Shown here piece by piece: positions 1 to 64,000 of a stretch of 64,000 nucleotides of DNA. Positions within the stretch are counted from its first letter, which is position 1. Each line of letters begins with the position of its first letter. The notes under the pieces were generated by a model, which was given only the letters and a program-made list of their open reading frames with translations, was not told where the DNA came from and ran no database searches. Both the position numbers and the translations under genes were made by a program. This stretch comes from Rhodococcus sp. P-2 (GTDB taxonomy: Bacteria > Actinomycetota > Actinomycetes > Mycobacteriales > Mycobacteriaceae): contig NZ_CP066779.1 in NCBI RefSeq assembly GCF_016598535.1, positions 1,364,001 to 1,428,000 on the forward strand, given 5' to 3'.

Positions 1-860
1 TCATCGGCATCCTCGAAGGTGCCGATCCCATCGCCGTCCGCGCCGGCGACGGTCGGCTGGTCCAGGTCTCCGCCGATCAGGTGATCGCACTCAAGACTCT
101 CTCGGCCCGCCCGATTCGCATCGGTGAGATTCGAAACCTCGAAACGGCGGCCGCGGCGGCATGGCCGGGCGTCGAACAGGCGTGGATCGACGGTTGGTTG
201 CTACGCGCCGGTCACGGTTTCACCGGCCGCGCCAATTCGGCTTTGCCGCTCGGTGGTGCGGGGACGGTTGCCGGCTTCGACGCGAGCACTGTCGAACGGA
301 TACGCCAGTGGTTCGGTGACCGCGGCCTGCCGACCCTGCTGCTCCTCCCCGATCGCCTCGGCACCTCCCCGGACGGGTGGACCAGTGAGAAGGAAACCAT
401 CGTGATGGCCGCCGATCTGGGCAATGTCACCCTGCCGCTCGGTCCTCCGGTCACCTCGTTCGCCGATCGCCCTGACAAAAACTGGCTGTCGACGTACGAC
501 GCCCATGGCGACCCGGCGCACGTCGAGGCGGTCCTCACTGCTGTCGTGGGCAGTGCAACTTTCGGCGCGATCGGAAACACCGATACGACGCTTGCCATCG
601 GGCGCGCTGCACTCACCGAGGCGCCCGACCACAAGCGCTGGGTCGGACTCACCGGCATTCACGTCGCCCCCGAACACCGACGCCACGGAATCGGGTCGCT
701 GATCTGCGGAGATCTGCTCTCCTGGGGTCGCGGGAACGGTGCGACGCACGCCTACCTCCAGGTTTCGGTCGAGAACTCCGCGGCGATCGCGCTCTACGAG
801 CGGCTCGGATTCGTCGAACACCACCGCTACCGATACGCCACCGATCCTGTCGGCGGCTGA
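1..860 (+). CDS. GNAT family N-acetyltransferase (5' end missing)
   Basis: The reading frame is open from the window edge, so the true start lies upstream; an internal GTG at position 81 is probably not the start. The visible N-terminal part is a small beta-rich segment and the C-terminal ~90 residues carry the GNAT acetyl-CoA fold, with the P-loop-like stretch HRRHGIGSLICGDLL and the late motif ENSAAIALYERLGF. It matches the layout of the Rv0428c type acetyltransferase of M. tuberculosis, which also lies next to xthA. The acceptor substrate is unknown. It ends 16 bases before the xthA start and is probably co-transcribed with it. Confidence 0.85.
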   Translation, partial: IGILEGADPIAVRAGDGRLVQVSADQVIALKTLSARPIRIGEIRNLETAAAAAWPGVEQAWIDGWLLRAGHGFTGRANSALPLGGAGTVAGFDASTVERIRQWFGDRGLPTLLLLPDRLGTSPDGWTSEKETIVMAADLGNVTLPLGPPVTSFADRPDKNWLSTYDAHGDPAHVEAVLTAVVGSATFGAIGNTDTTLAIGRAALTEAPDHKRWVGLTGIHVAPEHRRHGIGSLICGDLLSWGRGNGATHAYLQVSVENSAAIALYERLGFVEHHRYRYATDPVGG

Positions 861-876
861 CGCTAGGCTTGCTCTC

Positions 877-1680
877 GTGCGCATCGCTACTTGGAACGTC
901 AACTCCGTCCGTGCCCGTACCGACCGGATCATCGACTGGCTCGGTAGATCCGACGTCGACGTCCTGGCAATGCAGGAAACCAAGTGCAAGGACGAGCAGT
1001 TTCCGTACGAGCGCTTCAAGGAAATCGGCTACGAGGTCGCCCACGTCGGTTTGAGCCAGTGGAACGGTGTCGCCATCGCTTCGCGCGTCGGCCTGGACGA
1101 CGTGCAGATCGGCTTCGAGGATCAGCCCGGGTTCGACAAGGATCCCGAGGCCGACCCGGTCCGCGAGGCACGTGCGATCGGTGCCACCTGCGGCGGTGTG
1201 CGGGTGTGGAGCCTGTACGTCCCTAACGGCCGCGAGCTGGAAGACCCGCATTACGCTTACAAGTTGGATTGGCTGGCCAAGCTGCGCGACGACGCGGAGG
1301 GCTGGCTCAAGCAGGATCCCGATGCGCAGATCGCCCTGGTCGGCGACTGGAACGTCGCTCCCACGGACGACGACGTCTGGGATCCCGCGTTCTTCGAAGG
1401 CAAGACCCACACGTCCGAGCCGGAGCGAGCAGCGTTCACGGCGTTCACCGAGTCCGGGTTCGCGGACGTCGTTCGCCCGTACACCCCCGGCCCTGGCGTG
1501 TACACGTACTGGGACTACACGCAGCTTCGCTTCCCGAAGAAGCAGGGCATGCGAATCGACTTCATCCTCGGCTCACCGGCATTCGCAGCCCGCGTCGAAG
1601 CAGCCGAGATCGATCGAAACGAGCGAAAAGGCAAGGGCGCCAGCGATCACGCTCCGGTGATCGTGAATCTCGGAGCCTGA
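877..1680 (+). CDS. xthA: Exodeoxyribonuclease III / AP endonuclease
   Basis: 267-residue member of the Mg-dependent exonuclease/endonuclease/phosphatase family, which cuts DNA 5' of abasic sites and removes 3' blocking groups in base excision repair. The GTG start is chosen because it places RIATWNVNSVRAR at the N-terminus, as in all ExoIII proteins. Visible catalytic motifs are MQETK (Glu34), GDWNVAPTD in the middle, DFILGSP, and the terminal SDHAPV (Asp257-His258). Full length for the family. It follows the acetyltransferase gene on the same strand and converges with the next GNAT gene. Confidence 0.96.
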   Translation: MRIATWNVNSVRARTDRIIDWLGRSDVDVLAMQETKCKDEQFPYERFKEIGYEVAHVGLSQWNGVAIASRVGLDDVQIGFEDQPGFDKDPEADPVREARAIGATCGGVRVWSLYVPNGRELEDPHYAYKLDWLAKLRDDAEGWLKQDPDAQIALVGDWNVAPTDDDVWDPAFFEGKTHTSEPERAAFTAFTESGFADVVRPYTPGPGVYTYWDYTQLRFPKKQGMRIDFILGSPAFAARVEAAEIDRNERKGKGASDHAPVIVNLGA

Positions 1681-1704
1681 TCGTCTGTTCGTAGTTGCCG
1701 GCGG

Positions 1705-2055
1705 CTAGTCCTCGACGAGCAATTCCAGGTACTCGGGATGCTCGCCGAGGTACCGCTGAACGTAGGTGCACACGGGCCGTACCGACCATTCACGTTCACG
1801 GGCACAGTCCATCGCGAACTGTACGAGTACGGCTGCCAGCCCCTGCCCGCCGTACTCTTCCTTGACGACGGTGTGCATATAGGCGACCACGTCGCCGGCT
1901 TCGGCTCCGCTGCCCAGGATCTCGTCCTCGTCGCGGTATCCGAGGATGCCGACCAGCTCGTCGCCGGAGAGCAGTTCGAATCGTTCGTGCGACGGGTTGT
2001 CCACGAGCGTGACTTCCGGTGAGGTTCCGGCCTTCGAGTGTTCGGTGTCGTTCAT
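1705..2055 (-). CDS. Small GNAT-type N-acetyltransferase (YjdJ-like)
   Basis: 116-residue single-domain GNAT protein. The core stretch VAYMHTVVKEEYGGQGLAAVLVQFAMDC contains the acetyl-CoA-binding R/Q-x-x-G-x-G/A type loop (EEYGGQGLA), and the protein ends in the aromatic/acidic tail typical of the YjdJ/At1g77540 group. The frame stays open far upstream but only because it overlaps thiD antisense; the ATG at 2055 gives the family length. Substrate unknown. It is transcribed divergently from thiD across a ~240-base gap. Confidence 0.85.
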   Translation of the reverse strand: MNDTEHSKAGTSPEVTLVDNPSHERFELLSGDELVGILGYRDEDEILGSGAEAGDVVAYMHTVVKEEYGGQGLAAVLVQFAMDCAREREWSVRPVCTYVQRYLGEHPEYLELLVED

Positions 2056-2292
2056 TGCGGCGACCTCCACGGCACGATGTGCACCTGCGCGATCGGCGAC
2101 AGCTGCGCTCGCACGCTCTCCATAACTGTGATCCATGCCACTCATAGAATCAGCTACCGACGACGCTGTCCCGGATTCGACCAATTTTTGCACCGGAATC
2201 GACCGGATCGCAATCGCAGTTCGCGAGGTCGTTTGCGCGAGGGGCGGGGCCGAGATGCTGTTTCCCCAGGTCCGATCGGTAGGCTCGTCGTC

Positions 2293-3135
2293 GTGAAGCT
2301 GCTGCCCCTGACCCCCGCCGGACAGACCCCGATTCGGGCATTGACCATCGCCGGAACCGATTCCGGCGGTGGAGCCGGTATTCAAGCCGATTCCCGCACG
2401 ATGGCGATGTGTGGAGTTCACGCCTGCGTGGCCGTCGCCGCTGTGACGGTCCAGAATTCGGTGGGAGTCAGCGGATTCCACGAGATTCCGCCGGAGATCG
2501 TCGCCGACCAGGTGCGCGTCGTGGTCTCGGACATCGGCGTCGGTGCGGCGAAGACAGGAATGCTGGCGTCGACGACGATCATCGAAGCGGTAGCCGCAGT
2601 CGCCGCCGAGGTGGGAATCGGCCGCGACCGACCGATCCCGCTCGTGGTCGACCCGGTATGCGCGTCGATGCACGGTGATCCACTGCTGCACGAAGAAGCT
2701 CTCGACGCGGTCCGCAACACCTTGATTCCGGCTGCCACGGTAGTCACTCCGAACCTCGACGAGATCCGGTTGATCACCGGCATCGAGGTCGTCGACGACA
2801 AGAGCGCCCGCCAAGCAGCAGAAGCGCTGCATGCGCTCGGCGCTCAATGGTCCATCGTCAAGGGCGGCCACCTTCGTACCTCGGAGCTGTCGACCGACCT
2901 GCTGTTCGACGGCGACCGTTTCCTCGAATTCAGCAGTGCCCGGATCGACACCGGCAACGATCACGGCGGCGGAGACACGCTGGCCGCTGCGATCACTTGC
3001 GCTCTCGCACATGGCTATTCCGTTCCGGACGCGGTGGCGTTCGGCAAGGAGTGGGTGACCAAGTGCCTCGAGGCGTCGTACGACCTCGGCGCGGGCCATG
3101 GTCCGGTGTCCCCGCTCTGGCGGCTTCAGGTTTAG
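2293..3135 (+). CDS. thiD: Hydroxymethylpyrimidine/phosphomethylpyrimidine kinase
   Basis: 280-residue ribokinase-fold kinase that phosphorylates HMP and HMP-P in thiamine pyrophosphate synthesis. The N-terminus has the typical ALTIAGTDSGGGAGIQAD segment and the mid-protein TPNLDE motif; the anion-hole motif reads GNDHGGGDTLAAA, with Asp where many ThiD enzymes have Cys (GTGCT). The GTG start after a purine-rich stretch is chosen over a longer upstream frame because it gives the normal ThiD length. No TPP riboswitch elements are recognisable upstream. The neighbourhood (xthA, GNAT, lpqL-like) mirrors the M. tuberculosis thiamine region. Confidence 0.94.
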   Translation: MKLLPLTPAGQTPIRALTIAGTDSGGGAGIQADSRTMAMCGVHACVAVAAVTVQNSVGVSGFHEIPPEIVADQVRVVVSDIGVGAAKTGMLASTTIIEAVAAVAAEVGIGRDRPIPLVVDPVCASMHGDPLLHEEALDAVRNTLIPAATVVTPNLDEIRLITGIEVVDDKSARQAAEALHALGAQWSIVKGGHLRTSELSTDLLFDGDRFLEFSSARIDTGNDHGGGDTLAAAITCALAHGYSVPDAVAFGKEWVTKCLEASYDLGAGHGPVSPLWRLQV

Positions 3136-3139
3136 TGCG

Positions 3140-3991
3140 CTAGTTCCGGCGTACGCGCCAGATACCCAAATCGACGGGGACCCCGTTGGGTGTGGTCGCG
3201 AAGAACCCGCGCCGCCACGGACGGATCGTGAGATCGAGATCCTCGAGGGTGCCGGCCTCGAGTTCCTCGAGCGTTGTCGCCGACATCATGATGTTGCCGT
3301 CGCCGCCCAAGCCCATCATCCGGGCGGCGATGGTCACGTCGACGCCGAGCCAGTCGTCGCCGATCTGGCGCGGGGTACCGGTGTGGAGGCCGACGCGCAT
3401 GCGTGGGGTGTATCCGTCGAGGTCGACTTCCGCGAGCGCGTCCTGCGCGGTGAACACCGCCTTCAGGGCCGCGTCCGGGCGAATGAACACGGCCATCAGA
3501 CCGTCACCCATCCGTTTGACGACGTGTCCGCCGTTGTCGGTGATCGGGGTTTCCACGGCCTGCGCCACCGCACGCAGGAGCGTCAGCGTGGCGCCGTCAC
3601 CGGCTTCGAGCGACCAGGTGGAGAAGCCCACCAAATCGGTGAAGACGATGGTCAATTCTTGATCACCGCGCCCGCGGCCCATCTTTTCCAGCGCTGCCTG
3701 CCATACCTGCAGTGCTCCGAGACTCACTTCGCGAGTGGCTGCCGGCTTCTGATCGAGCAATCTGTCAGCGACGCGGGCCACGGCGCGGGCACCGCCGGGG
3801 CCGGCGAGCGAGAGCGGATCTCCGAATCCCGGATCACCGGGTAGTGCCCGCCTCAGCCGTCGTAGCGCGTCGATGAGTTGCTGCCGACGGTTCAGTTCTG
3901 CCGCAGAGTTCAAGACGACGTCGACGACGCCTCGAACGGAGGAGGAAGAAGCACCTGCCGTGTCGGTGTCCTCCGGGGACAGATCAGCCAT
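3140..3991 (-). CDS. Class III adenylate/guanylate cyclase domain protein
   Basis: 283 residues. Residues 1-105 form an Ala/Leu-rich N-terminal region of unknown role; residues 110-283 form a class III cyclase homology domain that would make cAMP or cGMP. Metal-binding aspartates are present in VFTDLVGFS (Asp119) and KRMGDGLMAVF (Asp163, with Lys159 in front), followed by RVGLHTG. The transition-state segment reads VDVTIAARM, keeping the Arg (Arg224) but with Thr where Asn is usual. No signal peptide or membrane segment is seen. It converges with thiD, four bases apart, so it is its own transcription unit. Confidence 0.88.
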   Translation of the reverse strand: MADLSPEDTDTAGASSSSVRGVVDVVLNSAAELNRRQQLIDALRRLRRALPGDPGFGDPLSLAGPGGARAVARVADRLLDQKPAATREVSLGALQVWQAALEKMGRGRGDQELTIVFTDLVGFSTWSLEAGDGATLTLLRAVAQAVETPITDNGGHVVKRMGDGLMAVFIRPDAALKAVFTAQDALAEVDLDGYTPRMRVGLHTGTPRQIGDDWLGVDVTIAARMMGLGGDGNIMMSATTLEELEAGTLEDLDLTIRPWRRGFFATTPNGVPVDLGIWRVRRN

Positions 3992-4064
3992 AACTCAAGC
4001 GTAACTCAGAGTTACAGACAGTGTGCTGCCGCGGTTCTCGCACAGTGGCCTCCTGGTCGCTCGC

Positions 4065-4096
4065 CAGTCGATCATTCGGTCAGTCGATCATTCGGT
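4065..4096. repeat. Perfect 16-bp tandem direct repeat
   Basis: CAGTCGATCATTCGGT occurs twice head to tail. The second copy covers the stop codon of the peptidase gene (stop at 4088-4090) and its last codons. It may be a recent slip duplication; no function is implied. Confidence 0.8.
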
Positions 4097-5539
4097 TCTC
4101 GCCTGTGTTCGGGCATCTCCGACGGGAACCCCGTTCGGCCCACTCAAATCCTGGGCATACGTCGCAACTCCGAAGGCTACTGCAGAAGCGTTGGCAGCGA
4201 GCGCGTCGCGATCGATGTTCGCGAGGTTGTCCTGGGCACTGTGGTAATTCGGGTCGAAGGTCTCCTCCGCTTCGCCGCCCCACTTCTCGGCCTGAGCCGG
4301 TGTCTTGCGCTCGTCCGCGCCGCTGAACACACCGCCCGCAGGGATTCCGATCTCGATGAAGGGGCCGTAGTCGGAGCGTCCGTCGAAGTCCGTTCCGTCC
4401 GCCGCAATCCCCCGACCGGCGAGAAAGTCGACGAAGGTGCGCTCGATGCCCGCCGAACCCTCGGGACCCGGCCCCTCCCCTACGGCATCCGAGTTGTCGC
4501 CGTCGTAGGCCAGGTATCCGGCATTGGGCGAACCGAGCATGTCGAAGTTCAGGTACAGGGCGATGTCGGCCCGTTCCTGATCGCTCAGACCTTCCACATA
4601 GCGGGTGGAGCCGACCAACCCCACTTCTTCCGCTCCCCAGAACGCGAAGCGCACGGCATTCTCGATGCTCGGTGAGCTTCCCATCTGCAGCGCGGTTTCC
4701 AGCACGGCTGCGGTGCCGCTTCCGTTGTCGTTGATTCCGGGGCCTTCCGGCACGCTGTCGAGGTGGGCGCCCACGACGACCACATTGTCGGTCGCGCCGG
4801 TCTTGGTCTGCGCAATCACGTTGCGCGACTTCGTCGTTTCCGTCGAGGTGTCGAGAATCAGCGTGAGATCTCCGGGCGCTGCGGCAAGAGCCTCGCCCGA
4901 CGCCTTGCTCACGCCGCCGGTCGGGATTCGGGCGTCTTCGGGTTCACCCAAGGTAGCCCCGCCCAGCATTGCGTCCTCGTTGTTGGCAACCAACAACGCT
5001 GCCGCGCCGCGGTCCGCGGCGATCTTCTGCTTGTCGCCGAACGGGCACACTCCGCGGGTGACCAGCACGATGGCACCGTTCACGTCGCGTCCGTCGTAAT
5101 CGGTGGCCTCGCACCCTGGTGTCTCGTCGGCGGGAATCGCCACCAGGCGTGCCGTGATTCCGGTCGGTCCCGTGGACGTGGAATACGTCAACGCTCGCAC
5201 CGGAACATCGGAGCCGTCAGCAGCTTTCAGGGATTCGGTGCCGGGATCGAAGGAGCTGAAGTCGAATTCCGGGGTAGTGACGTCGAAACCCTTGTCTTCG
5301 AGGAGGTTTGCCACGTAGTCGACGCTGGCGTCGTAGCCGGGGGTTCCGGCCGATCGATTGCCGTCGTTGTTACCGGCGATCTTTTCGAGTTGCTCCAGAT
5401 GCCCGGTCACGGCGTCGACCGTGACGGTCTCGGAGAATGCCACCGGGTCTGTCGGGACGGCTGCTTGACTTCCCGACGAGCACCCACCCACCACGAGTGC
5501 TCCAGCCATTGCGACCACAACCACACCGAAGAGTCTCAT
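4088..5539 (-). CDS. lpqL: Lipoprotein aminopeptidase, M28 family with PA domain
   Basis: 483-residue secreted lipoprotein. A short signal peptide ends in a lipobox VVGGC with Cys20 as lipidation site. A protease-associated (PA) domain spans roughly residues 115-240 and interrupts the peptidase, and the M28 zinc domain follows. Di-zinc ligands are visible: GAHLDS (His259), NDNGSG (Asp271), FWGAEEVGL (Glu304/305), FDMLGS (Asp333) and YHSAQD (His433). It resembles LpqL of M. tuberculosis, which is likewise near thiD. The likely job is removal of N-terminal residues from peptides outside the membrane. All metal ligands are intact, so it should be active. Confidence 0.9.
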   Translation of the reverse strand: MRLFGVVVVAMAGALVVGGCSSGSQAAVPTDPVAFSETVTVDAVTGHLEQLEKIAGNNDGNRSAGTPGYDASVDYVANLLEDKGFDVTTPEFDFSSFDPGTESLKAADGSDVPVRALTYSTSTGPTGITARLVAIPADETPGCEATDYDGRDVNGAIVLVTRGVCPFGDKQKIAADRGAAALLVANNEDAMLGGATLGEPEDARIPTGGVSKASGEALAAAPGDLTLILDTSTETTKSRNVIAQTKTGATDNVVVVGAHLDSVPEGPGINDNGSGTAAVLETALQMGSSPSIENAVRFAFWGAEEVGLVGSTRYVEGLSDQERADIALYLNFDMLGSPNAGYLAYDGDNSDAVGEGPGPEGSAGIERTFVDFLAGRGIAADGTDFDGRSDYGPFIEIGIPAGGVFSGADERKTPAQAEKWGGEAEETFDPNYHSAQDNLANIDRDALAANASAVAFGVATYAQDLSGPNGVPVGDARTQARTE

Positions 5540-5569
5540 CTTCGGAGGATATCGGCCGAAGCACAGGAA

Positions 5570-5607
5570 AGGGACCCAGTACGAATGGTTTTTCGTACTG
5601 GGTCCCT
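5570..5607 (-). terminator. Strong hairpin terminator after the ABC transporter operon
   Basis: A perfect 16-bp stem (AGGGACCCAGTACGAA and its complement) closes a 6-base loop; on the minus strand it is followed by TTTCC. It lies between the permease stop (5672) and the peptidase start (5539), so it should insulate the two units. Confidence 0.75.
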
Positions 5608-5628
5608 ACTCTGCTGTCACTCCTCGTT

Positions 5629-5659
5629 CTCGGTAGGTCTCCCGACAACACCTACCGAG
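5629..5659. terminator. Second hairpin downstream of the permease gene
   Basis: A 10-bp stem (CTCGGTAGGT / ACCTACCGAG) with an 11-base loop lies just downstream of the permease stop and before the stronger hairpin. It could be part of a double terminator or a processing/stability stem. No T-run follows directly. Confidence 0.45.
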
Positions 5660-5671
5660 GGAGCGACAAGA

Positions 5672-6442
5672 TCAGGCGTCGCGACGATTCACGATGACAA
5701 TACTTGCTCCGAAAATCACCAGAACGAAGACCGCGAAGTAGATCAGGCTGCCCCAGGGACCCCAGTGGAAATCAAGGCTTCCGCCGCCCGGGCTGAGGAA
5801 GTGGTTTGCATTCGCGAACGGCAGGAACGGGGTGATCTTTTCACCAACACTGCCGAACAGTCCGAACAGGCTCTCGATGAGCAGCGGCCAGAGCAGGAGC
5901 AACGCAATAGCGCCGGCCGACTGGCGGATGATCGATCCCACGCCGACAGCGAGGATCACGCACAGGAACGCGTAGATCGGGATGCCGTAGATCGCACGCC
6001 AGTCGTCACCAGTCGACAGGGTCAGCCCCGTGCTGGCGTCGGTACCGGCCATGGCCTTGGCCACCGCATATGACCCGAAGGCGAGGGCAAAGGTCAGCAC
6101 CGCGCCGAAGGCACCGATGAGGCCGGCTTTGGCGATCAGAACCGAGGCACGGTTGGGAACTGCCTGGAATGTGGTTCGGATTGTCCCGAAGCGGTACTCA
6201 CTGGTGACCGCGAGGGCCGCCATGATCATGAGAACCATGATCCCGAAACCCGAGATCCCGGCCGTGGCGACGGCGGTGTCGAGGTCAGGTGCTCCCTGGA
6301 CGTCCGAGGATGTCAGAGCCGACTTGGCAACGGCGCCCATGATGGCCGCGAAGCCGAGAGCGAGCACGATGATGATGACCGTGCACCACAGCGGGGACTT
6401 GGTCGTGGTGATCTTGATACGTTCAGCACTGAGAACAGCCAT
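5672..6442 (-). CDS. ABC-2 type transporter permease
   Basis: 256-residue membrane protein with about six hydrophobic segments: one near residues 20-40, then several from ~65 to 250. The stretch AVTSEYRFGTIRTTFQAVPNR is characteristic of the ABC-2 permeases paired with CcmA-type ATPases (NatA/NatB-like or drug/bacteriocin exporters). The start codon overlaps the stop of the ATPase gene by one base (TAATG), indicating translational coupling. The exported substrate cannot be read from sequence. Its partner ATPase looks damaged, so the function of this copy is in doubt. Confidence 0.88.
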   Translation of the reverse strand: MAVLSAERIKITTTKSPLWCTVIIIVLALGFAAIMGAVAKSALTSSDVQGAPDLDTAVATAGISGFGIMVLMIMAALAVTSEYRFGTIRTTFQAVPNRASVLIAKAGLIGAFGAVLTFALAFGSYAVAKAMAGTDASTGLTLSTGDDWRAIYGIPIYAFLCVILAVGVGSIIRQSAGAIALLLLWPLLIESLFGLFGSVGEKITPFLPFANANHFLSPGGGSLDFHWGPWGSLIYFAVFVLVIFGASIVIVNRRDA

Positions 6443-7236
6443 TACAGTGCACCTCCCATAGCCTGCTGTGTGTTTGCGTGGTGGGCTCCGGCACCCGGAT
6501 CGACACCGGATGCGTGGTACTGGACGTCGTCTCCGGTCAACTTCATGAACGCGTCCTCGAGCGATCCCTGCTGGGACGCCAACTCGTACAACACGATTCC
6601 CTGTGAACCAGCCAGACCACCGATCACATCGGTCGTCGAATCAACGACCACCAACGCCGGCGCAACACCGGAACCGTCCTCACGCACCGTCAACCCCTGC
6701 GAGAGCAGCACACTGCGCAACGCATCGAGCTGTGGGCTACGCACCCGCACCGTCGACTCCGACGAACGATCCACGAACTCCGCCACCGTCGAATCCGAGA
6801 TCAACCGACCCCGACCGATCACCACCAACTGCTCCGCCGTCAACGCCATCTCCGAGAGAAGGTGACTCGACACCAGCACCGTGCGACCCTCGGCCGCCAA
6901 CCGCTGCATGAACTTACGAATCCAGACGATGCCCTCCGGATCGAGACCGTTGACCGGCTCGTCGAACAACAACACCTTCGGATCACCCAACAACGCACCC
7001 GCCAACCCGAGACGCTGCGACATACCCAACGAGAACCCGCCGGCCTTCTTGCCCGCCACCTCGGACAACCCGACCAACCCGAGCACCTCGTCCACCCGAG
7101 ACTTCGTCGTCGTCGACTTACCCGCACCGTTCGGGCCCAGAAAGCCCGTCACGATGCCCGGCTTGACCGTGAACGACAAATCGTCCACCGCTTTCGTCGG
7201 TCCGTAAACCTTGGTCAATCCCCTCAGCTCGATCAT
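6442..7236 (-). CDS. ABC transporter ATP-binding protein with internal deletion
   Basis: 264 residues, about 50 shorter than usual for this family (~310). Walker A is intact (GPNGAGKST, residues 34-42), as are the signature-like LGMSQR (70-75), Walker B LLFDEP (89-94), the D-loop and the switch His125. After Walker A the protein jumps within a few residues (TTKSRVDEVL) to the helical segment that normally follows the Q-loop, so the strands and the Q-loop Gln are missing. The frame is kept. This is either a genuine in-frame deletion or an assembly error at about 7099-7110. As it stands the protein should hardly couple ATP hydrolysis to the permease. It is the first gene of the two-gene operon. 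Confidence 0.85.
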   Translation of the reverse strand: MIELRGLTKVYGPTKAVDDLSFTVKPGIVTGFLGPNGAGKSTTTKSRVDEVLGLVGLSEVAGKKAGGFSLGMSQRLGLAGALLGDPKVLLFDEPVNGLDPEGIVWIRKFMQRLAAEGRTVLVSSHLLSEMALTAEQLVVIGRGRLISDSTVAEFVDRSSESTVRVRSPQLDALRSVLLSQGLTVREDGSGVAPALVVVDSTTDVIGGLAGSQGIVLYELASQQGSLEDAFMKLTGDDVQYHASGVDPGAGAHHANTQQAMGGAL

Positions 7237-7326
7237 ACTGACCAGTCAACCACGAAAACCGAACTGTCGGAACTTTCGGTCACCAAGAGAGAAAGATGTT
7301 GCGGGCGTTCATTGTCGAGGCTATTA

Positions 7327-7342
7327 TCGAATGTATGTTCGA
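7327..7342 (+). promoter_or_regulatory. LexA/SOS box upstream of the DUF222/HNH gene
   Basis: TCGAATGTATGTTCGA matches the actinobacterial SOS box TCGAAC-N4-GTTCGA at 11 of 12 fixed positions. It sits 18 bases upstream of the preferred GTG start. LexA control of 13E12/DUF222 genes is known in M. tuberculosis, so the gene is probably induced by DNA damage. Confidence 0.75.
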
Positions 7343-7360
7343 CACTACCGGGGGGTAAAA

Positions 7361-8668
7361 GTGACGACGCAAGTATCTGAACAGGCGATATCCAAACAGA
7401 CGATATCCGAAGAGACAATCGGACAATTCCGAGCGTCACTCGTCAGCATGGATCGTTCCATCGACAACGCAGCACGTGTGGATCTTCTGCGCGCGTTGGA
7501 AGAGTTGAAGGCCAGTTGTGCTGGGGCCCAGGCACTACTGGCTGCCGATCTCGACGCGTTCACCCGCAAGGACCGCGGCGAACGGGGAGTTCCGCGCGCA
7601 TACCAGGGCCGTGGAATCAACGCGCAGATTGCCCTCGCACGGCGAGAGTCGGCATGGTTCGGAACTCAACATCTGAGCTTGGCCCGCGCACTGAACGACG
7701 AGATGCCGCACACACGTCGACTACTCGTCCGTGGCTCCATCAGTGAGCATCAAGCGACAATTCTCATGCGTGAGACTGCGTGTCTCACAGTCCAGGATCG
7801 CGCTACATTGGATCGCGAGTTCTGCTGCGACGCTGCAATCTTGGACGGATGGGGCAACCACCAACTGACAGAAAGAATCCGCGCACGCACTGCCGAAATT
7901 GACTCCGACAGTGTTGCCAGACGAGCACGCAAAGCTGTGGGAGACAGACGAGTAACGTCACGGCCTGCACCCGACACGATGTGCTGGCTCAATGTGCTGC
8001 TTCCCGCAGCCGAAGGTATCGCCGTGCACGCCACGCTCAGGCGCGACGCAGATTCCGTACTTGCCGGCGGGGACAAGCGCACACGAGCGCAAATCATGGC
8101 TGATCTCCTGGTCGAGCGGGTTACCGGAATCGGTCGCGCCACACCGACACCCGTCACCGTGAATCTGGTTGTCTCCGACCAGTCATTGTTGGGCGACAAT
8201 TCCGACCCGGCGCACGTTCATGGGTACGGGCCTGTACCAGCCGATATTGCACGCGAATGGATCGCCAAGTGCAGCGAAGACTCCGAAACAATGGCGACGG
8301 TCCGAAAACTCTACGCACGCCCCGACACCGGCGCGTTGACCGCAATGGAATCCACGGCGAGAACCTTCCCGAAGGGGTTGGCACGACTGATCGAACTCCG
8401 GGATCGCAGCTGCCGTACTCCGTGGTGCGACGCGCCGGTTCGCCACCGTGACCACATTCGCGACCACTCGAGGGGTGGACTCACCAGCGCAGCGAACGGT
8501 GCCGGGTTGTGCGCGGCATGCAATTACGCGAAACAGGGCTCGGACTGGTCTGCCGACCCTGTGCCGGGTAACCGGCACACCTTCACCACGACGACGCCTA
8601 CCGGGCACCGATATTCGTCTGAGGCTCCGCCACTTCCGACACCCTGGACCGGTCCCGGCGCGGCCTGA
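7361..8668 (+). CDS. DUF222 / HNH endonuclease domain protein (13E12 repeat family)
   Basis: 435 residues from the GTG preceded by a GGGGG ribosome binding site; an ATG 30 bases upstream lies inside the SOS box and is less likely. The N-terminal two thirds is the helical DUF222 region; the C-terminal part is an HNH nuclease with RDRSCRTPWCDAPVRHRDHI, the HNH-type His, NGAGLCAACNYAK and two Cys pairs for structural zinc. Such proteins are multicopy in rhodococci and mycobacteria and are regarded as damage-inducible or homing-type nucleases; the real target is not known. The upstream SOS box supports LexA control. The GC content is slightly lower than in the neighbours. Confidence 0.88.
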   Translation: MTTQVSEQAISKQTISEETIGQFRASLVSMDRSIDNAARVDLLRALEELKASCAGAQALLAADLDAFTRKDRGERGVPRAYQGRGINAQIALARRESAWFGTQHLSLARALNDEMPHTRRLLVRGSISEHQATILMRETACLTVQDRATLDREFCCDAAILDGWGNHQLTERIRARTAEIDSDSVARRARKAVGDRRVTSRPAPDTMCWLNVLLPAAEGIAVHATLRRDADSVLAGGDKRTRAQIMADLLVERVTGIGRATPTPVTVNLVVSDQSLLGDNSDPAHVHGYGPVPADIAREWIAKCSEDSETMATVRKLYARPDTGALTAMESTARTFPKGLARLIELRDRSCRTPWCDAPVRHRDHIRDHSRGGLTSAANGAGLCAACNYAKQGSDWSADPVPGNRHTFTTTTPTGHRYSSEAPPLPTPWTGPGAA

Positions 8669-8683
8669 GTTCTTCGGTGGGGC

Positions 8684-10285
8684 TCATGATCCTCGGTGAG
8701 CCAGTGCATTCACGAACACCTCGGAAATCTCCGAGGGGTCGCGTGCGATATAGGTCGACCCGCCCGTCACGCGGGAGATATCGGCGAGCGCTGCAGCGTC
8801 GGCGTCATCGGTGATGCCGATGGTGACGATGATGACCGGACGCGCCGGATCCTGCTCGCGTGCAAGAACATCGAGCAGCTGTTCACGGCTGATGCTGTCG
8901 GGATCTTCGTTTGCACCGTCGGTCAAGATGATGACGCTGTTGACCGCTCGCGGATCGTACGATTCCTGGACTTTCCGGAAGGCAGCCAGCGTCGTGTCGT
9001 ACAAACCTGTGGCACCACGCTTGAGTTCGGTGAGCCGGTTCGCTTGATCAGCCATCAACTTTCGTTGAGTCACGCCGTCGACGATGGTGTCGTAGCGCCT
9101 GATCGGCACTAATTCCTGGAAGTCCTGGGTTCCGTTCATACCTTGGGAGAAGGCCCACAGACCGGCAGCGACGCTGTCCGGGAAGACTTGATTGCCGGCG
9201 AGAGCAGCAGCAGTGGTCAACTGCATGCGCGTCTTGCCACCTGCCGCCGGATAGTCCATCGATGCAGACACGTCGATCGCGACGAGTGTTCGGATCGGCT
9301 TGGCCATCAACGCCCAAGCACCCAGTGTCTGATCGGCCACCGACTGTTCGGAGACAGTCAATGCCGTGACGTCACCAACTCCACCTTCGACGGTTCCACC
9401 GCCGGAAGTACGGAAACCGCTGCGTGCCAGTACTTCCTGGGCAGATTCACTGTGCAACAGCTCGGCAATGGCGTCACTCTTCTTGGCTGCGGCGTAGTGC
9501 CGGTCCGGTGCCGACGCACTGACCACCAGTGGGTAGTCCATGATCATGGTTCCAGTCGCCGGCACGGTCGCGGAAATCCTCGACTCTGCCTTCGTGAACT
9601 CGACCACCTGCTGCTCGGTCGAAACACCAACCTTGCCTGAGCTGACCAATTCGGTGAGCATCTTCTGTCCTACCGGCTGATCTTCGGTACGTACACTTTC
9701 GGCTTGGGCATGGGGTACGAGTGCCGCTCGAACCGATTCGGAGGTGGCCCCGGTCTCCGCAAGAGCTCCGAGAATGGGCGCCGATGCAACCCCGGTGAAC
9801 AATGGATTGCCCAGCGCGAGGTCAGGAACCTGTAGCGCTGTGAGCCAACTGGCAAACTGCTCGCCACCGCCGGAGGCGAGAACGACAGGTGAGGTCGCGA
9901 TCGAACCGCCGGCCGCAGCGACCGGTCCCTTGGCCGTCAATGACGCTTTGCCGACCCACGCTGTCGAATCCGGTATCCACATGTCCGGCGCGTCCACACC
10001 CTTGCCCAAAGTTCCCGCGACGTCGCCGGGCAGCGCAGAGGTGACCGTTATCCGCGAACAGCCCGTCTGCTCCGGCGACGCTTCTGCGAGGATCTCCGTT
10101 ACTGCAGGCGCGATCGCAGGATCTGCTGCCAGCGAGTACTCGTCGACGCTCTCGCAGGAATCGGACTGTGTTGCCTTGAAGACCACCACCCCGGTGGCGA
10201 CTACCGCGACGGCAACCAACCCACCCACTGCGTAGAACCCGATCGACCGCCCGCTGTCAGGACTCGAATGCCGTCCGCCCGCCAT
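8684..10285 (-). CDS. Membrane-anchored solute-binding + VWA domain protein
   Basis: 533 residues from the ATG at 10285. A single hydrophobic segment (~residues 14-36) anchors it, with the rest outside. The first ~300 residues resemble an extracellular solute-binding fold (PDMWIPDSTAWV, later MIMDYPLVVSA). The C-terminal ~200 residues form a von Willebrand A domain with a complete MIDAS start, AIDVSASMD, and IILTDGANED. This two-domain arrangement is widespread in actinobacteria. Ligand and partner proteins are unknown; VWA domains normally mediate metal-dependent protein binding. The frame continues upstream, but the chosen start leaves a normal short cytoplasmic tail. Confidence 0.85.
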   Translation of the reverse strand: MAGGRHSSPDSGRSIGFYAVGGLVAVAVVATGVVVFKATQSDSCESVDEYSLAADPAIAPAVTEILAEASPEQTGCSRITVTSALPGDVAGTLGKGVDAPDMWIPDSTAWVGKASLTAKGPVAAAGGSIATSPVVLASGGGEQFASWLTALQVPDLALGNPLFTGVASAPILGALAETGATSESVRAALVPHAQAESVRTEDQPVGQKMLTELVSSGKVGVSTEQQVVEFTKAESRISATVPATGTMIMDYPLVVSASAPDRHYAAAKKSDAIAELLHSESAQEVLARSGFRTSGGGTVEGGVGDVTALTVSEQSVADQTLGAWALMAKPIRTLVAIDVSASMDYPAAGGKTRMQLTTAAALAGNQVFPDSVAAGLWAFSQGMNGTQDFQELVPIRRYDTIVDGVTQRKLMADQANRLTELKRGATGLYDTTLAAFRKVQESYDPRAVNSVIILTDGANEDPDSISREQLLDVLAREQDPARPVIIVTIGITDDADAAALADISRVTGGSTYIARDPSEISEVFVNALAHRGS

Positions 10286-10498
10286 GAAATCTGCCCTTCC
10301 GAGGCCACTCGCACTCAGGCATACCGACGGCATGCGTGCGACTGGAGCTATCCCTACCGGGCGGTAGTGTAGCCAAGAACACAGAATTTCCAACTAGCGC
10401 TGAATCATCGACGAACTGGCGGGCCCACATTCCGGGACAGGCGGGCCGAACTCACCAAGACTCGAGCGCCGGAGCGACTTTTCAGCAATCGGTTCCGC

Positions 10499-11914
10499 TC
10501 ACCAGAGGTCGCGCTTCTGGACCTTACCCATCGCGTTACGCGGCAGAGTCTCGGCAAAACGAACTTCGCGGGGACGCTTGTGCGCCGACAACTCTGCCCC
10601 GACCAACTCGACCAATTCGGCTTCGGTGACCTCGGGACTGCCTGGCTTGCGGACGACGACGGCGATGATCCGCTGCCCCAGATCCGCGTCGGGGACACCG
10701 ATCACCGCAACTTCGGACACCGAGGGGTGCCCGAGGATGGCAGTCTCGATCTCGCCGGCGCCGACTCTGAATCCGCCGGTTTTGATCAAGTCGATGGATT
10801 CGCGGCCGACGATTCGGTGGAACCCACCCTCGTCGATGACGGCGACATCGCCGGTCTTGAAGTAGCCGTCCTCCGTCCAGGACTCGGCGGTTGCGTCTGG
10901 ACGGTTCAAGTAACCGTCGAAAAGCATCGGCCCACGTACCTGCAGGCCGCCGATGCTCTCGCCGTCGTGTGGAACGTCGTTGCCTCTTTCGTCACGAAGA
11001 CGAGTCTCGACACCGCGCAGTGGCACTCCGACCCAACCCGGGCGTCGCTCGCCGTCGAATCGTGTACTTAGCGTCAGCATCGTCTCGCTCATGCCGTAAC
11101 GCTCGATTGGGGTCAATCCTGTTCGCTCACGCAACTTTTCGAAGACTGGGACGGGAAGCGGCGCACTGCCGGAGACCAGCAGCCGAGCGCCGGACAACGC
11201 ACGGGCCGCCTCTTCGTCTTCGGCGATACGCGACCAGACGGTGGGGACACCGAAGTAGAGGGAGCCTTTGGCTCGTGCGTAGTTTTCCGGCGTCGGCTTG
11301 ACGGTATGGATCACTCGGCTGCCGATCCGGAGCGGACCGAGGATTCCGAGGATCAGCCCGTGCACGTGGAAGAGCGGAAGCCCGTGCACGAGGGTGTCTC
11401 GCCACGTCCAGTCCCAGGCCTCGGCGAGCGCGTCGATCCCGGCTGCGATGGCCGAGCGACTGAGCAGAACACCCTTCGGTGGGCCGGTGGTTCCCGAGGT
11501 GTACAGGACGAACGCTGTGGACTGAGGAGCCGGTTCGGGATAGCTGTGCCATGAGCGCGCATGCAACCGGACGGGGACTACCGGCAGAGTGTCGCAGTGC
11601 TCGTCCGTTTCACCGAGCCACGCCTGAGCTCCGGAGTCACGCAGAATGTGCTCCCGCTCAGCCCTGCCCGAGTCCGGCGGTACCGGCACAACGGTGACGC
11701 CGGCAATCAATGCACCGACGACGGCGAGGATCGTTTTTGCTGTGGGAGTTGCCAATACGGCAACCCGGTCGGCCTGCGCCACTCGTTCCGCGACCGAGGT
11801 CGCGGCACCGAGAATGGCACTCCGCGAGAGCACCGTGTCACCGATCGTCGCGGCGTCGTCGAGGTCGTCACCGCGGGCAACAGCAAGGGGGTTCAGTGAT
11901 CTCAGCAGCACCAC
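10499..11914 (-). CDS. fadD36: Acyl-CoA synthetase (AMP-forming), FadD36-like
   Basis: 471-residue member of the ANL superfamily that activates a carboxylic acid to acyl-CoA via acyl-AMP. The P-loop motif YTSGTTGPPKGV, the A5 motif ERYGMSETM, the hinge GYFKTGDVA and the C-terminal catalytic Lys in RNAMGKVQKR are all present. Length and compact N-terminus fit the FadD36 type (Rv1193), whose neighbourhood (dapC, ferredoxin, fbiC) is also found here. Substrate chain length cannot be read. Transcribed on the minus strand upstream of the VWA gene, separated by ~210 bases. Confidence 0.9.
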   Translation of the reverse strand: MVLLRSLNPLAVARGDDLDDAATIGDTVLSRSAILGAATSVAERVAQADRVAVLATPTAKTILAVVGALIAGVTVVPVPPDSGRAEREHILRDSGAQAWLGETDEHCDTLPVVPVRLHARSWHSYPEPAPQSTAFVLYTSGTTGPPKGVLLSRSAIAAGIDALAEAWDWTWRDTLVHGLPLFHVHGLILGILGPLRIGSRVIHTVKPTPENYARAKGSLYFGVPTVWSRIAEDEEAARALSGARLLVSGSAPLPVPVFEKLRERTGLTPIERYGMSETMLTLSTRFDGERRPGWVGVPLRGVETRLRDERGNDVPHDGESIGGLQVRGPMLFDGYLNRPDATAESWTEDGYFKTGDVAVIDEGGFHRIVGRESIDLIKTGGFRVGAGEIETAILGHPSVSEVAVIGVPDADLGQRIIAVVVRKPGSPEVTEAELVELVGAELSAHKRPREVRFAETLPRNAMGKVQKRDLW

Positions 11915-11923
11915 GACAGCATC

Positions 11924-12604
11924 TCACAGCGCGGATGGTCGCAAACTTTCTCCTGCCCGACGCGCATCCATCGAGTGAGGAGGGAACAGCGTCACCAGCG
12001 CCGCCCCCAGTAGAGCCCCGGAAAGAACTGCGAATCCGTGCGCGTCGTCGACCGTCACCAGAGTTGCGCCGCCGACGACAATCACGGCAGTCAGGACAAT
12101 CTCGGGCATTCGCGGGCGCACCAGAACGCCGATTCCCGCCGCCGCCGCTGCCAGAGCCAGTGTCGCACCGGAGTTACCGGCGCCGGTCGACGGGAAGACT
12201 GCGGTGGTGAGCAAACCGAACAGCAATTGACCGAGCAGGAAAAGTGCCCAACCACGTGCGGCACCCCAGAGCCGAAAAGCAGGCGGCGCCACCACTGCCA
12301 ACGTGAGAAGGTTGGCAACCGTCCCGGCAAGGCCGCCGTCCTGGACGAACACCGACGTCAGAATCCGCCACCACTGACCGTCGCGGATCAACGTGGGATC
12401 ACGGCGAAACATGTCCAACAGTCCCGGCATCAGCGCCTGCAAAATTGACGGCGCTGCCACCACGAGCCAAAGCACAACGGCCGAAAGAGGTAGGTCTCCG
12501 AATATTCGACGATCCTTCAGCCACGCGAGCATCAGCGCGATCGAGGCAGCAACGACGGCGACAATCAGTACCGCGTCCAAGCCGCCGGTCCCTGAGGTGG
12601 TCAC
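11924..12604 (-). CDS. Rhomboid-like intramembrane serine protease
   Basis: 226 residues with about six membrane helices. The luminal entry motif GQWWRILTSVF (residues 76-86) is typical of rhomboids; the presumed nucleophile Ser145 lies in GAGNSGAT (usual GxSG) and the partner His189 in DDAHGFAVLSGALLG. The conserved His of the HxxxN motif in helix 2 is replaced (GLAGTVANLLTL keeps only the Asn). Rhomboids cleave transmembrane substrates; none is suggested here. It ends just before fadD36, so the two may be co-transcribed. Confidence 0.75.
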   Translation of the reverse strand: MTTSGTGGLDAVLIVAVVAASIALMLAWLKDRRIFGDLPLSAVVLWLVVAAPSILQALMPGLLDMFRRDPTLIRDGQWWRILTSVFVQDGGLAGTVANLLTLAVVAPPAFRLWGAARGWALFLLGQLLFGLLTTAVFPSTGAGNSGATLALAAAAAGIGVLVRPRMPEIVLTAVIVVGGATLVTVDDAHGFAVLSGALLGAALVTLFPPHSMDARRAGESLRPSAL

Positions 12605-12668
12605 AGCGCGACCTTACATCGGACTGATACCGACATCAGGGAACCTGACACCCGCGAAAGCACACGGT

Positions 12669-13772
12669 TCAGGCGGAGAGGCGCTTTGCTGCCGCGGCGA
12701 TTCGTTCGTCTGTTGCGGTGAGAGCGATCCGAACGTGCTTGCTCCCGCTCGGTCCGTAGAACTCACCGGGCGCAACGAGGATCCCGCGATCGGCGAACCA
12801 ACTGACCGTCGCTCGGCATTCCTCGCCGCGGGTTGCCCAGAGGTACAGGCCGGCCTCGGAATTGTCGACGGTGAATCCGGCACCTCGGACAGCTTCGATC
12901 AACACGCTGCGACGCTCGCGGTACCGCTCGCGCTGGACGTTCTCGTGTTGGTCGTCGCCCAAGGCTGCGGTCATCGCAGCTTGGATCGGCAACGGCAGGA
13001 TCATGCCCGCGTGCTTGCGCACCTCGAGCAGTTCCGACACCAGAGCCGGATCACCGGTGACGAACCCGGCGCGATAGCTTGCGAGGTTCGACGTCTTCGA
13101 AAGTGAATGGACCGCAAGCAAACCGGTTAGATCGCCGTCGTTGACCCGAGGATCGAGGATGGAGAGTGCATCGGCTTCCCAGGTCAACCCGAGGTAGCAC
13201 TCGTCGGAGACGACGACGGCGCCGCGCTCGCGTGCCCAGGCCACGACCTTCTGCAAGTGCTCGAGCCCGAGCACCTTTCCGGTGGGGTTGGACGGCGAGT
13301 TCACGAAGATCATCGCCGCCGACTCGGGACCGAGCTTGTTCAAGCCGTCGGCGCGCAGAACGCGCGCACCTGCGAGTTTCGCCGCGACCTCGTAGGTCGG
13401 GTATGCCAACTCCGGAATGACCACCAGATCGTCGGCGCCGAGACCGAGCAATTTCGGCAGCCACGCGATCATTTCCTTGGTGCCGATGGCCGGCAGCACC
13501 GCTGCCGGATCGACGTCAGGAATGTTGTAACGGCGATCCAGTGACTCCGCCACGGCCTCGCGCAGTGCGAGCGTGCCATGAGTAGTCGGATATCCCGGCA
13601 CCTCGGCAACAGATGCCAAAGCCTCCTGGATTACCGGATCCACCGGATCAACCGGCGTACCCACGGACAGGTTCACGATGCCGTCGGGATGAGAGTGTGC
13701 CTTCGCCGTGACGTCGGCGAGCGAATCCCACGGAAAATCAGGAAGCCCAGCGGCCACCGGAGTACGAGACAA
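12669..13772 (-). CDS. dapC: Succinyldiaminopimelate transaminase
   Basis: 367-residue class I/II PLP aminotransferase. It would transfer the amino group of glutamate to N-succinyl-2-amino-6-ketopimelate in the lysine/meso-DAP pathway feeding peptidoglycan. The PLP lysine sits in SLSKTSNLASYRAGF, the substrate segment NSPSNPTGKV and the final Arg (KHVRIALTAT) are in place. Coupling to a ferredoxin gene directly upstream is conserved in actinobacteria (Rv1178-Rv1177 order). The gap to the ferredoxin gene is only a few bases, so one operon is likely. Confidence 0.92.
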   Translation of the reverse strand: MSRTPVAAGLPDFPWDSLADVTAKAHSHPDGIVNLSVGTPVDPVDPVIQEALASVAEVPGYPTTHGTLALREAVAESLDRRYNIPDVDPAAVLPAIGTKEMIAWLPKLLGLGADDLVVIPELAYPTYEVAAKLAGARVLRADGLNKLGPESAAMIFVNSPSNPTGKVLGLEHLQKVVAWARERGAVVVSDECYLGLTWEADALSILDPRVNDGDLTGLLAVHSLSKTSNLASYRAGFVTGDPALVSELLEVRKHAGMILPLPIQAAMTAALGDDQHENVQRERYRERRSVLIEAVRGAGFTVDNSEAGLYLWATRGEECRATVSWFADRGILVAPGEFYGPSGSKHVRIALTATDERIAAAAKRLSA

Positions 13773-13777
13773 GATCT

Positions 13778-14101
13778 CTATTCCTCACCCATGGGAGGCA
13801 GCGCCTTGATGAACGGCGTGTCGTAGTCGACCTTGCCGAGCTTGGCTGCTCCACCCGGCGAACCGAGATCGTCGAAGAAATCGACGTTGGTGCTGATGTA
13901 AGCGTTCCACTGGTCCGGGACGTCGTCTTCGTAGAAGATGGCTTCGACGGGACAGACAGGCTCACACGCGCCGCAGTCGACACACTCGTCGGGGTGGATG
14001 TAAAGCATGCGCCCACCCTCGTAGATGCAGTCGACAGGGCATTCTTCGATGCACGCCTTGTCCATCACATCTACACACGGTTCAGCAATCGTGTAGGTCA
14101 C
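13778..14101 (-). CDS. fdxC: 7Fe ferredoxin (3Fe-4S + 4Fe-4S)
   Basis: 107-residue actinobacterial ferredoxin. The GTG start gives [10 protein letters not shown], the standard N-terminus. Two cluster motifs are present: [17 protein letters not shown] and [16 protein letters not shown], as in FdxC/FdxA proteins that carry one 3Fe-4S and one 4Fe-4S cluster. It serves as a low-potential electron carrier, for example for cytochrome P450s or other oxidoreductases. First gene of the probable ferredoxin-dapC operon. Confidence 0.95.
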
Positions 14102-14247
14102 TGCCGATCTCCCTGCCTTCCTGTCGTGCATCGCCGCCGCAACACGCAGTTGCAAGGGGCCGAAAATCCGATACGACTCTCACGTACCGCGGGAACAGCC
14201 TATTATCCCCCTGCCGACCGACTCTGAGCAGGCGGGGGTAACACATT

Positions 14248-15006
14248 TCAGCCTACTGTGGTGATGTTCCTCGACCGAATCGCGATCCACTTCTCCCCCG
14301 CGGCGGCAGCGCGTACCAGTGCGCCGCGTTCACCGAGGTAATCCGCCACGACGCCGATCACCGGAATCTTGCCGAAAACCTCGTACGGCTTTGTCCGCGA
14401 CGGACGCTTGTGCAGCTCGTCCGTGATGGCGCGAAAAGTCTTGGACGTGCGCCACAACGTGCCGATGAGCGCGAACGGGCGCCAGGTCTCGTCGGCGCCG
14501 CCGGCTGATTTCTCGGCGAAGTCCTCTCCGGTGAGAAGCTCTCGGGACTTCGTCTCACGCCGGCACAACACCGACGCCAGGAGGTCCACCTGCTGATCCC
14601 GTTCCGTCACTCCGTGTTCACGGGCAACCGCAACGAGCACAACGGCCTGATTCGCGAATGCCAGCAGGTCCTGGATCGGGAGCCGATTGAGGAGGACGCC
14701 GAAGATGCCGGGGAACGCGACGGCAACGGTGTTGAGTGCGCCCAACCGGGTCGTCCACCACTTCGAACGCTGCTCGTCGGTCATCACCGACCACGCCGCC
14801 GTCCCGGGGAACTTGACGACATCGAGGACCCAAGCGGCTGCGTCCAACACCATCGCGGCAGCATTTCGCTCGGGATCGGTCGGCTCGAAGGTCCGACGCT
14901 TGATTCCGAGCGGATCGCTGTAGGCGAGGTCCAGAACGGGATTGATGCCCCACACCGCTCGGTCGAGAACCTCGACGACCTTGCGGTCCCCCAATACGTC
15001 AGCCAT
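14248..15006 (-). CDS. Conserved protein of unknown function, coupled to fbiC
   Basis: 252 residues, no recognised domain and no clear signal peptide. It has a moderately hydrophobic middle (LLAFANQAVVLVAVAREHG) and a basic C-terminus ending in RSRNITTVG. The start ATG overlaps the fbiC stop as ATGA, so it is almost certainly translated together with fbiC. That context hints at a role around F420 or redox metabolism, but nothing in the sequence shows this. Confidence 0.75.
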   Translation of the reverse strand: MADVLGDRKVVEVLDRAVWGINPVLDLAYSDPLGIKRRTFEPTDPERNAAAMVLDAAAWVLDVVKFPGTAAWSVMTDEQRSKWWTTRLGALNTVAVAFPGIFGVLLNRLPIQDLLAFANQAVVLVAVAREHGVTERDQQVDLLASVLCRRETKSRELLTGEDFAEKSAGGADETWRPFALIGTLWRTSKTFRAITDELHKRPSRTKPYEVFGKIPVIGVVADYLGERGALVRAAAAGEKWIAIRSRNITTVG

Positions 15007-17600
15007 CAGGCGATCGCTCCTTCGCGTCGTGCGTGTGTGGTGGTTCGTTCGCGTGCCGGACGTCCGATTCCCTCGGCGATGGCGCGCAGCTCTGCGACGG
15101 TCTTCTCGGACCCGTGTTCGGAGCCGGCCATCCTCGAGATCGTCTCCTCCATCAGCGTTCCGCCGAGGTCGTTGGCTCCGCCGTTGAGCATCATCTGCGT
15201 TCCGGTGATACCGAGCTTGACCCAGCTGGTCTGGATGTTGGGGATACGACCGTGCAGCATGATGCGTGCCAGTGCGTGCGCAGCGCGGTTGTCCCGGTTG
15301 GTCGGCCCTGGCCGTGAAGCACCCGCCAGGTACAGCGGCGCGCTCTGGTGAACGAACGGCAGCAGCACGAACTCCGTGAATCCGCCTGTGCGATCCTGGA
15401 TTCCACGGAGTACGTTCAGGTGCCCGACCCAGTGGTGCGGCTGATCGACGTGTCCGTACATCATCGTCGAACTCGACCGCAGTCCCACCTCGTGTGCCGT
15501 GGTGACCACTTCGATCCACTCCGCCGTGGGCAGTTTGCCCTTGGTGAGGATCCAGCGCACCTCGTCGTCGAGGATCTCCGCTGCCGTACCGGGGATGGTG
15601 TCGAGTCCCGCCTCACGCAGGGCGGTCAGCCAGTCCCTGATGCTTTCACCGCTGCGCGAAGCACCGTTGACGATCTCCATGGGCGAGAACGCATGGACGT
15701 GCATCGACGGCACGCGCTTCTTGACTGCGCGAACAAGGTCGGCGTAACCGGTGACGGGAAGTTCCGGATCGATACCGCCCTGCATGCACACTTCGGTCGC
15801 GCCGGCGACGTGCGCTTCCCACGCACGGTCGGCGACCTGGTCCGCCGACAGGGTGAAGGCGTCGGCGTCACCCTTGCGCTGCGCGAACGCACAGAACCGG
15901 CAGCCCGTGTAGCAGATGTTGGTGAAGTTGATGTTCCGGTTCACCACGTAGGTGACGTCCTCACCGACAGCATCCTTGCGTAGCGCATCCGCCAGTGCCA
16001 CAACAGCTTCCAGGCCCGGGCCCTCCGCCGTGGCAAGGGCCAGGTATTCGTCGTCGGAACATCCGGCCGGGTCGCGTTCGGCACTGCGCAATGCAGCCAA
16101 CAGATCGGTGTCGACGCGAATCGGAGCACTCAACTCGAGTACCTGTTCGCGCACGGTCTCCCAGTCGCCGAACGCACTGCCCAGGTCACTGCGGGTCTCG
16201 GTGTTGCGCCCGTCCGTGTCGATCTCGGTATTGAGATCGATGCGTCCGCTCGATTCCCACGACTCGTCCGGCTCCTGCCACGGTCGACCCACCGGCTTGG
16301 TGTCGGGCAAGGCGAGGCCGGTCTTGGGATCCGCCAGTGCCTGCACGTGACCCGCAATGCGCGGATCGATCCACGGAGCCCCGGCCAGGACATATGCCGG
16401 CTGAGCCGCGGTGCGTTCGGTCAGCGTGAAGCCGCCTTCGGCGCTGATCTCGGCCAAGGTCTCGAGATTCGGCCATGGGCGCTCCGGGTTGACGTGATCG
16501 GGGGTCAACGGCGATACCCCGCCCCAGTCGTCCACACCGGCGCCGAGCAGCGCGAGGCACTCGCTGTTGGAGACGAGATTCGGCGGACTCTGAATCCGCA
16601 TCGTCGGCCCGAGCAACAGGCGTGCGACGGCGATGGCCGCGAGAAACTCGTCGAGTCCTGCATCAGGGGTGTTGCGCATCGCGGTATCAGGCTTGGCCAG
16701 GAAGTTCTGAATGATCACTTCCTGGATGTGGCCGAACGCCTTCTGCGACTTGCGTATCGCCATGATCGATTCGGCACGCTCGAGGAAGTTCTCCCCGATG
16801 CCCACAAGAATTCCCGTGGTGAACGGTATGTTCAGGCGGCCTGCGTCGGTCAGAGTGCGCAGCCGAACCGCCGGGTCCTTGTCCGGGCTGCCGTAGTGGC
16901 ATTCGCCTTTGTCGGTGAACAGCCGAGTAGCGGTCGTCTCGAGCATCATGCCCATCGACGGCGCAACAGGCTTGAGTCGCGAGAGCTCTTGCCAGCTCAT
17001 CACACCGGGATTCAAGTGCGGGAGCAGTCCGGTCTCCTCGAGCACCCGAATCGACATCGCCCGCACGTAGTCGAGGGTGGAGTCGTAGCCGCGTTCGTCC
17101 AGCCATTGCTTGGCTTCCGGCCAGCGAGCCTCGGGGCGATCCCCCAGCGTGAACAACGCTTCCTTGCAGCCCAATTCGGCACCTGCCCGGGCAATGTCCA
17201 AAACCTCGTCAGGCTCAAGGAACATGCCGTGCCCGCCGGCACGCAGCTTCCCGGGCACCGTGACGAAGGTGCAGTAGTGGCACTTGTCCTGGCACAGACG
17301 GGTCAGCGGAATGAACACTTTCCGCGAATACGTCACGGTGTTCGGCCGACCCGCTGCCAGCAGACCGGCATCGCGAACCTTGGCCGCCGAGGAACACAGA
17401 TCGGTCAGATCGGTTCCCCGTGCCTGCAGCAGCGTTGCCGCCTCGTCGACGTTCAGGGTCGCTCCGTCGCGTGCACGACGGAGAACGCGCCGCATCGCCG
17501 ACGCTGACGGGCCGGGCGACGGACTGGACGAGGCGGACGCGGAAATACCTGGCATCGGAAGCATGGTGGGTTTGCCGGAGTCATCACCAGTTCGGTTCAC
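15006..17600 (-). CDS. fbiC: FO synthase (fused CofG/CofH radical SAM enzyme)
   Basis: 864-residue bifunctional radical SAM protein that makes the deazaflavin FO of coenzyme F420 from tyrosine and the flavin precursor 5-amino-6-ribitylaminouracil. The N-terminal half has CQDKCHYC (Cys103, 107, 110) and the C-terminal half CYTGCRFC near residue 560, each binding a 4Fe-4S cluster. The CofG-CofH fusion is the actinobacterial form. The first ~35 residues are Ser/Pro-rich and poorly conserved, so the start could be at a later Met (PTMLPMPG). The downstream gene overlaps its stop. Confidence 0.96.
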
Positions 17601-17682
17601 CTAGCGATCATGCGCCATGTGAGACGACTAGTGCCACCCGGTGCCAGAAGTAGGAGGCCTCACGGGCTCGATACCCCCTCGA

Positions 17683-17871
17683 TCACGAGGGCGGATAGTC
17701 GTCGTCGACCACTACCTCGACTCGTTGATCCACCACGTCTGCCAGTGGTGCGTCGAGTGGGATGTCGGTCAGATCGGGTTCTTCGGGGGCGTTCGGATCT
17801 ACGGGTGTCGATTGTTCGAGCGCATCTGATTCCGGAGCCTCCGGGTCGAATGTCGCATCTTGTTCGGTCAT
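17683..17871 (-). CDS. Small acidic protein of unknown function
   Basis: 62 residues beginning MTEQDATFDPEAP, with GGGAG-type ribosome binding site (GGGAGCACGTG) before the ATG. It is very acidic and Pro-rich, probably disordered, and ends in DDDYPPS. No motif is recognised. It lies between fbiC and the divergent PH-domain genes on its own strand segment. Confidence 0.6.
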   Translation of the reverse strand: MTEQDATFDPEAPESDALEQSTPVDPNAPEEPDLTDIPLDAPLADVVDQRVEVVVDDDYPPS

Positions 17872-17953
17872 CACGTGCTCCCTTCTCGGTCGCCACACTC
17901 CACGATAGGGCCGATGTCGACAGATCGCCCCTCACTCGACCAAAGTAGTGCCC

Positions 17954-18457
17954 ATGACTGCGCCGCAACCGCTGACCATGGCCGACCCATTATGGCGACC
18001 CAGCACCAAAGCCCCGAGGCTGTGGGCAATCACTGCCGCACTGTTCTGGGTACCCGTCATCATCGCCGAAATCGTCTGTGCCGTCTTGATACCCGGAATC
18101 CCGTCCTGGGTGGTCGGCACCGTATTCGCAGTCACCGTCCTCTTCGCTGCCACCTACATTCTGATGGTTCCGGCGTGGCGGTATCGCGTCCACCGATGGG
18201 AGATCAGTGACACCGCGGTGTACACACGCACCGGCTGGTTCACCCAGGAACGACGCATCGCACCGATCTCGCGCGTGCAGACAGTGGACACCGAGCGCGG
18301 ACCGATCGACCGGATGTTGGGTCTGGCAACCGTGACGGTCACGACGGCGTCGTCGGCCGGGGCCGTGAAGATCTCCGCGCTCGACCAGGAAATCGCCGAT
18401 CGCACGGTCGCTCAACTGACGGAGATCGCGGGCACCAACGTGGGAGACGCGACGTGA
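17954..18457 (+). CDS. PH (bPH2/YdbS-like) domain membrane protein
   Basis: 167 residues from the ATG; a GTG six bases earlier is an equally possible start. Two membrane helices (~residues 22-72) are followed by a YdbS/bacterial PH domain: WRYRVHRWEISDTAVYTRTGWFTQERR, then PISRVQTVDTERGPIDRMLGLATVTV. The family is small and poorly characterised; in Bacillus the YdbS/YdbT pair confers resistance to certain bacteriocins. The stop overlaps the start of the larger paralogue (GTGA), so they form a two-gene operon. Confidence 0.85.
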   Translation: MTAPQPLTMADPLWRPSTKAPRLWAITAALFWVPVIIAEIVCAVLIPGIPSWVVGTVFAVTVLFAATYILMVPAWRYRVHRWEISDTAVYTRTGWFTQERRIAPISRVQTVDTERGPIDRMLGLATVTVTTASSAGAVKISALDQEIADRTVAQLTEIAGTNVGDAT

Positions 18458-20025
18458 ACGAGAAACAGTTGGGCGACCCGACCGCGATCGACATTCCCGC
18501 CGAGGCGGAAACGGCAGCTGCCGAGGCAGCCGAAGAGGAGCAGCCCTGGCTCCGCCTCGACCGACGCATGCTTCTGGTCCACCCCGTCAACGAAGTGGTC
18601 AAGCTGCTCCCGGTCCTGCTCGTCTCCGTTGTTCTCGGCAGCCAATCCGGGAATCACTGGTGGGGACTCGGCGTCGTCACTCTGCTCGTCGTCTTCGGTC
18701 TGTTGCGGTACTTCACCACCACGTACCGAATCGGGCCCGTTCACGTACAGCTGCGCACCGGGGTCTTCCAGAAGAAGCTGCTCTCCGTCCCGCGCAGCCG
18801 CATCCGATCCGTCGACGTCGAAGCCGGGGTCATGCACCGACTGCTCGGACTGTCGATCGTGCGCATCGGGACCGGCCAACGCGCTGGGAGCGGCCACGAT
18901 TCGAACAAGTTCGAGCTCAACGCCCTGTCGACTGCCCTGGTTCCGGACCTGCGCGCCGCACTGTTGGCCGGCGCGCAACAGGCACGAGGGCTGCAAACCC
19001 CGGGCGCTCCGGCCTCGAACGTCACCGAACCGGTCGACACCGAGATCGGACACTGGCAGCCCAGTTGGGTTCGCTACGCACCCTTTTCGTTCACCGGGAT
19101 CGCAATCATCGCAGCGATCATCGGCATCTCGTTTCAATACGGCATCGGCACTGCCGTCGCGAAATCGTCGGCGGTAAGCGACAGCTTCGACTCCCTCGAG
19201 AGCCTCGGCATCGCGCTGATGGTCGTCATCGCGCTCGTCGTGCTGCTCGTGCTGTCGAGTGCACTCGCCTGCGTCCAATACCTGATCGCGTTCGGCAACA
19301 TGAAACTCACCGACAACGGACGCATCCTGCATGTCAGTCACGGCCTGTTGAAGACTCGGCAGACCACACTCGACCGCGCCCGCCTGCGTGGCACGACGCT
19401 CAAGGAACCGCTCCTGCTGCGGCTGGCCCGCGGCGCGCGGCTCGACGCCATCATGACCGGGGTGAGCGCCGAGAAGAAGGAATCTTCACTGCTGCTGCCG
19501 CAGGGACCACGCCGGGAGGCCGAGCGAGTGATGGCCACCGTGATCGGTGATTCACGCCAGGCTTCCACCCCGCTGATCCCGCACGGCCCGGCCGCGCGCC
19601 GTCGCCGCTACACCCGGGCACTGTTTCTCGCGACAGTGGCGTTCCTGGTCTGCGTGGCGTGCGCGGCATCCGGCGTGCACGTGCCGATCTACGCGTGGTT
19701 CGGGGTCGCTGTGCTCGCGATCGGCGGCGCTGCGCTCGCCTACGACCGATACAACGGCCTCGGCCACGCAGTTCTGCCGGGGTGGTTGATCACCCGAAGC
19801 GGCTCGCTCGACCGACAGCGTCACAGTCTCGAATCCGAAGGTGTCATCGGATGGACAGTGCGCGAGACGTTCTTCCAGCGGCGCGCAGGTGTGGCAACCG
19901 TGGTCGCTGCGACGCCGGCCGGCACGGGAAGCTACGAGGTGATCGATCTCCCCGCCGAGAACGCGTGGGCCATGATCGAAGCCGTCACTCCGGGCGGTGG
20001 CGACGTCTGGGCAGGTCGTCGATGA
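18454..20025 (+). CDS. Large PH-domain membrane protein (YdbT-like)
   Basis: 523 residues with three bacterial PH-domain segments alternating with pairs of membrane helices; each PH unit shows the TTYRIGPVHVQLRTGVFQKK...RSRIRSVDVEAG type pattern. N-terminal 30 residues are Glu/Ala-rich. It overlaps the upstream YdbS-like gene by four bases (GTGA) and probably acts with it in one membrane complex. Its last 41 bases overlap the convergent hemD-like gene. Confidence 0.85.
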   Translation: MNEKQLGDPTAIDIPAEAETAAAEAAEEEQPWLRLDRRMLLVHPVNEVVKLLPVLLVSVVLGSQSGNHWWGLGVVTLLVVFGLLRYFTTTYRIGPVHVQLRTGVFQKKLLSVPRSRIRSVDVEAGVMHRLLGLSIVRIGTGQRAGSGHDSNKFELNALSTALVPDLRAALLAGAQQARGLQTPGAPASNVTEPVDTEIGHWQPSWVRYAPFSFTGIAIIAAIIGISFQYGIGTAVAKSSAVSDSFDSLESLGIALMVVIALVVLLVLSSALACVQYLIAFGNMKLTDNGRILHVSHGLLKTRQTTLDRARLRGTTLKEPLLLRLARGARLDAIMTGVSAEKKESSLLLPQGPRREAERVMATVIGDSRQASTPLIPHGPAARRRRYTRALFLATVAFLVCVACAASGVHVPIYAWFGVAVLAIGGAALAYDRYNGLGHAVLPGWLITRSGSLDRQRHSLESEGVIGWTVRETFFQRRAGVATVVAATPAGTGSYEVIDLPAENAWAMIEAVTPGGGDVWAGRR

Positions 20026-20830
20026 TGAGCCTCGCCAGCGAACCGAGACGCGATCGCTCCGGCTGGATGGTCGGAACACCGAGGAGTTCGAGCGGAGCGG
20101 CGGTCACCGGTCCGACGCAGTAGGTCGGTACCGGTCCGCGCATCGCTGCGACGAACCGCTCCAGCTCGCCCATTTCTTTTGCCGTGCTGAGCATCGAGGA
20201 GACCGCGGGGGCACTGGTGAAGGTCAGCGCGTCGATTGCACCGGAACGAACTGCAGCAACCAACGCGCGGACCGGCGACTGATCCGGCGGCCGGATCCAC
20301 CGATAGACCGACACCGGAGTGACAACCGCGCCGATGTCGGCGAGGGAGGCGCTCAGGTCCGTCAGCGGCTCCCATTCGGTGATGGTGCCGTGCAACTGAA
20401 CCGCGACGCGTAAACCGGCCACTCCCTCGCTTCCGAGGTGTGCCAGAACTTCCTCGGACGACTCGCCCGAAGGCGACCATTCCTCACGCAGTCCGGCGCC
20501 CCGGATGGCGCCCGTCGCCTTCGGGCCGCGGGCGATGATGCGCGTGCGGGCGAGAGCTCCGAGGAACTCGTCGGTCAAACCCCACGACGCGACGGCGTCG
20601 AGCCAACCTCGAAAGCCGATTCCGGTGCTGATCACGACCAATTCCGGTGGCTCGGCAATCAAAGCGGACGTCTGAGTGCGCAGGTCTCGATCGTCCACCA
20701 ACGGCAGCACATGGATCACCGGTGTTCGAACGATCTCCGCGCCTCGACGTTCGAGGAGCGTCGCAAATTCTTCGACACGCCGTTCTGCGGTCAAGGCGAT
20801 AGTCGCGCCCGCCAAATCATGTTCAGCCAC
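19985..20830 (-). CDS. hemD: Uroporphyrinogen-III synthase-like protein
   Basis: 281 residues, GTG start. The two-lobed HemD fold is visible: an N-terminal ALTAERRVEEFATLLERRGAEI segment, ELVVISTGIGFRGWLDA, and the second-lobe IDALTFTSAPAVSSML. HemD closes hydroxymethylbilane to uroporphyrinogen III in haem and cobalamin synthesis. The related mycobacterial Rv0260c carries an extra C-terminal winged helix, which is absent here. HemD is weakly conserved, so a paralogous non-catalytic role is possible. It overlaps the convergent PH-domain gene by 41 bases. Confidence 0.75.
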   Translation of the reverse strand: MAEHDLAGATIALTAERRVEEFATLLERRGAEIVRTPVIHVLPLVDDRDLRTQTSALIAEPPELVVISTGIGFRGWLDAVASWGLTDEFLGALARTRIIARGPKATGAIRGAGLREEWSPSGESSEEVLAHLGSEGVAGLRVAVQLHGTITEWEPLTDLSASLADIGAVVTPVSVYRWIRPPDQSPVRALVAAVRSGAIDALTFTSAPAVSSMLSTAKEMGELERFVAAMRGPVPTYCVGPVTAAPLELLGVPTIQPERSRLGSLARLIIDDLPRRRHRPE

Positions 20831-20881
20831 AGGCTGAGTGTCCCTTATGCACGGGTCAGTTTCCTACGCGCGCGCCGAGAA

Positions 20882-21298
20882 CTAGTGCGAACTGAGGGTG
20901 GCAAGCCTGTTGATCGCTACTTTGAAGAGGAAAACCGCGGCCGGAGCGATTGCGCCGACCAGCAGCAGGAAGGTCAGCGGGGACGAGAGCACCAGCACGT
21001 CGCCGCCTGGACCACCGACCATGCACACCAAGAACCCGACGATCCAACCGGCGAGGGGCAAGGCGGCCCTACCCGGCGTCGTAACCGTGCGGGCGGCGAT
21101 CACCAAGGCGAGGTTCGCCACCGCTGCCACGAGAATGCTGATCGGAAATGCCGTAGTACCGAGATGAGTCGGCAAGAACAGGACGGACAACACCGCGCAC
21201 AGGAACCCGTCGAAAATCAGGACGCCGAGGATGACAGGGTCGAGCCACGACAGTGACGTTCCTGTCGAAGCGCCTGTGTTGGTCTCGGCCGTGATCAT
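20882..21298 (-). CDS. Small integral membrane protein (Rv1171-like)
   Basis: 138 residues, four predicted membrane helices (roughly 22-42, 50-70, 80-97, 105-128). No functional motif. Its place between mshB and fbiC matches the mycobacterial gene Rv1171, supporting a conserved but unknown membrane function. Confidence 0.75.
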   Translation of the reverse strand: MITAETNTGASTGTSLSWLDPVILGVLIFDGFLCAVLSVLFLPTHLGTTAFPISILVAAVANLALVIAARTVTTPGRAALPLAGWIVGFLVCMVGGPGGDVLVLSSPLTFLLLVGAIAPAAVFLFKVAINRLATLSSH

Positions 21299-21390
21299 GG
21301 TTTCGATAGTGGTCTATCGACGGCTGACGCGCGAGCGCGGGGTCCCTCCCGACAAGCACCCCGGCTCGCACCCGACAAGTACGTAGTCGA

Positions 21391-21549
21391 TCAGGGAACC
21401 GGTGGGAACCCGAGCAGCGTCAGCAGATGACTTTGCTGATCTGCGAACGCGTAGAGCGATCCGTAATACATGTCGTGGTAGTAACCGGCCATCGGACGCA
21501 ACGAATCGACGAAGGCAACGATCTGGTTCTGCAGGTCCCAGTTGTACAT
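21391..21549 (-). CDS. 52-residue protein of unknown function
   Basis: Opens with MYNWDLQNQIVAF and ends LLGFPPVP; rich in aromatic residues, with the patch YYHDMYYGSLY. A GGGGGCTGAAGAA ribosome binding site precedes the ATG, and codon third positions are strongly GC, as in real genes here. No signal peptide or known domain. It lies between mshB and the Rv1171-like gene on the same strand, so it may belong to the lpqW-mshB transcript. Confidence 0.55.
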   Translation of the reverse strand: MYNWDLQNQIVAFVDSLRPMAGYYHDMYYGSLYAFADQQSHLLTLLGFPPVP

Positions 21550-21656
21550 TTCTTCAGCCCCCAGGCTTTGCTGTCACCGAAAGGACCACCCATCCGGTGA
21601 CACGCATCACACACCACTACGGCGTCGATCGCAATGCCTGCCAGCCGACGCCCAGG

Positions 21657-22541
21657 TCAGCTGTGCAGCCCGCCGAACAGATCGCTCTCACGACCGTCCT
21701 CACCCACCGGACCGAGCGTGCCGGCGGCCAATACGAAATGCTCGACCGTCAGGATCGGTTGAACCACGTTGTTCGACAGTGCGAACTCGGCTCCGCTCGG
21801 GGCTACCGTCACCTGAGTGGCGTGGGCGCTCAATGCCCTCGCCTTCGCGTCCATGACGCCTCGAACGTCGATCGCCGTCGTCACGTCTCCGTCGTCGACG
21901 CTCGGCAATTCCCCGGGCTCGGGCAGACGCCACTTTTCCGGGAACTCGGAAATTGCCGCGATGCCGCGTTCGAGTCCGCTGCGCTCGGTCACGGTCCAAT
22001 AGAACTTCGGAGTCGACCACGGCTCGCCCGTCTCGGGATACGCGGTCGTTGCGGCAGCTTCCACGGCCGCGGTCGTGATCGCGTGCGCCTGGATGTGATC
22101 CGGGTGCCCGTAGCCTCCGTTGGGGTCGTACGTGATCACGACGTGCGGCCGAATCTCACGAATGACGGCGACCACCGCGCCGACTGCCTCGTCGAGTCGA
22201 GCATTGACAAAAGCACGGGGATTGGCGGCCGAAGGTGTGCCGATCATTCCGGAATCGCGATACCGCCCGGCACCGGCGAGGAAGCGGGGAGCGGCACTGC
22301 CCAAAGCCGACAAAGCAGCACTCAGTTCCGCGATCCGGTAGCCACCGAGTTGATCGGCCTCGGAAGCCACGAGCCCGGCCCACGCGTCACCGATCACTTC
22401 GCCTTCCTCCCCCAACGTGCAGGTGAGGACCGTGACCTCGGCGCTTTCGGACGCGTATCGCGCGATGGTGCCGCCGGTGGTGATCGTTTCGTCGTCCGGA
22501 TGTGCGTGCACCAACAGAAGTCGCTTCGCCGACGCGGTCAC
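21657..22541 (-). CDS. mshB: N-acetyl-1-D-myo-inositol-2-amino-2-deoxy-glucopyranoside deacetylase
   Basis: 294-residue zinc deacetylase making GlcN-inositol, the third-step intermediate of mycothiol, the major thiol of actinobacteria. The zinc motif VHAHPDDE is at residues 11-18 (His14, Asp17) and the third ligand is in GYGHPDH. CTLGEEGEVIGDAWA is typical of MshB. The GTG start overlaps the lpqW stop as GTGA, which also fits the family N-terminus; the upstream open frame is antisense noise. lpqW-mshB order is conserved with M. tuberculosis. Confidence 0.95.
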   Translation of the reverse strand: MTASAKRLLLVHAHPDDETITTGGTIARYASESAEVTVLTCTLGEEGEVIGDAWAGLVASEADQLGGYRIAELSAALSALGSAAPRFLAGAGRYRDSGMIGTPSAANPRAFVNARLDEAVGAVVAVIREIRPHVVITYDPNGGYGHPDHIQAHAITTAAVEAAATTAYPETGEPWSTPKFYWTVTERSGLERGIAAISEFPEKWRLPEPGELPSVDDGDVTTAIDVRGVMDAKARALSAHATQVTVAPSGAEFALSNNVVQPILTVEHFVLAAGTLGPVGEDGRESDLFGGLHS

Positions 22542-24322
22542 TTTGCCACCCTCACCCAGTCCGTAGCGTTTCCGAATATCCCTACCTGCACCGGGCCGTC
22601 GAGTACGACGCCCTCGACGCCGGTACCGACTGCGACCAGCGCCCGTGACTGCACGATCGGCAATACCGCCGCAAGATCCCACAGCTTGGGCTCCGCATCG
22701 TTGATCAACGATCCGAGATCCCCGACTCCACTGAGCGCTTCGTCGATCCGACCTTGTAGCGCAGGATCACACAGCCCGGACAGATTGCTCGGGGCCTCGA
22801 CGCTTGTCGTTCGGACCGGCTCCGGCGTCTGCGACGGCGTCGGTGCGGGCACCACCGAAGCCGGCGCAGGAACGGAAGGTGCTGTCGGGCAACTGAACCG
22901 GGAGGCCAGTGACGTCGCCGTGTCGGCGCCCGCTCGGCTCCACCCGACGATCATGTCGACGCGTCCTGTAGTCAGATCCTCGCCGTAGAGCTCCTCCGGC
23001 GGCACCGATTCGACGGTCGCCAGGATTCCCACGTCACGCAATTCGTCGGCAGCGGTGTTTGCCACGGCGATCGCGATGTCGTCGTTTTCGGGAGCGCCGA
23101 TCAGCAGTGTCAGCTGAGCGCCGTCCCGAACGATCGATCCGACCGTTCCAGTGCCCGTGACGATTCCGGTGGGCGGTGCCGTCAGGTAGCCGGCTGCGGT
23201 CAGCTCGCCCAGCGCCTGCTCTCTGGTCGGTTTCGGCGGCGCGGTGGGCGCATATCCCGGATCCGACGGAGCGAGGATCTGAGCTTTCACCGGGGCGGAC
23301 GCCGATTCACTCCCGGCCGCCACTACGGCGAGCAGGTCCGGATCGAGCAGTCCCAGAACACCTTTACGCACCCGAACGTCGGCGAAGTTCTTGCTGCGCC
23401 CGTTGACGTTGATGTCGAGAGTGCGCGGAACGTAGGAGAAAGCCGTACTGACACCCGGGATGGCAGACAGCTGGATATCCGTGGCGCTACCCGAATGAAC
23501 TTGCGCCACTTGAGCATCGTCGGTACGCAGTGCGTCCGCCAACTGCGAAGCCGTTCCTCCGCGTCGCAGAACTATCTGATCCGGATCCGAAGGCTTGCCC
23601 CAGAATCGGTCGTTACGTTCGAGCACGATTTCGTCCCGGCCACGATCGACCGAGCGCACGTGAAAGTGGGCTCCCGACACCGGAATCCCCTCACTCAAAC
23701 CGGTGCTGAAACCGCCGGGAGTGTCCTTGATCAGGTGCGAGGGAAGAATATCGGTGAACAACTCTCGCCACGCCGGATACGGCGCACGCATCACGACGTT
23801 GACCGTCTTGCCACCGCCGGAGGAGTTCACGTCGTCGATCATCTGATAGCCCGCGGGATTGACCACGCCGGGAACCGAGATCATCTGCTGCCACAGGTAG
23901 CGAAAGTCTTCTGCCGCAATGGGAGCACCGTCCGACCATTGGGCTTCGTTGCGCAGTTGGTAGCGAACCGTGAACGGGGCCTGCGACGTCACTTCAGCCG
24001 AAACGAGGAAAGAGTCGTCGATCGCCCACTCCGTCGCACCAGGCTGCGTCGGCGAATTGATCGGACGAAATGCACTGGGCAATACGAGGTTGCCGACTGC
24101 GGAGTTGACCGGCGATTGATCCGCGAGCAGGTGCGGGTTGAATCCGCCTCCTACCTCGTCGATTGCCACAGTGACTTGCTTCATCGCCGGAACGACCGGA
24201 GTCGGTGTGGGCTTGACGGTTTCGGTGCTCTCGACCGGAGGCGGCGGATCGGCTGTACATGCAGTCAGCGACAACGCCGTCACTGCCACTGCCAACGCCA
24301 GGTAGCGACGTCCTGAGGCCAC
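22538..24322 (-). CDS. lpqW: Lipoprotein LpqW (solute-binding fold)
   Basis: 594 residues from a GTG preceded by GGAAGGAAT; a further ATG at 24397 would add 25 basic residues. A signal peptide ends in a lipobox LTAC. The mature protein has the SBP_bac_5 (oligopeptide-binding) fold: FRPINSPTQPGATEWAIDDSF, WSDGAPIAAEDFRYLWQQM. In mycobacteria LpqW regulates the branching between phosphatidylinositol mannosides and lipoarabinomannan rather than importing peptides. A Pro/Thr-rich linker follows the lipid anchor. The stop overlaps mshB. Confidence 0.9.
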   Translation of the reverse strand: MASGRRYLALAVAVTALSLTACTADPPPPVESTETVKPTPTPVVPAMKQVTVAIDEVGGGFNPHLLADQSPVNSAVGNLVLPSAFRPINSPTQPGATEWAIDDSFLVSAEVTSQAPFTVRYQLRNEAQWSDGAPIAAEDFRYLWQQMISVPGVVNPAGYQMIDDVNSSGGGKTVNVVMRAPYPAWRELFTDILPSHLIKDTPGGFSTGLSEGIPVSGAHFHVRSVDRGRDEIVLERNDRFWGKPSDPDQIVLRRGGTASQLADALRTDDAQVAQVHSGSATDIQLSAIPGVSTAFSYVPRTLDINVNGRSKNFADVRVRKGVLGLLDPDLLAVVAAGSESASAPVKAQILAPSDPGYAPTAPPKPTREQALGELTAAGYLTAPPTGIVTGTGTVGSIVRDGAQLTLLIGAPENDDIAIAVANTAADELRDVGILATVESVPPEELYGEDLTTGRVDMIVGWSRAGADTATSLASRFSCPTAPSVPAPASVVPAPTPSQTPEPVRTTSVEAPSNLSGLCDPALQGRIDEALSGVGDLGSLINDAEPKLWDLAAVLPIVQSRALVAVGTGVEGVVLDGPVQVGIFGNATDWVRVAK

Positions 24323-24472
24323 AGACAATTCCTTCCGTACGGGGCCGCGTCGCCCCTTCGCGCTCGATTTCCCGGCAGAACTTTGCCCGGAAACCATGAA
24401 GGCGAATGTACCTTTCCGCCGAAAACTCGGCTGAAAGGCACATCCGCCTGTCAGGTTGTAACCGACGAAAGA

Positions 24473-26380
<1,908 letters not shown>

Positions 26381-26634
26381 GCGATGGCTCTCCTGGCTGA
26401 GTTGATTCGGCCACGCGAAAGTCAAGTCGCACGGCTCTTCTGGTGGCCGCTGCACGAGTGTGTGATCCGAATCAGGGCACGAATCGCCTGAGAAGGCACC
26501 GCGGCCTAGTAAATACTACTCGCTCCGGGCGGATACTCCTGCATTGTGCGGCCTCTATCACCGCTCCCACCAGCCAATAGTGATCTGCACCACGCCGAAG
26601 CGCGTAGGATTACGACCTGGAGAAACAGGGTGTT

Positions 26635-26653
26635 TAAGGGTACGCTAACCTCG
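26635..26653 (+). promoter_or_regulatory. Possible DtxR/IdeR-like box
   Basis: TAAGGGTACGCTAACCTCG matches the 19-base IdeR consensus TTAGGTTAGGCTAACCTAA at 14 positions, with a perfect CTAACCT right half. It lies 52 bases upstream of the small Cys-rich basic protein gene. This is a by-eye match below the usual cutoff. Confidence 0.35.
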
Positions 26654-26704
26654 TTCCAAGAGCGGGCTCTCCGCCGTAGTGAAACAGGAAAGCCGCAGCG
26701 TCAC

Positions 26705-26881
26705 ATGGGAAAAGTCAAGGCAAGCAAGGTCTCGCAGCTCAAGCCGAAGAAGAAGTGCTGCCGCAAGAAGACCCGGTGCATCAAGTGCCCCGTCGTCATC
26801 ATGCGGATGAAGAAGCTCGAGAACGAGGGCGCATCCAAGAAGGAACTGAAAGCGGGTCTCAAGAAGGCTCGTGCGGCGTAA
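26705..26881 (+). CDS. Small basic Cys-rich protein
   Basis: 58 residues, very rich in Lys/Arg (about 20 of 58). A Cys cluster KKCCRKKTRCIKCPVV gives a CC-x5-C-x2-C pattern that could bind zinc, followed by a basic helix (MRMKKLENEGASKKELK). It may be a nucleic-acid- or ribosome-associated small protein, but this is inference. The long 5' region (325 bases to typA) holds the possible iron box. Its last 23 bases overlap the convergent mutT2. Confidence 0.8.
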   Translation: MGKVKASKVSQLKPKKKCCRKKTRCIKCPVVIMRMKKLENEGASKKELKAGLKKARAA

Positions 26882-27284
26882 GCGCGCTCAATTCCTCGAG
26901 TAGCTCAGGGATCCAGGCTCGATCGTTGTCGACCAGATCCATCGACAACAGTTCTTCGGCGTCGACCCACCTCAACTGAGAGTGCTCGAGCGCGACCGGT
27001 TCGCCGGACACCAACTCCGCCCGGTACGCCCGCAACACCATCCCCCGCGACAGCGGCACATCGACGCCGATTCTGGCTCCGCATCGAACCTCTACTGCGA
27101 GTTCCTCACGCAATTCGCGAACCAAAGCACTCTGCGGCGATTCGAACTCCTCGACCTTCCCGCCCGGCAGTTCCCAGCGCCCGGCCAACGCCGGCGGTCG
27201 CGTCCGCTGCGCGAGTAGCAGCCTTCCCCCGTGGAAGATTGCACCGGCGACAACTTCCCGATCCCTTGCAGGTGCATCACTCAT
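26859..27284 (-). CDS. mutT2: Nudix hydrolase MutT2-like
   Basis: 141 residues from the ATG at 27284. The complete Nudix box GGKVEEFESPQSALVRELREEL (glycines, Glu pairs and REXXEE) is near residue 40-62. MutT2 enzymes hydrolyse oxidised or modified nucleotides such as dCTP derivatives; position next to the pterin dehydratase gene matches the mycobacterial Rv1160-Rv1159A order. Divergent from that gene with a 16-base gap. Confidence 0.9.
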   Translation of the reverse strand: MSDAPARDREVVAGAIFHGGRLLLAQRTRPPALAGRWELPGGKVEEFESPQSALVRELREELAVEVRCGARIGVDVPLSRGMVLRAYRAELVSGEPVALEHSQLRWVDAEELLSMDLVDNDRAWIPELLEELSALTPHEPS

Positions 27285-27300
27285 CGCACCATGATGGGGT

Positions 27301-27603
27301 ATGGCCACTTTGTTGCCCGACTCCGCAATCCAAAGCGCTCTCGACGAACTGCCGACCTGGCAACTGTCGCCGGGGACGATCACTCGCACGGTCGAGTCTG
27401 CGACGTTCCCGGACGCCATCGCGCTTCTCCAACGCATCGCAGCAGTCGCCGAGGCCGCGGATCACCATCCCGACATCGACGTTCGCTGGCGAAAGGTCAC
27501 GTACACGCTTTCGACGCACTCGGCGGGCGGTCTCACAGAACTGGACTTCGACCTTGCCCGTCGAATTGACGTACTTGTCGACGATTCGGTCCGATTTGAC
27601 TGA
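27301..27603 (+). CDS. Pterin-4-alpha-carbinolamine dehydratase
   Basis: 100-residue PCD/DCoH protein. The active-site stretch AEAADHHPDIDVRWRKVTYTLSTH contains the His pair and the Trp-type residue of the family. It dehydrates carbinolamine pterins and may also act as a small dimerisation cofactor. Normal length; divergent from mutT2. Confidence 0.93.
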   Translation: MATLLPDSAIQSALDELPTWQLSPGTITRTVESATFPDAIALLQRIAAVAEAADHHPDIDVRWRKVTYTLSTHSAGGLTELDFDLARRIDVLVDDSVRFD

Positions 27604-27855
27604 TCTTCCGATGAACAAACCTCGCAATCTGACGTAACAGTTGCATCAACTTTCACATAGATCACTTCAGTCACAGGTATGGTCGCCGTAAATCACGATC
27701 GAGGCCGGTCATGCCATAGACTCCCCCGGTGCGTAGCTGCTCAGCAACTGAACAGCTGTACAACCCGGGGGCTCTGTACCTAGAGTGACCCCTCGAGCCG
27801 TCAAACGCGGAGCTCGCCTAGGCGCCCGCGCGGTATGACTAAGGATGGGGAAACA

Positions 27856-28617
27856 GTGCTTCGAACCCGAGGTATGCGAAAGGCGTTCACCGCCGTCGCT
27901 ATTGCCGCAGTAGCAGGACTGGCATTGCCGGCACAGGCAATGGCCGATCCGGCAGCACCGCCCGCACCCGAAAGTGTGCCGATCGAGTTCCTCGCATCGT
28001 TTGCGCCCGCCATCATCGGCGCCGCTGCCGGTCCGGCTGACGTCGCCGGCGGCCCGCAGCAAGCCTTGCTCGACCAGGCTCGCGCGATCCTGAACTCCCC
28101 CGGCATTCCGCCCGAGATCAAGGCCACCCTCGAGAAGGTCATCACCTTCCTCGACGGCAGTGGTGGCGGCGGACCGGAAATCCCGAACGAGAACGCTCCC
28201 GTCATCGCGCAGTTCCTGTACCCGACGCTCGGCAAGGGTTGCATCTCGGCCACCGCCGATTCGGTCGGAACCGCGCTTGCTGTTCCGGGCCCGGCTCACC
28301 TGCCTCCTCCCGGCCTCGCTGCCGGTCAGGCCGGCTTCGTCTTCACCGCTCTCGGAACTGCTCCCGCGGTCGACGACCAGCCGGTGCCGATGACCGTCAC
28401 CTGGGTCAACATCGACAACCAGCGCAGCGCCACCCAGAACCTGACCAACGCCGCGCGCATCAACCCGGACGGCCCCGCCACTCTGTCGGCTATCGCCGAC
28501 ACCGGTCCCGGACGCGTCCTCTCGGTGATCAGCGGCTCGCTGACCACCCAGCCGGAAGGCGCAGATCGCATCACCTGCAGCTTCCTTCCGACCGTGGGCA
28601 TGTTCGCGGTAGCTTGA
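27856..28617 (+). CDS. Secreted Ala/Pro-rich protein (Rv1157c/Rv1158c-like)
   Basis: 253 residues from a GTG preceded by GGGGAAACA. A signal peptide of ~30 residues ends at AQAMA, then a mature part begins DPAAPPAPESVP. Two Cys (KGCIS and ITCSF) may form a disulfide. Resembles the Ala/Pro-rich secreted Rv1157c/Rv1158c proteins near mutT2 in M. tuberculosis. Function unknown; extracellular or cell wall location is inferred from the signal peptide. A perfect terminator follows. Confidence 0.85.
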   Translation: MLRTRGMRKAFTAVAIAAVAGLALPAQAMADPAAPPAPESVPIEFLASFAPAIIGAAAGPADVAGGPQQALLDQARAILNSPGIPPEIKATLEKVITFLDGSGGGGPEIPNENAPVIAQFLYPTLGKGCISATADSVGTALAVPGPAHLPPPGLAAGQAGFVFTALGTAPAVDDQPVPMTVTWVNIDNQRSATQNLTNAARINPDGPATLSAIADTGPGRVLSVISGSLTTQPEGADRITCSFLPTVGMFAVA

Positions 28618-28633
28618 TCGAAGTCTTGTGACA

Positions 28634-28665
28634 GGGACCCGCCGAAATTTCGGCGGGTCCCTTTT
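28634..28665 (+). terminator. Perfect rho-independent terminator
   Basis: A 14-bp stem (GGGACCCGCCGAAA and its exact complement) is followed by TTTT. It ends the transcript of the secreted Ala/Pro-rich protein 16 bases after the stop codon. Confidence 0.9.
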
Positions 28666-28696
28666 GCATCTCCGATCACCGTGATAGACCCGATAG

Positions 28697-29098
28697 ATGG
28701 GACATCTACGAGTGGACATCACGCATGGCCGTCGAGAGCGGAAATCACGCCCAGACGACCAGTCGATACGGTCGCACAAGTCGACGCGATCGATACTGTC
28801 CATCCGATCCGAAGGGTCCATTCTCTCGATCGGATCGGCGTACTCGATTCTCTCGATCGGTAGCGTCGGCTCTTTTCTTTCCATCGGAAGCATCGGATCT
28901 ACGGCATCGGTGCTGAGTTCGGGGTCTTTCGCCAGTCTCGGGTCGGCGCTGTCCGGTCTCTCACGCTGGTCGTTGCTGTCCTGGCGTGGAAATCATGCAG
29001 CCCCCGAAGAACACCCGAAACTTGTTGTCATTGCGCCGGAATCGGATTCGAGCGACCCGAACCCCTCACTGCGGTCGGTTTCGCACTCTCAGACCTGA
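28697..29098 (+). CDS. Ser-x-x triplet repeat protein (25 consecutive units)
   Basis: 133 residues. Residues 23-97 have Ser at every third position without a break (Ser23, 26, 29 ... 95, 25 in all), most often as SILSIG or SxGS. The serines are written with all six codons, so the period is kept at the protein level, not by recent DNA duplication. The N-terminus is Arg-rich (THGRRERKSRP) with no signal peptide; the C-terminus is charged and ends RSVSHSQT. Similar SIGS-rich proteins occur in rhodococci and related genera; the function is unknown. It follows a strong terminator and ends by overlapping the convergent MarR gene by 10 bases. Confidence 0.7.
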   Translation: MGHLRVDITHGRRERKSRPDDQSIRSHKSTRSILSIRSEGSILSIGSAYSILSIGSVGSFLSIGSIGSTASVLSSGSFASLGSALSGLSRWSLLSWRGNHAAPEEHPKLVVIAPESDSSDPNPSLRSVSHSQT

Positions 29099-29553
29099 TC
29101 CGGCCGCGGCCAGTCGCGACCCTCCAAGTTCTCCACCGAGCGATTGAATTGTCGCAACAGATCACCGAGGGCCTGGCGCTGCTCCGGCCTCCACTCGCGC
29201 AGGACCTTCTCGACGCCTGCCGTCGAGTGTTCGCGATCGGCATGAAGTTTCGACAGCCCCTGTGCTGTCGGCCGAACCTTTCGCGCCAGCCCACCGTCCG
29301 GATCCTCCACTCGCTCCACCAGACCCTGACGCCTCAGCGCGCCGATCTGCCGGTTGATGGTCGAGATGTCGAGCGAGAAAGCACAGGAGAGCTCTTTGAG
29401 GCTCATGGGATGTTGCAACTCCAGTCGACCGAGCAGTAGATAGGCAGACCGGTCCAGATGAAGTTCGGCCCGTTGAGCGAGCGCGTGATAGCGCGAGAGC
29501 AGGGTCAACTCGTACTCGATATCCACCAGTTCGGCTTCCCGATCCACACTCAT
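29089..29553 (-). CDS. MarR family transcriptional regulator
   Basis: 154-residue winged-helix regulator. The DNA-binding part is visible in LKELSCAFSLDISTINRQIGALRRQGLVERVEDPDGG. The gene is divergent from an MFS exporter, the usual arrangement in which MarR represses the exporter and is relieved by its substrate. ATG at 29553 chosen over an upstream frame that starts in the operator region. A dyad ACACA-CGA-TGTGT in the shared promoter is a plausible operator. Confidence 0.88.
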   Translation of the reverse strand: MSVDREAELVDIEYELTLLSRYHALAQRAELHLDRSAYLLLGRLELQHPMSLKELSCAFSLDISTINRQIGALRRQGLVERVEDPDGGLARKVRPTAQGLSKLHADREHSTAGVEKVLREWRPEQRQALGDLLRQFNRSVENLEGRDWPRPDQV

Positions 29554-29565
29554 ATTGTGCATAAT

Positions 29566-29578
29566 ACACACGATGTGT
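29566..29578. promoter_or_regulatory. Dyad in the MarR/MFS divergent promoter
   Basis: ACACA-CGA-TGTGT, a perfect inverted repeat with a 3-base centre, flanked by a further TGTGC/CACA pair. It lies 13 bases upstream of the marR-type start and ~55 bases from the MFS start, fitting an operator for the regulator. Confidence 0.5.
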
Positions 29579-29632
29579 AGCGTGCACATTGGGGCGAACG
29601 CACCGAAGTAGAACCTCCATGGCGGGAGCCAA

Positions 29633-31063
29633 ATGTCCGTTCACGCAGATTCGTCGAGCGTCGACGAGAAACCCCCGGTCACGAAGTACGCACCCTCGGG
29701 TCCCGTGCTCACCGTCCTCGGACTGTGCGGCATCGTCGTCGCCTTGATGCAGACGCTGGTCGTCCCGATCATTCCGCAGTTGCCGCACCTCCTGAACTCC
29801 ACTCCCGCCGACACCTCGTGGGCGGTCACCGCAACACTCCTCGCCGCCGCGGTGATCACACCTATCAGCGGACGCCTCGGTGACATGTTCGGCAAGAAAC
29901 GAATGCTGCTCGTCAGTCTCGGGATGGTCGTCCTGGGCTCGGCAATCTGCGCGATCGCACCTTCTCTGATCGTGCTCGTCATCGGTCGCGCACTTCAAGG
30001 TGCATCTGTCGGGGCAATTCCGTTGGGAATCGCAATTATTCGCGACGTGCTTCCACCGAAGAAGGTGGCCGGCGCCATGGCCGTCATGAGTGCCACCCTC
30101 GGCGTCGGCGGCGCGATCGGACTGCCGATCGCCGCAGTGATCGCTCAGAATGCCAACTGGCACTTCCTGTTCGTCACTTCGGCGGCATTCGGCTTGATCT
30201 GCATCGCTCTGGTTGCGTTCGTCATCCCCGAATCAACGGTACGACGTCCGGGCCGTTTCGACTTCGTCGGTGCGCTCGGTCTCACCGTCGGCCTGATCAC
30301 CCTGCTGCTCCCCATCACCAAAGGCGGGACTTGGGGATGGGGCGACACGAAAACCCTGGGCCTCCTGGCAGTTTCCGCTCTCAGTTTCCTCGTCTGGGGA
30401 TGGTGGGAACTTCGACGCAACGCACCACTAGTGGACCTCCGCGTATCGGCCCGGCCTCAGGTTCTCTTCACCAACTTCGCGTCCATCGCCGTCGGTTTTG
30501 CCATGTACGGCAATTCCTTGACACTCCCCCAACTTCTGATGGCACCGACGTCCACCGGCTACGGACTCGGATTGTCCATGGTTGCAGCGGGACTCGCATT
30601 GGCCCCCGGCGGACTCGTCATGATGGCGCTCTCGCCCGTCTCCGCCCGAATTTCGGCGTGGCGTGGCCCACGAATCACGTTGATGCTCGGCGCCCTCGTC
30701 ATCGGATTGGGTTATGCCTTCGCATATTTCACGGTGTCGAGCGTCTGGCAGGTCGCCGTGGCCGGAATGTTCATCGGCGCGGGCGTCGGGCTCTCGTACT
30801 CGGCCATGCCCGCCCTGATCATGGGCGCGGTACCCATCACGGAATCTGCAGCCGCGAACGGCCTGAACTCACTGATGAGATCAATCGGCACGTCGACGTC
30901 TGCCGCGATCGTGAGCGTCGTTCTGGCCGGTATGACCATCACCGTCGGCACCGCAGTGATCCCCTCGTTCGAGGCGTTTCGTGCGACGTTCCTGATTTCC
31001 ATCGCCGCCGCCGGTGTGACGATGGTGTTCGCCGGGTTGATTCCCAAACAGAAAGCCACGTAA
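29633..31063 (+). CDS. MFS drug/metabolite exporter (14-TM DHA2 type)
   Basis: 476 residues with about 14 membrane helices. The loop 2-3 motif GRLGDMFGKKR and motif C region (LGVGGAIGLPIAAVIA) identify a proton-driven drug:H+ antiporter. GGGAG ribosome binding site before the ATG. Divergent from the MarR regulator, so exporter expression is likely substrate-induced. The particular compound is unknown. Confidence 0.9.
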   Translation: MSVHADSSSVDEKPPVTKYAPSGPVLTVLGLCGIVVALMQTLVVPIIPQLPHLLNSTPADTSWAVTATLLAAAVITPISGRLGDMFGKKRMLLVSLGMVVLGSAICAIAPSLIVLVIGRALQGASVGAIPLGIAIIRDVLPPKKVAGAMAVMSATLGVGGAIGLPIAAVIAQNANWHFLFVTSAAFGLICIALVAFVIPESTVRRPGRFDFVGALGLTVGLITLLLPITKGGTWGWGDTKTLGLLAVSALSFLVWGWWELRRNAPLVDLRVSARPQVLFTNFASIAVGFAMYGNSLTLPQLLMAPTSTGYGLGLSMVAAGLALAPGGLVMMALSPVSARISAWRGPRITLMLGALVIGLGYAFAYFTVSSVWQVAVAGMFIGAGVGLSYSAMPALIMGAVPITESAAANGLNSLMRSIGTSTSAAIVSVVLAGMTITVGTAVIPSFEAFRATFLISIAAAGVTMVFAGLIPKQKAT

Positions 31064-31085
31064 GGGAACCAACCCGGCAGAGGAC

Positions 31086-31166
31086 TCACTTCTCCGAAGA
31101 GCCTTCGATGCTGCCCGTCTGCAACTTCGACAGAAGTGTGTAGATGAAGTCGATGATGAATTCCAC
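31086..31166 (-). CDS. 26-residue membrane-prone peptide
   Basis: GTG start behind GAGAGGG; the sequence begins MEFIIDFIYTLLSKLQTG and ends GSSEK. The first 16 residues form a hydrophobic/amphipathic helix, the tail is Ser/Gly/Lys-rich. No signal peptide. It is one of four such tiny leaderless peptides in this window. It lies downstream of the convergent MFS gene. Expression is unproven; the call rests on the ribosome binding site and codon use. Confidence 0.4.
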   Translation of the reverse strand: MEFIIDFIYTLLSKLQTGSIEGSSEK

Positions 31167-31299
31167 GTGTTGCCCTCTCACATAATGGGTCCCGACCCGT
31201 CAACGACGGTACCGCAGAACTCTTCTGCGTCGAATCGCCGACAATCAATTCTGCAACGTGTTCTAATCTGAGGCGACGACGCCTACCCGAGGAGCTTTC

Positions 31300-31800
31300 A
31301 TGAGCTGGACACGCACCGAACTCGAAGACGCCTTCGCGGGGTATCAGAACACCGTTGTCGAGTGCACACGCTCCGGCGACTGGAACGCCTTCGCGGACAT
31401 GTTCACCGAGGACGTCGTCTACGTGGAACACGCTTTCGGCGCCCTCAACGGCCGAGAGGCGGTACGCAAGTGGGTCACTCGCACGATGACGGAGTTCCCG
31501 GGACGCCGGATGACCGAGTTTCCGGCCAACTGGTTCGTCGTCGACGAGGAGCGCGGATGGATCGTGTGCGAGATCGACAACCCGATGGAGGATCCGGGTG
31601 ACGGATCCAAGCACGGAGCCGCCAACATCACGATCCTGCACTACGCCGGCAACGGACTGTGGTCTCGCGAAGAAGACGCCTACAACCCGATGAACTTCCT
31701 GTCGATGGCAAAAGCATGGTGCCTCGCCGCCGAAGCGGCGGGCACCCTCCCCGAGGACGCCAAGTCCTGGCTCGCCAAATTCGGCGCTATGGTGCGATAG
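31300..31800 (+). CDS. NTF2/SnoaL-like domain protein
   Basis: 166 residues with an SnoaL-like (cone-shaped alpha+beta barrel) fold; FAGYQNTVVECTRSGDWNAFADMFTEDVVYVEHAFG is the typical N-terminal part. Family members include steroid isomerases, dehydratases and polyketide cyclases, but no substrate is indicated. Overlaps the convergent DUF1906 gene by 14 bases. Confidence 0.85.
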   Translation: MSWTRTELEDAFAGYQNTVVECTRSGDWNAFADMFTEDVVYVEHAFGALNGREAVRKWVTRTMTEFPGRRMTEFPANWFVVDEERGWIVCEIDNPMEDPGDGSKHGAANITILHYAGNGLWSREEDAYNPMNFLSMAKAWCLAAEAAGTLPEDAKSWLAKFGAMVR

Positions 31801-32569
31801 AACCCGTCGGCAACGATGATCCGACGGGCTGGGCCGGACCGACCGATCCGGCCAACGACCACTGGCCGTAGTCGCGAGTGAGGATCGAATTCAGGTCGAC
31901 GCCAACGCCGTCGACCTTGCGCTTGTCGATTTCGAACTGGTGCAGGTTTGCCCTCGGATGCACATACCCGGCGGGCGAACCCCAGTTGTGCTGCCAGAAC
32001 CAGGTTCCGACGCCGGCACTGATCATCGCGTCGATCACGCGAGTATTTCCGTAGACACCGAGCGCTCCGTTGCCGACAACCGACGCCCATCCCTCGAGGT
32101 ACGGCCTGATCAGTGTCGTGATCTCGGTGCTGGTGGGATTGTCGTCGATCGACGCGTAGATCGGTCGACCAGAGGGCCCACCGGCAGCAGCGTGGAGTTC
32201 GAGGCCCCGGGAAGCGTGACGCTTGCCGGCCTCTCGAGCCCCGCGCCAGTCCGCCGTTCCGCCCTTGCCGAATTGATAGCAGGACACGACTTGGAGTCCG
32301 GCCGCCGTCAACGCGTCGGTTTCCCGCGCCAGTACGGGCTTGCCGACCATCCAATCGGCGCCCGGGCGCCTGTCCGAAACGTATCGAATGGCGCCTGCAT
32401 ATCCGGCGGCTTTGATCGCCTGAGCGGACGGCACACCGGCGGCGTAATCGAGCAGGGTCCCGAGCGAACCGGCATTGGCCACCGACGTCGTACCGCTCAA
32501 TGCAGCGAGTCCGGCAGCGGCCGATCCAGCCGCTGCGTACTTGAAGAGGTTTCTTCGCGAGACGTGCAC
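31787..32569 (-). CDS. Tat-exported DUF1906 (glycoside hydrolase-like) protein
   Basis: 260 residues, GTG start behind GGAG. A twin-arginine signal (SRRNLFKYAAAG) with cleavage near ANA-GS sends it outside. The mature domain is DUF1906, a TIM-barrel glycoside-hydrolase-like fold (LLDYAAGVPSAQAIKAAGYAGAIRYV; PIYASIDDNPTS). Such proteins are thought to cleave cell-wall glycans; activity is unproven. The Ser/Pro-rich tail ends PTGSIAP. Confidence 0.85.
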   Translation of the reverse strand: MHVSRRNLFKYAAAGSAAAGLAALSGTTSVANAGSLGTLLDYAAGVPSAQAIKAAGYAGAIRYVSDRRPGADWMVGKPVLARETDALTAAGLQVVSCYQFGKGGTADWRGAREAGKRHASRGLELHAAAGGPSGRPIYASIDDNPTSTEITTLIRPYLEGWASVVGNGALGVYGNTRVIDAMISAGVGTWFWQHNWGSPAGYVHPRANLHQFEIDKRKVDGVGVDLNSILTRDYGQWSLAGSVGPAQPVGSSLPTGSIAP

Positions 32570-32731
32570 AAAGCTCCGATCATCGGCGTGTCCCGCTGGA
32601 AGTGGCGGGCAGGCAAGCTATCTTCTTTCGCTCGCATTCCACCACAGTCACATCAACCCCGCCATGCACTTGGCCAACAATGCTCACATTGTCACCAAAT
32701 TGGACGCTAGACAGATAGTCAGACAGACAGC

Positions 32732-32766
32732 AGTGGCCCCCGAAGACATCGTCTTCGGGGGCCACT
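32732..32766 (-). terminator. 16-bp stem terminator after the Phe-rich peptide gene
   Basis: AGTGGCCCCCGAAGAC and its exact complement with a 3-base loop; on the minus strand it is followed by GCTGTCTGTCTG. It lies 26 bases downstream of the 34-residue peptide stop, implying that this small gene makes a discrete transcript. Confidence 0.7.
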
Positions 32767-32791
32767 GAGTCGGCCTAGCGGCCGGAAGCTA

Positions 32792-32896
32792 TCAGCTGAG
32801 CGAGGTGAAGAAGCTCAGAGCGCTGAAGAGATCAGACGCGTTGCTGAAGAAGTCGTTGAGGAAGGTGAAGGCATCCGAGAATTCTGCGCTGCTCAT
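32792..32896 (-). CDS. 34-residue Phe-rich leaderless peptide
   Basis: Begins MSSAEFSDAFTFLNDFF and ends FFTSLS; eight Phe and nine Ser in 34 residues, no Lys/Arg, and an amphipathic pattern. A GGAG motif sits before the ATG (GGAGCACATCGC). A perfect hairpin terminator follows, so it is a complete monocistronic unit. No signal peptide. In size and composition it recalls the small corynebacterial PorA/PorH porin peptides; function is inference. Confidence 0.6.
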   Translation of the reverse strand: MSSAEFSDAFTFLNDFFSNASDLFSALSFFTSLS

Positions 32897-33457
32897 GCGA
32901 TGTGCTCCTGTCGAAGATACGGTCCAGAGGATTGCCGCCACGTGAGTGGCTGCTGGCGATAAGAGTAGAGGTCTTCCGTTACTTCCGCGACACCAAATGT
33001 GTCCGGGACGTTACATTTCGACCCCTTCAGGACACGTACATACACACAGGTGACACCCACCAGCAGTGATCAAACTGTCACCTACGGACGATTTATTGAC
33101 GCATTCCGAACATCGTTTCCGATAGCAGCTACCCCACAGCATCAAACCTGTAGGCCGACCACAAGATTGGCAAGCCTTACTTAACAGGGTATGTGTTGCT
33201 CCCGCTAGAGCGCGTACCAGCAGCTTGGCCAAATCCCTCGCGCCAATGTGGCCACGCGAGCTTAGTGCGGGCGCAAACATTCAGCCACAGTTCGAGTTAG
33301 CGAGATCTTTACGCCGAAAACGACCGCCCCGACGGCCCGCGGGACCGTACCTATCGGTCATCATGGTGACGCTATTCACACCGATTCGAGGAACTTCGGG
33401 CACCGATAACAACCCGATCTCGACACCGATCGGACGTTCGAGGGCAAGGTGGACACC
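32897..33457. other. Gene-poor stretch with one inverted repeat
   Basis: 560 bases, lower in GC than its surroundings, with no convincing coding frame: the few short open frames lack a ribosome binding site and family resemblance. It contains the AGGTGACA/TGTCACCT pair (33048-33083) and presumably the promoters of the 34-residue peptide gene and of the PLDc_N-type gene. Confidence 0.5.
33048..33083. repeat. 8-bp inverted repeat with 20-base spacer
   Basis: AGGTGACA at 33048-33055 and TGTCACCT at 33076-33083. It lies in the otherwise empty region upstream of both flanking genes and could be a regulator-binding site. Confidence 0.4.
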
Positions 33458-33688
33458 ATGAACCTCACAAAGAAGAAATCCTGGAGTGAGCTGTCACCCG
33501 CGCAGCGCCGCGTCGTCGCCCTGCTCGCCACGATTCAGTCCCTGCTGGCGATCGCCGCGTGGACAGACTTGGCGCGACGCCCTGCCGATACGGTCAACGG
33601 CAGCAAGAAAAAGTGGGCGGCGATCATCTTCGTCAACTTCGTCGGGCCGCTCGCTTACTTCCGCCGAGGCCGGACTCAGTCGAAATAG
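33458..33688 (+). CDS. PLDc_N domain membrane protein
   Basis: 76 residues from the ATG preceded by AAGGTGG. It matches the PLDc_N (phospholipase D N-terminal-like) family: TIQSLLAIAAWTDLARRP, then KKKWAAIIFVNFVGPLAYFRRGR, with two membrane helices. Frequent in actinobacteria near stress-type genes; function unknown. Overlaps the convergent ABM gene by 13 bases. Confidence 0.85.
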   Translation: MNLTKKKSWSELSPAQRRVVALLATIQSLLAIAAWTDLARRPADTVNGSKKKWAAIIFVNFVGPLAYFRRGRTQSK

Positions 33689-34617
33689 TCCCAGAACTGC
33701 AGCCACTTCACGGACGCGAAGAGCGTCAGAGTCACTGCGTACACCGCTATTACCGCCGCAACGCCGCGAAAATTGGTGCGGGGAACGGCACCGTCGACCG
33801 GGTCCAGCCAATGGCGGAACCACCGCGTGACCGTGGGCATCAGGAACCACGTCATGGCGCCGACGCTGACTATCTGGCTCAGCCACATCGACAGCCAGGG
33901 AGGTGCTCCGATTCCGTCGAGCAGCGGACCGAGAAATCGTGACAGGGTCATCACTGTCGGATAGAGAACGAGCAGGATGATCATCGCCGTCTTCCAATTC
34001 GGCGTCGCGCGAGTCTGCCCGTTCTCCGTGCGCAGGATGGTGCCGAACGGTGTCGACCGCGTGGTCTCGGTGAAGTCCTCGGCCAACTCGGCCCGCAGTT
34101 TCGGTAGTGCTGCGGCCCTCTCGGGTGACGCCATCCACACCGCCAACTGCTGTTCAGTCCGAAACCGAAGAACGGACTTCCACTGGGTGGAGTCGGTGAC
34201 CGACCGCAACAACATCACCGATTCGTAGCCGGAAAATCGCGAACTGAGATCGATGAGGTGTCGTTGCGTTCGCAGAAACTCGTTCTCCTTGCCCACGACG
34301 ACGGCGTGGTCGTACACACCGATACCGGGCGGCGGCAGCACGCCGTCGACCAGGACGAGATCACTCGTCTGCGCCAGAATTCCCGTTGCAGCAGCGGATC
34401 TTTCGAGATCGCGGCGATCAGTCGACTCGAGCCAACGGTGTAGATCGTCGGCACTGTCGAAAGTGACAGACACGCCGTGCGACACCGGTTCCGGTTGATC
34501 ACTGATGCCACAGCTCAGGTAGCCGTCGAATCGACCGGCGGTCTCGGCCGCGCGCTCGACCCACGCCCGGAATCCCGAACTCGTTCGGTGGTACCCGGTG
34601 ATGGCGGTTGCGGACAC
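33676..34617 (-). CDS. Antibiotic-biosynthesis-monooxygenase-like domain fused to membrane helices
   Basis: 313 residues from a GTG one base after the guaD stop. Two ABM-type (dimeric alpha+beta barrel) domains occupy residues ~1-190: the segments GFRAWVERAAETAGRFDGYLSCGI and HLIDLSSRFSGYESVMLLRS are paralogous. The C-terminal ~110 residues have three membrane helices (e.g. AMIILLVLYPTVMTLSRFLG). Activity may be a haem- or quinone-related oxygenation or none. Likely co-translated with guaD. Confidence 0.7.
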   Translation of the reverse strand: MSATAITGYHRTSSGFRAWVERAAETAGRFDGYLSCGISDQPEPVSHGVSVTFDSADDLHRWLESTDRRDLERSAAATGILAQTSDLVLVDGVLPPPGIGVYDHAVVVGKENEFLRTQRHLIDLSSRFSGYESVMLLRSVTDSTQWKSVLRFRTEQQLAVWMASPERAAALPKLRAELAEDFTETTRSTPFGTILRTENGQTRATPNWKTAMIILLVLYPTVMTLSRFLGPLLDGIGAPPWLSMWLSQIVSVGAMTWFLMPTVTRWFRHWLDPVDGAVPRTNFRGVAAVIAVYAVTLTLFASVKWLQFWDYFD

Positions 34618-34618
34618 G

Positions 34619-36019
34619 TCAGCCCGACACCCGGCGCCCTTGCACGTATACGTGCGCAATCGCGGGCTCGCGCATCGCCATCAGGAGCCCGAAGAGCGTC
34701 TGGTCGCGGGCGAGAATCGGATCGTCCGAACGCGTTCCGTGGTTGACGAGCCCGGCGAGCGGCGGCCATCCGGCCGGGTCGATCACCAGAAAGTCTGCTT
34801 CTTTGCCCTCGTCGAAGTTGCCGATCCGGTTCTCCATGTCCAGCGCGCGAGCACCGGCGAGTGTTCCGGTGAACAGCAGTTCGGCGGGGTGCATCGACAC
34901 TCCGTCGTCGCCGGCTTCGGAGATGTGAACTTTGAACGCGTCGCCGAGGACTCGGGTGAGCAGGCACTCGTCGCCGCCGCCGAAATCCGATCCGATCGCG
35001 ATGTTGACCCCTGACGCCACGGTGCGTTTCCACGGCATGGTGCCTGAGCCGAGAAACTGCTGGGACGTCGGGCAATGCGCGATCGAGGTTCCGGTCTCGG
35101 CCATTCGTGCGAGTTCGGAGTCCTGGCAGTGCACCGAGTGCGCGAGTATCGCGCGTGGGCCTAGGAAGCTCTTTCCGCCGACCTGCGAGCCGGGGAGGAA
35201 CTTGCCGTCGTACGTGTCGAGATAGGTCTCGACCTCGTACTCGGCGAGCGTGGTTGCCACCTCGCCCGTTCCGGGCCGATTGTTCTCGTTGAGATGGCTG
35301 TGAAAGTAGACGCCCCGGTCACGGACCGAGTCGTACAACTCCCCCAGATCCTTCAACGTCCGTGTTGTCACCGCGAGGGAGAAGCGGGGAACCACTGCAA
35401 CGTGAATGAGTGCGGTGTTCACGTCGCCGGTGTCGGATGCGTGCCACTTGTCGATCTCCTCGCTGGTGAGTCTGATCGCATCCTCTTCCGAGGTGATCAG
35501 CGCGGCAGCGGAGGCCGGGCCGGTGGTCTGAATCCCGCGGCCGCTGACCACTCGAAGGCCGCGTTTCAGAGTTTCCGAGAACAACGCGTCCTGCGCGTGC
35601 GGGAAGGCCGATCCGAACACCATCGCGGCCGTGGTTCCCGTGGCGATTCGGCGAGAACAGAAGGCCTCGGCAGCGTGCTGGGCGAACTCGGGATCGGCAA
35701 ACCTCGATTCGGAGGGAAAGACACAGAGATCGAGCCACTCGAGGAGTTGACCGCCGCCGTACGCATCGCCGGCGTAAGTCTGCGGGAAATGAATGTGAGC
35801 GTCGACGAAGCCGGGCAACAGGAATCCCGGTCGGTGGTCGTGGGTTTCAGCACCTTCGAGATCGCTCGGGAGTGATTCGAATTCTCCGCAGTAGACGATC
35901 GTTCCGGCATCGTCGATCGCCAACACGCCGTCCGGGATCGAGACGAGCGACTGCGCCGCATCCTCAACCGTCGGACGACCGGAAATGTGGAAGACATGGC
36001 CTCGATGAAGGTGCGTCAC
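34619..36019 (-). CDS. guaD: Guanine deaminase
   Basis: 466-residue amidohydrolase converting guanine to xanthine in purine salvage/degradation. Metal-binding PGFVDAHIHFPQ, later FHSHLNEN, LAHSVHCQDSEL and GSDFGGGDECLL (catalytic Asp) are visible. GTG start. Full length. Downstream gene begins one base after its stop. Confidence 0.92.
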   Translation of the reverse strand: MTHLHRGHVFHISGRPTVEDAAQSLVSIPDGVLAIDDAGTIVYCGEFESLPSDLEGAETHDHRPGFLLPGFVDAHIHFPQTYAGDAYGGGQLLEWLDLCVFPSESRFADPEFAQHAAEAFCSRRIATGTTAAMVFGSAFPHAQDALFSETLKRGLRVVSGRGIQTTGPASAAALITSEEDAIRLTSEEIDKWHASDTGDVNTALIHVAVVPRFSLAVTTRTLKDLGELYDSVRDRGVYFHSHLNENNRPGTGEVATTLAEYEVETYLDTYDGKFLPGSQVGGKSFLGPRAILAHSVHCQDSELARMAETGTSIAHCPTSQQFLGSGTMPWKRTVASGVNIAIGSDFGGGDECLLTRVLGDAFKVHISEAGDDGVSMHPAELLFTGTLAGARALDMENRIGNFDEGKEADFLVIDPAGWPPLAGLVNHGTRSDDPILARDQTLFGLLMAMREPAIAHVYVQGRRVSG

Positions 36020-36088
36020 CCACTGAGCAAAGCACAGAACTACCCGGCGCCGCGCGGCGAATGCTGTCCTTTTTGTCAGATATTGGGA

Positions 36089-36868
36089 TCAAGCAAGAGT
36101 TGCGTGCCAAACAAGAGCCGCAGCCAATGCGCCTGCCCCGTTCAACGACCAATGCAGAGCAATCGGCGCAATGAGGCTGCCGCTGCGATGACGAAGCCAG
36201 GTGAACACGAGGCCGGCTGCAGCGGTGGCGAGAACAGCTCCGAGGATCCCGGCGACCTGACCGACGACTCCGGTACCGAGAAACCCGGAAAGCCCTTCGT
36301 TACCACTGGTCAAACCCATCGACGACGCGATGTGCCACAGCCCGAACATCAGCGAACCGGCAGCGGCGACGCCCCGGAATCCACTGACCCGGTTCAACGT
36401 GCCGTGCAGGACGCCGCGGAAGGCCAACTCTTCGGGAATGACGGTCTGCAGCGGGATCACGATCATCGACGCGATGATCGCGCCGGAAATAGTGGCGTAG
36501 CGATCCGCCATGAAGAAAGGACGTGTGAGCGGGAGCAACGCGCCAACGGCGACTACGGTCAGGACCAGGCCGACGGCGGCAAGAGCGTACTTCGAACCCC
36601 GCCGCAGATCACGAGGTGAGAGCCCTAATTCCGCCCACCCCATCCCCCGGCGCTTGGTAAGCGCCAACAGGACGAGAGCAGAAATGGGGACCGTGGCGAT
36701 GCTTGCCCATGCGGTGGTGAAATGCGCGATCAGATTGGTTCCCACCAAGACCACGACGACGACAGCGATATCCACATATGCGTGCATCCGCGGAAAACGA
36801 GGAGCGGTCGCTGCGATCTCCACTGGAGCGATCTCCACTGGGCCGCCGCTCGTTAGCTGAAAGTTCAC
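36089..36868 (-). CDS. CPBP family intramembrane metalloprotease
   Basis: 259 residues from the GTG behind GGAAAAA; other starts up- or downstream are possible. Multiple membrane helices and the CPBP (CAAX-like) motifs: EELAFRG in the middle, FGLWHIASS, and HWSLNG near the end, giving the Glu-Glu...Arg, His and His/Asn catalytic set. Such enzymes process lipidated or small membrane peptides, or act in bacteriocin self-immunity. It lies directly upstream of guaD. Confidence 0.85.
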   Translation of the reverse strand: MNFQLTSGGPVEIAPVEIAATAPRFPRMHAYVDIAVVVVVLVGTNLIAHFTTAWASIATVPISALVLLALTKRRGMGWAELGLSPRDLRRGSKYALAAVGLVLTVVAVGALLPLTRPFFMADRYATISGAIIASMIVIPLQTVIPEELAFRGVLHGTLNRVSGFRGVAAAGSLMFGLWHIASSMGLTSGNEGLSGFLGTGVVGQVAGILGAVLATAAAGLVFTWLRHRSGSLIAPIALHWSLNGAGALAAALVWHATLA

Positions 36869-36955
36869 TTTTTCCAGTGTACCGACGCACGAGAACTGCC
36901 CGCCACTGTTTGCGAACACGCTCACAGTGACGGACAGATCCCGAAACAGCTCTGA

Positions 36956-37939
36956 TCAGGCGCCGAGTGTGCTCGCAAACTTCGGAACGGCGTTGTCGAT
37001 TGCGTAGGTCAACCCCGGTACCGAGCCACTCGAGAACGCGTTGACGAGCGCGGGATCGTCGAGGATCAACAAATGCCCCTGCTGAGCCGAAGGAATTGCG
37101 CGCAGTAGCGGATCGTTCGCAAACGCACTGCTGTCGAGGAAGATCGGGAACAGCACGGTCAGGTCGGCGTCGAACAGATTCAGGTTCTCGTTGGCGACCG
37201 GGATGTAGAAGTTGCCGGTGGCTTTTTCGGTGATCGCCGTCGGGATCGTGAAGCCGAGTCGGGTCATGAAGTCGGCGCGTGCGTCGCCGGGTACATATGC
37301 GCCGTAACCATCGGAACTGTAGGCGCCGACCGCCGCGGTCTTGCCCGCGAAGGCCGGATTGGCGGCAATCGCGGCGTCGAACTTGGCGTCGAGGCCGTCC
37401 AGTAACGCCTTTCCTTCTGCTTCCTTACCGAGAGCTTCCGCGACGAGTTCGGTCTGCTGCTCGACCGTCGTCCCGTACGCAGTGGCCAGACCCGGCGGCG
37501 GCCCGACCGTCGGCGCGATAGCGCTCAGCTTGTCGTAGGTTGCCTGCGTGTTGTCGCTTCTCGTCCACAAGATCAGGTCCGGCTCTAGAGCAATAACGTC
37601 CTCGACGCTCAGGTCCATCGTTCCGAGGATCTTCGGGTCTGTGGTGAACTCGTCCGCAATCCAGGGTCCGACGCCTTTGCCACCGAACGCCATCCAGTCC
37701 GCGACACCGACCGGCTGCGTTCCGAGGGCAAGTGCTGTTTCGGCGTCCGACCAACCGAGCGCCACGACGCGCTGAGGGTTGGCCGGAACTTCGACGTCGC
37801 CGAACATGGTCGAGACGGTTGCTCCCGCCTCCGCGGGTGCGTCAGCGCTGTCGCTGCTGCAGCCGGCAAGCCCGGCGACGGCGAGCGAGGCCGCCAAGGC
37901 CGTGACTGCGATCTTCATTCGAGAGACTTTGATTCGCAT
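36956..37939 (-). CDS. Iron-siderophore-type ABC substrate-binding lipoprotein
   Basis: 327 residues from the ATG behind GGAG. Signal peptide ends in lipobox LAGC. Mature part is a FecB/FhuD-type class III binding protein: PANPQRVVALGWSDAETALALGTQPVG, then ALEPDLILWTRSDNTQATYDKLSAIAPTV. It probably delivers ferric siderophores to a permease outside this window. A possible IdeR box lies ~40 bases upstream, consistent with iron repression. Confidence 0.88.
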   Translation of the reverse strand: MRIKVSRMKIAVTALAASLAVAGLAGCSSDSADAPAEAGATVSTMFGDVEVPANPQRVVALGWSDAETALALGTQPVGVADWMAFGGKGVGPWIADEFTTDPKILGTMDLSVEDVIALEPDLILWTRSDNTQATYDKLSAIAPTVGPPPGLATAYGTTVEQQTELVAEALGKEAEGKALLDGLDAKFDAAIAANPAFAGKTAAVGAYSSDGYGAYVPGDARADFMTRLGFTIPTAITEKATGNFYIPVANENLNLFDADLTVLFPIFLDSSAFANDPLLRAIPSAQQGHLLILDDPALVNAFSSGSVPGLTYAIDNAVPKFASTLGA

Positions 37940-37973
37940 GGTTACCAGCACTCCTCCAACGCTCCAGCGAGAA

Positions 37974-37992
37974 TTAGGGAAGGCTAGCATCA
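37974..37992 (-). promoter_or_regulatory. Possible IdeR iron box
   Basis: TTAGGGAAGGCTAGCATCA matches the IdeR consensus TTAGGTTAGGCTAACCTAA at 14 of 19 positions, with the core GGCTA intact. It lies ~35-55 bases upstream of the siderophore-type lipoprotein start, as expected for an iron-repressed promoter. Confidence 0.5.
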
Positions 37993-38028
37993 GCTAACGA
38001 AGACTGTCGCCCATCGGCCAGATCGTGT

Positions 38029-38508
38029 TCAGGATGCGTCCGCGGCCCGTTCGAGCTCTGCGATGTCGATCTTCTTCATCTTCATCATCGCGTCCGTGGC
38101 GCGTTGCGCCTTGGCCCGATCCGGATCCTTCATCAGTTCGAGAAGGCGATTCGGGACTACCTGCCAGGACAATCCGAACTTGTCCTTGGCCCATCCGCAC
38201 GGGCCCTCTTCTCCGCCTTCGGTCAGCCTGGACCAGTAGTGATCGACCTCAGCCTGATCGACGCACGGAATCTCGAAAGACACTGCTTCCGAGAACGTGA
38301 ACATCGGTCCGCCGTTCAATCCGGTGAATCGCTGACCGTCGAGCTCGAAGCTGACGGTCATCACCGATCCCGCCGGCATTCCAGAAGGCGATCCCTCGAC
38401 GTACCTTTCGATTCCCAGGATCTGCCCGGAACCGAACACCGAGATGTAGAAGTTCGCTGCTTCTTCTGCTTGGTTGTCGAACCACAAACAGGGAGTAATG
38501 GAAGGCAT
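38029..38508 (-). CDS. VOC family PhnB-like protein
   Basis: 159 residues with the PhnB/3-demethylubiquinone-methyltransferase-like glyoxalase fold: ITPCLWFDNQAEEAANFYISVFGSGQI at the N-terminus and EIPCVDQAEVDHYWSRLTEGGEEGPCGWAKDKFGLSWQVVP. Small-molecule binding or hydrolysis is likely; substrate unknown. The MetLys-rich tail MMKMKKIDIAEL is unremarkable for the family. Confidence 0.85.
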   Translation of the reverse strand: MPSITPCLWFDNQAEEAANFYISVFGSGQILGIERYVEGSPSGMPAGSVMTVSFELDGQRFTGLNGGPMFTFSEAVSFEIPCVDQAEVDHYWSRLTEGGEEGPCGWAKDKFGLSWQVVPNRLLELMKDPDRAKAQRATDAMMKMKKIDIAELERAADAS

Positions 38509-38593
38509 GTTATGTCCTTGTCGATGAGGTGACGAATCAGGTGTACTCGGTTATAGACCCGACCCGAAGCGGAAACTCATCGCAAGGAATTAC

Positions 38594-39580
38594 TCAAGCC
38601 GACAACGCAGAGTCGAGCATCGGCCAGGAGCGAACGAGTTCGTCGCGCCAGTACGGCCAACCGTGCGTCCCCACCGGTTGAGTGCTGCGGGTGACATCGA
38701 CTCCGCGATCGCGCAACACCTGCGTGATCTGGTCGGTGCACAGGTTCGATCCCAGTTCCATGACCCCGCCGACGACCAGTACACGCCCCAGGGCAGGAGT
38801 GTCGAGAGTTTCGTGCGGGCCTGGCAGTCCAGATCCCGAGGCGAGATACACCTTGGTGCCGCGTAGCTTGTCGGCATTGGCGAAGATGTCGTGCTCTTGC
38901 CAAGCCTCGCTGCCTGCCGGACCCCACATCTGCTCCGAACGGGCATTTCCGTTGACGACCACAAGATCGGTCAACGCCTTGCCGAATCCTCCGACGGTTG
39001 TGTAGCAGCCGCTGTAGCCCGCGACTGCGTCGTACAACCCGGCCGAGCGTTGGGCCAGGATCAGCGCGGCCTCTGCGCCCATCGAGATCCCACCGATTGC
39101 GTTGTGTCCGTTCGTTGCGAACCTCGTGTCGATCAGTGGGGGAAGCTCTTTCGTCAGGAACGTCTCCCATTTCAGACGACCGAATTTCGGGTGATCTTCC
39201 TGCCAATCGGTGTACATGGTGCCTGTTCCACCGATGGGGAGTACGACGTTCACGTTCTTGTCGGCAAAGAACGGGACGATATCGCCGTTAGCCGGGGCCA
39301 ACCAGTTGTTCTCTTCGATCTGCCCGGAATTGCCGTCCAGGAGATACAGCGTCCCGCGCGGTTCCGAGCGGTCGGCAGGAAGCAGTACTTTCACCTGCAT
39401 GGTGCGCCCCATAGCGGGACTCGCGACGTCGAGAAGAACCAAGCGCGAAGACAGTTCGGTGACGCCCGTTATCTTCGGGGTCTCGTCGGCGAGCGCGGTC
39501 GAGGGCAGCGCAAGTAGTGAAATCAAGGCGAGCGCGCCGACGAGCCCTACGCTTCGAAGGCTGGCTCGATGGGACCTCAC
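38594..39580 (-). CDS. Mycolyltransferase (antigen 85/Myt family), second of pair
   Basis: 328 residues from the GTG that overlaps the upstream stop (GTGA); an ATG at 39643 would overlap the first gene by 67 bases. N-terminal signal peptide ending at ALA-DETP. Esterase-D-type alpha/beta hydrolase: nucleophile Ser in GGISMGAEAAL, catalytic His in PVGTHGWPYW, acidic residue in between. Such enzymes move mycolic acids between trehalose and arabinogalactan or proteins. Translationally coupled to its paralogue, downstream of two tiny peptide genes. Confidence 0.88.
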   Translation of the reverse strand: MRSHRASLRSVGLVGALALISLLALPSTALADETPKITGVTELSSRLVLLDVASPAMGRTMQVKVLLPADRSEPRGTLYLLDGNSGQIEENNWLAPANGDIVPFFADKNVNVVLPIGGTGTMYTDWQEDHPKFGRLKWETFLTKELPPLIDTRFATNGHNAIGGISMGAEAALILAQRSAGLYDAVAGYSGCYTTVGGFGKALTDLVVVNGNARSEQMWGPAGSEAWQEHDIFANADKLRGTKVYLASGSGLPGPHETLDTPALGRVLVVGGVMELGSNLCTDQITQVLRDRGVDVTRSTQPVGTHGWPYWRDELVRSWPMLDSALSA

Positions 39581-40581
39581 ACGCCGAGCGACGCGGCGAT
39601 CATCGGCCACGAGTCGTGTAAGTCGTCTTCCCAGTATCCCCATGAATGCGTTCCTGCCGGCTTGAAGTTGTAGCGAATGTTGTTCATACCCAATGCGTTC
39701 GTCCTGTCCGCAAGCTGGGTGGTGCAGTAGTGCGTTGCCGCCTCGATTCCGCCACCGAGAACGAGCTGCAACGCCAAATCTGTGACGTCGTTGCCGATCC
39801 GTGGATCTGCAAGTGTGTCGTACGGACCCGGAATCCCGGTTGCAGTGGTGATGTACATCGGGATGCGAGGTAACTTGTCCGCGTTGACAACCGGATCGTG
39901 AGGCGGCCAGCCGGGACCATCGTACGGACCCCACATGTTCTCCGCGTTACCGCCACCCACTGCAACCACGAGTTTCACGAAGTCCTGACCGATGCCGGGA
40001 CTCGTCATCGCACACCCACTGAAGGACCCGACACTGTTGTACAGCGCGGGCGCCGCCATAGCCAAATCCAGTACCGACGTGCCTGCCATCGACAAGCCTG
40101 CCAGAGCGTTCTCGCCGGTCGTCGCGAACATCGAATCGATTACCGGCGGTAGTTCTTCCGTCAGGAACGTGGTCCACATGTTGACCCCGTTGTTGTTGCC
40201 GGATTTCGCGAGGCCGGGGTCCGGCCGCTCCCAATCGGTGTAGTAGCTGAATGCTCCGCCCAGAGGGGTGACCACGTTGACGTGCTTGTCCGCGAAGAAC
40301 TTCGGCGCATCGGTCCGCACCGACCACGTCGCATCGTCTTTGCCTCCGTCCACTCCGTTGAGTAGGTAGAGCGTCGGAGCGGGCCTCGAGGTATCAGCGG
40401 GCCGCAAGACCTGCAACGGAATGTCGCGCCCCATCGACGGTGAGTACACCGAGATGTCGACCAGCCTGCTGTCCACCGACTGAGCGTGACCCGGTGCCAT
40501 GAGGAGCTGGAGCCCACATACTGCCGTGGCCAACGCCAAGAAGACGCGGAAAACCGTTCGCAAAGCACGAGTCTCGATCAT
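39577..40581 (-). CDS. Mycolyltransferase (antigen 85/Myt family), first of pair
   Basis: 334 residues from the ATG at 40581. Signal peptide then ISVYSPSMGRDIPLQVLRP typical of the family. Nucleophile Ser in LAGLSMAGTSVLDLA, His in PAGTHSWGYWEDDL. FbpA/MytC-type: could transfer mycolate to cell-wall sugars or, as MytC does in C. glutamicum, to Ser of small porin peptides. It starts ~140 bases downstream of two leaderless peptide genes, separated from them by a hairpin. It overlaps the second mycolyltransferase by four bases. Confidence 0.9.
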   Translation of the reverse strand: MIETRALRTVFRVFLALATAVCGLQLLMAPGHAQSVDSRLVDISVYSPSMGRDIPLQVLRPADTSRPAPTLYLLNGVDGGKDDATWSVRTDAPKFFADKHVNVVTPLGGAFSYYTDWERPDPGLAKSGNNNGVNMWTTFLTEELPPVIDSMFATTGENALAGLSMAGTSVLDLAMAAPALYNSVGSFSGCAMTSPGIGQDFVKLVVAVGGGNAENMWGPYDGPGWPPHDPVVNADKLPRIPMYITTATGIPGPYDTLADPRIGNDVTDLALQLVLGGGIEAATHYCTTQLADRTNALGMNNIRYNFKPAGTHSWGYWEDDLHDSWPMIAASLGV

Positions 40582-40677
40582 CCGGGTCACTCTCTTCGGC
40601 AGCGGAACCTTTCGAACGGTACCGGCTGAAAGAGGCAAACCCGACGTGATCGGAAAAACTCGATCCGGTCGACGACG

Positions 40678-40708
40678 AAAGGCTCACGCACCGAGTGCGT
40701 GAGCCTTT
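40678..40708. terminator. Bidirectional hairpin between the peptide and mycolyltransferase genes
   Basis: AAAGGCTCACGCA pairs perfectly with TGCGTGAGCCTTT around a CCGAG loop. It is followed by TTTCGTCG on the minus strand. It would end or attenuate the transcript of the 33-residue peptide gene (stop 40724) before the mycolyltransferase start (40581). Confidence 0.75.
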
Positions 40709-40723
40709 CTCGTCAGACGACGC

Positions 40724-40825
40724 TTACTTGGGCGTAACCGTGCCGCCGCTGAGCGTGGTCAGTGCGTCAACGAGACGCTGACCGAGGTTGTTGACGCTTC
40801 CGATGGCTTCACCGAGAGATCCCAT
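40724..40825 (-). CDS. 33-residue leaderless peptide, strong RBS (PorH/PorA-like candidate)
   Basis: Begins MGSLGEAIGSVNNLGQRL and ends SGGTVTPK. An excellent ribosome binding site (AGGAGG at 40832-40837, 6 bases before ATG) makes it one of the best translated starts in the window. No signal peptide; weakly amphipathic helix, with Ser residues that could be acylated. It is the second of two tandem small genes directly upstream of two mycolyltransferases. By analogy to C. glutamicum PorA/PorH it may be an outer-membrane pore or matrix peptide; analogy only, no sequence identity claimed. Confidence 0.65.
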   Translation of the reverse strand: MGSLGEAIGSVNNLGQRLVDALTTLSGGTVTPK

Positions 40826-40896
40826 GAGTTTCCTCCTGCAGTTTGTCGAAATTGAAGTAACTACACCCGGAGCGGGCGTGGCAATGTCGCGCTGAA

Positions 40897-41022
40897 TTAG
40901 GGGGTGGGGTCTTTGGAGATGGTCTCTACCGATCCCATGAAGGTCTTGAGCAGACCGTCAGCGCTGAACAGTGATCCCAGGCCCTGAACAACAGCGCCGA
41001 GAATTCCTTCCATTGAACCCAT
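40897..41022 (-). CDS. 41-residue leaderless peptide (PorH/PorA-like candidate)
   Basis: Begins MGSMEGILGAVVQGLGSLF and ends ISKDPTP. Preceded by AAGGAG five bases before the ATG. The central part is a hydrophobic amphipathic helix, without Lys/Arg until residue 26; Ser3, Ser17, Ser20 and Ser31 are available for modification. No signal peptide. It shares the MGS start with the next small gene, suggesting an old duplication. It lies 71 bases upstream of the 33-residue gene, likely on the same transcript. Confidence 0.65.
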   Translation of the reverse strand: MGSMEGILGAVVQGLGSLFSADGLLKTFMGSVETISKDPTP

Positions 41023-41075
41023 GTGAATCTCCTTGAGAGGTCAGAGGTCAGCTGCCAAAAAGCACCCGACAGTGC

Positions 41076-41093
41076 TGTGACAGCTGCGTCACA
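41076..41093. promoter_or_regulatory. Dyad upstream of the small-peptide genes
   Basis: TGTGAC-AGCTGC-GTCACA: two perfect 6-base arms, 54-71 bases upstream of the 41-residue gene start. It resembles a CRP/GlxR site but with a longer spacer (8 instead of 6 between TGTGA and TCACA). The rest of the 270-base gap to the divergent winged-helix gene holds no convincing gene. Confidence 0.4.
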
Positions 41094-41294
41094 TCTGTAA
41101 TGTATCCGTGACGTGGGTAACAGTAATCATACGAACGACCAGTTGGCAAAGGATTTCGACAATGGGGTCATTATTTCGACTAATAAGGTCTGCTACTGAA
41201 AAAATTCCGGCCAATCGGTCGAATCTGACCAATTCTGTCGCCACATTGATCAACCGCCCCAAATCCTGCGGTTACCCACCAGTAAACTGAAATC

Positions 41295-42416
41295 ATGTCT
41301 AGCGCAACCTCACTCACGCAGGTAGCTAATTTCCGGTGGCACCGCCACCAACTCGACAGGCCCCATTCCGGTGACGCCGATCACAACGACTGCGCAATAC
41401 TCGACCTCGGGATTCAGAACACCGGACCGGACGGCGCCGCGTGGGCACTGCGGATCCGCGGCGTCCGCGGCGACGCCACTGACCTCGCTCTTGCCTGGAC
41501 GTTGCGCGGCGCTCCCCACTACTACCGTCGTCGCGACCTGCCTGCTGTCGCCGTCGCCACGTCCCCGTTCAGCGAAGCTGATGCAGCCAAACGCATTTAC
41601 GACGCGAACCGGCCACTGAAGGCCGCCGGCATTCCGACCCTGACCGCTCTGCAAACAGTTGCTACCGCGATGCGGGACATCGTCTCCAAACCAACCGTCA
41701 AGGGCGAGATGTCCGCGAAGTTGACCACCCGGGTCACCGAGCCGTATCTGAGATTCTGCCGCCCGTGCAACGCCACCCATCTGTACGAGATGCCGTTCCG
41801 GCTCGCGGCACTTCAGGCAGGCCTCGAGCTGCAGCCGGGCACATCTCCCCCAGTGCTCGAACGCATTCCGGGTTGGCGTCGACGCCCGTACACATCCTCA
41901 GGTTCGGACGCCGATCCTCGCTTCGACGTGATCCGCGGATATTTGCGCTTCTACGGCCCCGCCACTCCTGCTCTCGTTGCGTCGTTTCTCGATGCCCCGG
42001 TCAAGGACGTCAGGGCCCACTGGCCCGCCGATACCGAGGAGATCGAGGTGAACGGCGAGAAGCGGTGGATTCTCGAACAGGACCGCGAAGACTTGCTCGG
42101 CTCCCCCACCGATTCGAGCACTCGCCTACTCGGGCCTTTCGATCCGTATGTACAGCTCAAGGATCGGGAGACCCTGGTTCCCGATCCGGACGCACAGAAG
42201 ACGGTGTGGCCAACCCTCGGGCGACCGGGCACGGTGGTGGTCGGCGGCACGATCACCGGACTGTGGCGACCGCGGGCGTCCGGAAAGAAGCTGAAGGTCG
42301 CGGTCACCCCGTGGGGAACGTGGTCACGATCGGCCCGCGCAGCGGTGGCCGAGCAGGCCGAAATCCTTGCCGAATTTCGCGGCGTCGAGCTCTCCGAACT
42401 GGTCGAAGTATCTTGA
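41295..42416 (+). CDS. Winged-helix DNA-binding domain protein (HTH_42/AlkZ-like)
   Basis: 373 residues. The family (DUF1006/HTH_42) contains the DNA glycosylase AlkZ of Streptomyces; matching segments are the N-terminal LTQVANFRWHRHQL, the middle FDVIRGYLRFYGPATPALVASFLD and the C-terminal GTITGLWRPRASGKKLKVAV. A glycosylase or transcription factor role cannot be decided; the AlkZ catalytic motif is not clearly visible to me. Divergent from the peptide/mycolyltransferase unit. Confidence 0.75.
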   Translation: MSSATSLTQVANFRWHRHQLDRPHSGDADHNDCAILDLGIQNTGPDGAAWALRIRGVRGDATDLALAWTLRGAPHYYRRRDLPAVAVATSPFSEADAAKRIYDANRPLKAAGIPTLTALQTVATAMRDIVSKPTVKGEMSAKLTTRVTEPYLRFCRPCNATHLYEMPFRLAALQAGLELQPGTSPPVLERIPGWRRRPYTSSGSDADPRFDVIRGYLRFYGPATPALVASFLDAPVKDVRAHWPADTEEIEVNGEKRWILEQDREDLLGSPTDSSTRLLGPFDPYVQLKDRETLVPDPDAQKTVWPTLGRPGTVVVGGTITGLWRPRASGKKLKVAVTPWGTWSRSARAAVAEQAEILAEFRGVELSELVEVS

Positions 42417-42530
42417 TCGAGCCAGTGGTATCCGGATAATTCCAGCTCACACCCGCCCCGATTCAGAGAAGGAAACCCCCAACGATAACCTGAATGCGAC
42501 CTTCGCACGCACCCTTGTTCAGGAGAGATG

Positions 42531-44228
<1,698 letters not shown>

Positions 44229-44242
44229 ACACGTCAACAGCA

Positions 44243-44279
44243 AAGAGCCCCGGCGAGTTTCGATCGCCGGGGCTCTTTT
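44243..44279 (+). terminator. Rho-independent terminator after fumarase
   Basis: A 14-bp stem AAGAGCCCCGGCGA / TCGCCGGGGCTCTT with a 7-base loop, followed by TT. It ends the fum transcript 14 bases after the stop and may act for the convergent gene as well. Confidence 0.9.
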
Positions 44280-44288
44280 GTGTCTTTG

Positions 44289-44639
44289 TCAGGTCCAGAG
44301 CGCGGCCACGAATACGGTCACGATCGACAAACCGCCGACGACGTGTACCAGATTCGGATTGGGCTGGCCCTTCTTCTGCTTCGCACGGGTGATCTCGGCA
44401 AGCGCCACGATGACCAACGAAAGCACCAGCTTCACAGCGATCTTCGCGTGAATGTAGTTCCTGTCCAGGGCGCCTTCGCCCAACCCGACGATGATCAGGC
44501 CGGACACGAACTGCATCCTGGCACCCCACACCATGACCTCGGTGATCGAAGGAGCCTTGAGGACGGTGAAGTAGCTACCGACCAGGGCAGCCATACCGAG
44601 TAGATGAATCACTACAAAGACGTTGTATAGAACAGACAT
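44289..44639 (-). CDS. Four-helix integral membrane protein
   Basis: 116 residues with four hydrophobic segments (about 4-24, 40-54, 67-82, 96-114) and a basic loop RAKQKKGQPNP before the last helix. No known motif; a small transport or quinone-associated role is possible but not shown. ATG start is clear. Confidence 0.75.
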   Translation of the reverse strand: MSVLYNVFVVIHLLGMAALVGSYFTVLKAPSITEVMVWGARMQFVSGLIIVGLGEGALDRNYIHAKIAVKLVLSLVIVALAEITRAKQKKGQPNPNLVHVVGGLSIVTVFVAALWT

Positions 44640-44691
44640 ACAAGCACTTTAACTTGTACCTTGTTCTGGCCGAACGGAACTGCGACTTCTC

Positions 44692-45255
44692 TCAGAGAAT
44701 TCCGGCTTCGGATGCGGCGGAACGATATTTCGCTGCCAAGGTGTCCACCGTCTCGTGTGCGTTGAGGCCACTGGGATTGGGCACGATCCACAGTTTTGCC
44801 CCCTCGAAATCGCGGTCTTGGCGCCCGGCCTTCGCCTTCTTGTCACCGAAAGCTGTTCGATAGGCGGTGATCCCGGCGAAGGCAACGACTACTGGTTTGG
44901 TTGCGCGCACGATCTTTCGGACCCGGACTCCGCCAGTTGCGAGCTCCTCCGACGTCAATTCATCTGCGCGCGCAGTTGCCCGCACCGCCAAGTTGGTGAT
45001 CCCCACTCCCCGATCGATCAGATGTTGTGTGTCAGCGTCCGACATACCCGCGGAGGGGTCGATCGCACGCTCGATGATGCCTGCCCGCAGCAGTGCCGGA
45101 TAGAACCGATTACCCGGCCTCGCGAAATGCGCGCCCGTCGCGGCAGTCCACAGTCCCGGATTGATACCGACGAACAACAGCCGACAATTCGGCCCGATCA
45201 GATCCTCGATCTCGGTGTCTCGGAAAGACTCCAGCTCGGCGCGCGTGAATCCCAT
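44692..45255 (-). CDS. mug: Mismatch-specific (G:U/T) DNA glycosylase
   Basis: 187-residue UDG-superfamily enzyme that removes uracil/thymine or ethenocytosine from mismatches. Family motif 1 LFVGINPGLWTA (with Asn) and motif 2 PNPSGLNAH are complete. It adds to the DNA-repair genes of the window (xthA, sbcCD, mutT2). Starts 21 bases after... the neighbouring WS/DGAT gene on the same strand ends just upstream, so read-through is possible. Confidence 0.9.
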   Translation of the reverse strand: MGFTRAELESFRDTEIEDLIGPNCRLLFVGINPGLWTAATGAHFARPGNRFYPALLRAGIIERAIDPSAGMSDADTQHLIDRGVGITNLAVRATARADELTSEELATGGVRVRKIVRATKPVVVAFAGITAYRTAFGDKKAKAGRQDRDFEGAKLWIVPNPSGLNAHETVDTLAAKYRSAASEAGIL

Positions 45256-45275
45256 GCTCCCAGTACATCAGGCCG

Positions 45276-46604
45276 TCACGACAGCGCCTCGCGCACCTCG
45301 TCGATCGCGTCGTGCATCATCTGCTCGTACACGTCGATGTCCGGAATCGAGGCCGGACTGCTGGTGATGCTGATCGTCACCGTGTCCCCGATACCGTGGA
45401 CGCCGTGGGTCAACGACATGACCGGTGACAAACTCGGGAAGCCGGCGGTGAACCTAACGACGCCGCCTCCGAGCATCAGATCCGCCTCACCGCGCGCGAC
45501 ACTCGACACCACGGTGTTGCCGGTGACCTCGTCGGGCACCGCCGTGAAATCGTATTGCTGCACGCCCCAACGGACCAGCGGGCCGGGAACCGCGTTCAGC
45601 GCGAGATCCGACGCTGCACTGGACGGATGGGACGCTCGTGCGCGACGCTCGTCCATCGACTCCTTGATCCGTTGGGCTCGCTCACGAAGGTCTTCGACGT
45701 CCGGGAACAGTCCGACACCTGCATTGCGGAAGTGGTTGCGCGCCGTGGGTGTACCCGCCTTGGCGATGGTCACCTCAGCTCCCAGTTCCGGCGGTACCGA
45801 GCCGTCTCGCTCGGTGAGGTAGTTCGCCATCGCCAGCGAGATAGCTGTCATCGCTCCGACCGTGACGGATACGCCGTCGCCACGGAAATCTGCGCTGTCC
45901 CGCACGACCATGCGCACCAATCGGTGAGGTCCGGGAGGGATGTTGGAGCGCACTTTGGGACGGCTCGCCGCCTGCGGCGCAACAACTCCCGATTCGGTGT
46001 CGGCCTGCAGTTGCACCTGCGCTCGGTGCCCCGCCCGGCCGTCGCGGAACAGTGAAACGAGTTGACCCGGCAGGCGCAAGGCGGCGCGGCCCAGAATCTC
46101 GGCTGATCCGCTACGCCGCACGTCCGTCTTCTGCTGCGCGGGCGGTTGCGGCGAGAACAGCTGGCGAGCAATCGCCGACGCCCGTTTGCCGTCTGCCAGA
46201 GAATGCGCGACCTGCAGAACTGCGATCAGCGCCGGGCCACTGCAGCGCGGCACGCCGGTGACGCCGTGAAACAGGTGCAGCGCCCACGGCGACTCGCGCG
46301 GATCGACGTGGTTCTCGAGGAGTTTCTCGATTCCCTGAATGCACGAGATCCACGAGTCATCGGTCAGCTCATGCACTCTCACCAACGAGGCATCGACCGG
46401 CATGGGTTCCCAGACCGGATAGTCGAGGTGCCACGGTGATTCACGAATCCGAACATTGAGATCCGGAATGAGCGACGCTCGTTCCACCGCTGAGCGGCGT
46501 AGCTCGTCGATCGACTGGCTCTGACCGTCGAAACAGTAGAGCAATAGCTGATCGTTCGGGATCTTCTCCGAAATCCAGAAAGTTTGGGCGTCGGTGGGCG
46601 TCAT
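45276..46604 (-). CDS. WS/DGAT-like O-acyltransferase with altered active site
   Basis: 442 residues from the ATG (a GTG nine bases earlier is possible). N-terminal MTPTDAQTFWISEK and C-terminal SLTHGVHGIGDTVTISITSS match the wax-ester synthase/diacylglycerol acyltransferase fold. The catalytic HHxxxDG motif reads AHSLADG: first His replaced by Ala, second His and Asp kept. Such divergent members are abundant in rhodococci; the substrate may differ from acyl-CoA:diacylglycerol. Probably co-transcribed with the SRPBCC gene upstream. Confidence 0.85.
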   Translation of the reverse strand: MTPTDAQTFWISEKIPNDQLLLYCFDGQSQSIDELRRSAVERASLIPDLNVRIRESPWHLDYPVWEPMPVDASLVRVHELTDDSWISCIQGIEKLLENHVDPRESPWALHLFHGVTGVPRCSGPALIAVLQVAHSLADGKRASAIARQLFSPQPPAQQKTDVRRSGSAEILGRAALRLPGQLVSLFRDGRAGHRAQVQLQADTESGVVAPQAASRPKVRSNIPPGPHRLVRMVVRDSADFRGDGVSVTVGAMTAISLAMANYLTERDGSVPPELGAEVTIAKAGTPTARNHFRNAGVGLFPDVEDLRERAQRIKESMDERRARASHPSSAASDLALNAVPGPLVRWGVQQYDFTAVPDEVTGNTVVSSVARGEADLMLGGGVVRFTAGFPSLSPVMSLTHGVHGIGDTVTISITSSPASIPDIDVYEQMMHDAIDEVREALS

Positions 46605-46636
46605 CCGTAACACCGGGAGACGGTACCACCGGCTTG

Positions 46637-47113
46637 TCAGCTCTTTTCTGCAGCAGCTTTCAGCTGAGACAGGCCCTTCTCGAAATCCTTACCGACGAGC
46701 TTGTCCATGCTGAAGATGAAACCGAAGATCTTGAAGAACAGATTCTTCTTCCCGGTCATCTTCCACGTCACCTGAACATCACCGGCATTCGGCGAGATGA
46801 GAAAGGTGGTGACGTTCTGCGCCTTGAACGGCTTGAGGAAGGCCAGGTCCAGAACTACGCGTTCATTCGGGACGGATTCGGTGATCACCATCGAGCCGGA
46901 GCCCGCCTTCTTGTTTCCCGCCCAGGCGTACGAAGCCCCGACGCCCGCGTCCGGACCCGCGTACGTACGCTGCATTGCCGGGTCGAGACCTTCCCAGGGC
47001 GACCACTGCGTCCACTGGTGGAAATCGTTGATCAACGCGAAGACGACCGATGCTTCTGCCTTGACGATCGTCGTACGTTCTACCAGGAATTCGTCGGAAT
47101 TCTGCGAAGCCAT
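46637..47113 (-). CDS. SRPBCC (START-like) domain protein
   Basis: 158 residues with the polyketide-cyclase/dehydrase type SRPBCC fold: IVKAEASVVFALINDFHQWTQWSPWEGLDPAMQRTYAGPDAGVGASYAWAG. Binds a hydrophobic ligand; enzymatic role unknown. Clear ATG. On the same strand as the WS/DGAT-like gene. Confidence 0.85.
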   Translation of the reverse strand: MASQNSDEFLVERTTIVKAEASVVFALINDFHQWTQWSPWEGLDPAMQRTYAGPDAGVGASYAWAGNKKAGSGSMVITESVPNERVVLDLAFLKPFKAQNVTTFLISPNAGDVQVTWKMTGKKNLFFKIFGFIFSMDKLVGKDFEKGLSQLKAAAEKS

Positions 47114-47188
47114 CGTCGATCTCCAATTCTCGGGCGTGACAAGTGTTCGGAATTATCCACGGTCGACGAGATCGGGGCGAGTCGGCAC

Positions 47189-47554
47189 TCAGCCCCGCAG
47201 GCACAGGCAGAAGTGGTGACCGACCGGGTCGCGGTAGACGCGGAAAGTCTGATGCTCCGGGATGCCGGTCACCCGCTGCGCACCCAGGCTGATCACCCAA
47301 GCCTCCGCGGGGTCGAGAGAATCGACGAGCAGATCCAGATGGATCCCGACGCCGGAGGTCGGCCAGTCCACCGGAACGAAATCCGGAGCGAGCTGAAACG
47401 CGAGCCGCTCCCCGCCGGGTCCTTCGATCACGTGCCAATCGTCCTCGTCGCGAACACTTTTCCAGTCGAGGACCTGGACGTAGAAGCTGGCCAATGCAGC
47501 CGGATCCGGGCAGTCCAGGACTGTGTAGTCCATACCGATGTTCGGGCGCGTCAC
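47189..47554 (-). CDS. VOC/glyoxalase family protein
   Basis: 121 residues, GTG start overlapping the holin-like stop (GTGA). A glyoxalase-like fold with LDCPDPAALASFYVQVLDW at the N-terminus and FRVYRDPVGHHFCLCL at the C-terminus. Metal ligand pattern is plausible but substrate unknown (often antibiotic- or electrophile-related). Confidence 0.85.
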   Translation of the reverse strand: MTRPNIGMDYTVLDCPDPAALASFYVQVLDWKSVRDEDDWHVIEGPGGERLAFQLAPDFVPVDWPTSGVGIHLDLLVDSLDPAEAWVISLGAQRVTGIPEHQTFRVYRDPVGHHFCLCLRG

Positions 47555-47937
47555 TGTGCCTTCTTCTCCTGAACTTTCTTACGCACGAACAACAACGGAA
47601 GAACCAGCGTCGCAACTGCGGTTACCAGCCACACGACGACGGTTCCCAGAATCCACGTCGAGACACCGGAAATCGACAGATTGGAGAAGAGCGACGCCAC
47701 CAACAGAGCGACAAACGTCGATACCAATCCGATTCCGCCGAGAAATGCCGGTGCGTGCCGCTTCGCCACTGTGGCGATGAACGGCGCCAGGACCGACTGC
47801 GCAATCGCAAAGATCACGACCGCAACGATGAATCCGGATGTGGGCGCCGAGAAACCCGAAAGAATCAACGACGCAACAAGAAGCCCGACAGCGGCAGAAC
47901 CCAGGAAGATCGCGGCGCGAATCAGGAAGCTGATCAT
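47551..47937 (-). CDS. Phage-holin-like four-helix membrane protein
   Basis: 128 residues with four membrane helices, matching the mycobacterial 4-TMS holin superfamily IV. C-terminal VRKKVQEKKAQ is basic. No other phage gene is near, so this is most likely a chromosomal membrane protein rather than a prophage remnant. Overlaps the VOC gene. Confidence 0.75.
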   Translation of the reverse strand: MISFLIRAAIFLGSAAVGLLVASLILSGFSAPTSGFIVAVVIFAIAQSVLAPFIATVAKRHAPAFLGGIGLVSTFVALLVASLFSNLSISGVSTWILGTVVVWLVTAVATLVLPLLFVRKKVQEKKAQ

Positions 47938-47977
47938 TTGTTGATCCTATATGTCGGATATCGAGGAGAACAGATAT

Positions 47978-48943
47978 TCACAATCCCAGAGATTCCTGCA
48001 CCTCTCGCAATGTACGGGCAGAAGATCGGAGGCCCGAAGCCTCTTTTTCCGATAGCGGTATTTCGAGGACTCGACCGGCACCCGCACGACCAACCATCGT
48101 GGGAAGGGACAGACAAACGCGCTCGAGTCCGTGGACGCCGGTCTGCAAAGTCGATACCGGCAGAACCCGTTGTTCGTCCCGCAACACGACTTCCGCGATG
48201 AATGCGCTCGACAATCCGATGGCGAGGTTGGTCGCACCCTTTCCTTCGATGATCTCGTAAGCACTGCGGACCACAGACTTCGCGACGTTCGCGCGTAGGT
48301 CGGGGCCGAGGACGCCGCCCGACGGTCCCACGAACGAGGTTGCCGGCACTCCGCCGATGGTTGCGCTCGACCAGAGCGGAATCTCGGAGTCCCCGTGCTC
48401 GCCGACGATGAAGGCATGGACGTTCTCGACTGCGACTCCGAGTTCGGTGGCCAGCAGGAATCGCAATCGGGCCGTGTCGAGCACCGTCCCCGATCCGAAA
48501 ATTCGGCCGCTGTACGACGGTCCAGCGGCCTGGATCGCGGCGTAGGTCGCCACGTCGACCGGGTTGGTGACGAAGAGAAGAACCGCGTCCGGCGACACCG
48601 ACAACAGTTGTTCGGTCAAAGTCTGTGCAATCGTGACGTTCACCGCGGCAAGTTCGAGCCGCGACTGGCCGGGATGCTGCTTGGCGCCCGCGGTGACAAT
48701 GACCAAGTCCGATCCCGCGGTGACCGAGATGTTATCACCTCCCTCGACGGTGCACGGCGGTGTGAACTGGGTTCCGTGGTTGAGATCGAGAACTTCGGCG
48801 CGGACCTTTGCCCTGTTGGTGTCGTAGAGGGCGAGCGCGTCGGCTGATCCGCGTATCAAGCACGCGTACGCAATCGCAGTGCCGACGCTTCCCGCCCCGA
48901 CCACGGACACTTTTCGCCTGGATGAACGATTCGGCGTCGTCAT
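47978..48943 (-). CDS. ldh: L-lactate dehydrogenase
   Basis: 321 residues. NAD-binding GAGSVGTA; specificity loop GAKQHPGQSRL carries Gln (lactate, not malate); catalytic His in GEHGDSE; TNPVDV. Interconverts pyruvate and lactate. Full length. On the same strand as the holin-like gene but separated by 41 bases. Confidence 0.93.
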   Translation of the reverse strand: MTTPNRSSRRKVSVVGAGSVGTAIAYACLIRGSADALALYDTNRAKVRAEVLDLNHGTQFTPPCTVEGGDNISVTAGSDLVIVTAGAKQHPGQSRLELAAVNVTIAQTLTEQLLSVSPDAVLLFVTNPVDVATYAAIQAAGPSYSGRIFGSGTVLDTARLRFLLATELGVAVENVHAFIVGEHGDSEIPLWSSATIGGVPATSFVGPSGGVLGPDLRANVAKSVVRSAYEIIEGKGATNLAIGLSSAFIAEVVLRDEQRVLPVSTLQTGVHGLERVCLSLPTMVGRAGAGRVLEIPLSEKEASGLRSSARTLREVQESLGL

Positions 48944-49050
48944 GGATAAATGGTGCTCGCTCGATAACGATTTCGCAGCACAACGGATTGCCAGTCTCTT
49001 CTCAGGGTTTGGAAGCCGACCTCTCAGAATCGACGTGGATCATCGCTGGC

Positions 49051-49908
49051 ATGGCTGAGGTAACCGTTCTTGCAGTTGGCGGCACCGGCGAATCCCACGT
49101 CGGCGACGACGGCGCCCGTGTGCGCGGACTCCTCAGTGCCGTCACCGACGAACTCGACAGTCGATTCGATTCTCGCTGGGTCGCCTATCCCGCGTCGTAC
49201 GGCCCGGTCGCCGACGGCGGCCTGAGCTTTCGGCAAAGCACCGCGATGGGTGTGAAGGCCCTCACTGCCGAAATCGCACAGACAGACGGCCCAGTCATGC
49301 TGATCGGATACTCCCAGGGATGCAGTGTGATCCGCACAGCACTTCCGACATTGACTTCTCCGACGCTGAACGGCGCCAACATCATCGGAGTCGGATTGAT
49401 CTCGGATCCTCAACAACCGGCCGGTGTCATCGAAGGTTGTGAGGGACACGGCGTTGCCGGCGACGGACCCGAAGTCCACCCGTGGATTCCGGTCAAGTGG
49501 ATCGGGCACCCACAGGACATGATCTGTAATGCCAGCGACGACAGCTACATTCGCGACATCGCCGACTTGACGCGCTGGATGTCCTTCTCCCAGGCACGCG
49601 TGTGGGCACGTAAGGTGTGGGAACTACTTCGCAGCAATGCTTTCCAGAACGCGCAGAAGACTCGGTTCAGCCCCAAGCAGTGGCGTACCGATCTACGACG
49701 CATTCGCACCGCGTTCCTCGAAGTACTCGGCTACCTGCCGACGCGGTTGAACCTGAACCGCTTTCAGCTGGAGAACCCTCGCGGCGGTAGACACGTCAGC
49801 TACGCGATCGAACCTCTCGACGAGAGCGGACTGACCGGGTGCGAGCTTCTGGCGTCGTGGATGAAGGTCCAAGCGAACGGCATCGAGCAGCGTATTCACG
49901 CGGCCTGA
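49051..49908 (+). CDS. LysB/cutinase-like alpha/beta hydrolase
   Basis: 285 residues, no clear signal peptide. Nucleophile Ser in IGYSQGCSVIRTAL (PE-PPE/cutinase style GYSQG), acid in WIGHPQDMICN, His in GGRHVSYAIEP. The arrangement recalls the mycobacteriophage LysB mycolylarabinogalactan esterase and mycobacterial PE-PPE hydrolases. Could act on mycolyl esters or other cell-wall lipids; not proven. Divergent from ldh. Confidence 0.75.
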   Translation: MAEVTVLAVGGTGESHVGDDGARVRGLLSAVTDELDSRFDSRWVAYPASYGPVADGGLSFRQSTAMGVKALTAEIAQTDGPVMLIGYSQGCSVIRTALPTLTSPTLNGANIIGVGLISDPQQPAGVIEGCEGHGVAGDGPEVHPWIPVKWIGHPQDMICNASDDSYIRDIADLTRWMSFSQARVWARKVWELLRSNAFQNAQKTRFSPKQWRTDLRRIRTAFLEVLGYLPTRLNLNRFQLENPRGGRHVSYAIEPLDESGLTGCELLASWMKVQANGIEQRIHAA

Positions 49909-49910
49909 CC

Positions 49911-49932
49911 TTTACCGTTAGTTTACCTAACG
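49911..49932 (+). promoter_or_regulatory. Possible PHO box upstream of glycerophosphodiesterase
   Basis: TTTACC-GTTAG-TTTACC-TAACG: two 11-base direct repeat units. GTTTACC differs by one base from the Streptomyces PHO-box unit GTTCACC. It also contains a CGTTAG/CTAACG dyad. It lies 40-61 bases upstream of the start of a gene type known to be phosphate-controlled. Confidence 0.4.
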
Positions 49933-49971
49933 AACCCCAGTGGGCCATTCGGCGCCTCTACGTTTCCTTTC

Positions 49972-51069
49972 ATGCAACTGAGCAGAATATTGTCGTGCGC
50001 CGCCGTGACCGTCGCACTCCCCCTCACCGCCTTGGCGACCCCGGCCGCCGCATCGCCCACCGGAAGTCTCGACTGGTCCGGTTCGTTCGGTAGTTCAGCG
50101 CCCCAGCCGGTTTCGACGTTCGACGTCCAAGCCCACCGCGGCGGGCTCGGCCTGTACACGGAGAGCAGCCTGGCCGCGTTCTCGAATGCTCTCGAAATGG
50201 GCGTCAGCACATTGGAACTCGATACCCAGGTCACCGAAGACGGGATCGCTGTCGTCACGCACGATCGTAAGATCTCGAACAAGAAATGCCTCGACACCGA
50301 GCCCGCAACTGCCGGCGACCCGGAGTTCCCCTACGTCGGGAAATTCGTCAACACGCTGAACCTGCAGCAGATCGAGACCATGGACTGCGGCACCCTCCCC
50401 CTTGCCGGATACCCTGAGCAGCAGAGTGTTCCGGGAGCGAAAATGCAGACGCTCGAAGCAGTCCTCGCTCTGGTGAAGTCGTACAACGCACCCGGAATCA
50501 AGCTCAACATCGAGACCAAGGTGGAAGCGGGAGCGCCTCACGAGACCGCCCCGCGTGAGCAGTTCGTCTCCGTAGTTCTCGACACGATCCGGACAGCCGG
50601 ATTGTTGGACAGCGTCACCATTCAGAGCTTCGACTGGGGCTCGCTCATGCTCACCCGTCAACTCGCGCCGAGTGTGCCCGTTGTCGCGCTCACCAACGGC
50701 GACTTTCTCCAGGTAGGCAAGGACGGAGCGTCACCGTGGCTCGGTGGTCTGGACATCGATGATTTCGGTGGCGACGGCATCGCGGCGGTGGCAACCTTCG
50801 GCGCCTCCGCCTACTCCCCTGTCCAAGGAACTCCGCAGGGCGGAAAGGTCGGGGATCCCGGTTTCACCCTCTATCCGACAGCCGACATGATCGCGAGCGC
50901 ACATGCGCGTGGCATGAAGGTCATCCCGTGGACCGTCGATGATCCCGCCACCATGCACGCCCTGATCGACCTCGGTGTCGACGGAATCATCACCGACTAC
51001 CCCGATCGCCTCCGCGCCGTCCTGGCCGAGCGCGGTATGCCGCTACCTGCGTCTGCGGTCAAGAAGTAG
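49972..51069 (+). CDS. Secreted glycerophosphodiester phosphodiesterase
   Basis: 365 residues. Signal peptide of ~27 residues, then GDPD barrel: QAHRGG (catalytic His), ESSLAAFSNALEMGVSTLELDTQVTEDG, VTHDR, and at the end GVDGIITDYPDRLRAV. Releases glycerol-3-phosphate from phosphodiesters outside the cell, e.g. for phosphate supply. GDPDs of this kind belong to the Pho regulon in Streptomyces, which fits the candidate PHO box in front. Confidence 0.9.
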   Translation: MQLSRILSCAAVTVALPLTALATPAAASPTGSLDWSGSFGSSAPQPVSTFDVQAHRGGLGLYTESSLAAFSNALEMGVSTLELDTQVTEDGIAVVTHDRKISNKKCLDTEPATAGDPEFPYVGKFVNTLNLQQIETMDCGTLPLAGYPEQQSVPGAKMQTLEAVLALVKSYNAPGIKLNIETKVEAGAPHETAPREQFVSVVLDTIRTAGLLDSVTIQSFDWGSLMLTRQLAPSVPVVALTNGDFLQVGKDGASPWLGGLDIDDFGGDGIAAVATFGASAYSPVQGTPQGGKVGDPGFTLYPTADMIASAHARGMKVIPWTVDDPATMHALIDLGVDGIITDYPDRLRAVLAERGMPLPASAVKK

Positions 51070-51087
51070 CCCGCCCCCACTCCGAAG

Positions 51088-51170
51088 CAGGTACCTGATC
51101 AGGTAGTACGGCCGATGCCCGCGAGGTCCCGTCGGACGCATCCTGGACAGGTACTTGCTCGGGTGATCGG
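51088..51170. repeat. Imperfect direct repeat with palindrome upstream of small gene
   Basis: CAGGTACCTGATCAGGT at 51088-51104 and CAGGTACTTGCTCGGGT at 51148-51164, 14 of 17 bases identical, 60 bases apart. The first copy contains the perfect palindrome ACCTGATCAGGT. They precede the ribosome binding site of the 51-residue gene and could be operators. Confidence 0.5.
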
Positions 51171-51182
51171 AGGTGAATTCTG

Positions 51183-51338
51183 ATGATGTCTTTGAAGGAT
51201 CAGTTGGACAACTGCGAATACCTACTTGCCGACGCGGAAATGGCCGGCGACTGGAATGCTGTTCGGCGATTCAGGGAATACCGACTGAGGCTGGTTCGGC
51301 AACTGTGCAGGCAAAGGGCTGCCGGTCTCTGCGCCTAG
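51183..51338 (+). CDS. 51-residue protein of unknown function
   Basis: Starts MMSLKDQLDNCEYLLADA and ends AAGLCA. A near-ideal ribosome binding site (GGAGGTG, 51169-51175) precedes the ATG. It looks alpha-helical, acidic at the N-terminus and Arg-rich at the C-terminus, with three Cys. No family recognised. The two direct repeats in front suggest regulated expression. The tRNA-like gene on the other strand starts within 31 bases of its stop. Confidence 0.6.
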   Translation: MMSLKDQLDNCEYLLADAEMAGDWNAVRRFREYRLRLVRQLCRQRAAGLCA

Positions 51339-51368
51339 AGGCCCGACCTGAGCCGTATCTGAGCTGAG

Positions 51369-51441
51369 TCCCTCTGGGCGGTTACGATCCGCCGTCGCCC
51401 GAGTCACAGTCGGGTGCTCTCACCAATTGAGCTACAGAAGG
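51369..51441 (-). tRNA. Atypical tRNA-His-like gene (anticodon GUG)
   Basis: Full cloverleaf of 73 bases: acceptor CCTTCTG/CAGAGGG, D stem GCTC/GAGC with GG in the loop, anticodon stem CCCGA/TCGGG with loop CTGTGAC (anticodon GTG), 4-base variable loop, T stem GGCGG/CCGCC. But the T loop is ATCGTAA instead of TTCRANN, and the discriminator is A without the G-1:C73 pair required by HisRS. It is therefore either a degenerate copy or an orphan tRNA; the main tRNA-His must lie elsewhere. Confidence 0.6.
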
Positions 51442-51631
51442 TATGGACCGCAGCGCTTTTCGACTGCGGTCTTTGTCTCCCGAACCATACGGACCCGACT
51501 GTCGTCCGCGCTACTGATTTTCCACTCGACGATCTCTGGGCGGCCGCCGCTCCGAGTTCGGTTTCCGCGTCCCCGCGGGGACGTCCCCGGTAGAGGCCAC
51601 ACCGAATCACCGCTGACCAGCTGTCGATGGG

Positions 51632-52603
51632 ATGATGACCTGCGTGTCCATGTCTCCACCGCTGCCCGTCAAGAACGGGGTTGGCCCGACGCGCCTACGC
51701 ATCCCGCTCTCTGGTCCGTGGGCGACGATCGCCGAGTACGTCGTAGCCAAGTTCGGCCATCTGGACGCCGAAAACTTGTATCGGCGGTTCGACGACGGTG
51801 AGTTCGTGGGTATCGACGGCCAGTCGATCTGCCGGAGCACAGAACTCAGCGCGCACCGGTTCATCTGGTACTACCGTGAGTTGTCGGCGGAGGACCCCGT
51901 GCCGTTCCACGAAGAGATCCTGCACATCGACGACGATCTCGTCGTCATCGACAAGCCACATTTTCTCCCGACCACCCCCAGCGGGCGCTACCTGCGTGAG
52001 TCGGCGCTCGTCCGACTGCGGGTCCGCCTCGACAACCCAGATCTGACCCCGATCCATCGACTCGACCGCGGCACCGCAGGCGTGGTGATGTTCTCGGCCC
52101 GCTCCGCGACGCGCGGCGCCTACCAGTCACTGTTCGAGAAGCGTCAGGTCACGAAGGTCTACGAGGCAGTGTCAGCGCGACCGTCCCGGTGGGGCCAGGA
52201 CGCACAGGGGTTCGCCGAATCCGATGGTCCCCTCGTTTACCGCAACCACATCGAAGCACGGCGTGGCGAGTTGCGGGTCCTCGTCGACGACAGCCGTGAA
52301 CCCAACTCCGAGACCATGATCGAGGCGCGAGGGACGGGCGTGAGTGCCTCCGGACGTGCTGTGCTGCACACGGTTCTACGTCCGCAGTCCGGACGGATGC
52401 ACCAGTTGCGGGTGCACCTGGCAGCTCTCGGCGCCGGGATTCTGGGCGACCGGCGATACCCCGACCTGCTCCCCGACGCGCCGGACGATCATTCCCTCCC
52501 ACTCCAATTGCTCGCGAGGGAACTCGAATTCACCGATCCGTTGTCGGGGAGACCACGGCGGTTTGTCACACGTCGGGCGCTCAGTGAGACGCCCGTGCGG
52601 TGA
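51632..52603 (+). CDS. RluA-family RNA pseudouridine synthase
   Basis: 323 residues; the precise start among several Met codons is uncertain. Catalytic motif HRLDRGTAGV (with Asp) and the RluA-type ILHIDDDLVVIDKPHFLPTTPSG are clear, with the late HQLRVHLAALG. It would isomerise a uridine in rRNA or tRNA. The target site is unknown. Confidence 0.9.
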   Translation: MMTCVSMSPPLPVKNGVGPTRLRIPLSGPWATIAEYVVAKFGHLDAENLYRRFDDGEFVGIDGQSICRSTELSAHRFIWYYRELSAEDPVPFHEEILHIDDDLVVIDKPHFLPTTPSGRYLRESALVRLRVRLDNPDLTPIHRLDRGTAGVVMFSARSATRGAYQSLFEKRQVTKVYEAVSARPSRWGQDAQGFAESDGPLVYRNHIEARRGELRVLVDDSREPNSETMIEARGTGVSASGRAVLHTVLRPQSGRMHQLRVHLAALGAGILGDRRYPDLLPDAPDDHSLPLQLLARELEFTDPLSGRPRRFVTRRALSETPVR

Positions 52604-52619
52604 GGACCCGAAGCCAGAT

Positions 52620-53699
52620 CTAGACGTTGAAGCGGAACTCCACCACATCGCCGTCGGCCATGACGTATTCCTTGCCCTCCATGCGGACCTTGCCGGCAGC
52701 CTTGGCCGCGGCCATGGAACCCGCCTCGACGAGATCGTCGAAGGACACGATTTCAGCCTTGATGAAGCCACGCTCGAAGTCGGTGTGAATGACGCCGGCA
52801 GCCTGGGGCGCGGTGTCACCCTTGTGGATCGTCCAGGCGCGAGCTTCCTTCGGACCAGCCGTCAGGTAGGTCTGCAACCCGAGAGTGTGGAAGCCGGTGC
52901 GAGCGAGAGCGTGCAGGCCCGGCTCGGTCTGACCGATCGAGTCGAGCATTTCCTGGCGATCTTCCTCGTCCAGCTCGAGCAGTTCCTGCTCGACCTTCGC
53001 GTCGAGGAACACAGCGTCGGCCGGTGCGACGGATGCGCGCAATTCCGCAATCTTCGCTGCGTCGGTGAGCACAGACTCGTCGGCGTTGAAGACGTACAGG
53101 AAGGGCTTGGTGGTGAGCAGGCTCAGCTCACGAAGCAACGAGAAGTCGAGCTTGTCCTTGACGCTGAAGAGCGTCGTGCCCTCGTTGAGGAAGGCCTGGG
53201 CCTTGAGTGCCTCGTCGTGCGCCGGCTTGAGCTCCTTGTTCTTGCGAGCTTCCTTGTCCAGACGCGGGAGAGCCTTCTCGAGGGTCTGCATGTCGGCGAT
53301 CACGAGCTCGGTCTCGATGACCTCGATGTCGGAGGCCGGGTCGACCTTGCCGTCGACGTGGATGACGTCGTCGTCGGCGAAGACGCGCACTACCTGGCAG
53401 ATGGCGTCCGCTTCACGGATGTTGGCCAGGAACTTGTTGCCAAGGCCTGCGCCCTCGGACGCGCCCTTCACGATTCCCGCGATGTCGACGAACGACACGG
53501 TCGCGGGGAGGATGCGCTCGGAGCCGAAGATCTCGGCGAGCTTCTGCAGCCGCGGATCGGGCAGCTCGACCAGGCCGACGTTGGGTTCGATGGTCGCGAA
53601 CGGGTAGTTCGCTGCCAACACGTCGTTGTTGGTCAGTGCATTGAAAAGGGTGGACTTGCCGACGTTGGGCAGTCCGACGATTCCGAGGGTAAGGCTCAC
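52620..53699 (-). CDS. ychF: Redox-regulated ATPase YchF (Obg-like)
   Basis: 359 residues, GTG start. G1 GLPNVGKST, G3 DIAGI and the NADE variant G4 (specific for ATP) are visible, then a TGS domain near the C-terminus (EGKEYVMADGDVVEFRFNV). It binds ribosomes and is linked to oxidative stress. Full length. Confidence 0.95.
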   Translation of the reverse strand: MSLTLGIVGLPNVGKSTLFNALTNNDVLAANYPFATIEPNVGLVELPDPRLQKLAEIFGSERILPATVSFVDIAGIVKGASEGAGLGNKFLANIREADAICQVVRVFADDDVIHVDGKVDPASDIEVIETELVIADMQTLEKALPRLDKEARKNKELKPAHDEALKAQAFLNEGTTLFSVKDKLDFSLLRELSLLTTKPFLYVFNADESVLTDAAKIAELRASVAPADAVFLDAKVEQELLELDEEDRQEMLDSIGQTEPGLHALARTGFHTLGLQTYLTAGPKEARAWTIHKGDTAPQAAGVIHTDFERGFIKAEIVSFDDLVEAGSMAAAKAAGKVRMEGKEYVMADGDVVEFRFNV

Positions 53700-53769
53700 G
53701 GTCTGTGGATTCTACGGCCTCGCGGCGACGTGACGGGTACTCGCCCCACCGTCACGTCGCGGCAGGTGA

Positions 53770-54291
53770 TCAGTTGTAGGTATACGAATCGACGGACGAC
53801 ACGATCGCAACCAGGAAGATGACGTAGAACGCGATGAACAGCACCCAGCAGATGACGGCTATGAGGAGCGAGATCTGCCCGAGCTTCTTCACGCGCTCGG
53901 ACGCGTACTGTGCGCCCTGGTGATCGCCCATCGCCCACTTCGGGTAGATGTCGTGGAGATGGTTGAACGCGGCGAACGCGATAGGCCAGAAGAACAGGAT
54001 CGACGCGACGGCCCATCCCGCGTTGGACTTCGGCGGACCGTACTGGGGCGCCGCGTACGTGGGAGCGGCGCTGTACTGCTGGGGCGCGCTGTACTGCTGA
54101 CCGGTCGGATACTGCTGCCCGGCGGAATACTGCGGGTCAGTCGGGTACTGCGGGTCGGTCGGGTACTGCTGGCCCGTCGGATACTCCTGGCCTGCTGAAT
54201 ATTGCTGACCGGCTGAATACTGCTGGCCCGCCGGATACTGCTGCTCCTTCGGATCCTGCGGGTCGGTCGGATATTGCGGTTCGGTCATCAT
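53770..54291 (-). CDS. CD225/dispanin-like membrane protein with hexapeptide repeat
   Basis: 173 residues. Residues 5-76 comprise 12 hexapeptide units of the form (Q/P)QY(P/S)(A/T)(G/D) (54064-54279), one degenerate. The C-terminal half is a CD225-type two-helix domain: AGWAVASILFFWPIAFAAFNH, then SLLIAVICWVLFIAFYVIFLVAIV. The N-terminal repeat is likely unstructured and cytoplasmic. Role unknown; dispanins in bacteria often sit in stress or envelope contexts. Confidence 0.75.
   Translation of the reverse strand: MMTEPQYPTDPQDPKEQQYPAGQQYSAGQQYSAGQEYPTGQQYPTDPQYPTDPQYSAGQQYPTGQQYSAPQQYSAAPTYAAPQYGPPKSNAGWAVASILFFWPIAFAAFNHLHDIYPKWAMGDHQGAQYASERVKKLGQISLLIAVICWVLFIAFYVIFLVAIVSSVDSYTYN
54064..54279 (-). 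repeat. 12 tandem 18-bp (hexapeptide) repeats
   Basis: Codes for the (Q/P)QY(P/S)(A/T)(G/D) units of the dispanin-like protein. The 18-base units differ by a few bases each and are a likely site of length variation between strains. Confidence 0.8.
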
Positions 54292-54389
54292 TCCCCCAAA
54301 GAGTCGGATTCGGTTCTCTATCGCAGAACCTAGTGGAGACTTACCGCTGCCGTGTCACAGTGGGCGCCTACGCTCTCGAGGTGACTCGG

Positions 54390-55958
54390 ATGCTGATCGT
54401 GCTCTTGATATGGATAGTGGGTCTCGGCACCGCCGCGCTCGCAATTGTCGCCTCGCCCGGATGGTGGGTGATCGCTGTCGTCACTCTCGCGCTGGCGGCG
54501 ATGGGCACCTACGACCTCACTCAGAAGTCCCACAGCATCCTCCGTAACTATCCGGTCCTGGGGCACGCGCGATTCCTCCTCGAGAAGATTCGACCGGAGA
54601 TCCAGCAGTACTTCGTCGAATCATCCACCGATGGAATGCCATTCGATCGCGAAACGCGAGATCTGGTTTACGAGCGGGCAAAGGGAACACTGGCGGAAGA
54701 GCCCTTCGGGACCGAGCGCGACGTCAATGCGATCGGCTACGAGTTCATGACGCATTCGATTCGCGCACGGACCGCCCCCGACACCGTTCCGCGAGTTCGC
54801 CTCGGCGGACGCGATTGCACGAAGCCGTACGACATCGCTCTCTTGAACGTCTCCGCGATGAGCTTTGGGTCGTTGTCCGCCAACGCAATCGAGGCCCTCA
54901 ACGCCGGCGCCGCCAAAGGCGGCTTCGCCCACGACACCGGCGAAGGCGCGATCAGTCCGTATCACCGCAAACACGGCGGCGATCTGATCTGGGAAATCGC
55001 CTCGGGATATTTCGGATGCCGAACCGAGGACGGCCGATTCGATCCTGACCGTTTTGCCGAGCGTGCCGGCCTCGAACAGGTGAAGGCCATCTCGATCAAG
55101 CTCTCGCAAGGTGCGAAACCCGGGTTGGGTGGCGTGCTTCCCGGAGTCAAGGTCTCCCCCGAGATCGCCGAAACCCGCGGGGTACCCGTCGGCCAGACCG
55201 TGATTTCGCCACCCGCGCATACCGCGTTCAGCACCCCGGTCGAACTGGTCGATTTCATCGCGACCCTGCGAAAACTGTCGGGCGGCAAGCCAGTCGGTAT
55301 GAAACTGTGCGTCGGCTCGCGTCGTGAATTCCTCGGAATCTGCAAAGCGATGATCGAGCGAGGCATCACGCCCGACTTCGTCATCGTCGACGGTTCCGAA
55401 GGCGGCACCGGCGCAGGTCCGGTGGAGTTCGAGGACCACATGGGCATGCCGTTGACCGAAGGCCTGATGCTCGTGCACAACGCCTTGGTGGGAACTGGCC
55501 TGCGCCCTCTCGTGAAAGTCGGCGCTTCCGGAAAGGTGGCGAGCGGTTCCGACATCGTCAAACGCATCATCCAGGGCGCAGACTTCACGATGGCGGCCCG
55601 CGCAATGATGTTCGCAGTGGGCTGCATTCAGGCCCAGATGTGCCACACCAACCGCTGCCCGGTCGGCGTTGCCACTCAGGATCCGGCACGCACCCGCGCA
55701 CTCGACATCCCCGACAAGAGCGAGCGCGTCTACCGATTCCAGAAGGCAACCGTCGCCAGCGCGCAACAGATGATCGCGTCGATGGGCATCGATTCGTTCG
55801 ACCAATTACAACCGGGAATGCTCAACCGCCGCGTCGACGGTCTCACCACCCGCACCTATGCCGACCTGTTCGACTGGCTGATGCCGGGTGAACTGCTCGA
55901 CTCCCCGCCGCAGAGCTGGCTCACCGATTGGATCGACGCCGACGCTCACCGATTCTGA
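54390..55958 (+). CDS. FMN-binding glutamate-synthase-like protein
   Basis: 522 residues from the ATG behind GAGGTG. Two N-terminal membrane helices (residues ~1-50) precede a GltB2-type FMN barrel: MSFGSLSANAIEALNAGAAKGGFAHDTGEGAISPYH, and the 3Fe-4S cysteines in QAQMCHTNRCPVG. The glutaminase domain is absent. The family is widespread but its substrate is unknown; the membrane anchor indicates a location at the inner face. Confidence 0.85.
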   Translation: MLIVLLIWIVGLGTAALAIVASPGWWVIAVVTLALAAMGTYDLTQKSHSILRNYPVLGHARFLLEKIRPEIQQYFVESSTDGMPFDRETRDLVYERAKGTLAEEPFGTERDVNAIGYEFMTHSIRARTAPDTVPRVRLGGRDCTKPYDIALLNVSAMSFGSLSANAIEALNAGAAKGGFAHDTGEGAISPYHRKHGGDLIWEIASGYFGCRTEDGRFDPDRFAERAGLEQVKAISIKLSQGAKPGLGGVLPGVKVSPEIAETRGVPVGQTVISPPAHTAFSTPVELVDFIATLRKLSGGKPVGMKLCVGSRREFLGICKAMIERGITPDFVIVDGSEGGTGAGPVEFEDHMGMPLTEGLMLVHNALVGTGLRPLVKVGASGKVASGSDIVKRIIQGADFTMAARAMMFAVGCIQAQMCHTNRCPVGVATQDPARTRALDIPDKSERVYRFQKATVASAQQMIASMGIDSFDQLQPGMLNRRVDGLTTRTYADLFDWLMPGELLDSPPQSWLTDWIDADAHRF

Positions 55959-56069
55959 CGTCGGTCGACTCCCGCGTTTCAGATCGCGCGGATTCACCCT
56001 TCTGGTCCTACAGTGACAGATGGCCCGCTGTGACGGCGGCCACACTGCACTAGTGGACGGAGTTCGACG

Positions 56070-58352
56070 ATGAGCTTGACGACTGCGCCGGAACCAAATG
56101 TCGAGTACCTGAAAACCGATCCTGACCTGCCACCTGTCGGCGTCATCGACAAGACGCCCATTTCCACGACTGCGCGCGTCGTCTTCCTTGTTCTCGGACT
56201 GGTCGGCGCGGGCGCCTGGTACATGATTGCGATCGTCCGCGGTGAACACATCAGCGCCGTGTGGTTCGTGTTGGCCGCAATCTGTACCTACCTGATCGCC
56301 TACCGCTTCTATGCGCGGTTGATCGAACGCAAGATCGTCAAGCCCCGCGACGACGTCGCAACTCCCGCCGAGATCATGGAGAACGGCGCCGACTACATGC
56401 CGACCGACCGTCGGGTGCTGTTCGGTCACCACTTCGCGGCAATCGCCGGTGCCGGTCCCCTTGTCGGACCCGTCCTGGCCGCTCAGATGGGATATCTTCC
56501 GGGAACGATCTGGATCATCGTCGGCGTGGTGTTCGCCGGGGCGGTGCAGGACTTCATGGTCCTGTGGATCTCGTCGAAGCGCCGCGGGCGCAGCCTCGGT
56601 CAGATGGCCCGCGAAGAACTCGGCCTCGTCGGCGGCGTCGCCGCATTGATCGGCGTGTTCGTCATCATGATCATCCTCATCGCGGTGCTCGGACTTGTTG
56701 TCGTCAATGCGCTCGCCGAGTCCCCGTGGGGTGTGTTCTCGATCGCGATGACCATCCCCATCGCACTGTTCATGGGCGTGTACCTGCGGTATCTGCGGCC
56801 GGGCAAGGTTTCCGAGGTTTCCTTGATCGGCGTCGTCCTGCTTCTCCTTGCCATCGTCTCCGGCGGCTGGGTTGCCGATACCGGTTGGGGCGCAGACTGG
56901 TTCACCCTCTCGAAGGTGACCATCGCGTGGCTGATGATCGCGTACGGATTCGCCGCATCGGTGCTGCCGGTCTGGCTGCTCCTGGCGCCGCGTGACTACC
57001 TGTCGACGTTCATGAAGGTCGGCACCATCGCACTGCTGGCCATCGGAATTCTGGTTGCACGGCCCGCCCTGAACATGCCGGCAGTGACGCCGTTCGCCTC
57101 CAACGGCGAAGGCCCGGCCTTTGCCGGTTCACTGTTCCCGTTCCTGTTCATCACCATTGCCTGTGGCGCACTCTCGGGATTCCACGCGCTGATCGCGTCC
57201 GGTACGACGCCGAAGCTGCTCGAGAAGGAAAGCCAGACCAAGATGATCGGGTACGGCGGCATGCTGACCGAATCGTTTGTCGCGATCATGGCTCTGGTCA
57301 CCGCCTGCATCCTCGATCAGCACCTGTACTTCGCACTCAACGCTCCCGCGGCGCTCACCGGTGGAACACCGGAAACCGCAGCCGAATACGTCAACAATCT
57401 GCCCCTCGGCACTGCCCCCATCACACCGGACGTGCTGACTCAGGCAGCCGAGGCCGTCGGCGAAGAATCGATCATCTCGAGAACCGGCGGCGCCCCGACT
57501 CTCGCGTTCGGCATGTCCGAAGTGCTCAGCGACGTCTTCGGCGGTGACTCGCTGAAGTCGTTCTGGTACCACTTCGCGATCATGTTCGAGGCTCTGTTCA
57601 TCCTCACCACGATCGATGCCGGCACTCGCGTCGCTCGATTCATGCTCTCGGACTCGCTCGGCAACTTCGGCGGTCCGGCAAAGAAGTTCAAGGACCCGTC
57701 GTGGCGCATCGGTGCGTGGCTGTGCTCGCTGATCGTGGTCGCTGCGTGGGGCGCGATCCTGCTCATGGGTGTCACCGATCCCCTCGGCGGAATCAACACA
57801 CTCTTCCCGCTCTTCGGCATCGCCAACCAGCTACTGGCCGCGATCGCCCTGACGGTAGTCATGACGATCGTCATGAAGAAGGGCCTGTTCAAATGGGCCT
57901 GGATCCCCGGCGTGCCGTTGGTGTGGGACCTGGTCGTGACCATGACCGCGTCGTACCAGAAGATCTTCTCCGACAACCCCGCGATCGGTTACTGGGCTCA
58001 GCACAACGTGTTCAAGGATGCGAAGGCTGCAGGCGAGACGGCGCACGGTTCTGCGAAGACTCCGGAGGCCATCGATGCCGTCATTCGCAACACCTTCATC
58101 CAGGGCACGCTGTCGATCATCTTCGCGTCACTGGTGATCGTCGTGGTCATCGCCGGGATCATCGTATGTACCAAGGCAATCCGAGCCGGCGGGCTGCCGA
58201 CCACCGAGTCCCCGGAAGAACCGTCGAAGATCTTCGGACCCGCCAGCTTCATTCCGACGCCCGCGGAGAAGGAAATCCAGAAGGAATGGGACGAGCTCAT
58301 CAAAGCCGGGAAGGTCCGTGCGCCCGGCGCCGCGCACGGAGGTGGGCACTGA
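56070..58352 (+). CDS. cstA: Carbon starvation protein CstA (pyruvate/peptide transporter)
   Basis: 760 residues with about 16 membrane helices. CstA motifs are the N-terminal DRRVLFGHHFAAIAGAGPLVGPVLAAQMG and TLFPLFGIANQLLAAIAL. CstA/BtsT transporters import pyruvate and/or peptides upon carbon limitation. GGAG ribosome binding site in front. The partner gene ybdD follows at once. Confidence 0.93.
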   Translation: MSLTTAPEPNVEYLKTDPDLPPVGVIDKTPISTTARVVFLVLGLVGAGAWYMIAIVRGEHISAVWFVLAAICTYLIAYRFYARLIERKIVKPRDDVATPAEIMENGADYMPTDRRVLFGHHFAAIAGAGPLVGPVLAAQMGYLPGTIWIIVGVVFAGAVQDFMVLWISSKRRGRSLGQMAREELGLVGGVAALIGVFVIMIILIAVLGLVVVNALAESPWGVFSIAMTIPIALFMGVYLRYLRPGKVSEVSLIGVVLLLLAIVSGGWVADTGWGADWFTLSKVTIAWLMIAYGFAASVLPVWLLLAPRDYLSTFMKVGTIALLAIGILVARPALNMPAVTPFASNGEGPAFAGSLFPFLFITIACGALSGFHALIASGTTPKLLEKESQTKMIGYGGMLTESFVAIMALVTACILDQHLYFALNAPAALTGGTPETAAEYVNNLPLGTAPITPDVLTQAAEAVGEESIISRTGGAPTLAFGMSEVLSDVFGGDSLKSFWYHFAIMFEALFILTTIDAGTRVARFMLSDSLGNFGGPAKKFKDPSWRIGAWLCSLIVVAAWGAILLMGVTDPLGGINTLFPLFGIANQLLAAIALTVVMTIVMKKGLFKWAWIPGVPLVWDLVVTMTASYQKIFSDNPAIGYWAQHNVFKDAKAAGETAHGSAKTPEAIDAVIRNTFIQGTLSIIFASLVIVVVIAGIIVCTKAIRAGGLPTTESPEEPSKIFGPASFIPTPAEKEIQKEWDELIKAGKVRAPGAAHGGGH

Positions 58353-58354
58353 CC

Positions 58355-58555
58355 ATGACCATGACGGCAAAACTCACCACAGCGTTCCGCGGAACGCTGT
58401 GGTGGGTTCGCTCGGTGATGGGTGATCTCGACTATCAGCGTTACGTCGAGCACACCCGACGCCACCACGCCGACTCACCGGTGATCAGCGAACGAGAGTT
58501 CTGGCGCCGCCGGCACGCAGCAGCAGACGCCAACCCAGGCGCCCGCTGCTGCTGA
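58355..58555 (+). CDS. YbdD/YjiX family protein, CstA partner
   Basis: 66 residues; GGAGGTG in front of the ATG. DUF466 pattern: LWWVRSVMGDLDYQRYVEHTRRHH and EREFWRRRHAAADANPGARCC (usual RCC terminus). Such small proteins are encoded next to CstA/BtsT and needed for transport. Two bases after the cstA stop. Confidence 0.9.
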   Translation: MTMTAKLTTAFRGTLWWVRSVMGDLDYQRYVEHTRRHHADSPVISEREFWRRRHAAADANPGARCC

Positions 58556-58578
58556 ATCCCGCGCTTGGTGAATCTCCG

Positions 58579-58983
58579 TCAGGGGCAGGTGGCCTTCGCG
58601 AGTTCGTAAATGTGGCCCGCCTGCTCGTCGGTGGGCTTGTTGCCGTTGTTCTCGGCCAGGTCGGTGATCTTGGTCTTGACCTCCGCCTCGTCCGTGCCGT
58701 TGGCGACCTCGGTACACGTGGTCGTCAAGATCTCCTCGATGTCTGCGTCGTCGCGATTCTCCGCCAACGGCGCGTAAGCCCCACGGAACGTGGCGACGAA
58801 CAGCGCCGTCTTGCCCTGATCGATGGCGTTGCCCGCGGACTGTTTGGCTGTCTCGAGCGCCTGTTGCCCGCTCGTGACTGCTTCGCTGATCTTGTTCTGC
58901 GCGTTGTCCTGATCCTCGGTGCTACACGCGGTGAGCCCGAGAACGACGATTGCTGCTGCCCCGACTGCTGCTGCGATTCTCAT
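58579..58983 (-). CDS. Small lipoprotein of unknown function
   Basis: 134 residues from the ATG. Signal peptide with lipobox LTAC (about residue 20). The mature part is helical, acidic/Ala-rich, with two further Cys (TTTCTEV, KATCP) that could form a disulfide. No known domain. Convergent with ybdD. Confidence 0.75.
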   Translation of the reverse strand: MRIAAAVGAAAIVVLGLTACSTEDQDNAQNKISEAVTSGQQALETAKQSAGNAIDQGKTALFVATFRGAYAPLAENRDDADIEEILTTTCTEVANGTDEAEVKTKITDLAENNGNKPTDEQAGHIYELAKATCP

Positions 58984-59135
58984 GACGGAAATGTTAGTCC
59001 GATCGGCATGCTTCAAAACACAGTATTGCAGCGCAACACACGAGTTATCGCACGCAGTCGTTACGATCAGCTCAGCTAGATCACCGGAATCGCACATCGG
59101 CGAGGAGATCCCTGCGCCGACGGAAAGGACGATCA

Positions 59136-60335
59136 GTGAGCGAGCAAGACAAGGGGACGTCCGCAGGGGTGCGCAAGCGCGACCGCGGCGAGATCATCGG
59201 GCAAGGGGGTATGTGGCTCGCAAAGTGGTCGTTGGTGTTGGCGTCGATTTCGCTGGGCGCCTGGATTTTCGGCTGGCTGATCGAAAAGCTCTGGGTCATC
59301 ATCCTGCCGGTGGCTCTGGCTATCGTTGTCGCGACAGTCATGTGGCCGCCGACCCGCGGAATGATCAAGCGCGGTATGCCACCGGCCGCGGCAGCCGGCA
59401 TCACCTTGGTGCTCTCGATCGGAATCTTGGCCGGCGTGATCGCAGGCATCGTTCCGTCAGTGGTCAGCCAGGCCCCCGAGCTCGCGAACAAGACCACCGA
59501 GGGCATCAACCAGGTTCAGGACTGGCTCCAGGGTCCGCCGCTGAACCTGAAGGACGACCAGATCGACAACGCCGTCCACGCCGTCATCACCAAGGTGCAG
59601 GAAAGTGGAACCGCCATCGCTTCAGGCGTTTTCAGCGGCGTGAGTACCGCGAGCTCCTTGTTGGTCACGCTCGGTTTGGTTCTGATTCTCGCCTTCTTCT
59701 TCATCAAGGACGGACCGAGGTTCATCCCCTGGCTGCACGCCGTCGGCGGCGGTCGCGCCGGTCGGCATCTCGAAGAGGTCCTCACCCGCATGTGGGACAC
59801 GCTCGGTGGATTCATCAGGACGCAAGCGCTGGTGAGCCTCATCGACGCGGTCTTCATCGGCGCCGGATTGCTGATCCTCGGCGTCCCACTGGCACCGGTG
59901 CTGGCAATTCTGACGTTCATCGGTGGCTTCATCCCGATCGTCGGCGCGTTTGTCGCCGGCGCCCTGGCCGTGTTGGTTGCACTGGTGGCCAACGGTCTCA
60001 CCACCGCCATCATCGTGCTGATCATCATCCTGGCGGTACAGCAGATCGAAGGAAACGTCCTTCAGCCAGTGCTGCAGAGCAAGTCGATGAAACTCCATGC
60101 CGTCATCGTGCTGCTTGCCGTGGCCGCCGGTAGCTCGCTGTACGGCATCGTCGGCGCCTTCCTCGCAGTGCCCGTCGCCGCGGTGGCAGCAGTTGTCATC
60201 CGGTACATCGGAGAGCAGATCGACGAGCGCGCAAGCGACAACGAGCCGATGCCCGCCGGCGACGCGTCGGACATCCTCGAAGATCAAGACGACGACGCCG
60301 ACGCCGAATCAGAGGTAGAGAACAAAAAGGCCTGA
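59136..60335 (+). CDS. AI-2E family transporter
   Basis: 399 residues, GTG start behind AAAGGAC. Eight membrane helices in the PerM/TqsA pattern; motifs ILAFFFIKDG and the later LTFIGGFIPIVGAFVAGALA. The family exports small signals or ions; the substrate is unknown. Acidic tail DQDDDADAESEVEN. Converges with sbcC (stop to stop adjacent). Confidence 0.9.
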   Translation: MSEQDKGTSAGVRKRDRGEIIGQGGMWLAKWSLVLASISLGAWIFGWLIEKLWVIILPVALAIVVATVMWPPTRGMIKRGMPPAAAAGITLVLSIGILAGVIAGIVPSVVSQAPELANKTTEGINQVQDWLQGPPLNLKDDQIDNAVHAVITKVQESGTAIASGVFSGVSTASSLLVTLGLVLILAFFFIKDGPRFIPWLHAVGGGRAGRHLEEVLTRMWDTLGGFIRTQALVSLIDAVFIGAGLLILGVPLAPVLAILTFIGGFIPIVGAFVAGALAVLVALVANGLTTAIIVLIIILAVQQIEGNVLQPVLQSKSMKLHAVIVLLAVAAGSSLYGIVGAFLAVPVAAVAAVVIRYIGEQIDERASDNEPMPAGDASDILEDQDDDADAESEVENKKA

Positions 60336-63314
60336 TCAGCCTGCAATCACGTTCACCGAGGAGCCTGCACGTCCGCGAATGACGTGCAGGCGACTCGGGA
60401 TTCGCTGCCTCATCTCGTCCACGTGACTGACGATGCCCACCACTCGTCCTCCGTCGCGAAGCTCGTCCAACACAGCCATCACCGAGTCGAGGGTATCGGC
60501 GTCGAGAGTGCCGAATCCTTCGTCGATGAACATCGTGTCGAGAACGATTCCGCCGGACTCCGCCGCAACCACATCGGCGAGTCCGAGCGCCAAAGACAAT
60601 GACGCCAGGAACGATTCACCACCGGAGAGCGTCTTCGCCGAGCGAACGACTCCCGTGAAGTCGTCGCGGATGTCGAGTCCCAGACCGCCGCGGCGCCCCC
60701 GAGAACCTGCCTCGTCACTGTGCACGAACTCGTACCGACCCCCGGACATCCGCTGCAGCCGAACCGACGCCGATACGGCGATCTCTTCCAACCGCGAAGC
60801 GAGCACATACGCTCGCAGCGACATCTTGCGACTGTTCTGACCTTTGCCTGCGATCACGTCGGCGAGGGCCGCGAGTTCGTCGTGCAGTTCCCGCTCGGGC
60901 GCAACCGCCTCGTATGCCTTCTCGAGTTGTCCGCTGAACCGTTCGAGATCCGACACACGGTTCTCGGCCAGGGATGCGGCTGCAACAGCCGAGTTCACCA
61001 CCTCGGCGCACTGAACGGCGAGGCTGCGAGGACCCTCGACGTCGACTGTCTCGATTTCGCCCACCGCAACGACCTCGGGGTCGTCGAGGATGGTGCGAGC
61101 GGCCACCTCGAGGTCACGCGCTTTGGCGAGTTCGGTTTCGATCGCCGCGATTCGGGCAGGCGATCTCACCCCTTCGATCGCAGCCTCGACCGAATCGAAT
61201 CCGGCAGCGGCCGCCGCAGCGGCCAGTTTGGTCGACAGTCCCGCCGATCGCGCCTGCGCACGAACGGCCTCGTCACGCATCTCAGATGCCGCCGTGGCCG
61301 CGGAGGCAAGCCTGTCGAACCGCGAGCGCCGAGCAGCGATGGTCGAATCTTCTCCCACCGCAGCGACGATCGCCGCTCGAATCTGCTCGACCGTGGCCGA
61401 CAGTGTCGTCATTCGCTCGGTCAGTGCTGCCAATTCGGCAGTCAGAGAAGCCGATTCCTGTTGCAGCTCGCCGTCACCCTCGTTGAGTTGCGCGAGCTTG
61501 TCGGCCAACACTCCAACCTGACCGGCAGAGTGTGTCGCCTCGTCGACGGCGCTCTGAGCCGCGGCGCGGAGCCTGTCGAGTTCTTCGACGTCTCCATCCC
61601 CGCCGCGGGCGATCACGCGGTCGATGTCACGGTCGACGACTACCTGGCGGTCGACTACCTTGCTCAGGGCTTTCTCCGCTGCACGCTCGGCTGCGGACGC
61701 GGCTTCCAGATCGGGCTCGGTGACCGTGACGACGTCCGACTGCGCCAGGGCAGGGTGTTCACGCGAACCACACACCTGGCAAGGGTCACCGGGCGCGAGT
61801 GAACTCGCCAACTCCGCCGCCATGCCTTCGATACGCTTCTGCACGAGATCGAGCCAGCGCCCGCGAGCACTCTGATGGACGTCGCGCGCATCCAACACCT
61901 GCACACGAATCTTCTCGGCTTGCGCACGCAGAGAGACGATTTCATGGGCCGCCGTCGCAGCATCCGACGCTCTGACGAGTGCCGCCTCGAGGCCGGGCAG
62001 AGTGGCATGCGCGCGTTGCGCGTCGTCCAATCTTCGGCCGGCCGCGCGTACCAGTTCTGGCAGTTCGGTGCGTTCAACCGCGATGGCATCAATGCGCTCG
62101 GACAGGGCGTCTCGCCGAACTCCGAGTTTTTCGACCTCGGCTTCCGCCGCATCGGCTCTGCGAGCGTCCTCCGCCATCGCGTCGAGACGAACGATCTCGT
62201 CACGCCAGGTCCGGATCCGAGTTACGACGCGTTGACGCTCATCGTCGGTGGGTGGCCACACTCCCGGCTCGAAAATCTCCGGCCCGCCCGTTGCCGAGTA
62301 GGTCGACATCGCGGTGTTCATCGATTCGAGCGATGCGACAAGACCCACGCGGGCAGTCTCTACATCGTCGGCGACAACAGCTACCTGCACAGCCCGCCTG
62401 GCGGTCTCGAGTTCGGCGCCGATCGCAAATCGGTGCGCGGTGCCCGTGTTGAATGCTGCGAGTTCAGCAGTCGCACGATTACGGCGAACGAGCAGCTCTG
62501 CGGTTCGCTGCGCCGTTGCGAGCACCCGATTAGCCTCGGCTGCTGCATCTTTGGCGGTCACCATCTCGGCGAGACTTGCATCGCGGGTGTCCTGAGCCTC
62601 GGCGAGGAGTTTGCGCGACCATTCCAGTGGGTGCGCCTCGGCGCCCACCTCGAGCCCAGCGGCAGTCTCGACCTTCGCGAGCAGCAGACGCACGGATTGC
62701 TCCCTGGCGGCGAGCGCGGTAGCACTTGCCTTTCGTTTGGCGTCGAACCATGCCTCGACGGAGACAAAACGCTTGGTGTCGAACAGACGCTCGAGCAGTT
62801 TGCCTCGCTCATCGCTTTCGGCGCGCAGAAATTTGGCGAACTCACCCTGCGGCAAGAGCACCACCTGGAAGAACTGATCAGCGCTCATGCCCATGAGACG
62901 GTTGATCTCGTCACCGATGTCAGGGATGCGCGAAAGGTTCTCGCCGCGGCCGTCCAACCACGTCAGCGTGGCTTTGGCATTCTCGGTAATCGAACCGGTC
63001 CCGCGCTTCTTCGGGCGCGAATACTCCGGACTGCGAACGAGTTTGATTCGGCGACCACTGATCGTCGCCTCCAGTTCCACGCGCGGCACCGAACCGGCCG
63101 GCGCGTGATCCGACAGCAATCGCTTGCCCTCGTTGCGCGCGCCCGGCACCCGCCCGTACAGGGCGAACGCAACCGCGTCGAGAATCGTGGTCTTTCCTGC
63201 CCCGGTGTCGCCGTGAAGAAGGAACAACCCGTCTGCACCCAAACGGTCGAAGTCGACTTCGACCGTGTCGGCAAAGGGCCCGAAACAGCTGACTTCGAGT
63301 TTGTGCAGTCTCAC
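60336..63314 (-). CDS. sbcC: SbcC ATPase subunit of SbcCD nuclease
   Basis: 992-residue SMC-like protein. Walker A GDTGAGKTT at the N-terminus, long coiled-coil arms with a central zinc hook (GDPCQVCGSREHP), then signature LSGGESFLASLSLALGLA and Walker B TMFIDEGFGTLD. With SbcD it cleaves hairpins and protein-blocked ends. Start codon overlaps the sbcD stop region, so both are co-translated. Confidence 0.95.
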   Translation of the reverse strand: MRLHKLEVSCFGPFADTVEVDFDRLGADGLFLLHGDTGAGKTTILDAVAFALYGRVPGARNEGKRLLSDHAPAGSVPRVELEATISGRRIKLVRSPEYSRPKKRGTGSITENAKATLTWLDGRGENLSRIPDIGDEINRLMGMSADQFFQVVLLPQGEFAKFLRAESDERGKLLERLFDTKRFVSVEAWFDAKRKASATALAAREQSVRLLLAKVETAAGLEVGAEAHPLEWSRKLLAEAQDTRDASLAEMVTAKDAAAEANRVLATAQRTAELLVRRNRATAELAAFNTGTAHRFAIGAELETARRAVQVAVVADDVETARVGLVASLESMNTAMSTYSATGGPEIFEPGVWPPTDDERQRVVTRIRTWRDEIVRLDAMAEDARRADAAEAEVEKLGVRRDALSERIDAIAVERTELPELVRAAGRRLDDAQRAHATLPGLEAALVRASDAATAAHEIVSLRAQAEKIRVQVLDARDVHQSARGRWLDLVQKRIEGMAAELASSLAPGDPCQVCGSREHPALAQSDVVTVTEPDLEAASAAERAAEKALSKVVDRQVVVDRDIDRVIARGGDGDVEELDRLRAAAQSAVDEATHSAGQVGVLADKLAQLNEGDGELQQESASLTAELAALTERMTTLSATVEQIRAAIVAAVGEDSTIAARRSRFDRLASAATAASEMRDEAVRAQARSAGLSTKLAAAAAAAGFDSVEAAIEGVRSPARIAAIETELAKARDLEVAARTILDDPEVVAVGEIETVDVEGPRSLAVQCAEVVNSAVAAASLAENRVSDLERFSGQLEKAYEAVAPERELHDELAALADVIAGKGQNSRKMSLRAYVLASRLEEIAVSASVRLQRMSGGRYEFVHSDEAGSRGRRGGLGLDIRDDFTGVVRSAKTLSGGESFLASLSLALGLADVVAAESGGIVLDTMFIDEGFGTLDADTLDSVMAVLDELRDGGRVVGIVSHVDEMRQRIPSRLHVIRGRAGSSVNVIAG

Positions 63315-64000
63315 GCGGTTTCACCCAGTTCTACCGTGGACTCCTCGGCGCGCGCGGCAGCGCTGAGCGCTTCGGTCATCAACGAGACCTCACGCTCGTA
63401 CGGGTCACTACGCACTGCCGAGACAAAGCCGCGGGCGATCTCCAGGTCGGTTCGACCACGAACCGCGTCGCGGTACTTGAGATCCGATTGTCCTTCCGGC
63501 CTTTGCCATTCGAGATGAACGGCAAACGGGAAACGGGCTTGAAGTTGCCTCATGGCATCGACCGGACGGACCGGGTCGGTGAGCAATGCGGAGACATAGC
63601 ACTGCTCGGAATCGGCATATTTCGACTCGGTGAGTAGTTCGTCGAGTGTCCCCACTACCTGGCTCAGCCCCCGAATGACCGGGAGATCCAGGCGCTGCAC
63701 CGACGACAGGCCAGCGGCGTCGAGTTCGATCAGCAGCGCCGCCTTACGGTGGCTGCGCTCACCGAACGAATACGGCAACGGTGAGCCTGAGTATCGAACA
63801 CTCTCCGAGAGCATCTGCGGAGAATGCAGGTGCCCGAGGGCGACATAATCGACGCCGTCGAACTCGCCCACCGCGACGGTCTCCACTCCGCCGACCGAGA
63901 TGGAGCGTTCCGATTCAGAGGCCTCACCGCCCACCACGAAGGCATGGGCGAGCAATACCGATCGAGTCGACGGGTCGGCAGCCGTTCGCTCGGCGAGATC
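63311..64000 (-). CDS. sbcD: SbcD nuclease subunit (5' end outside window)
   Basis: The frame is open to the window end; only the C-terminal ~230 residues are seen. VDYVALGHLHSPQ and the preceding part fit the Mre11-type calcineurin-like nuclease core's end, followed by the capping domain. Overlaps sbcC by four bases. Confidence 0.9.
   Translation of the reverse strand, partial: DLAERTAADPSTRSVLLAHAFVVGGEASESERSISVGGVETVAVGEFDGVDYVALGHLHSPQMLSESVRYSGSPLPYSFGERSHRKAALLIELDAAGLSSVQRLDLPVIRGLSQVVGTLDELLTESKYADSEQCYVSALLTDPVRPVDAMRQLQARFPFAVHLEWQRPEGQSDLKYRDAVRGRTDLEIARGFVSAVRSDPYEREVSLMTEALSAAARAEESTVELGETA

Follow-up and report, generated by a model that had tools for sequence, protein, structure and literature searches.

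Conserved leaderless peptide pairs next to tandem mycolyltransferases in Rhodococcus: probable PorH/PorA-type peptides of the mycomembrane

What are the two very short frames that lie directly upstream of two coupled mycolyltransferase genes in Rhodococcus sp. P-2, and how are they related to these enzymes? This question was addressed by a computational analysis of the whole stretch of 64,000 nucleotides carrying the locus, hereafter called the window, and of related genomes. The results indicate that the two peptides, A1 and A2, are probably mycomembrane peptides of the PorH/PorA type, paired with the Cmt1/MytC-type enzymes MytX and MytY and probably O-mycoloylated by them. The features of the locus are collected in Table 1.

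Table 1. Features of the peptide-mycolyltransferase locus (positions in the window)
Feature	Position	Strand	Description	Basis or role
A1	40897..41022	-	41 aa, leaderless, MGSMEGILGAVVQGLGSLFSADGLLKTFMGSVETISKDPTP, N-terminus MGSMEGILG	frame, RBS, homologues, pN/pS
A2	40724..40825	-	33 aa, leaderless, MGSLGEAIGSVNNLGQRLVDALTTLSGGTVTPK, N-terminus MGSLGEAIG	frame, RBS, homologues, pN/pS
Hairpin 3' of A2	40677..40709	-	stem 15 bp, loop 3 nt	separates peptide from enzyme genes
MytX	39577..40581	-	ATG start; mycolyltransferase with signal-sequence-like start	Cmt1/MytC-side
MytY	38594..39580	-	GTG start overlapping MytX stop	second mycolyltransferase
Exchanged block	40755..41013		low identity inside, high in flanks

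The two MGS frames and the very good ribosome binding sites described in the original prediction were confirmed, strong sites being present 5' of both A1 (CTCAAGGAGATTCAC) and A2 (CTGCAGGAGGAAACTC). Alignment of the A type with a second, homologous type B (see below) showed that M1, G2, S3, D22, G30 and S31 are invariant among the 27 sequences aligned for A1, and M1, G2, S3, L22, S26 and G27 among the 26 aligned for A2. The pN/pS ratios of the two peptides were 0.30 and 0.29 over 21 loci each of genus g23 (Nocardia), while in the small comparison of genomes G001 and G012 synonymous changes were not in excess (2 to 2 in A1, 2 to 5 in A2). Both frames are thus conserved under purifying selection and, judged from their sequences, A1 and A2 are real genes, hitherto unannotated. 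Searches of Pfam and NCBIfam with the peptides returned no family above chance, the NACHT_sigma and pfkB matches (E about 0.06-0.14) being taken as chance, and a search of solved structures with A1 and the pair-B peptides gave chance matches only. A further MGS frame on the forward strand (41162-41290) was regarded as a side effect of conservation in the DNA upstream, since no such frame is listed for G012.

By inspection, the starts of A1 and A2 have neither a basic n-region nor a long hydrophobic core, in agreement with the lack of a signal peptide noted earlier, and the net charges of the pair are -2 and 0. The amphipathic helices originally ascribed to both peptides were retained for A2 only, whose amphipathic moment is reached by 9 of 500 shuffles; that of A1, reached by 69 of 500, is unremarkable, which speaks against the preferred explanation.

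The A1/A2 pair recurs in Rhodococcus, Nocardia, Prescottella and Speluncibacter. Fifty genomes outside the genus matched at E <=0.01, and 45 of them were taken in, G057, G335, G366, G379 and G399 being left out since their matches lie inside frames of at least 298 aa; such matches within long open frames in other genera, and a weak A1 match in G010, were regarded as chance. A mycolyltransferase match occurred on the same strand within 350 bp after the last peptide in 42 of the 45 (20/20 and 22/25), and within the same distance in all 33 named loci, whose assemblies are partly those of the former set. The three misses were L182 and L183, both weak A1-type matches whose 14 kb of fetched sequence lack a mycolyltransferase, and L180, which has one 4.7 kb off. 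Within the genus, seven of eight pair-A loci adjoin a mycolyltransferase, the exception being G021, where the 0.8 kb left before the contig end gave no match; 18 of 28 genomes carry neither pair A nor pair B, a point against the preferred explanation. The outcome proposed at the outset as the test of the prediction, namely peptides conserved beside mycolyltransferases and varying like coding sequence, was observed (42/45 genomes, pN/pS about 0.3).

In the 1.1 Mb of fetched loci, MGS frames that encode 28-70 aa and have a ribosome binding site amounted to 0.41 per kb within 2 kb of mycolyltransferases (129 in 312 kb), a figure biased by the choice of loci for their peptides, and to 0.015 per kb farther away (12 in 805 kb, a count that takes in the pair-B peptides). 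Additional MGS peptides are encoded 3' of the enzymes in several g10 genomes. A Pfam scan of four neighbouring genes found no immunity or export gene.

The two downstream genes had been described as mycolyltransferases overlapping by four bases, and both points hold: PF00756 was matched by MytX (E 1.4e-32) and MytY (E 1.8e-31), and the shared bases are 39577-39580 (GTGA). Mycolyltransferases were the best solved relatives of both, with Cmt1/MytC on top (236 bits for MytX, 198 for MytY), followed by PS1 (152 and 168) and the best Ag85 (123 and 96). In all full-length linked enzymes the Cmt1 fragment outscored the PS1 fragment, the latter being the shorter of the two. By score, the linked enzymes are nearer to Cmt1/MytC, which mycoloylates proteins, than to PS1/MytA and Ag85. 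The catalytic Ser/Glu/His triad and the Cys pair of Cmt1 are kept in MytX, in MytY and in 49 of 49 enzymes of the two types. The 272-309 segment, whose region overlaps the putative PorA-binding site of PMC11927696 and which we equated, by assumption, with the extended loop of PMC5310785 section 19, measures 33 aa in MytX and 26 aa in MytY, against 38 in Cmt1 and 25 in PS1. It is extended (33-37 aa) in 29/29 MytX-type enzymes and short (26 aa) in 20/20 of the MytY clade, none of which is extended.

A tree of 74 rows (95 sequences minus 10 double or broken and 13 near-identical ones, plus the Cmt1 and PS1 fragments) separated MytX-type (29 rows) and MytY-type (20 rows) clades with support of 100/98 and 100/100, and all ten unlinked mycolyltransferases of the same genome fell outside them. 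Cmt1 also lay outside both clades, on a long branch weakly placed (83/50) with own6144, own5089 and the pair-B enzymes. Cmt1 scored 230 bits with MytX and 201 with MytY, compared with 272-277 for the pair-B transferases, 270 for own5089 and 265 for own6144; hence these enzymes, and not MytX/MytY, are its closest relatives in the genome. Moreover, both traits are shared by unlinked enzymes: own5089, own6144 and own960 have the long segment as well, and further ones the Cys pair, so that neither sets the linked enzymes apart. The preferred explanation is also weakened by the state of MytX, which is broken in two genomes (G022, G012) and lacking in two more (G015, G023), and by the short, PS1-like segment of its partner MytY.

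The hairpin announced after the peptides was found as listed in Table 1. Among 19 such intervals (the window, its relatives, two pair-B loci and one Corynebacterium porA), 17 contained a stem of at least 11 bp, L124 and L188 being without it. It is viewed as a terminator-like or stabilising element, and it suggests unequal expression of peptides and enzymes.

The same genome encodes the second pair, B, between groEL and ppk2. Profile comparison returned a probability of 94.8% (E 4.9e-8) for A2 and B2 and of 85% (E 6.3e-6) for A1 and B1, and on these profiles the two pairs are homologous. In 9/9 genomes possessing it, pair B is flanked by groEL and ppk2, all on one strand, both B frames being seen in seven, and tandem or single mycolyltransferases occur 4-7 kb off on the opposite strand in all nine. 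This is the location given for Corynebacterium porH-porA in passages of PMC5944148 and PMC3792995; in genus g3, taken as Corynebacterium, porA was found there in 11/11 loci, preceded in nine by a PorH-type frame. No mycolyltransferase was detected in the 16 kb around these 11 porA loci, contrary to what the preferred explanation would favour. GroEL and PPK2 matches were missing from the window and the other pair-A loci except L180 and L181, the latter forming a bridge in which groEL, a WS/DGAT-like gene, an LSGGT peptide and a MytY-clade enzyme follow each other.

Sequence kinship with the corynebacterial porins was not detected: hhalign of the A-type (A5/A6) profiles with PorA/PorH gave probabilities of 0.4-1.4%, B1 with PorH 10.7% (P 0.003, 17 columns) and B2 with PorA 1.3%. 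Similarity being undetectable, the link to PorA/PorH rests on position, architecture and enzyme. The proposal of a PorA/PorH-like system thus gained from the enzyme class, the conservation in several genera and the position of pair B, and found no backing in the profile comparison. In a PorA profile of 10 distinct rows L14-S15 is invariant, S15 being the mapped acceptor site; the candidate acceptor serines, chosen as invariant in the alignments, are S3 and S26 in A2 and S3 and S31 in A1.

Closely related Rhodococcus genomes differ by an exchange limited to the peptide block. Against G001, identity is 64.7% in A2, 42.3% in the spacer and 55.6% in A1, compared with 93-98% in the flanking features, and at the borders of the block lie two conserved motifs, the MGS with which A1 begins and the LSGGT with which A2 ends.

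According to the preferred explanation, the strong ribosome binding sites and the hairpin that follows would lead to production of the peptides in excess over the enzymes. A1 and A2 would cross the inner membrane by the route that PorA/PorH take, and exported MytX or MytY would transfer a mycoloyl group from trehalose monomycolate to a Ser residue within a small, flexible Gly/Ser stretch, the first candidate being the invariant S26 in the LSGG motif of A2, followed by S3 or S31 in A1. Once acylated, the pair would form a hetero-oligomer in the mycomembrane, perhaps a pore, exposed enough for alleles to be swapped from strain to strain.

The closest competitor holds that A1 and A2 are ProtX-like mycoloylated peptides, structural or of the surface coat, that form no pore; attack on their exposed parts, by phages for instance, would account for the swapping of alleles. 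Channels could already come from the two MspA-type porins (PF09203) encoded elsewhere in the genome, only the peptide block is exchanged between close genomes, and the further MGS peptides of genus g10 point the same way. In addition, phage Cog needs mycoloylated ProtX and PorA in C. glutamicum, as reported in part of PMC9671496. However, the gene order and sizes of the pair match porH-porA and pair B occupies its place, so that we consider this alternative rather unlikely, albeit worth keeping in mind.

The pair might instead bind, steer or activate MytX/MytY on lipids or arabinogalactan without being acylated. Sugars are the substrates of other mycolyltransferases, the linkage to two enzyme clades is tight, and the nearest relatives of Cmt1 in the genome are other enzymes. 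Such a cofactor role is nevertheless quite improbable, given the distance and opposite strand of the pair-B transferases, the absence of mycolyltransferase matches in the 16 kb around porA in genus g3 and the unequal expression suggested by the hairpin. Secreted toxin or modulin-type peptides would also be small and leaderless, with an amphipathic stretch as in A2, but the mycolyltransferase linkage, the net charges, the paralogue at the porin locus and the lack of an immunity or export gene among the four scanned neighbours make this very improbable. Finally, chance frames or an untranslated leader or attenuator, favoured by the shortness of the frames, the lack of a known family and the G001-G012 comparison, are hardly credible in view of the pN/pS ratios and the residues kept between genera.

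Returning to the PorH/PorA-type explanation, we regard as an evenly balanced proposition that the pairs represent an unrecognised class of leaderless mycomembrane peptides, counterparts of PorH/PorA in Rhodococcus, Nocardia, Prescottella and relatives, with surface-facing alleles exchanged as ready-made cassettes, most likely driven by phages. As these pairs would be encoded with dedicated protein mycoloyltransferases, protein O-mycoloylation would then be general well beyond Corynebacterium. How far it reaches is stated as an open matter in PMC5310785 section 19, and a passage of PMC11066868 mentions Cmt1 orthologues in Nocardia and Rhodococcus and a modification not shown in mycobacteria. 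Our data suggest that this modification of Corynebacterium proteins may have a wider distribution. The locus places likely substrates beside likely enzymes in culturable organisms. For the mycolata outside Corynebacterium it also supplies a candidate equivalent of PorH/PorA in the matching chromosomal slot, of relevance to the evolution of leaderless porins, and the exchanged cassette gives access to the study of conflict at the surface of the mycomembrane.

Among known systems, a small channel protein of R. erythropolis was reportedly described by Lichtinger et al. in 2000. The MspA-family porins of Rhodococcus and Nocardia, about 200 aa with a signal peptide (according to part of PMC9233653), share with A1/A2 a presumed mycomembrane location, whereas A1/A2 show no resemblance to them; with two such porins in the genome, A1/A2 need not be its general porin. 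ProtX of C. glutamicum, described in passages of PMC9671496 and PMC12632848 as a small mycoloylated protein with no signal sequence and a proposed phage receptor, shares with A1/A2 the small size and this lack. Cmt1/MytC of C. glutamicum (PDB 4H18, 8QHF) has in common with both enzymes the triad and the Cys pair 215/316 and, with MytX only, the extended 272-309 segment; unlike Cmt1, which lies outside their clades and has nearer relatives in the genome, the MytX and MytY genes adjoin their presumed substrates. PorA and PorH differ from A1/A2 in starting with MDL or an ME/MS-type sequence instead of MGS and in being more acidic; furthermore, pair A has its own locus together with mycolyltransferases, and its Rhodococcus host also carries MspA porins. 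Both systems nevertheless consist of two leaderless peptides, roughly 35-60 aa long and encoded in tandem, with a conserved Ser in a Gly/Ser context; a hairpin 3' of the second gene is shared with L254, the only Corynebacterium locus examined for it, and pair B has in common with porH-porA the groEL-ppk2 slot.

The host genome is a single contig of 6.34 Mb, in which the window covers positions 1364001-1428000. The arrangement of the peptide genes A1 and A2 (pair A) and of the two mycolyltransferases MytX and MytY is reported in the table. A divergent 42-aa ORF starting MGSLFRLIRS was also observed in the upstream region (window 41162-41290, +); it was kept in the related genomes G001 and G011, was not listed for G012, and probably arose by chance.

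Features of the pair A locus (window coordinates)
Feature	Position	Strand	Description
A1	40897-41022	-	41-aa peptide
A2	40724-40825	-	33-aa peptide
Hairpin	between A2 and MytX	-	15-bp stem
MytX	39577-40581	-	mycolyltransferase
MytY	38594-39580	-	mycolyltransferase; shares GTGA with MytX
Flank, one side			AlkZ-like glycosylase and fumarase
Flank, other side			3-dmu-9_3-mt-domain protein and periplasmic binding protein

On sequence grounds, A1 and A2 are genes. The original prediction had proposed these small frames as peptide genes, and both their conservation and a coding pattern were found in relatives. Across 21 loci each of the genus Nocardia (g23), the mean uncorrected pN/pS was 0.30 for A1 and 0.29 for A2, calculated on the pairs with pS under 0.6 (189 and 199, respectively). 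Between the window and G022, synonymous changes outnumbered non-synonymous ones 8 to 2 in A1 and 3 to 1 in A2, while the small G001-G012 comparison gave no synonymous excess (2 to 2 in A1, 2 to 5 in A2). Of the 28 genomes in the genus group, 8 had an A1 match with E no higher than 1e-3, and the same 8 showed pair A by profile search; that search detected neither pair A nor the second peptide pair of this genome, pair B, in 18. The profile search of 401 genomes of the family returned A2-type matches in 55 and A1-type matches in 57 at E 0.01 or better, in 8 of 31 genera each, some of the weak matches being due to chance. A set of 298 genomes of the order, family members among them, yielded 8 hits, all belonging to this family and spread over 3 of 77 genera.

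Loci for the linkage count were chosen on peptide similarity only. A mycolyltransferase match started within 350 bp 3' of the last peptide, on the same strand, in 20/20 and 22/25 out-of-genus genomes (two sets), and the same spacing, with A1 present, occurred in all 33 named loci, a set overlapping the out-of-genus genomes and comprising Nocardia, Rhodococcus spelaei, oryzae and maanshanensis, Speluncibacter jeojiensis and Prescottella subtropica (one contig scan). The association of the peptides with mycolyltransferases holds across several genera. Within the genus, a mycolyltransferase lay downstream in 7 of 8 pair A loci; in G012 and G022 the nearest downstream enzyme was a broken MytX, the intact MytY starting about 0.7 kb away. 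The host genome encodes 14 mycolyltransferases, and MGS peptides occur within 1.5 kb only for the two in the window; pair B has another tandem mycolyltransferase pair 4.4 kb away. In four Nocardia loci (L137, L187, L191, L192) the A1/A2 pair was duplicated in tandem, with a maximum of three pairs ahead of one enzyme. Additional MGS peptides (e.g. MGSIADIL..., MGSLADL...) were observed 3' of the mycolyltransferases in the Prescottella-like genus g10 (L132, L134, L136, L138-L140), and the peptide family is wider than A1 and A2.

The best solved match of both MytX and MytY, and likewise of a relative in genus g22, was Cmt1/MytC, the protein mycoloyltransferase of C. glutamicum, and full-length linked enzymes scored higher with the Cmt1 fragment than with that of PS1 throughout. 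In the tree, 29 rows grouped as a MytX clade (100/98) and 20 as a MytY clade (100/100); both clades contain several genera, and all 10 unlinked enzymes of the host genome fell outside them. The segment in whose region lies helix 11, on which PorA has been modelled (PMC11927696, in excerpt), measured 33-37 aa in MytX-type, 26 in MytY-type, 38 in Cmt1 and 25 in PS1. Cmt1 itself was placed outside both clades, weakly grouped with the pair B enzymes and the unlinked own5089 and own6144, and scored 261-286, 270 and 265 bits with these, respectively, versus 230 with MytX and 201 with MytY; the long segment also occurs in three unlinked enzymes of the genome. The position and scores of Cmt1 and the occurrence of the long segment in unlinked enzymes count against a simple reading of the linked enzymes. 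G022 and G012 carry a broken MytX and G015 and G023 none, and all four kept MytY. Since the peptides and MytY are intact beside the broken MytX in L050 (G022) and L046 (G012), MytX appears dispensable in some strains.

Compared with G001, A2, the spacer and A1 were 64.7, 42.3 and 55.6% identical versus 93-98% for the flanking features, the differing block extending from about 40755 to 41013; G012 behaved likewise (64.7, 43.7 and 57.1% versus 92-95%). The opposite was observed with G011, where the cassette was 99-100% identical and the flanking genes 91-96%, and G022 gave no contrast (peptides 92-96%, flanks 92-95%). Judged from these identity contrasts, the cassette is exchanged between strains. 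The 46-aa metagenome protein P0006, from a 1152-bp contig, carries the N-terminus of one A1 allele and the body of the other, and looks like a recombinant of both types or an assembly artefact. That phages might drive the exchange is a guess, its one support being the requirement of C. glutamicum phage Cog for ProtX and PorA (PMC9671496, in excerpt).

Pair B, first met through a weak A2 match, consists of two peptides, B1 of 61-63 and B2 of 47-48 residues. When the A rows and the B rows were placed in separate profiles, their comparison gave a probability of 94.8% (E 4.9e-8, 37 columns) for A2 and B2, the latter found by likeness to A2, and of 85% (E 6.3e-6) for A1 and B1, the latter found by place; these profiles show the pairs to be homologous. 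The gene 3' of B2 is ppk2 (PF03976, E 4e-102, L041), and groEL lies upstream, past WS/DGAT genes, one of which was run against Pfam and the others assigned by inspection; the genome has two groEL genes, and we infer which one corresponds to 'groEL2'. Two such genes occupy L040 10734-13809, one of them Pfam-checked, and a similar gene occurs at L181. The order groEL, pair B, ppk2 on one strand was present in all nine genomes with a pair B match, both frames occurring in seven and B2 only in G023; in G022 (L044) the frames were damaged, groEL and ppk2 being retained. In genus g14, L181 carries in series groEL, a WS/DGAT-like gene, an LSGGT peptide and a MytY-clade enzyme, and L180 carries groEL, three peptides (MGS, MLEGSV, MGS), a prolyl-oligopeptidase-like gene and a MytX-clade enzyme, the WS/DGAT-like and prolyl-oligopeptidase-like genes being assigned by inspection.

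We found no report of peptides of this kind outside Corynebacterium in the portion of the open-licence PMC literature covered. Genus g3 was taken as Corynebacterium because PorA matches occur there (11 of 121 genomes). All 11 loci showed the order groEL-porA-ppk2, with a PorH-type frame ahead of porA in 9, as published for Corynebacterium (PMC5944148, PMC3792995, in excerpts), and none had a mycolyltransferase near porA. The C. jeikeium porin gene was likewise found by this position, sequence search having given an unclear answer (PMC3792995, in excerpt). Profile comparison detected no sequence homology to PorA/PorH. This result and the finding of no mycolyltransferase near porA count against the parallel between the place of pair B and that of porH-porA. 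The export route of PorA/PorH is described as unclear (PMC12632848, in excerpt). Mycoloylation sites are reported in flexible Ser/Gly-rich stretches with no strict motif (PMC11066868, in excerpt), and the mapped site of PorA is S15 (PMC11927696). In PorA L14-S15 is invariant, and the invariant S26 of A2, within (L/A)SG, recalls it.
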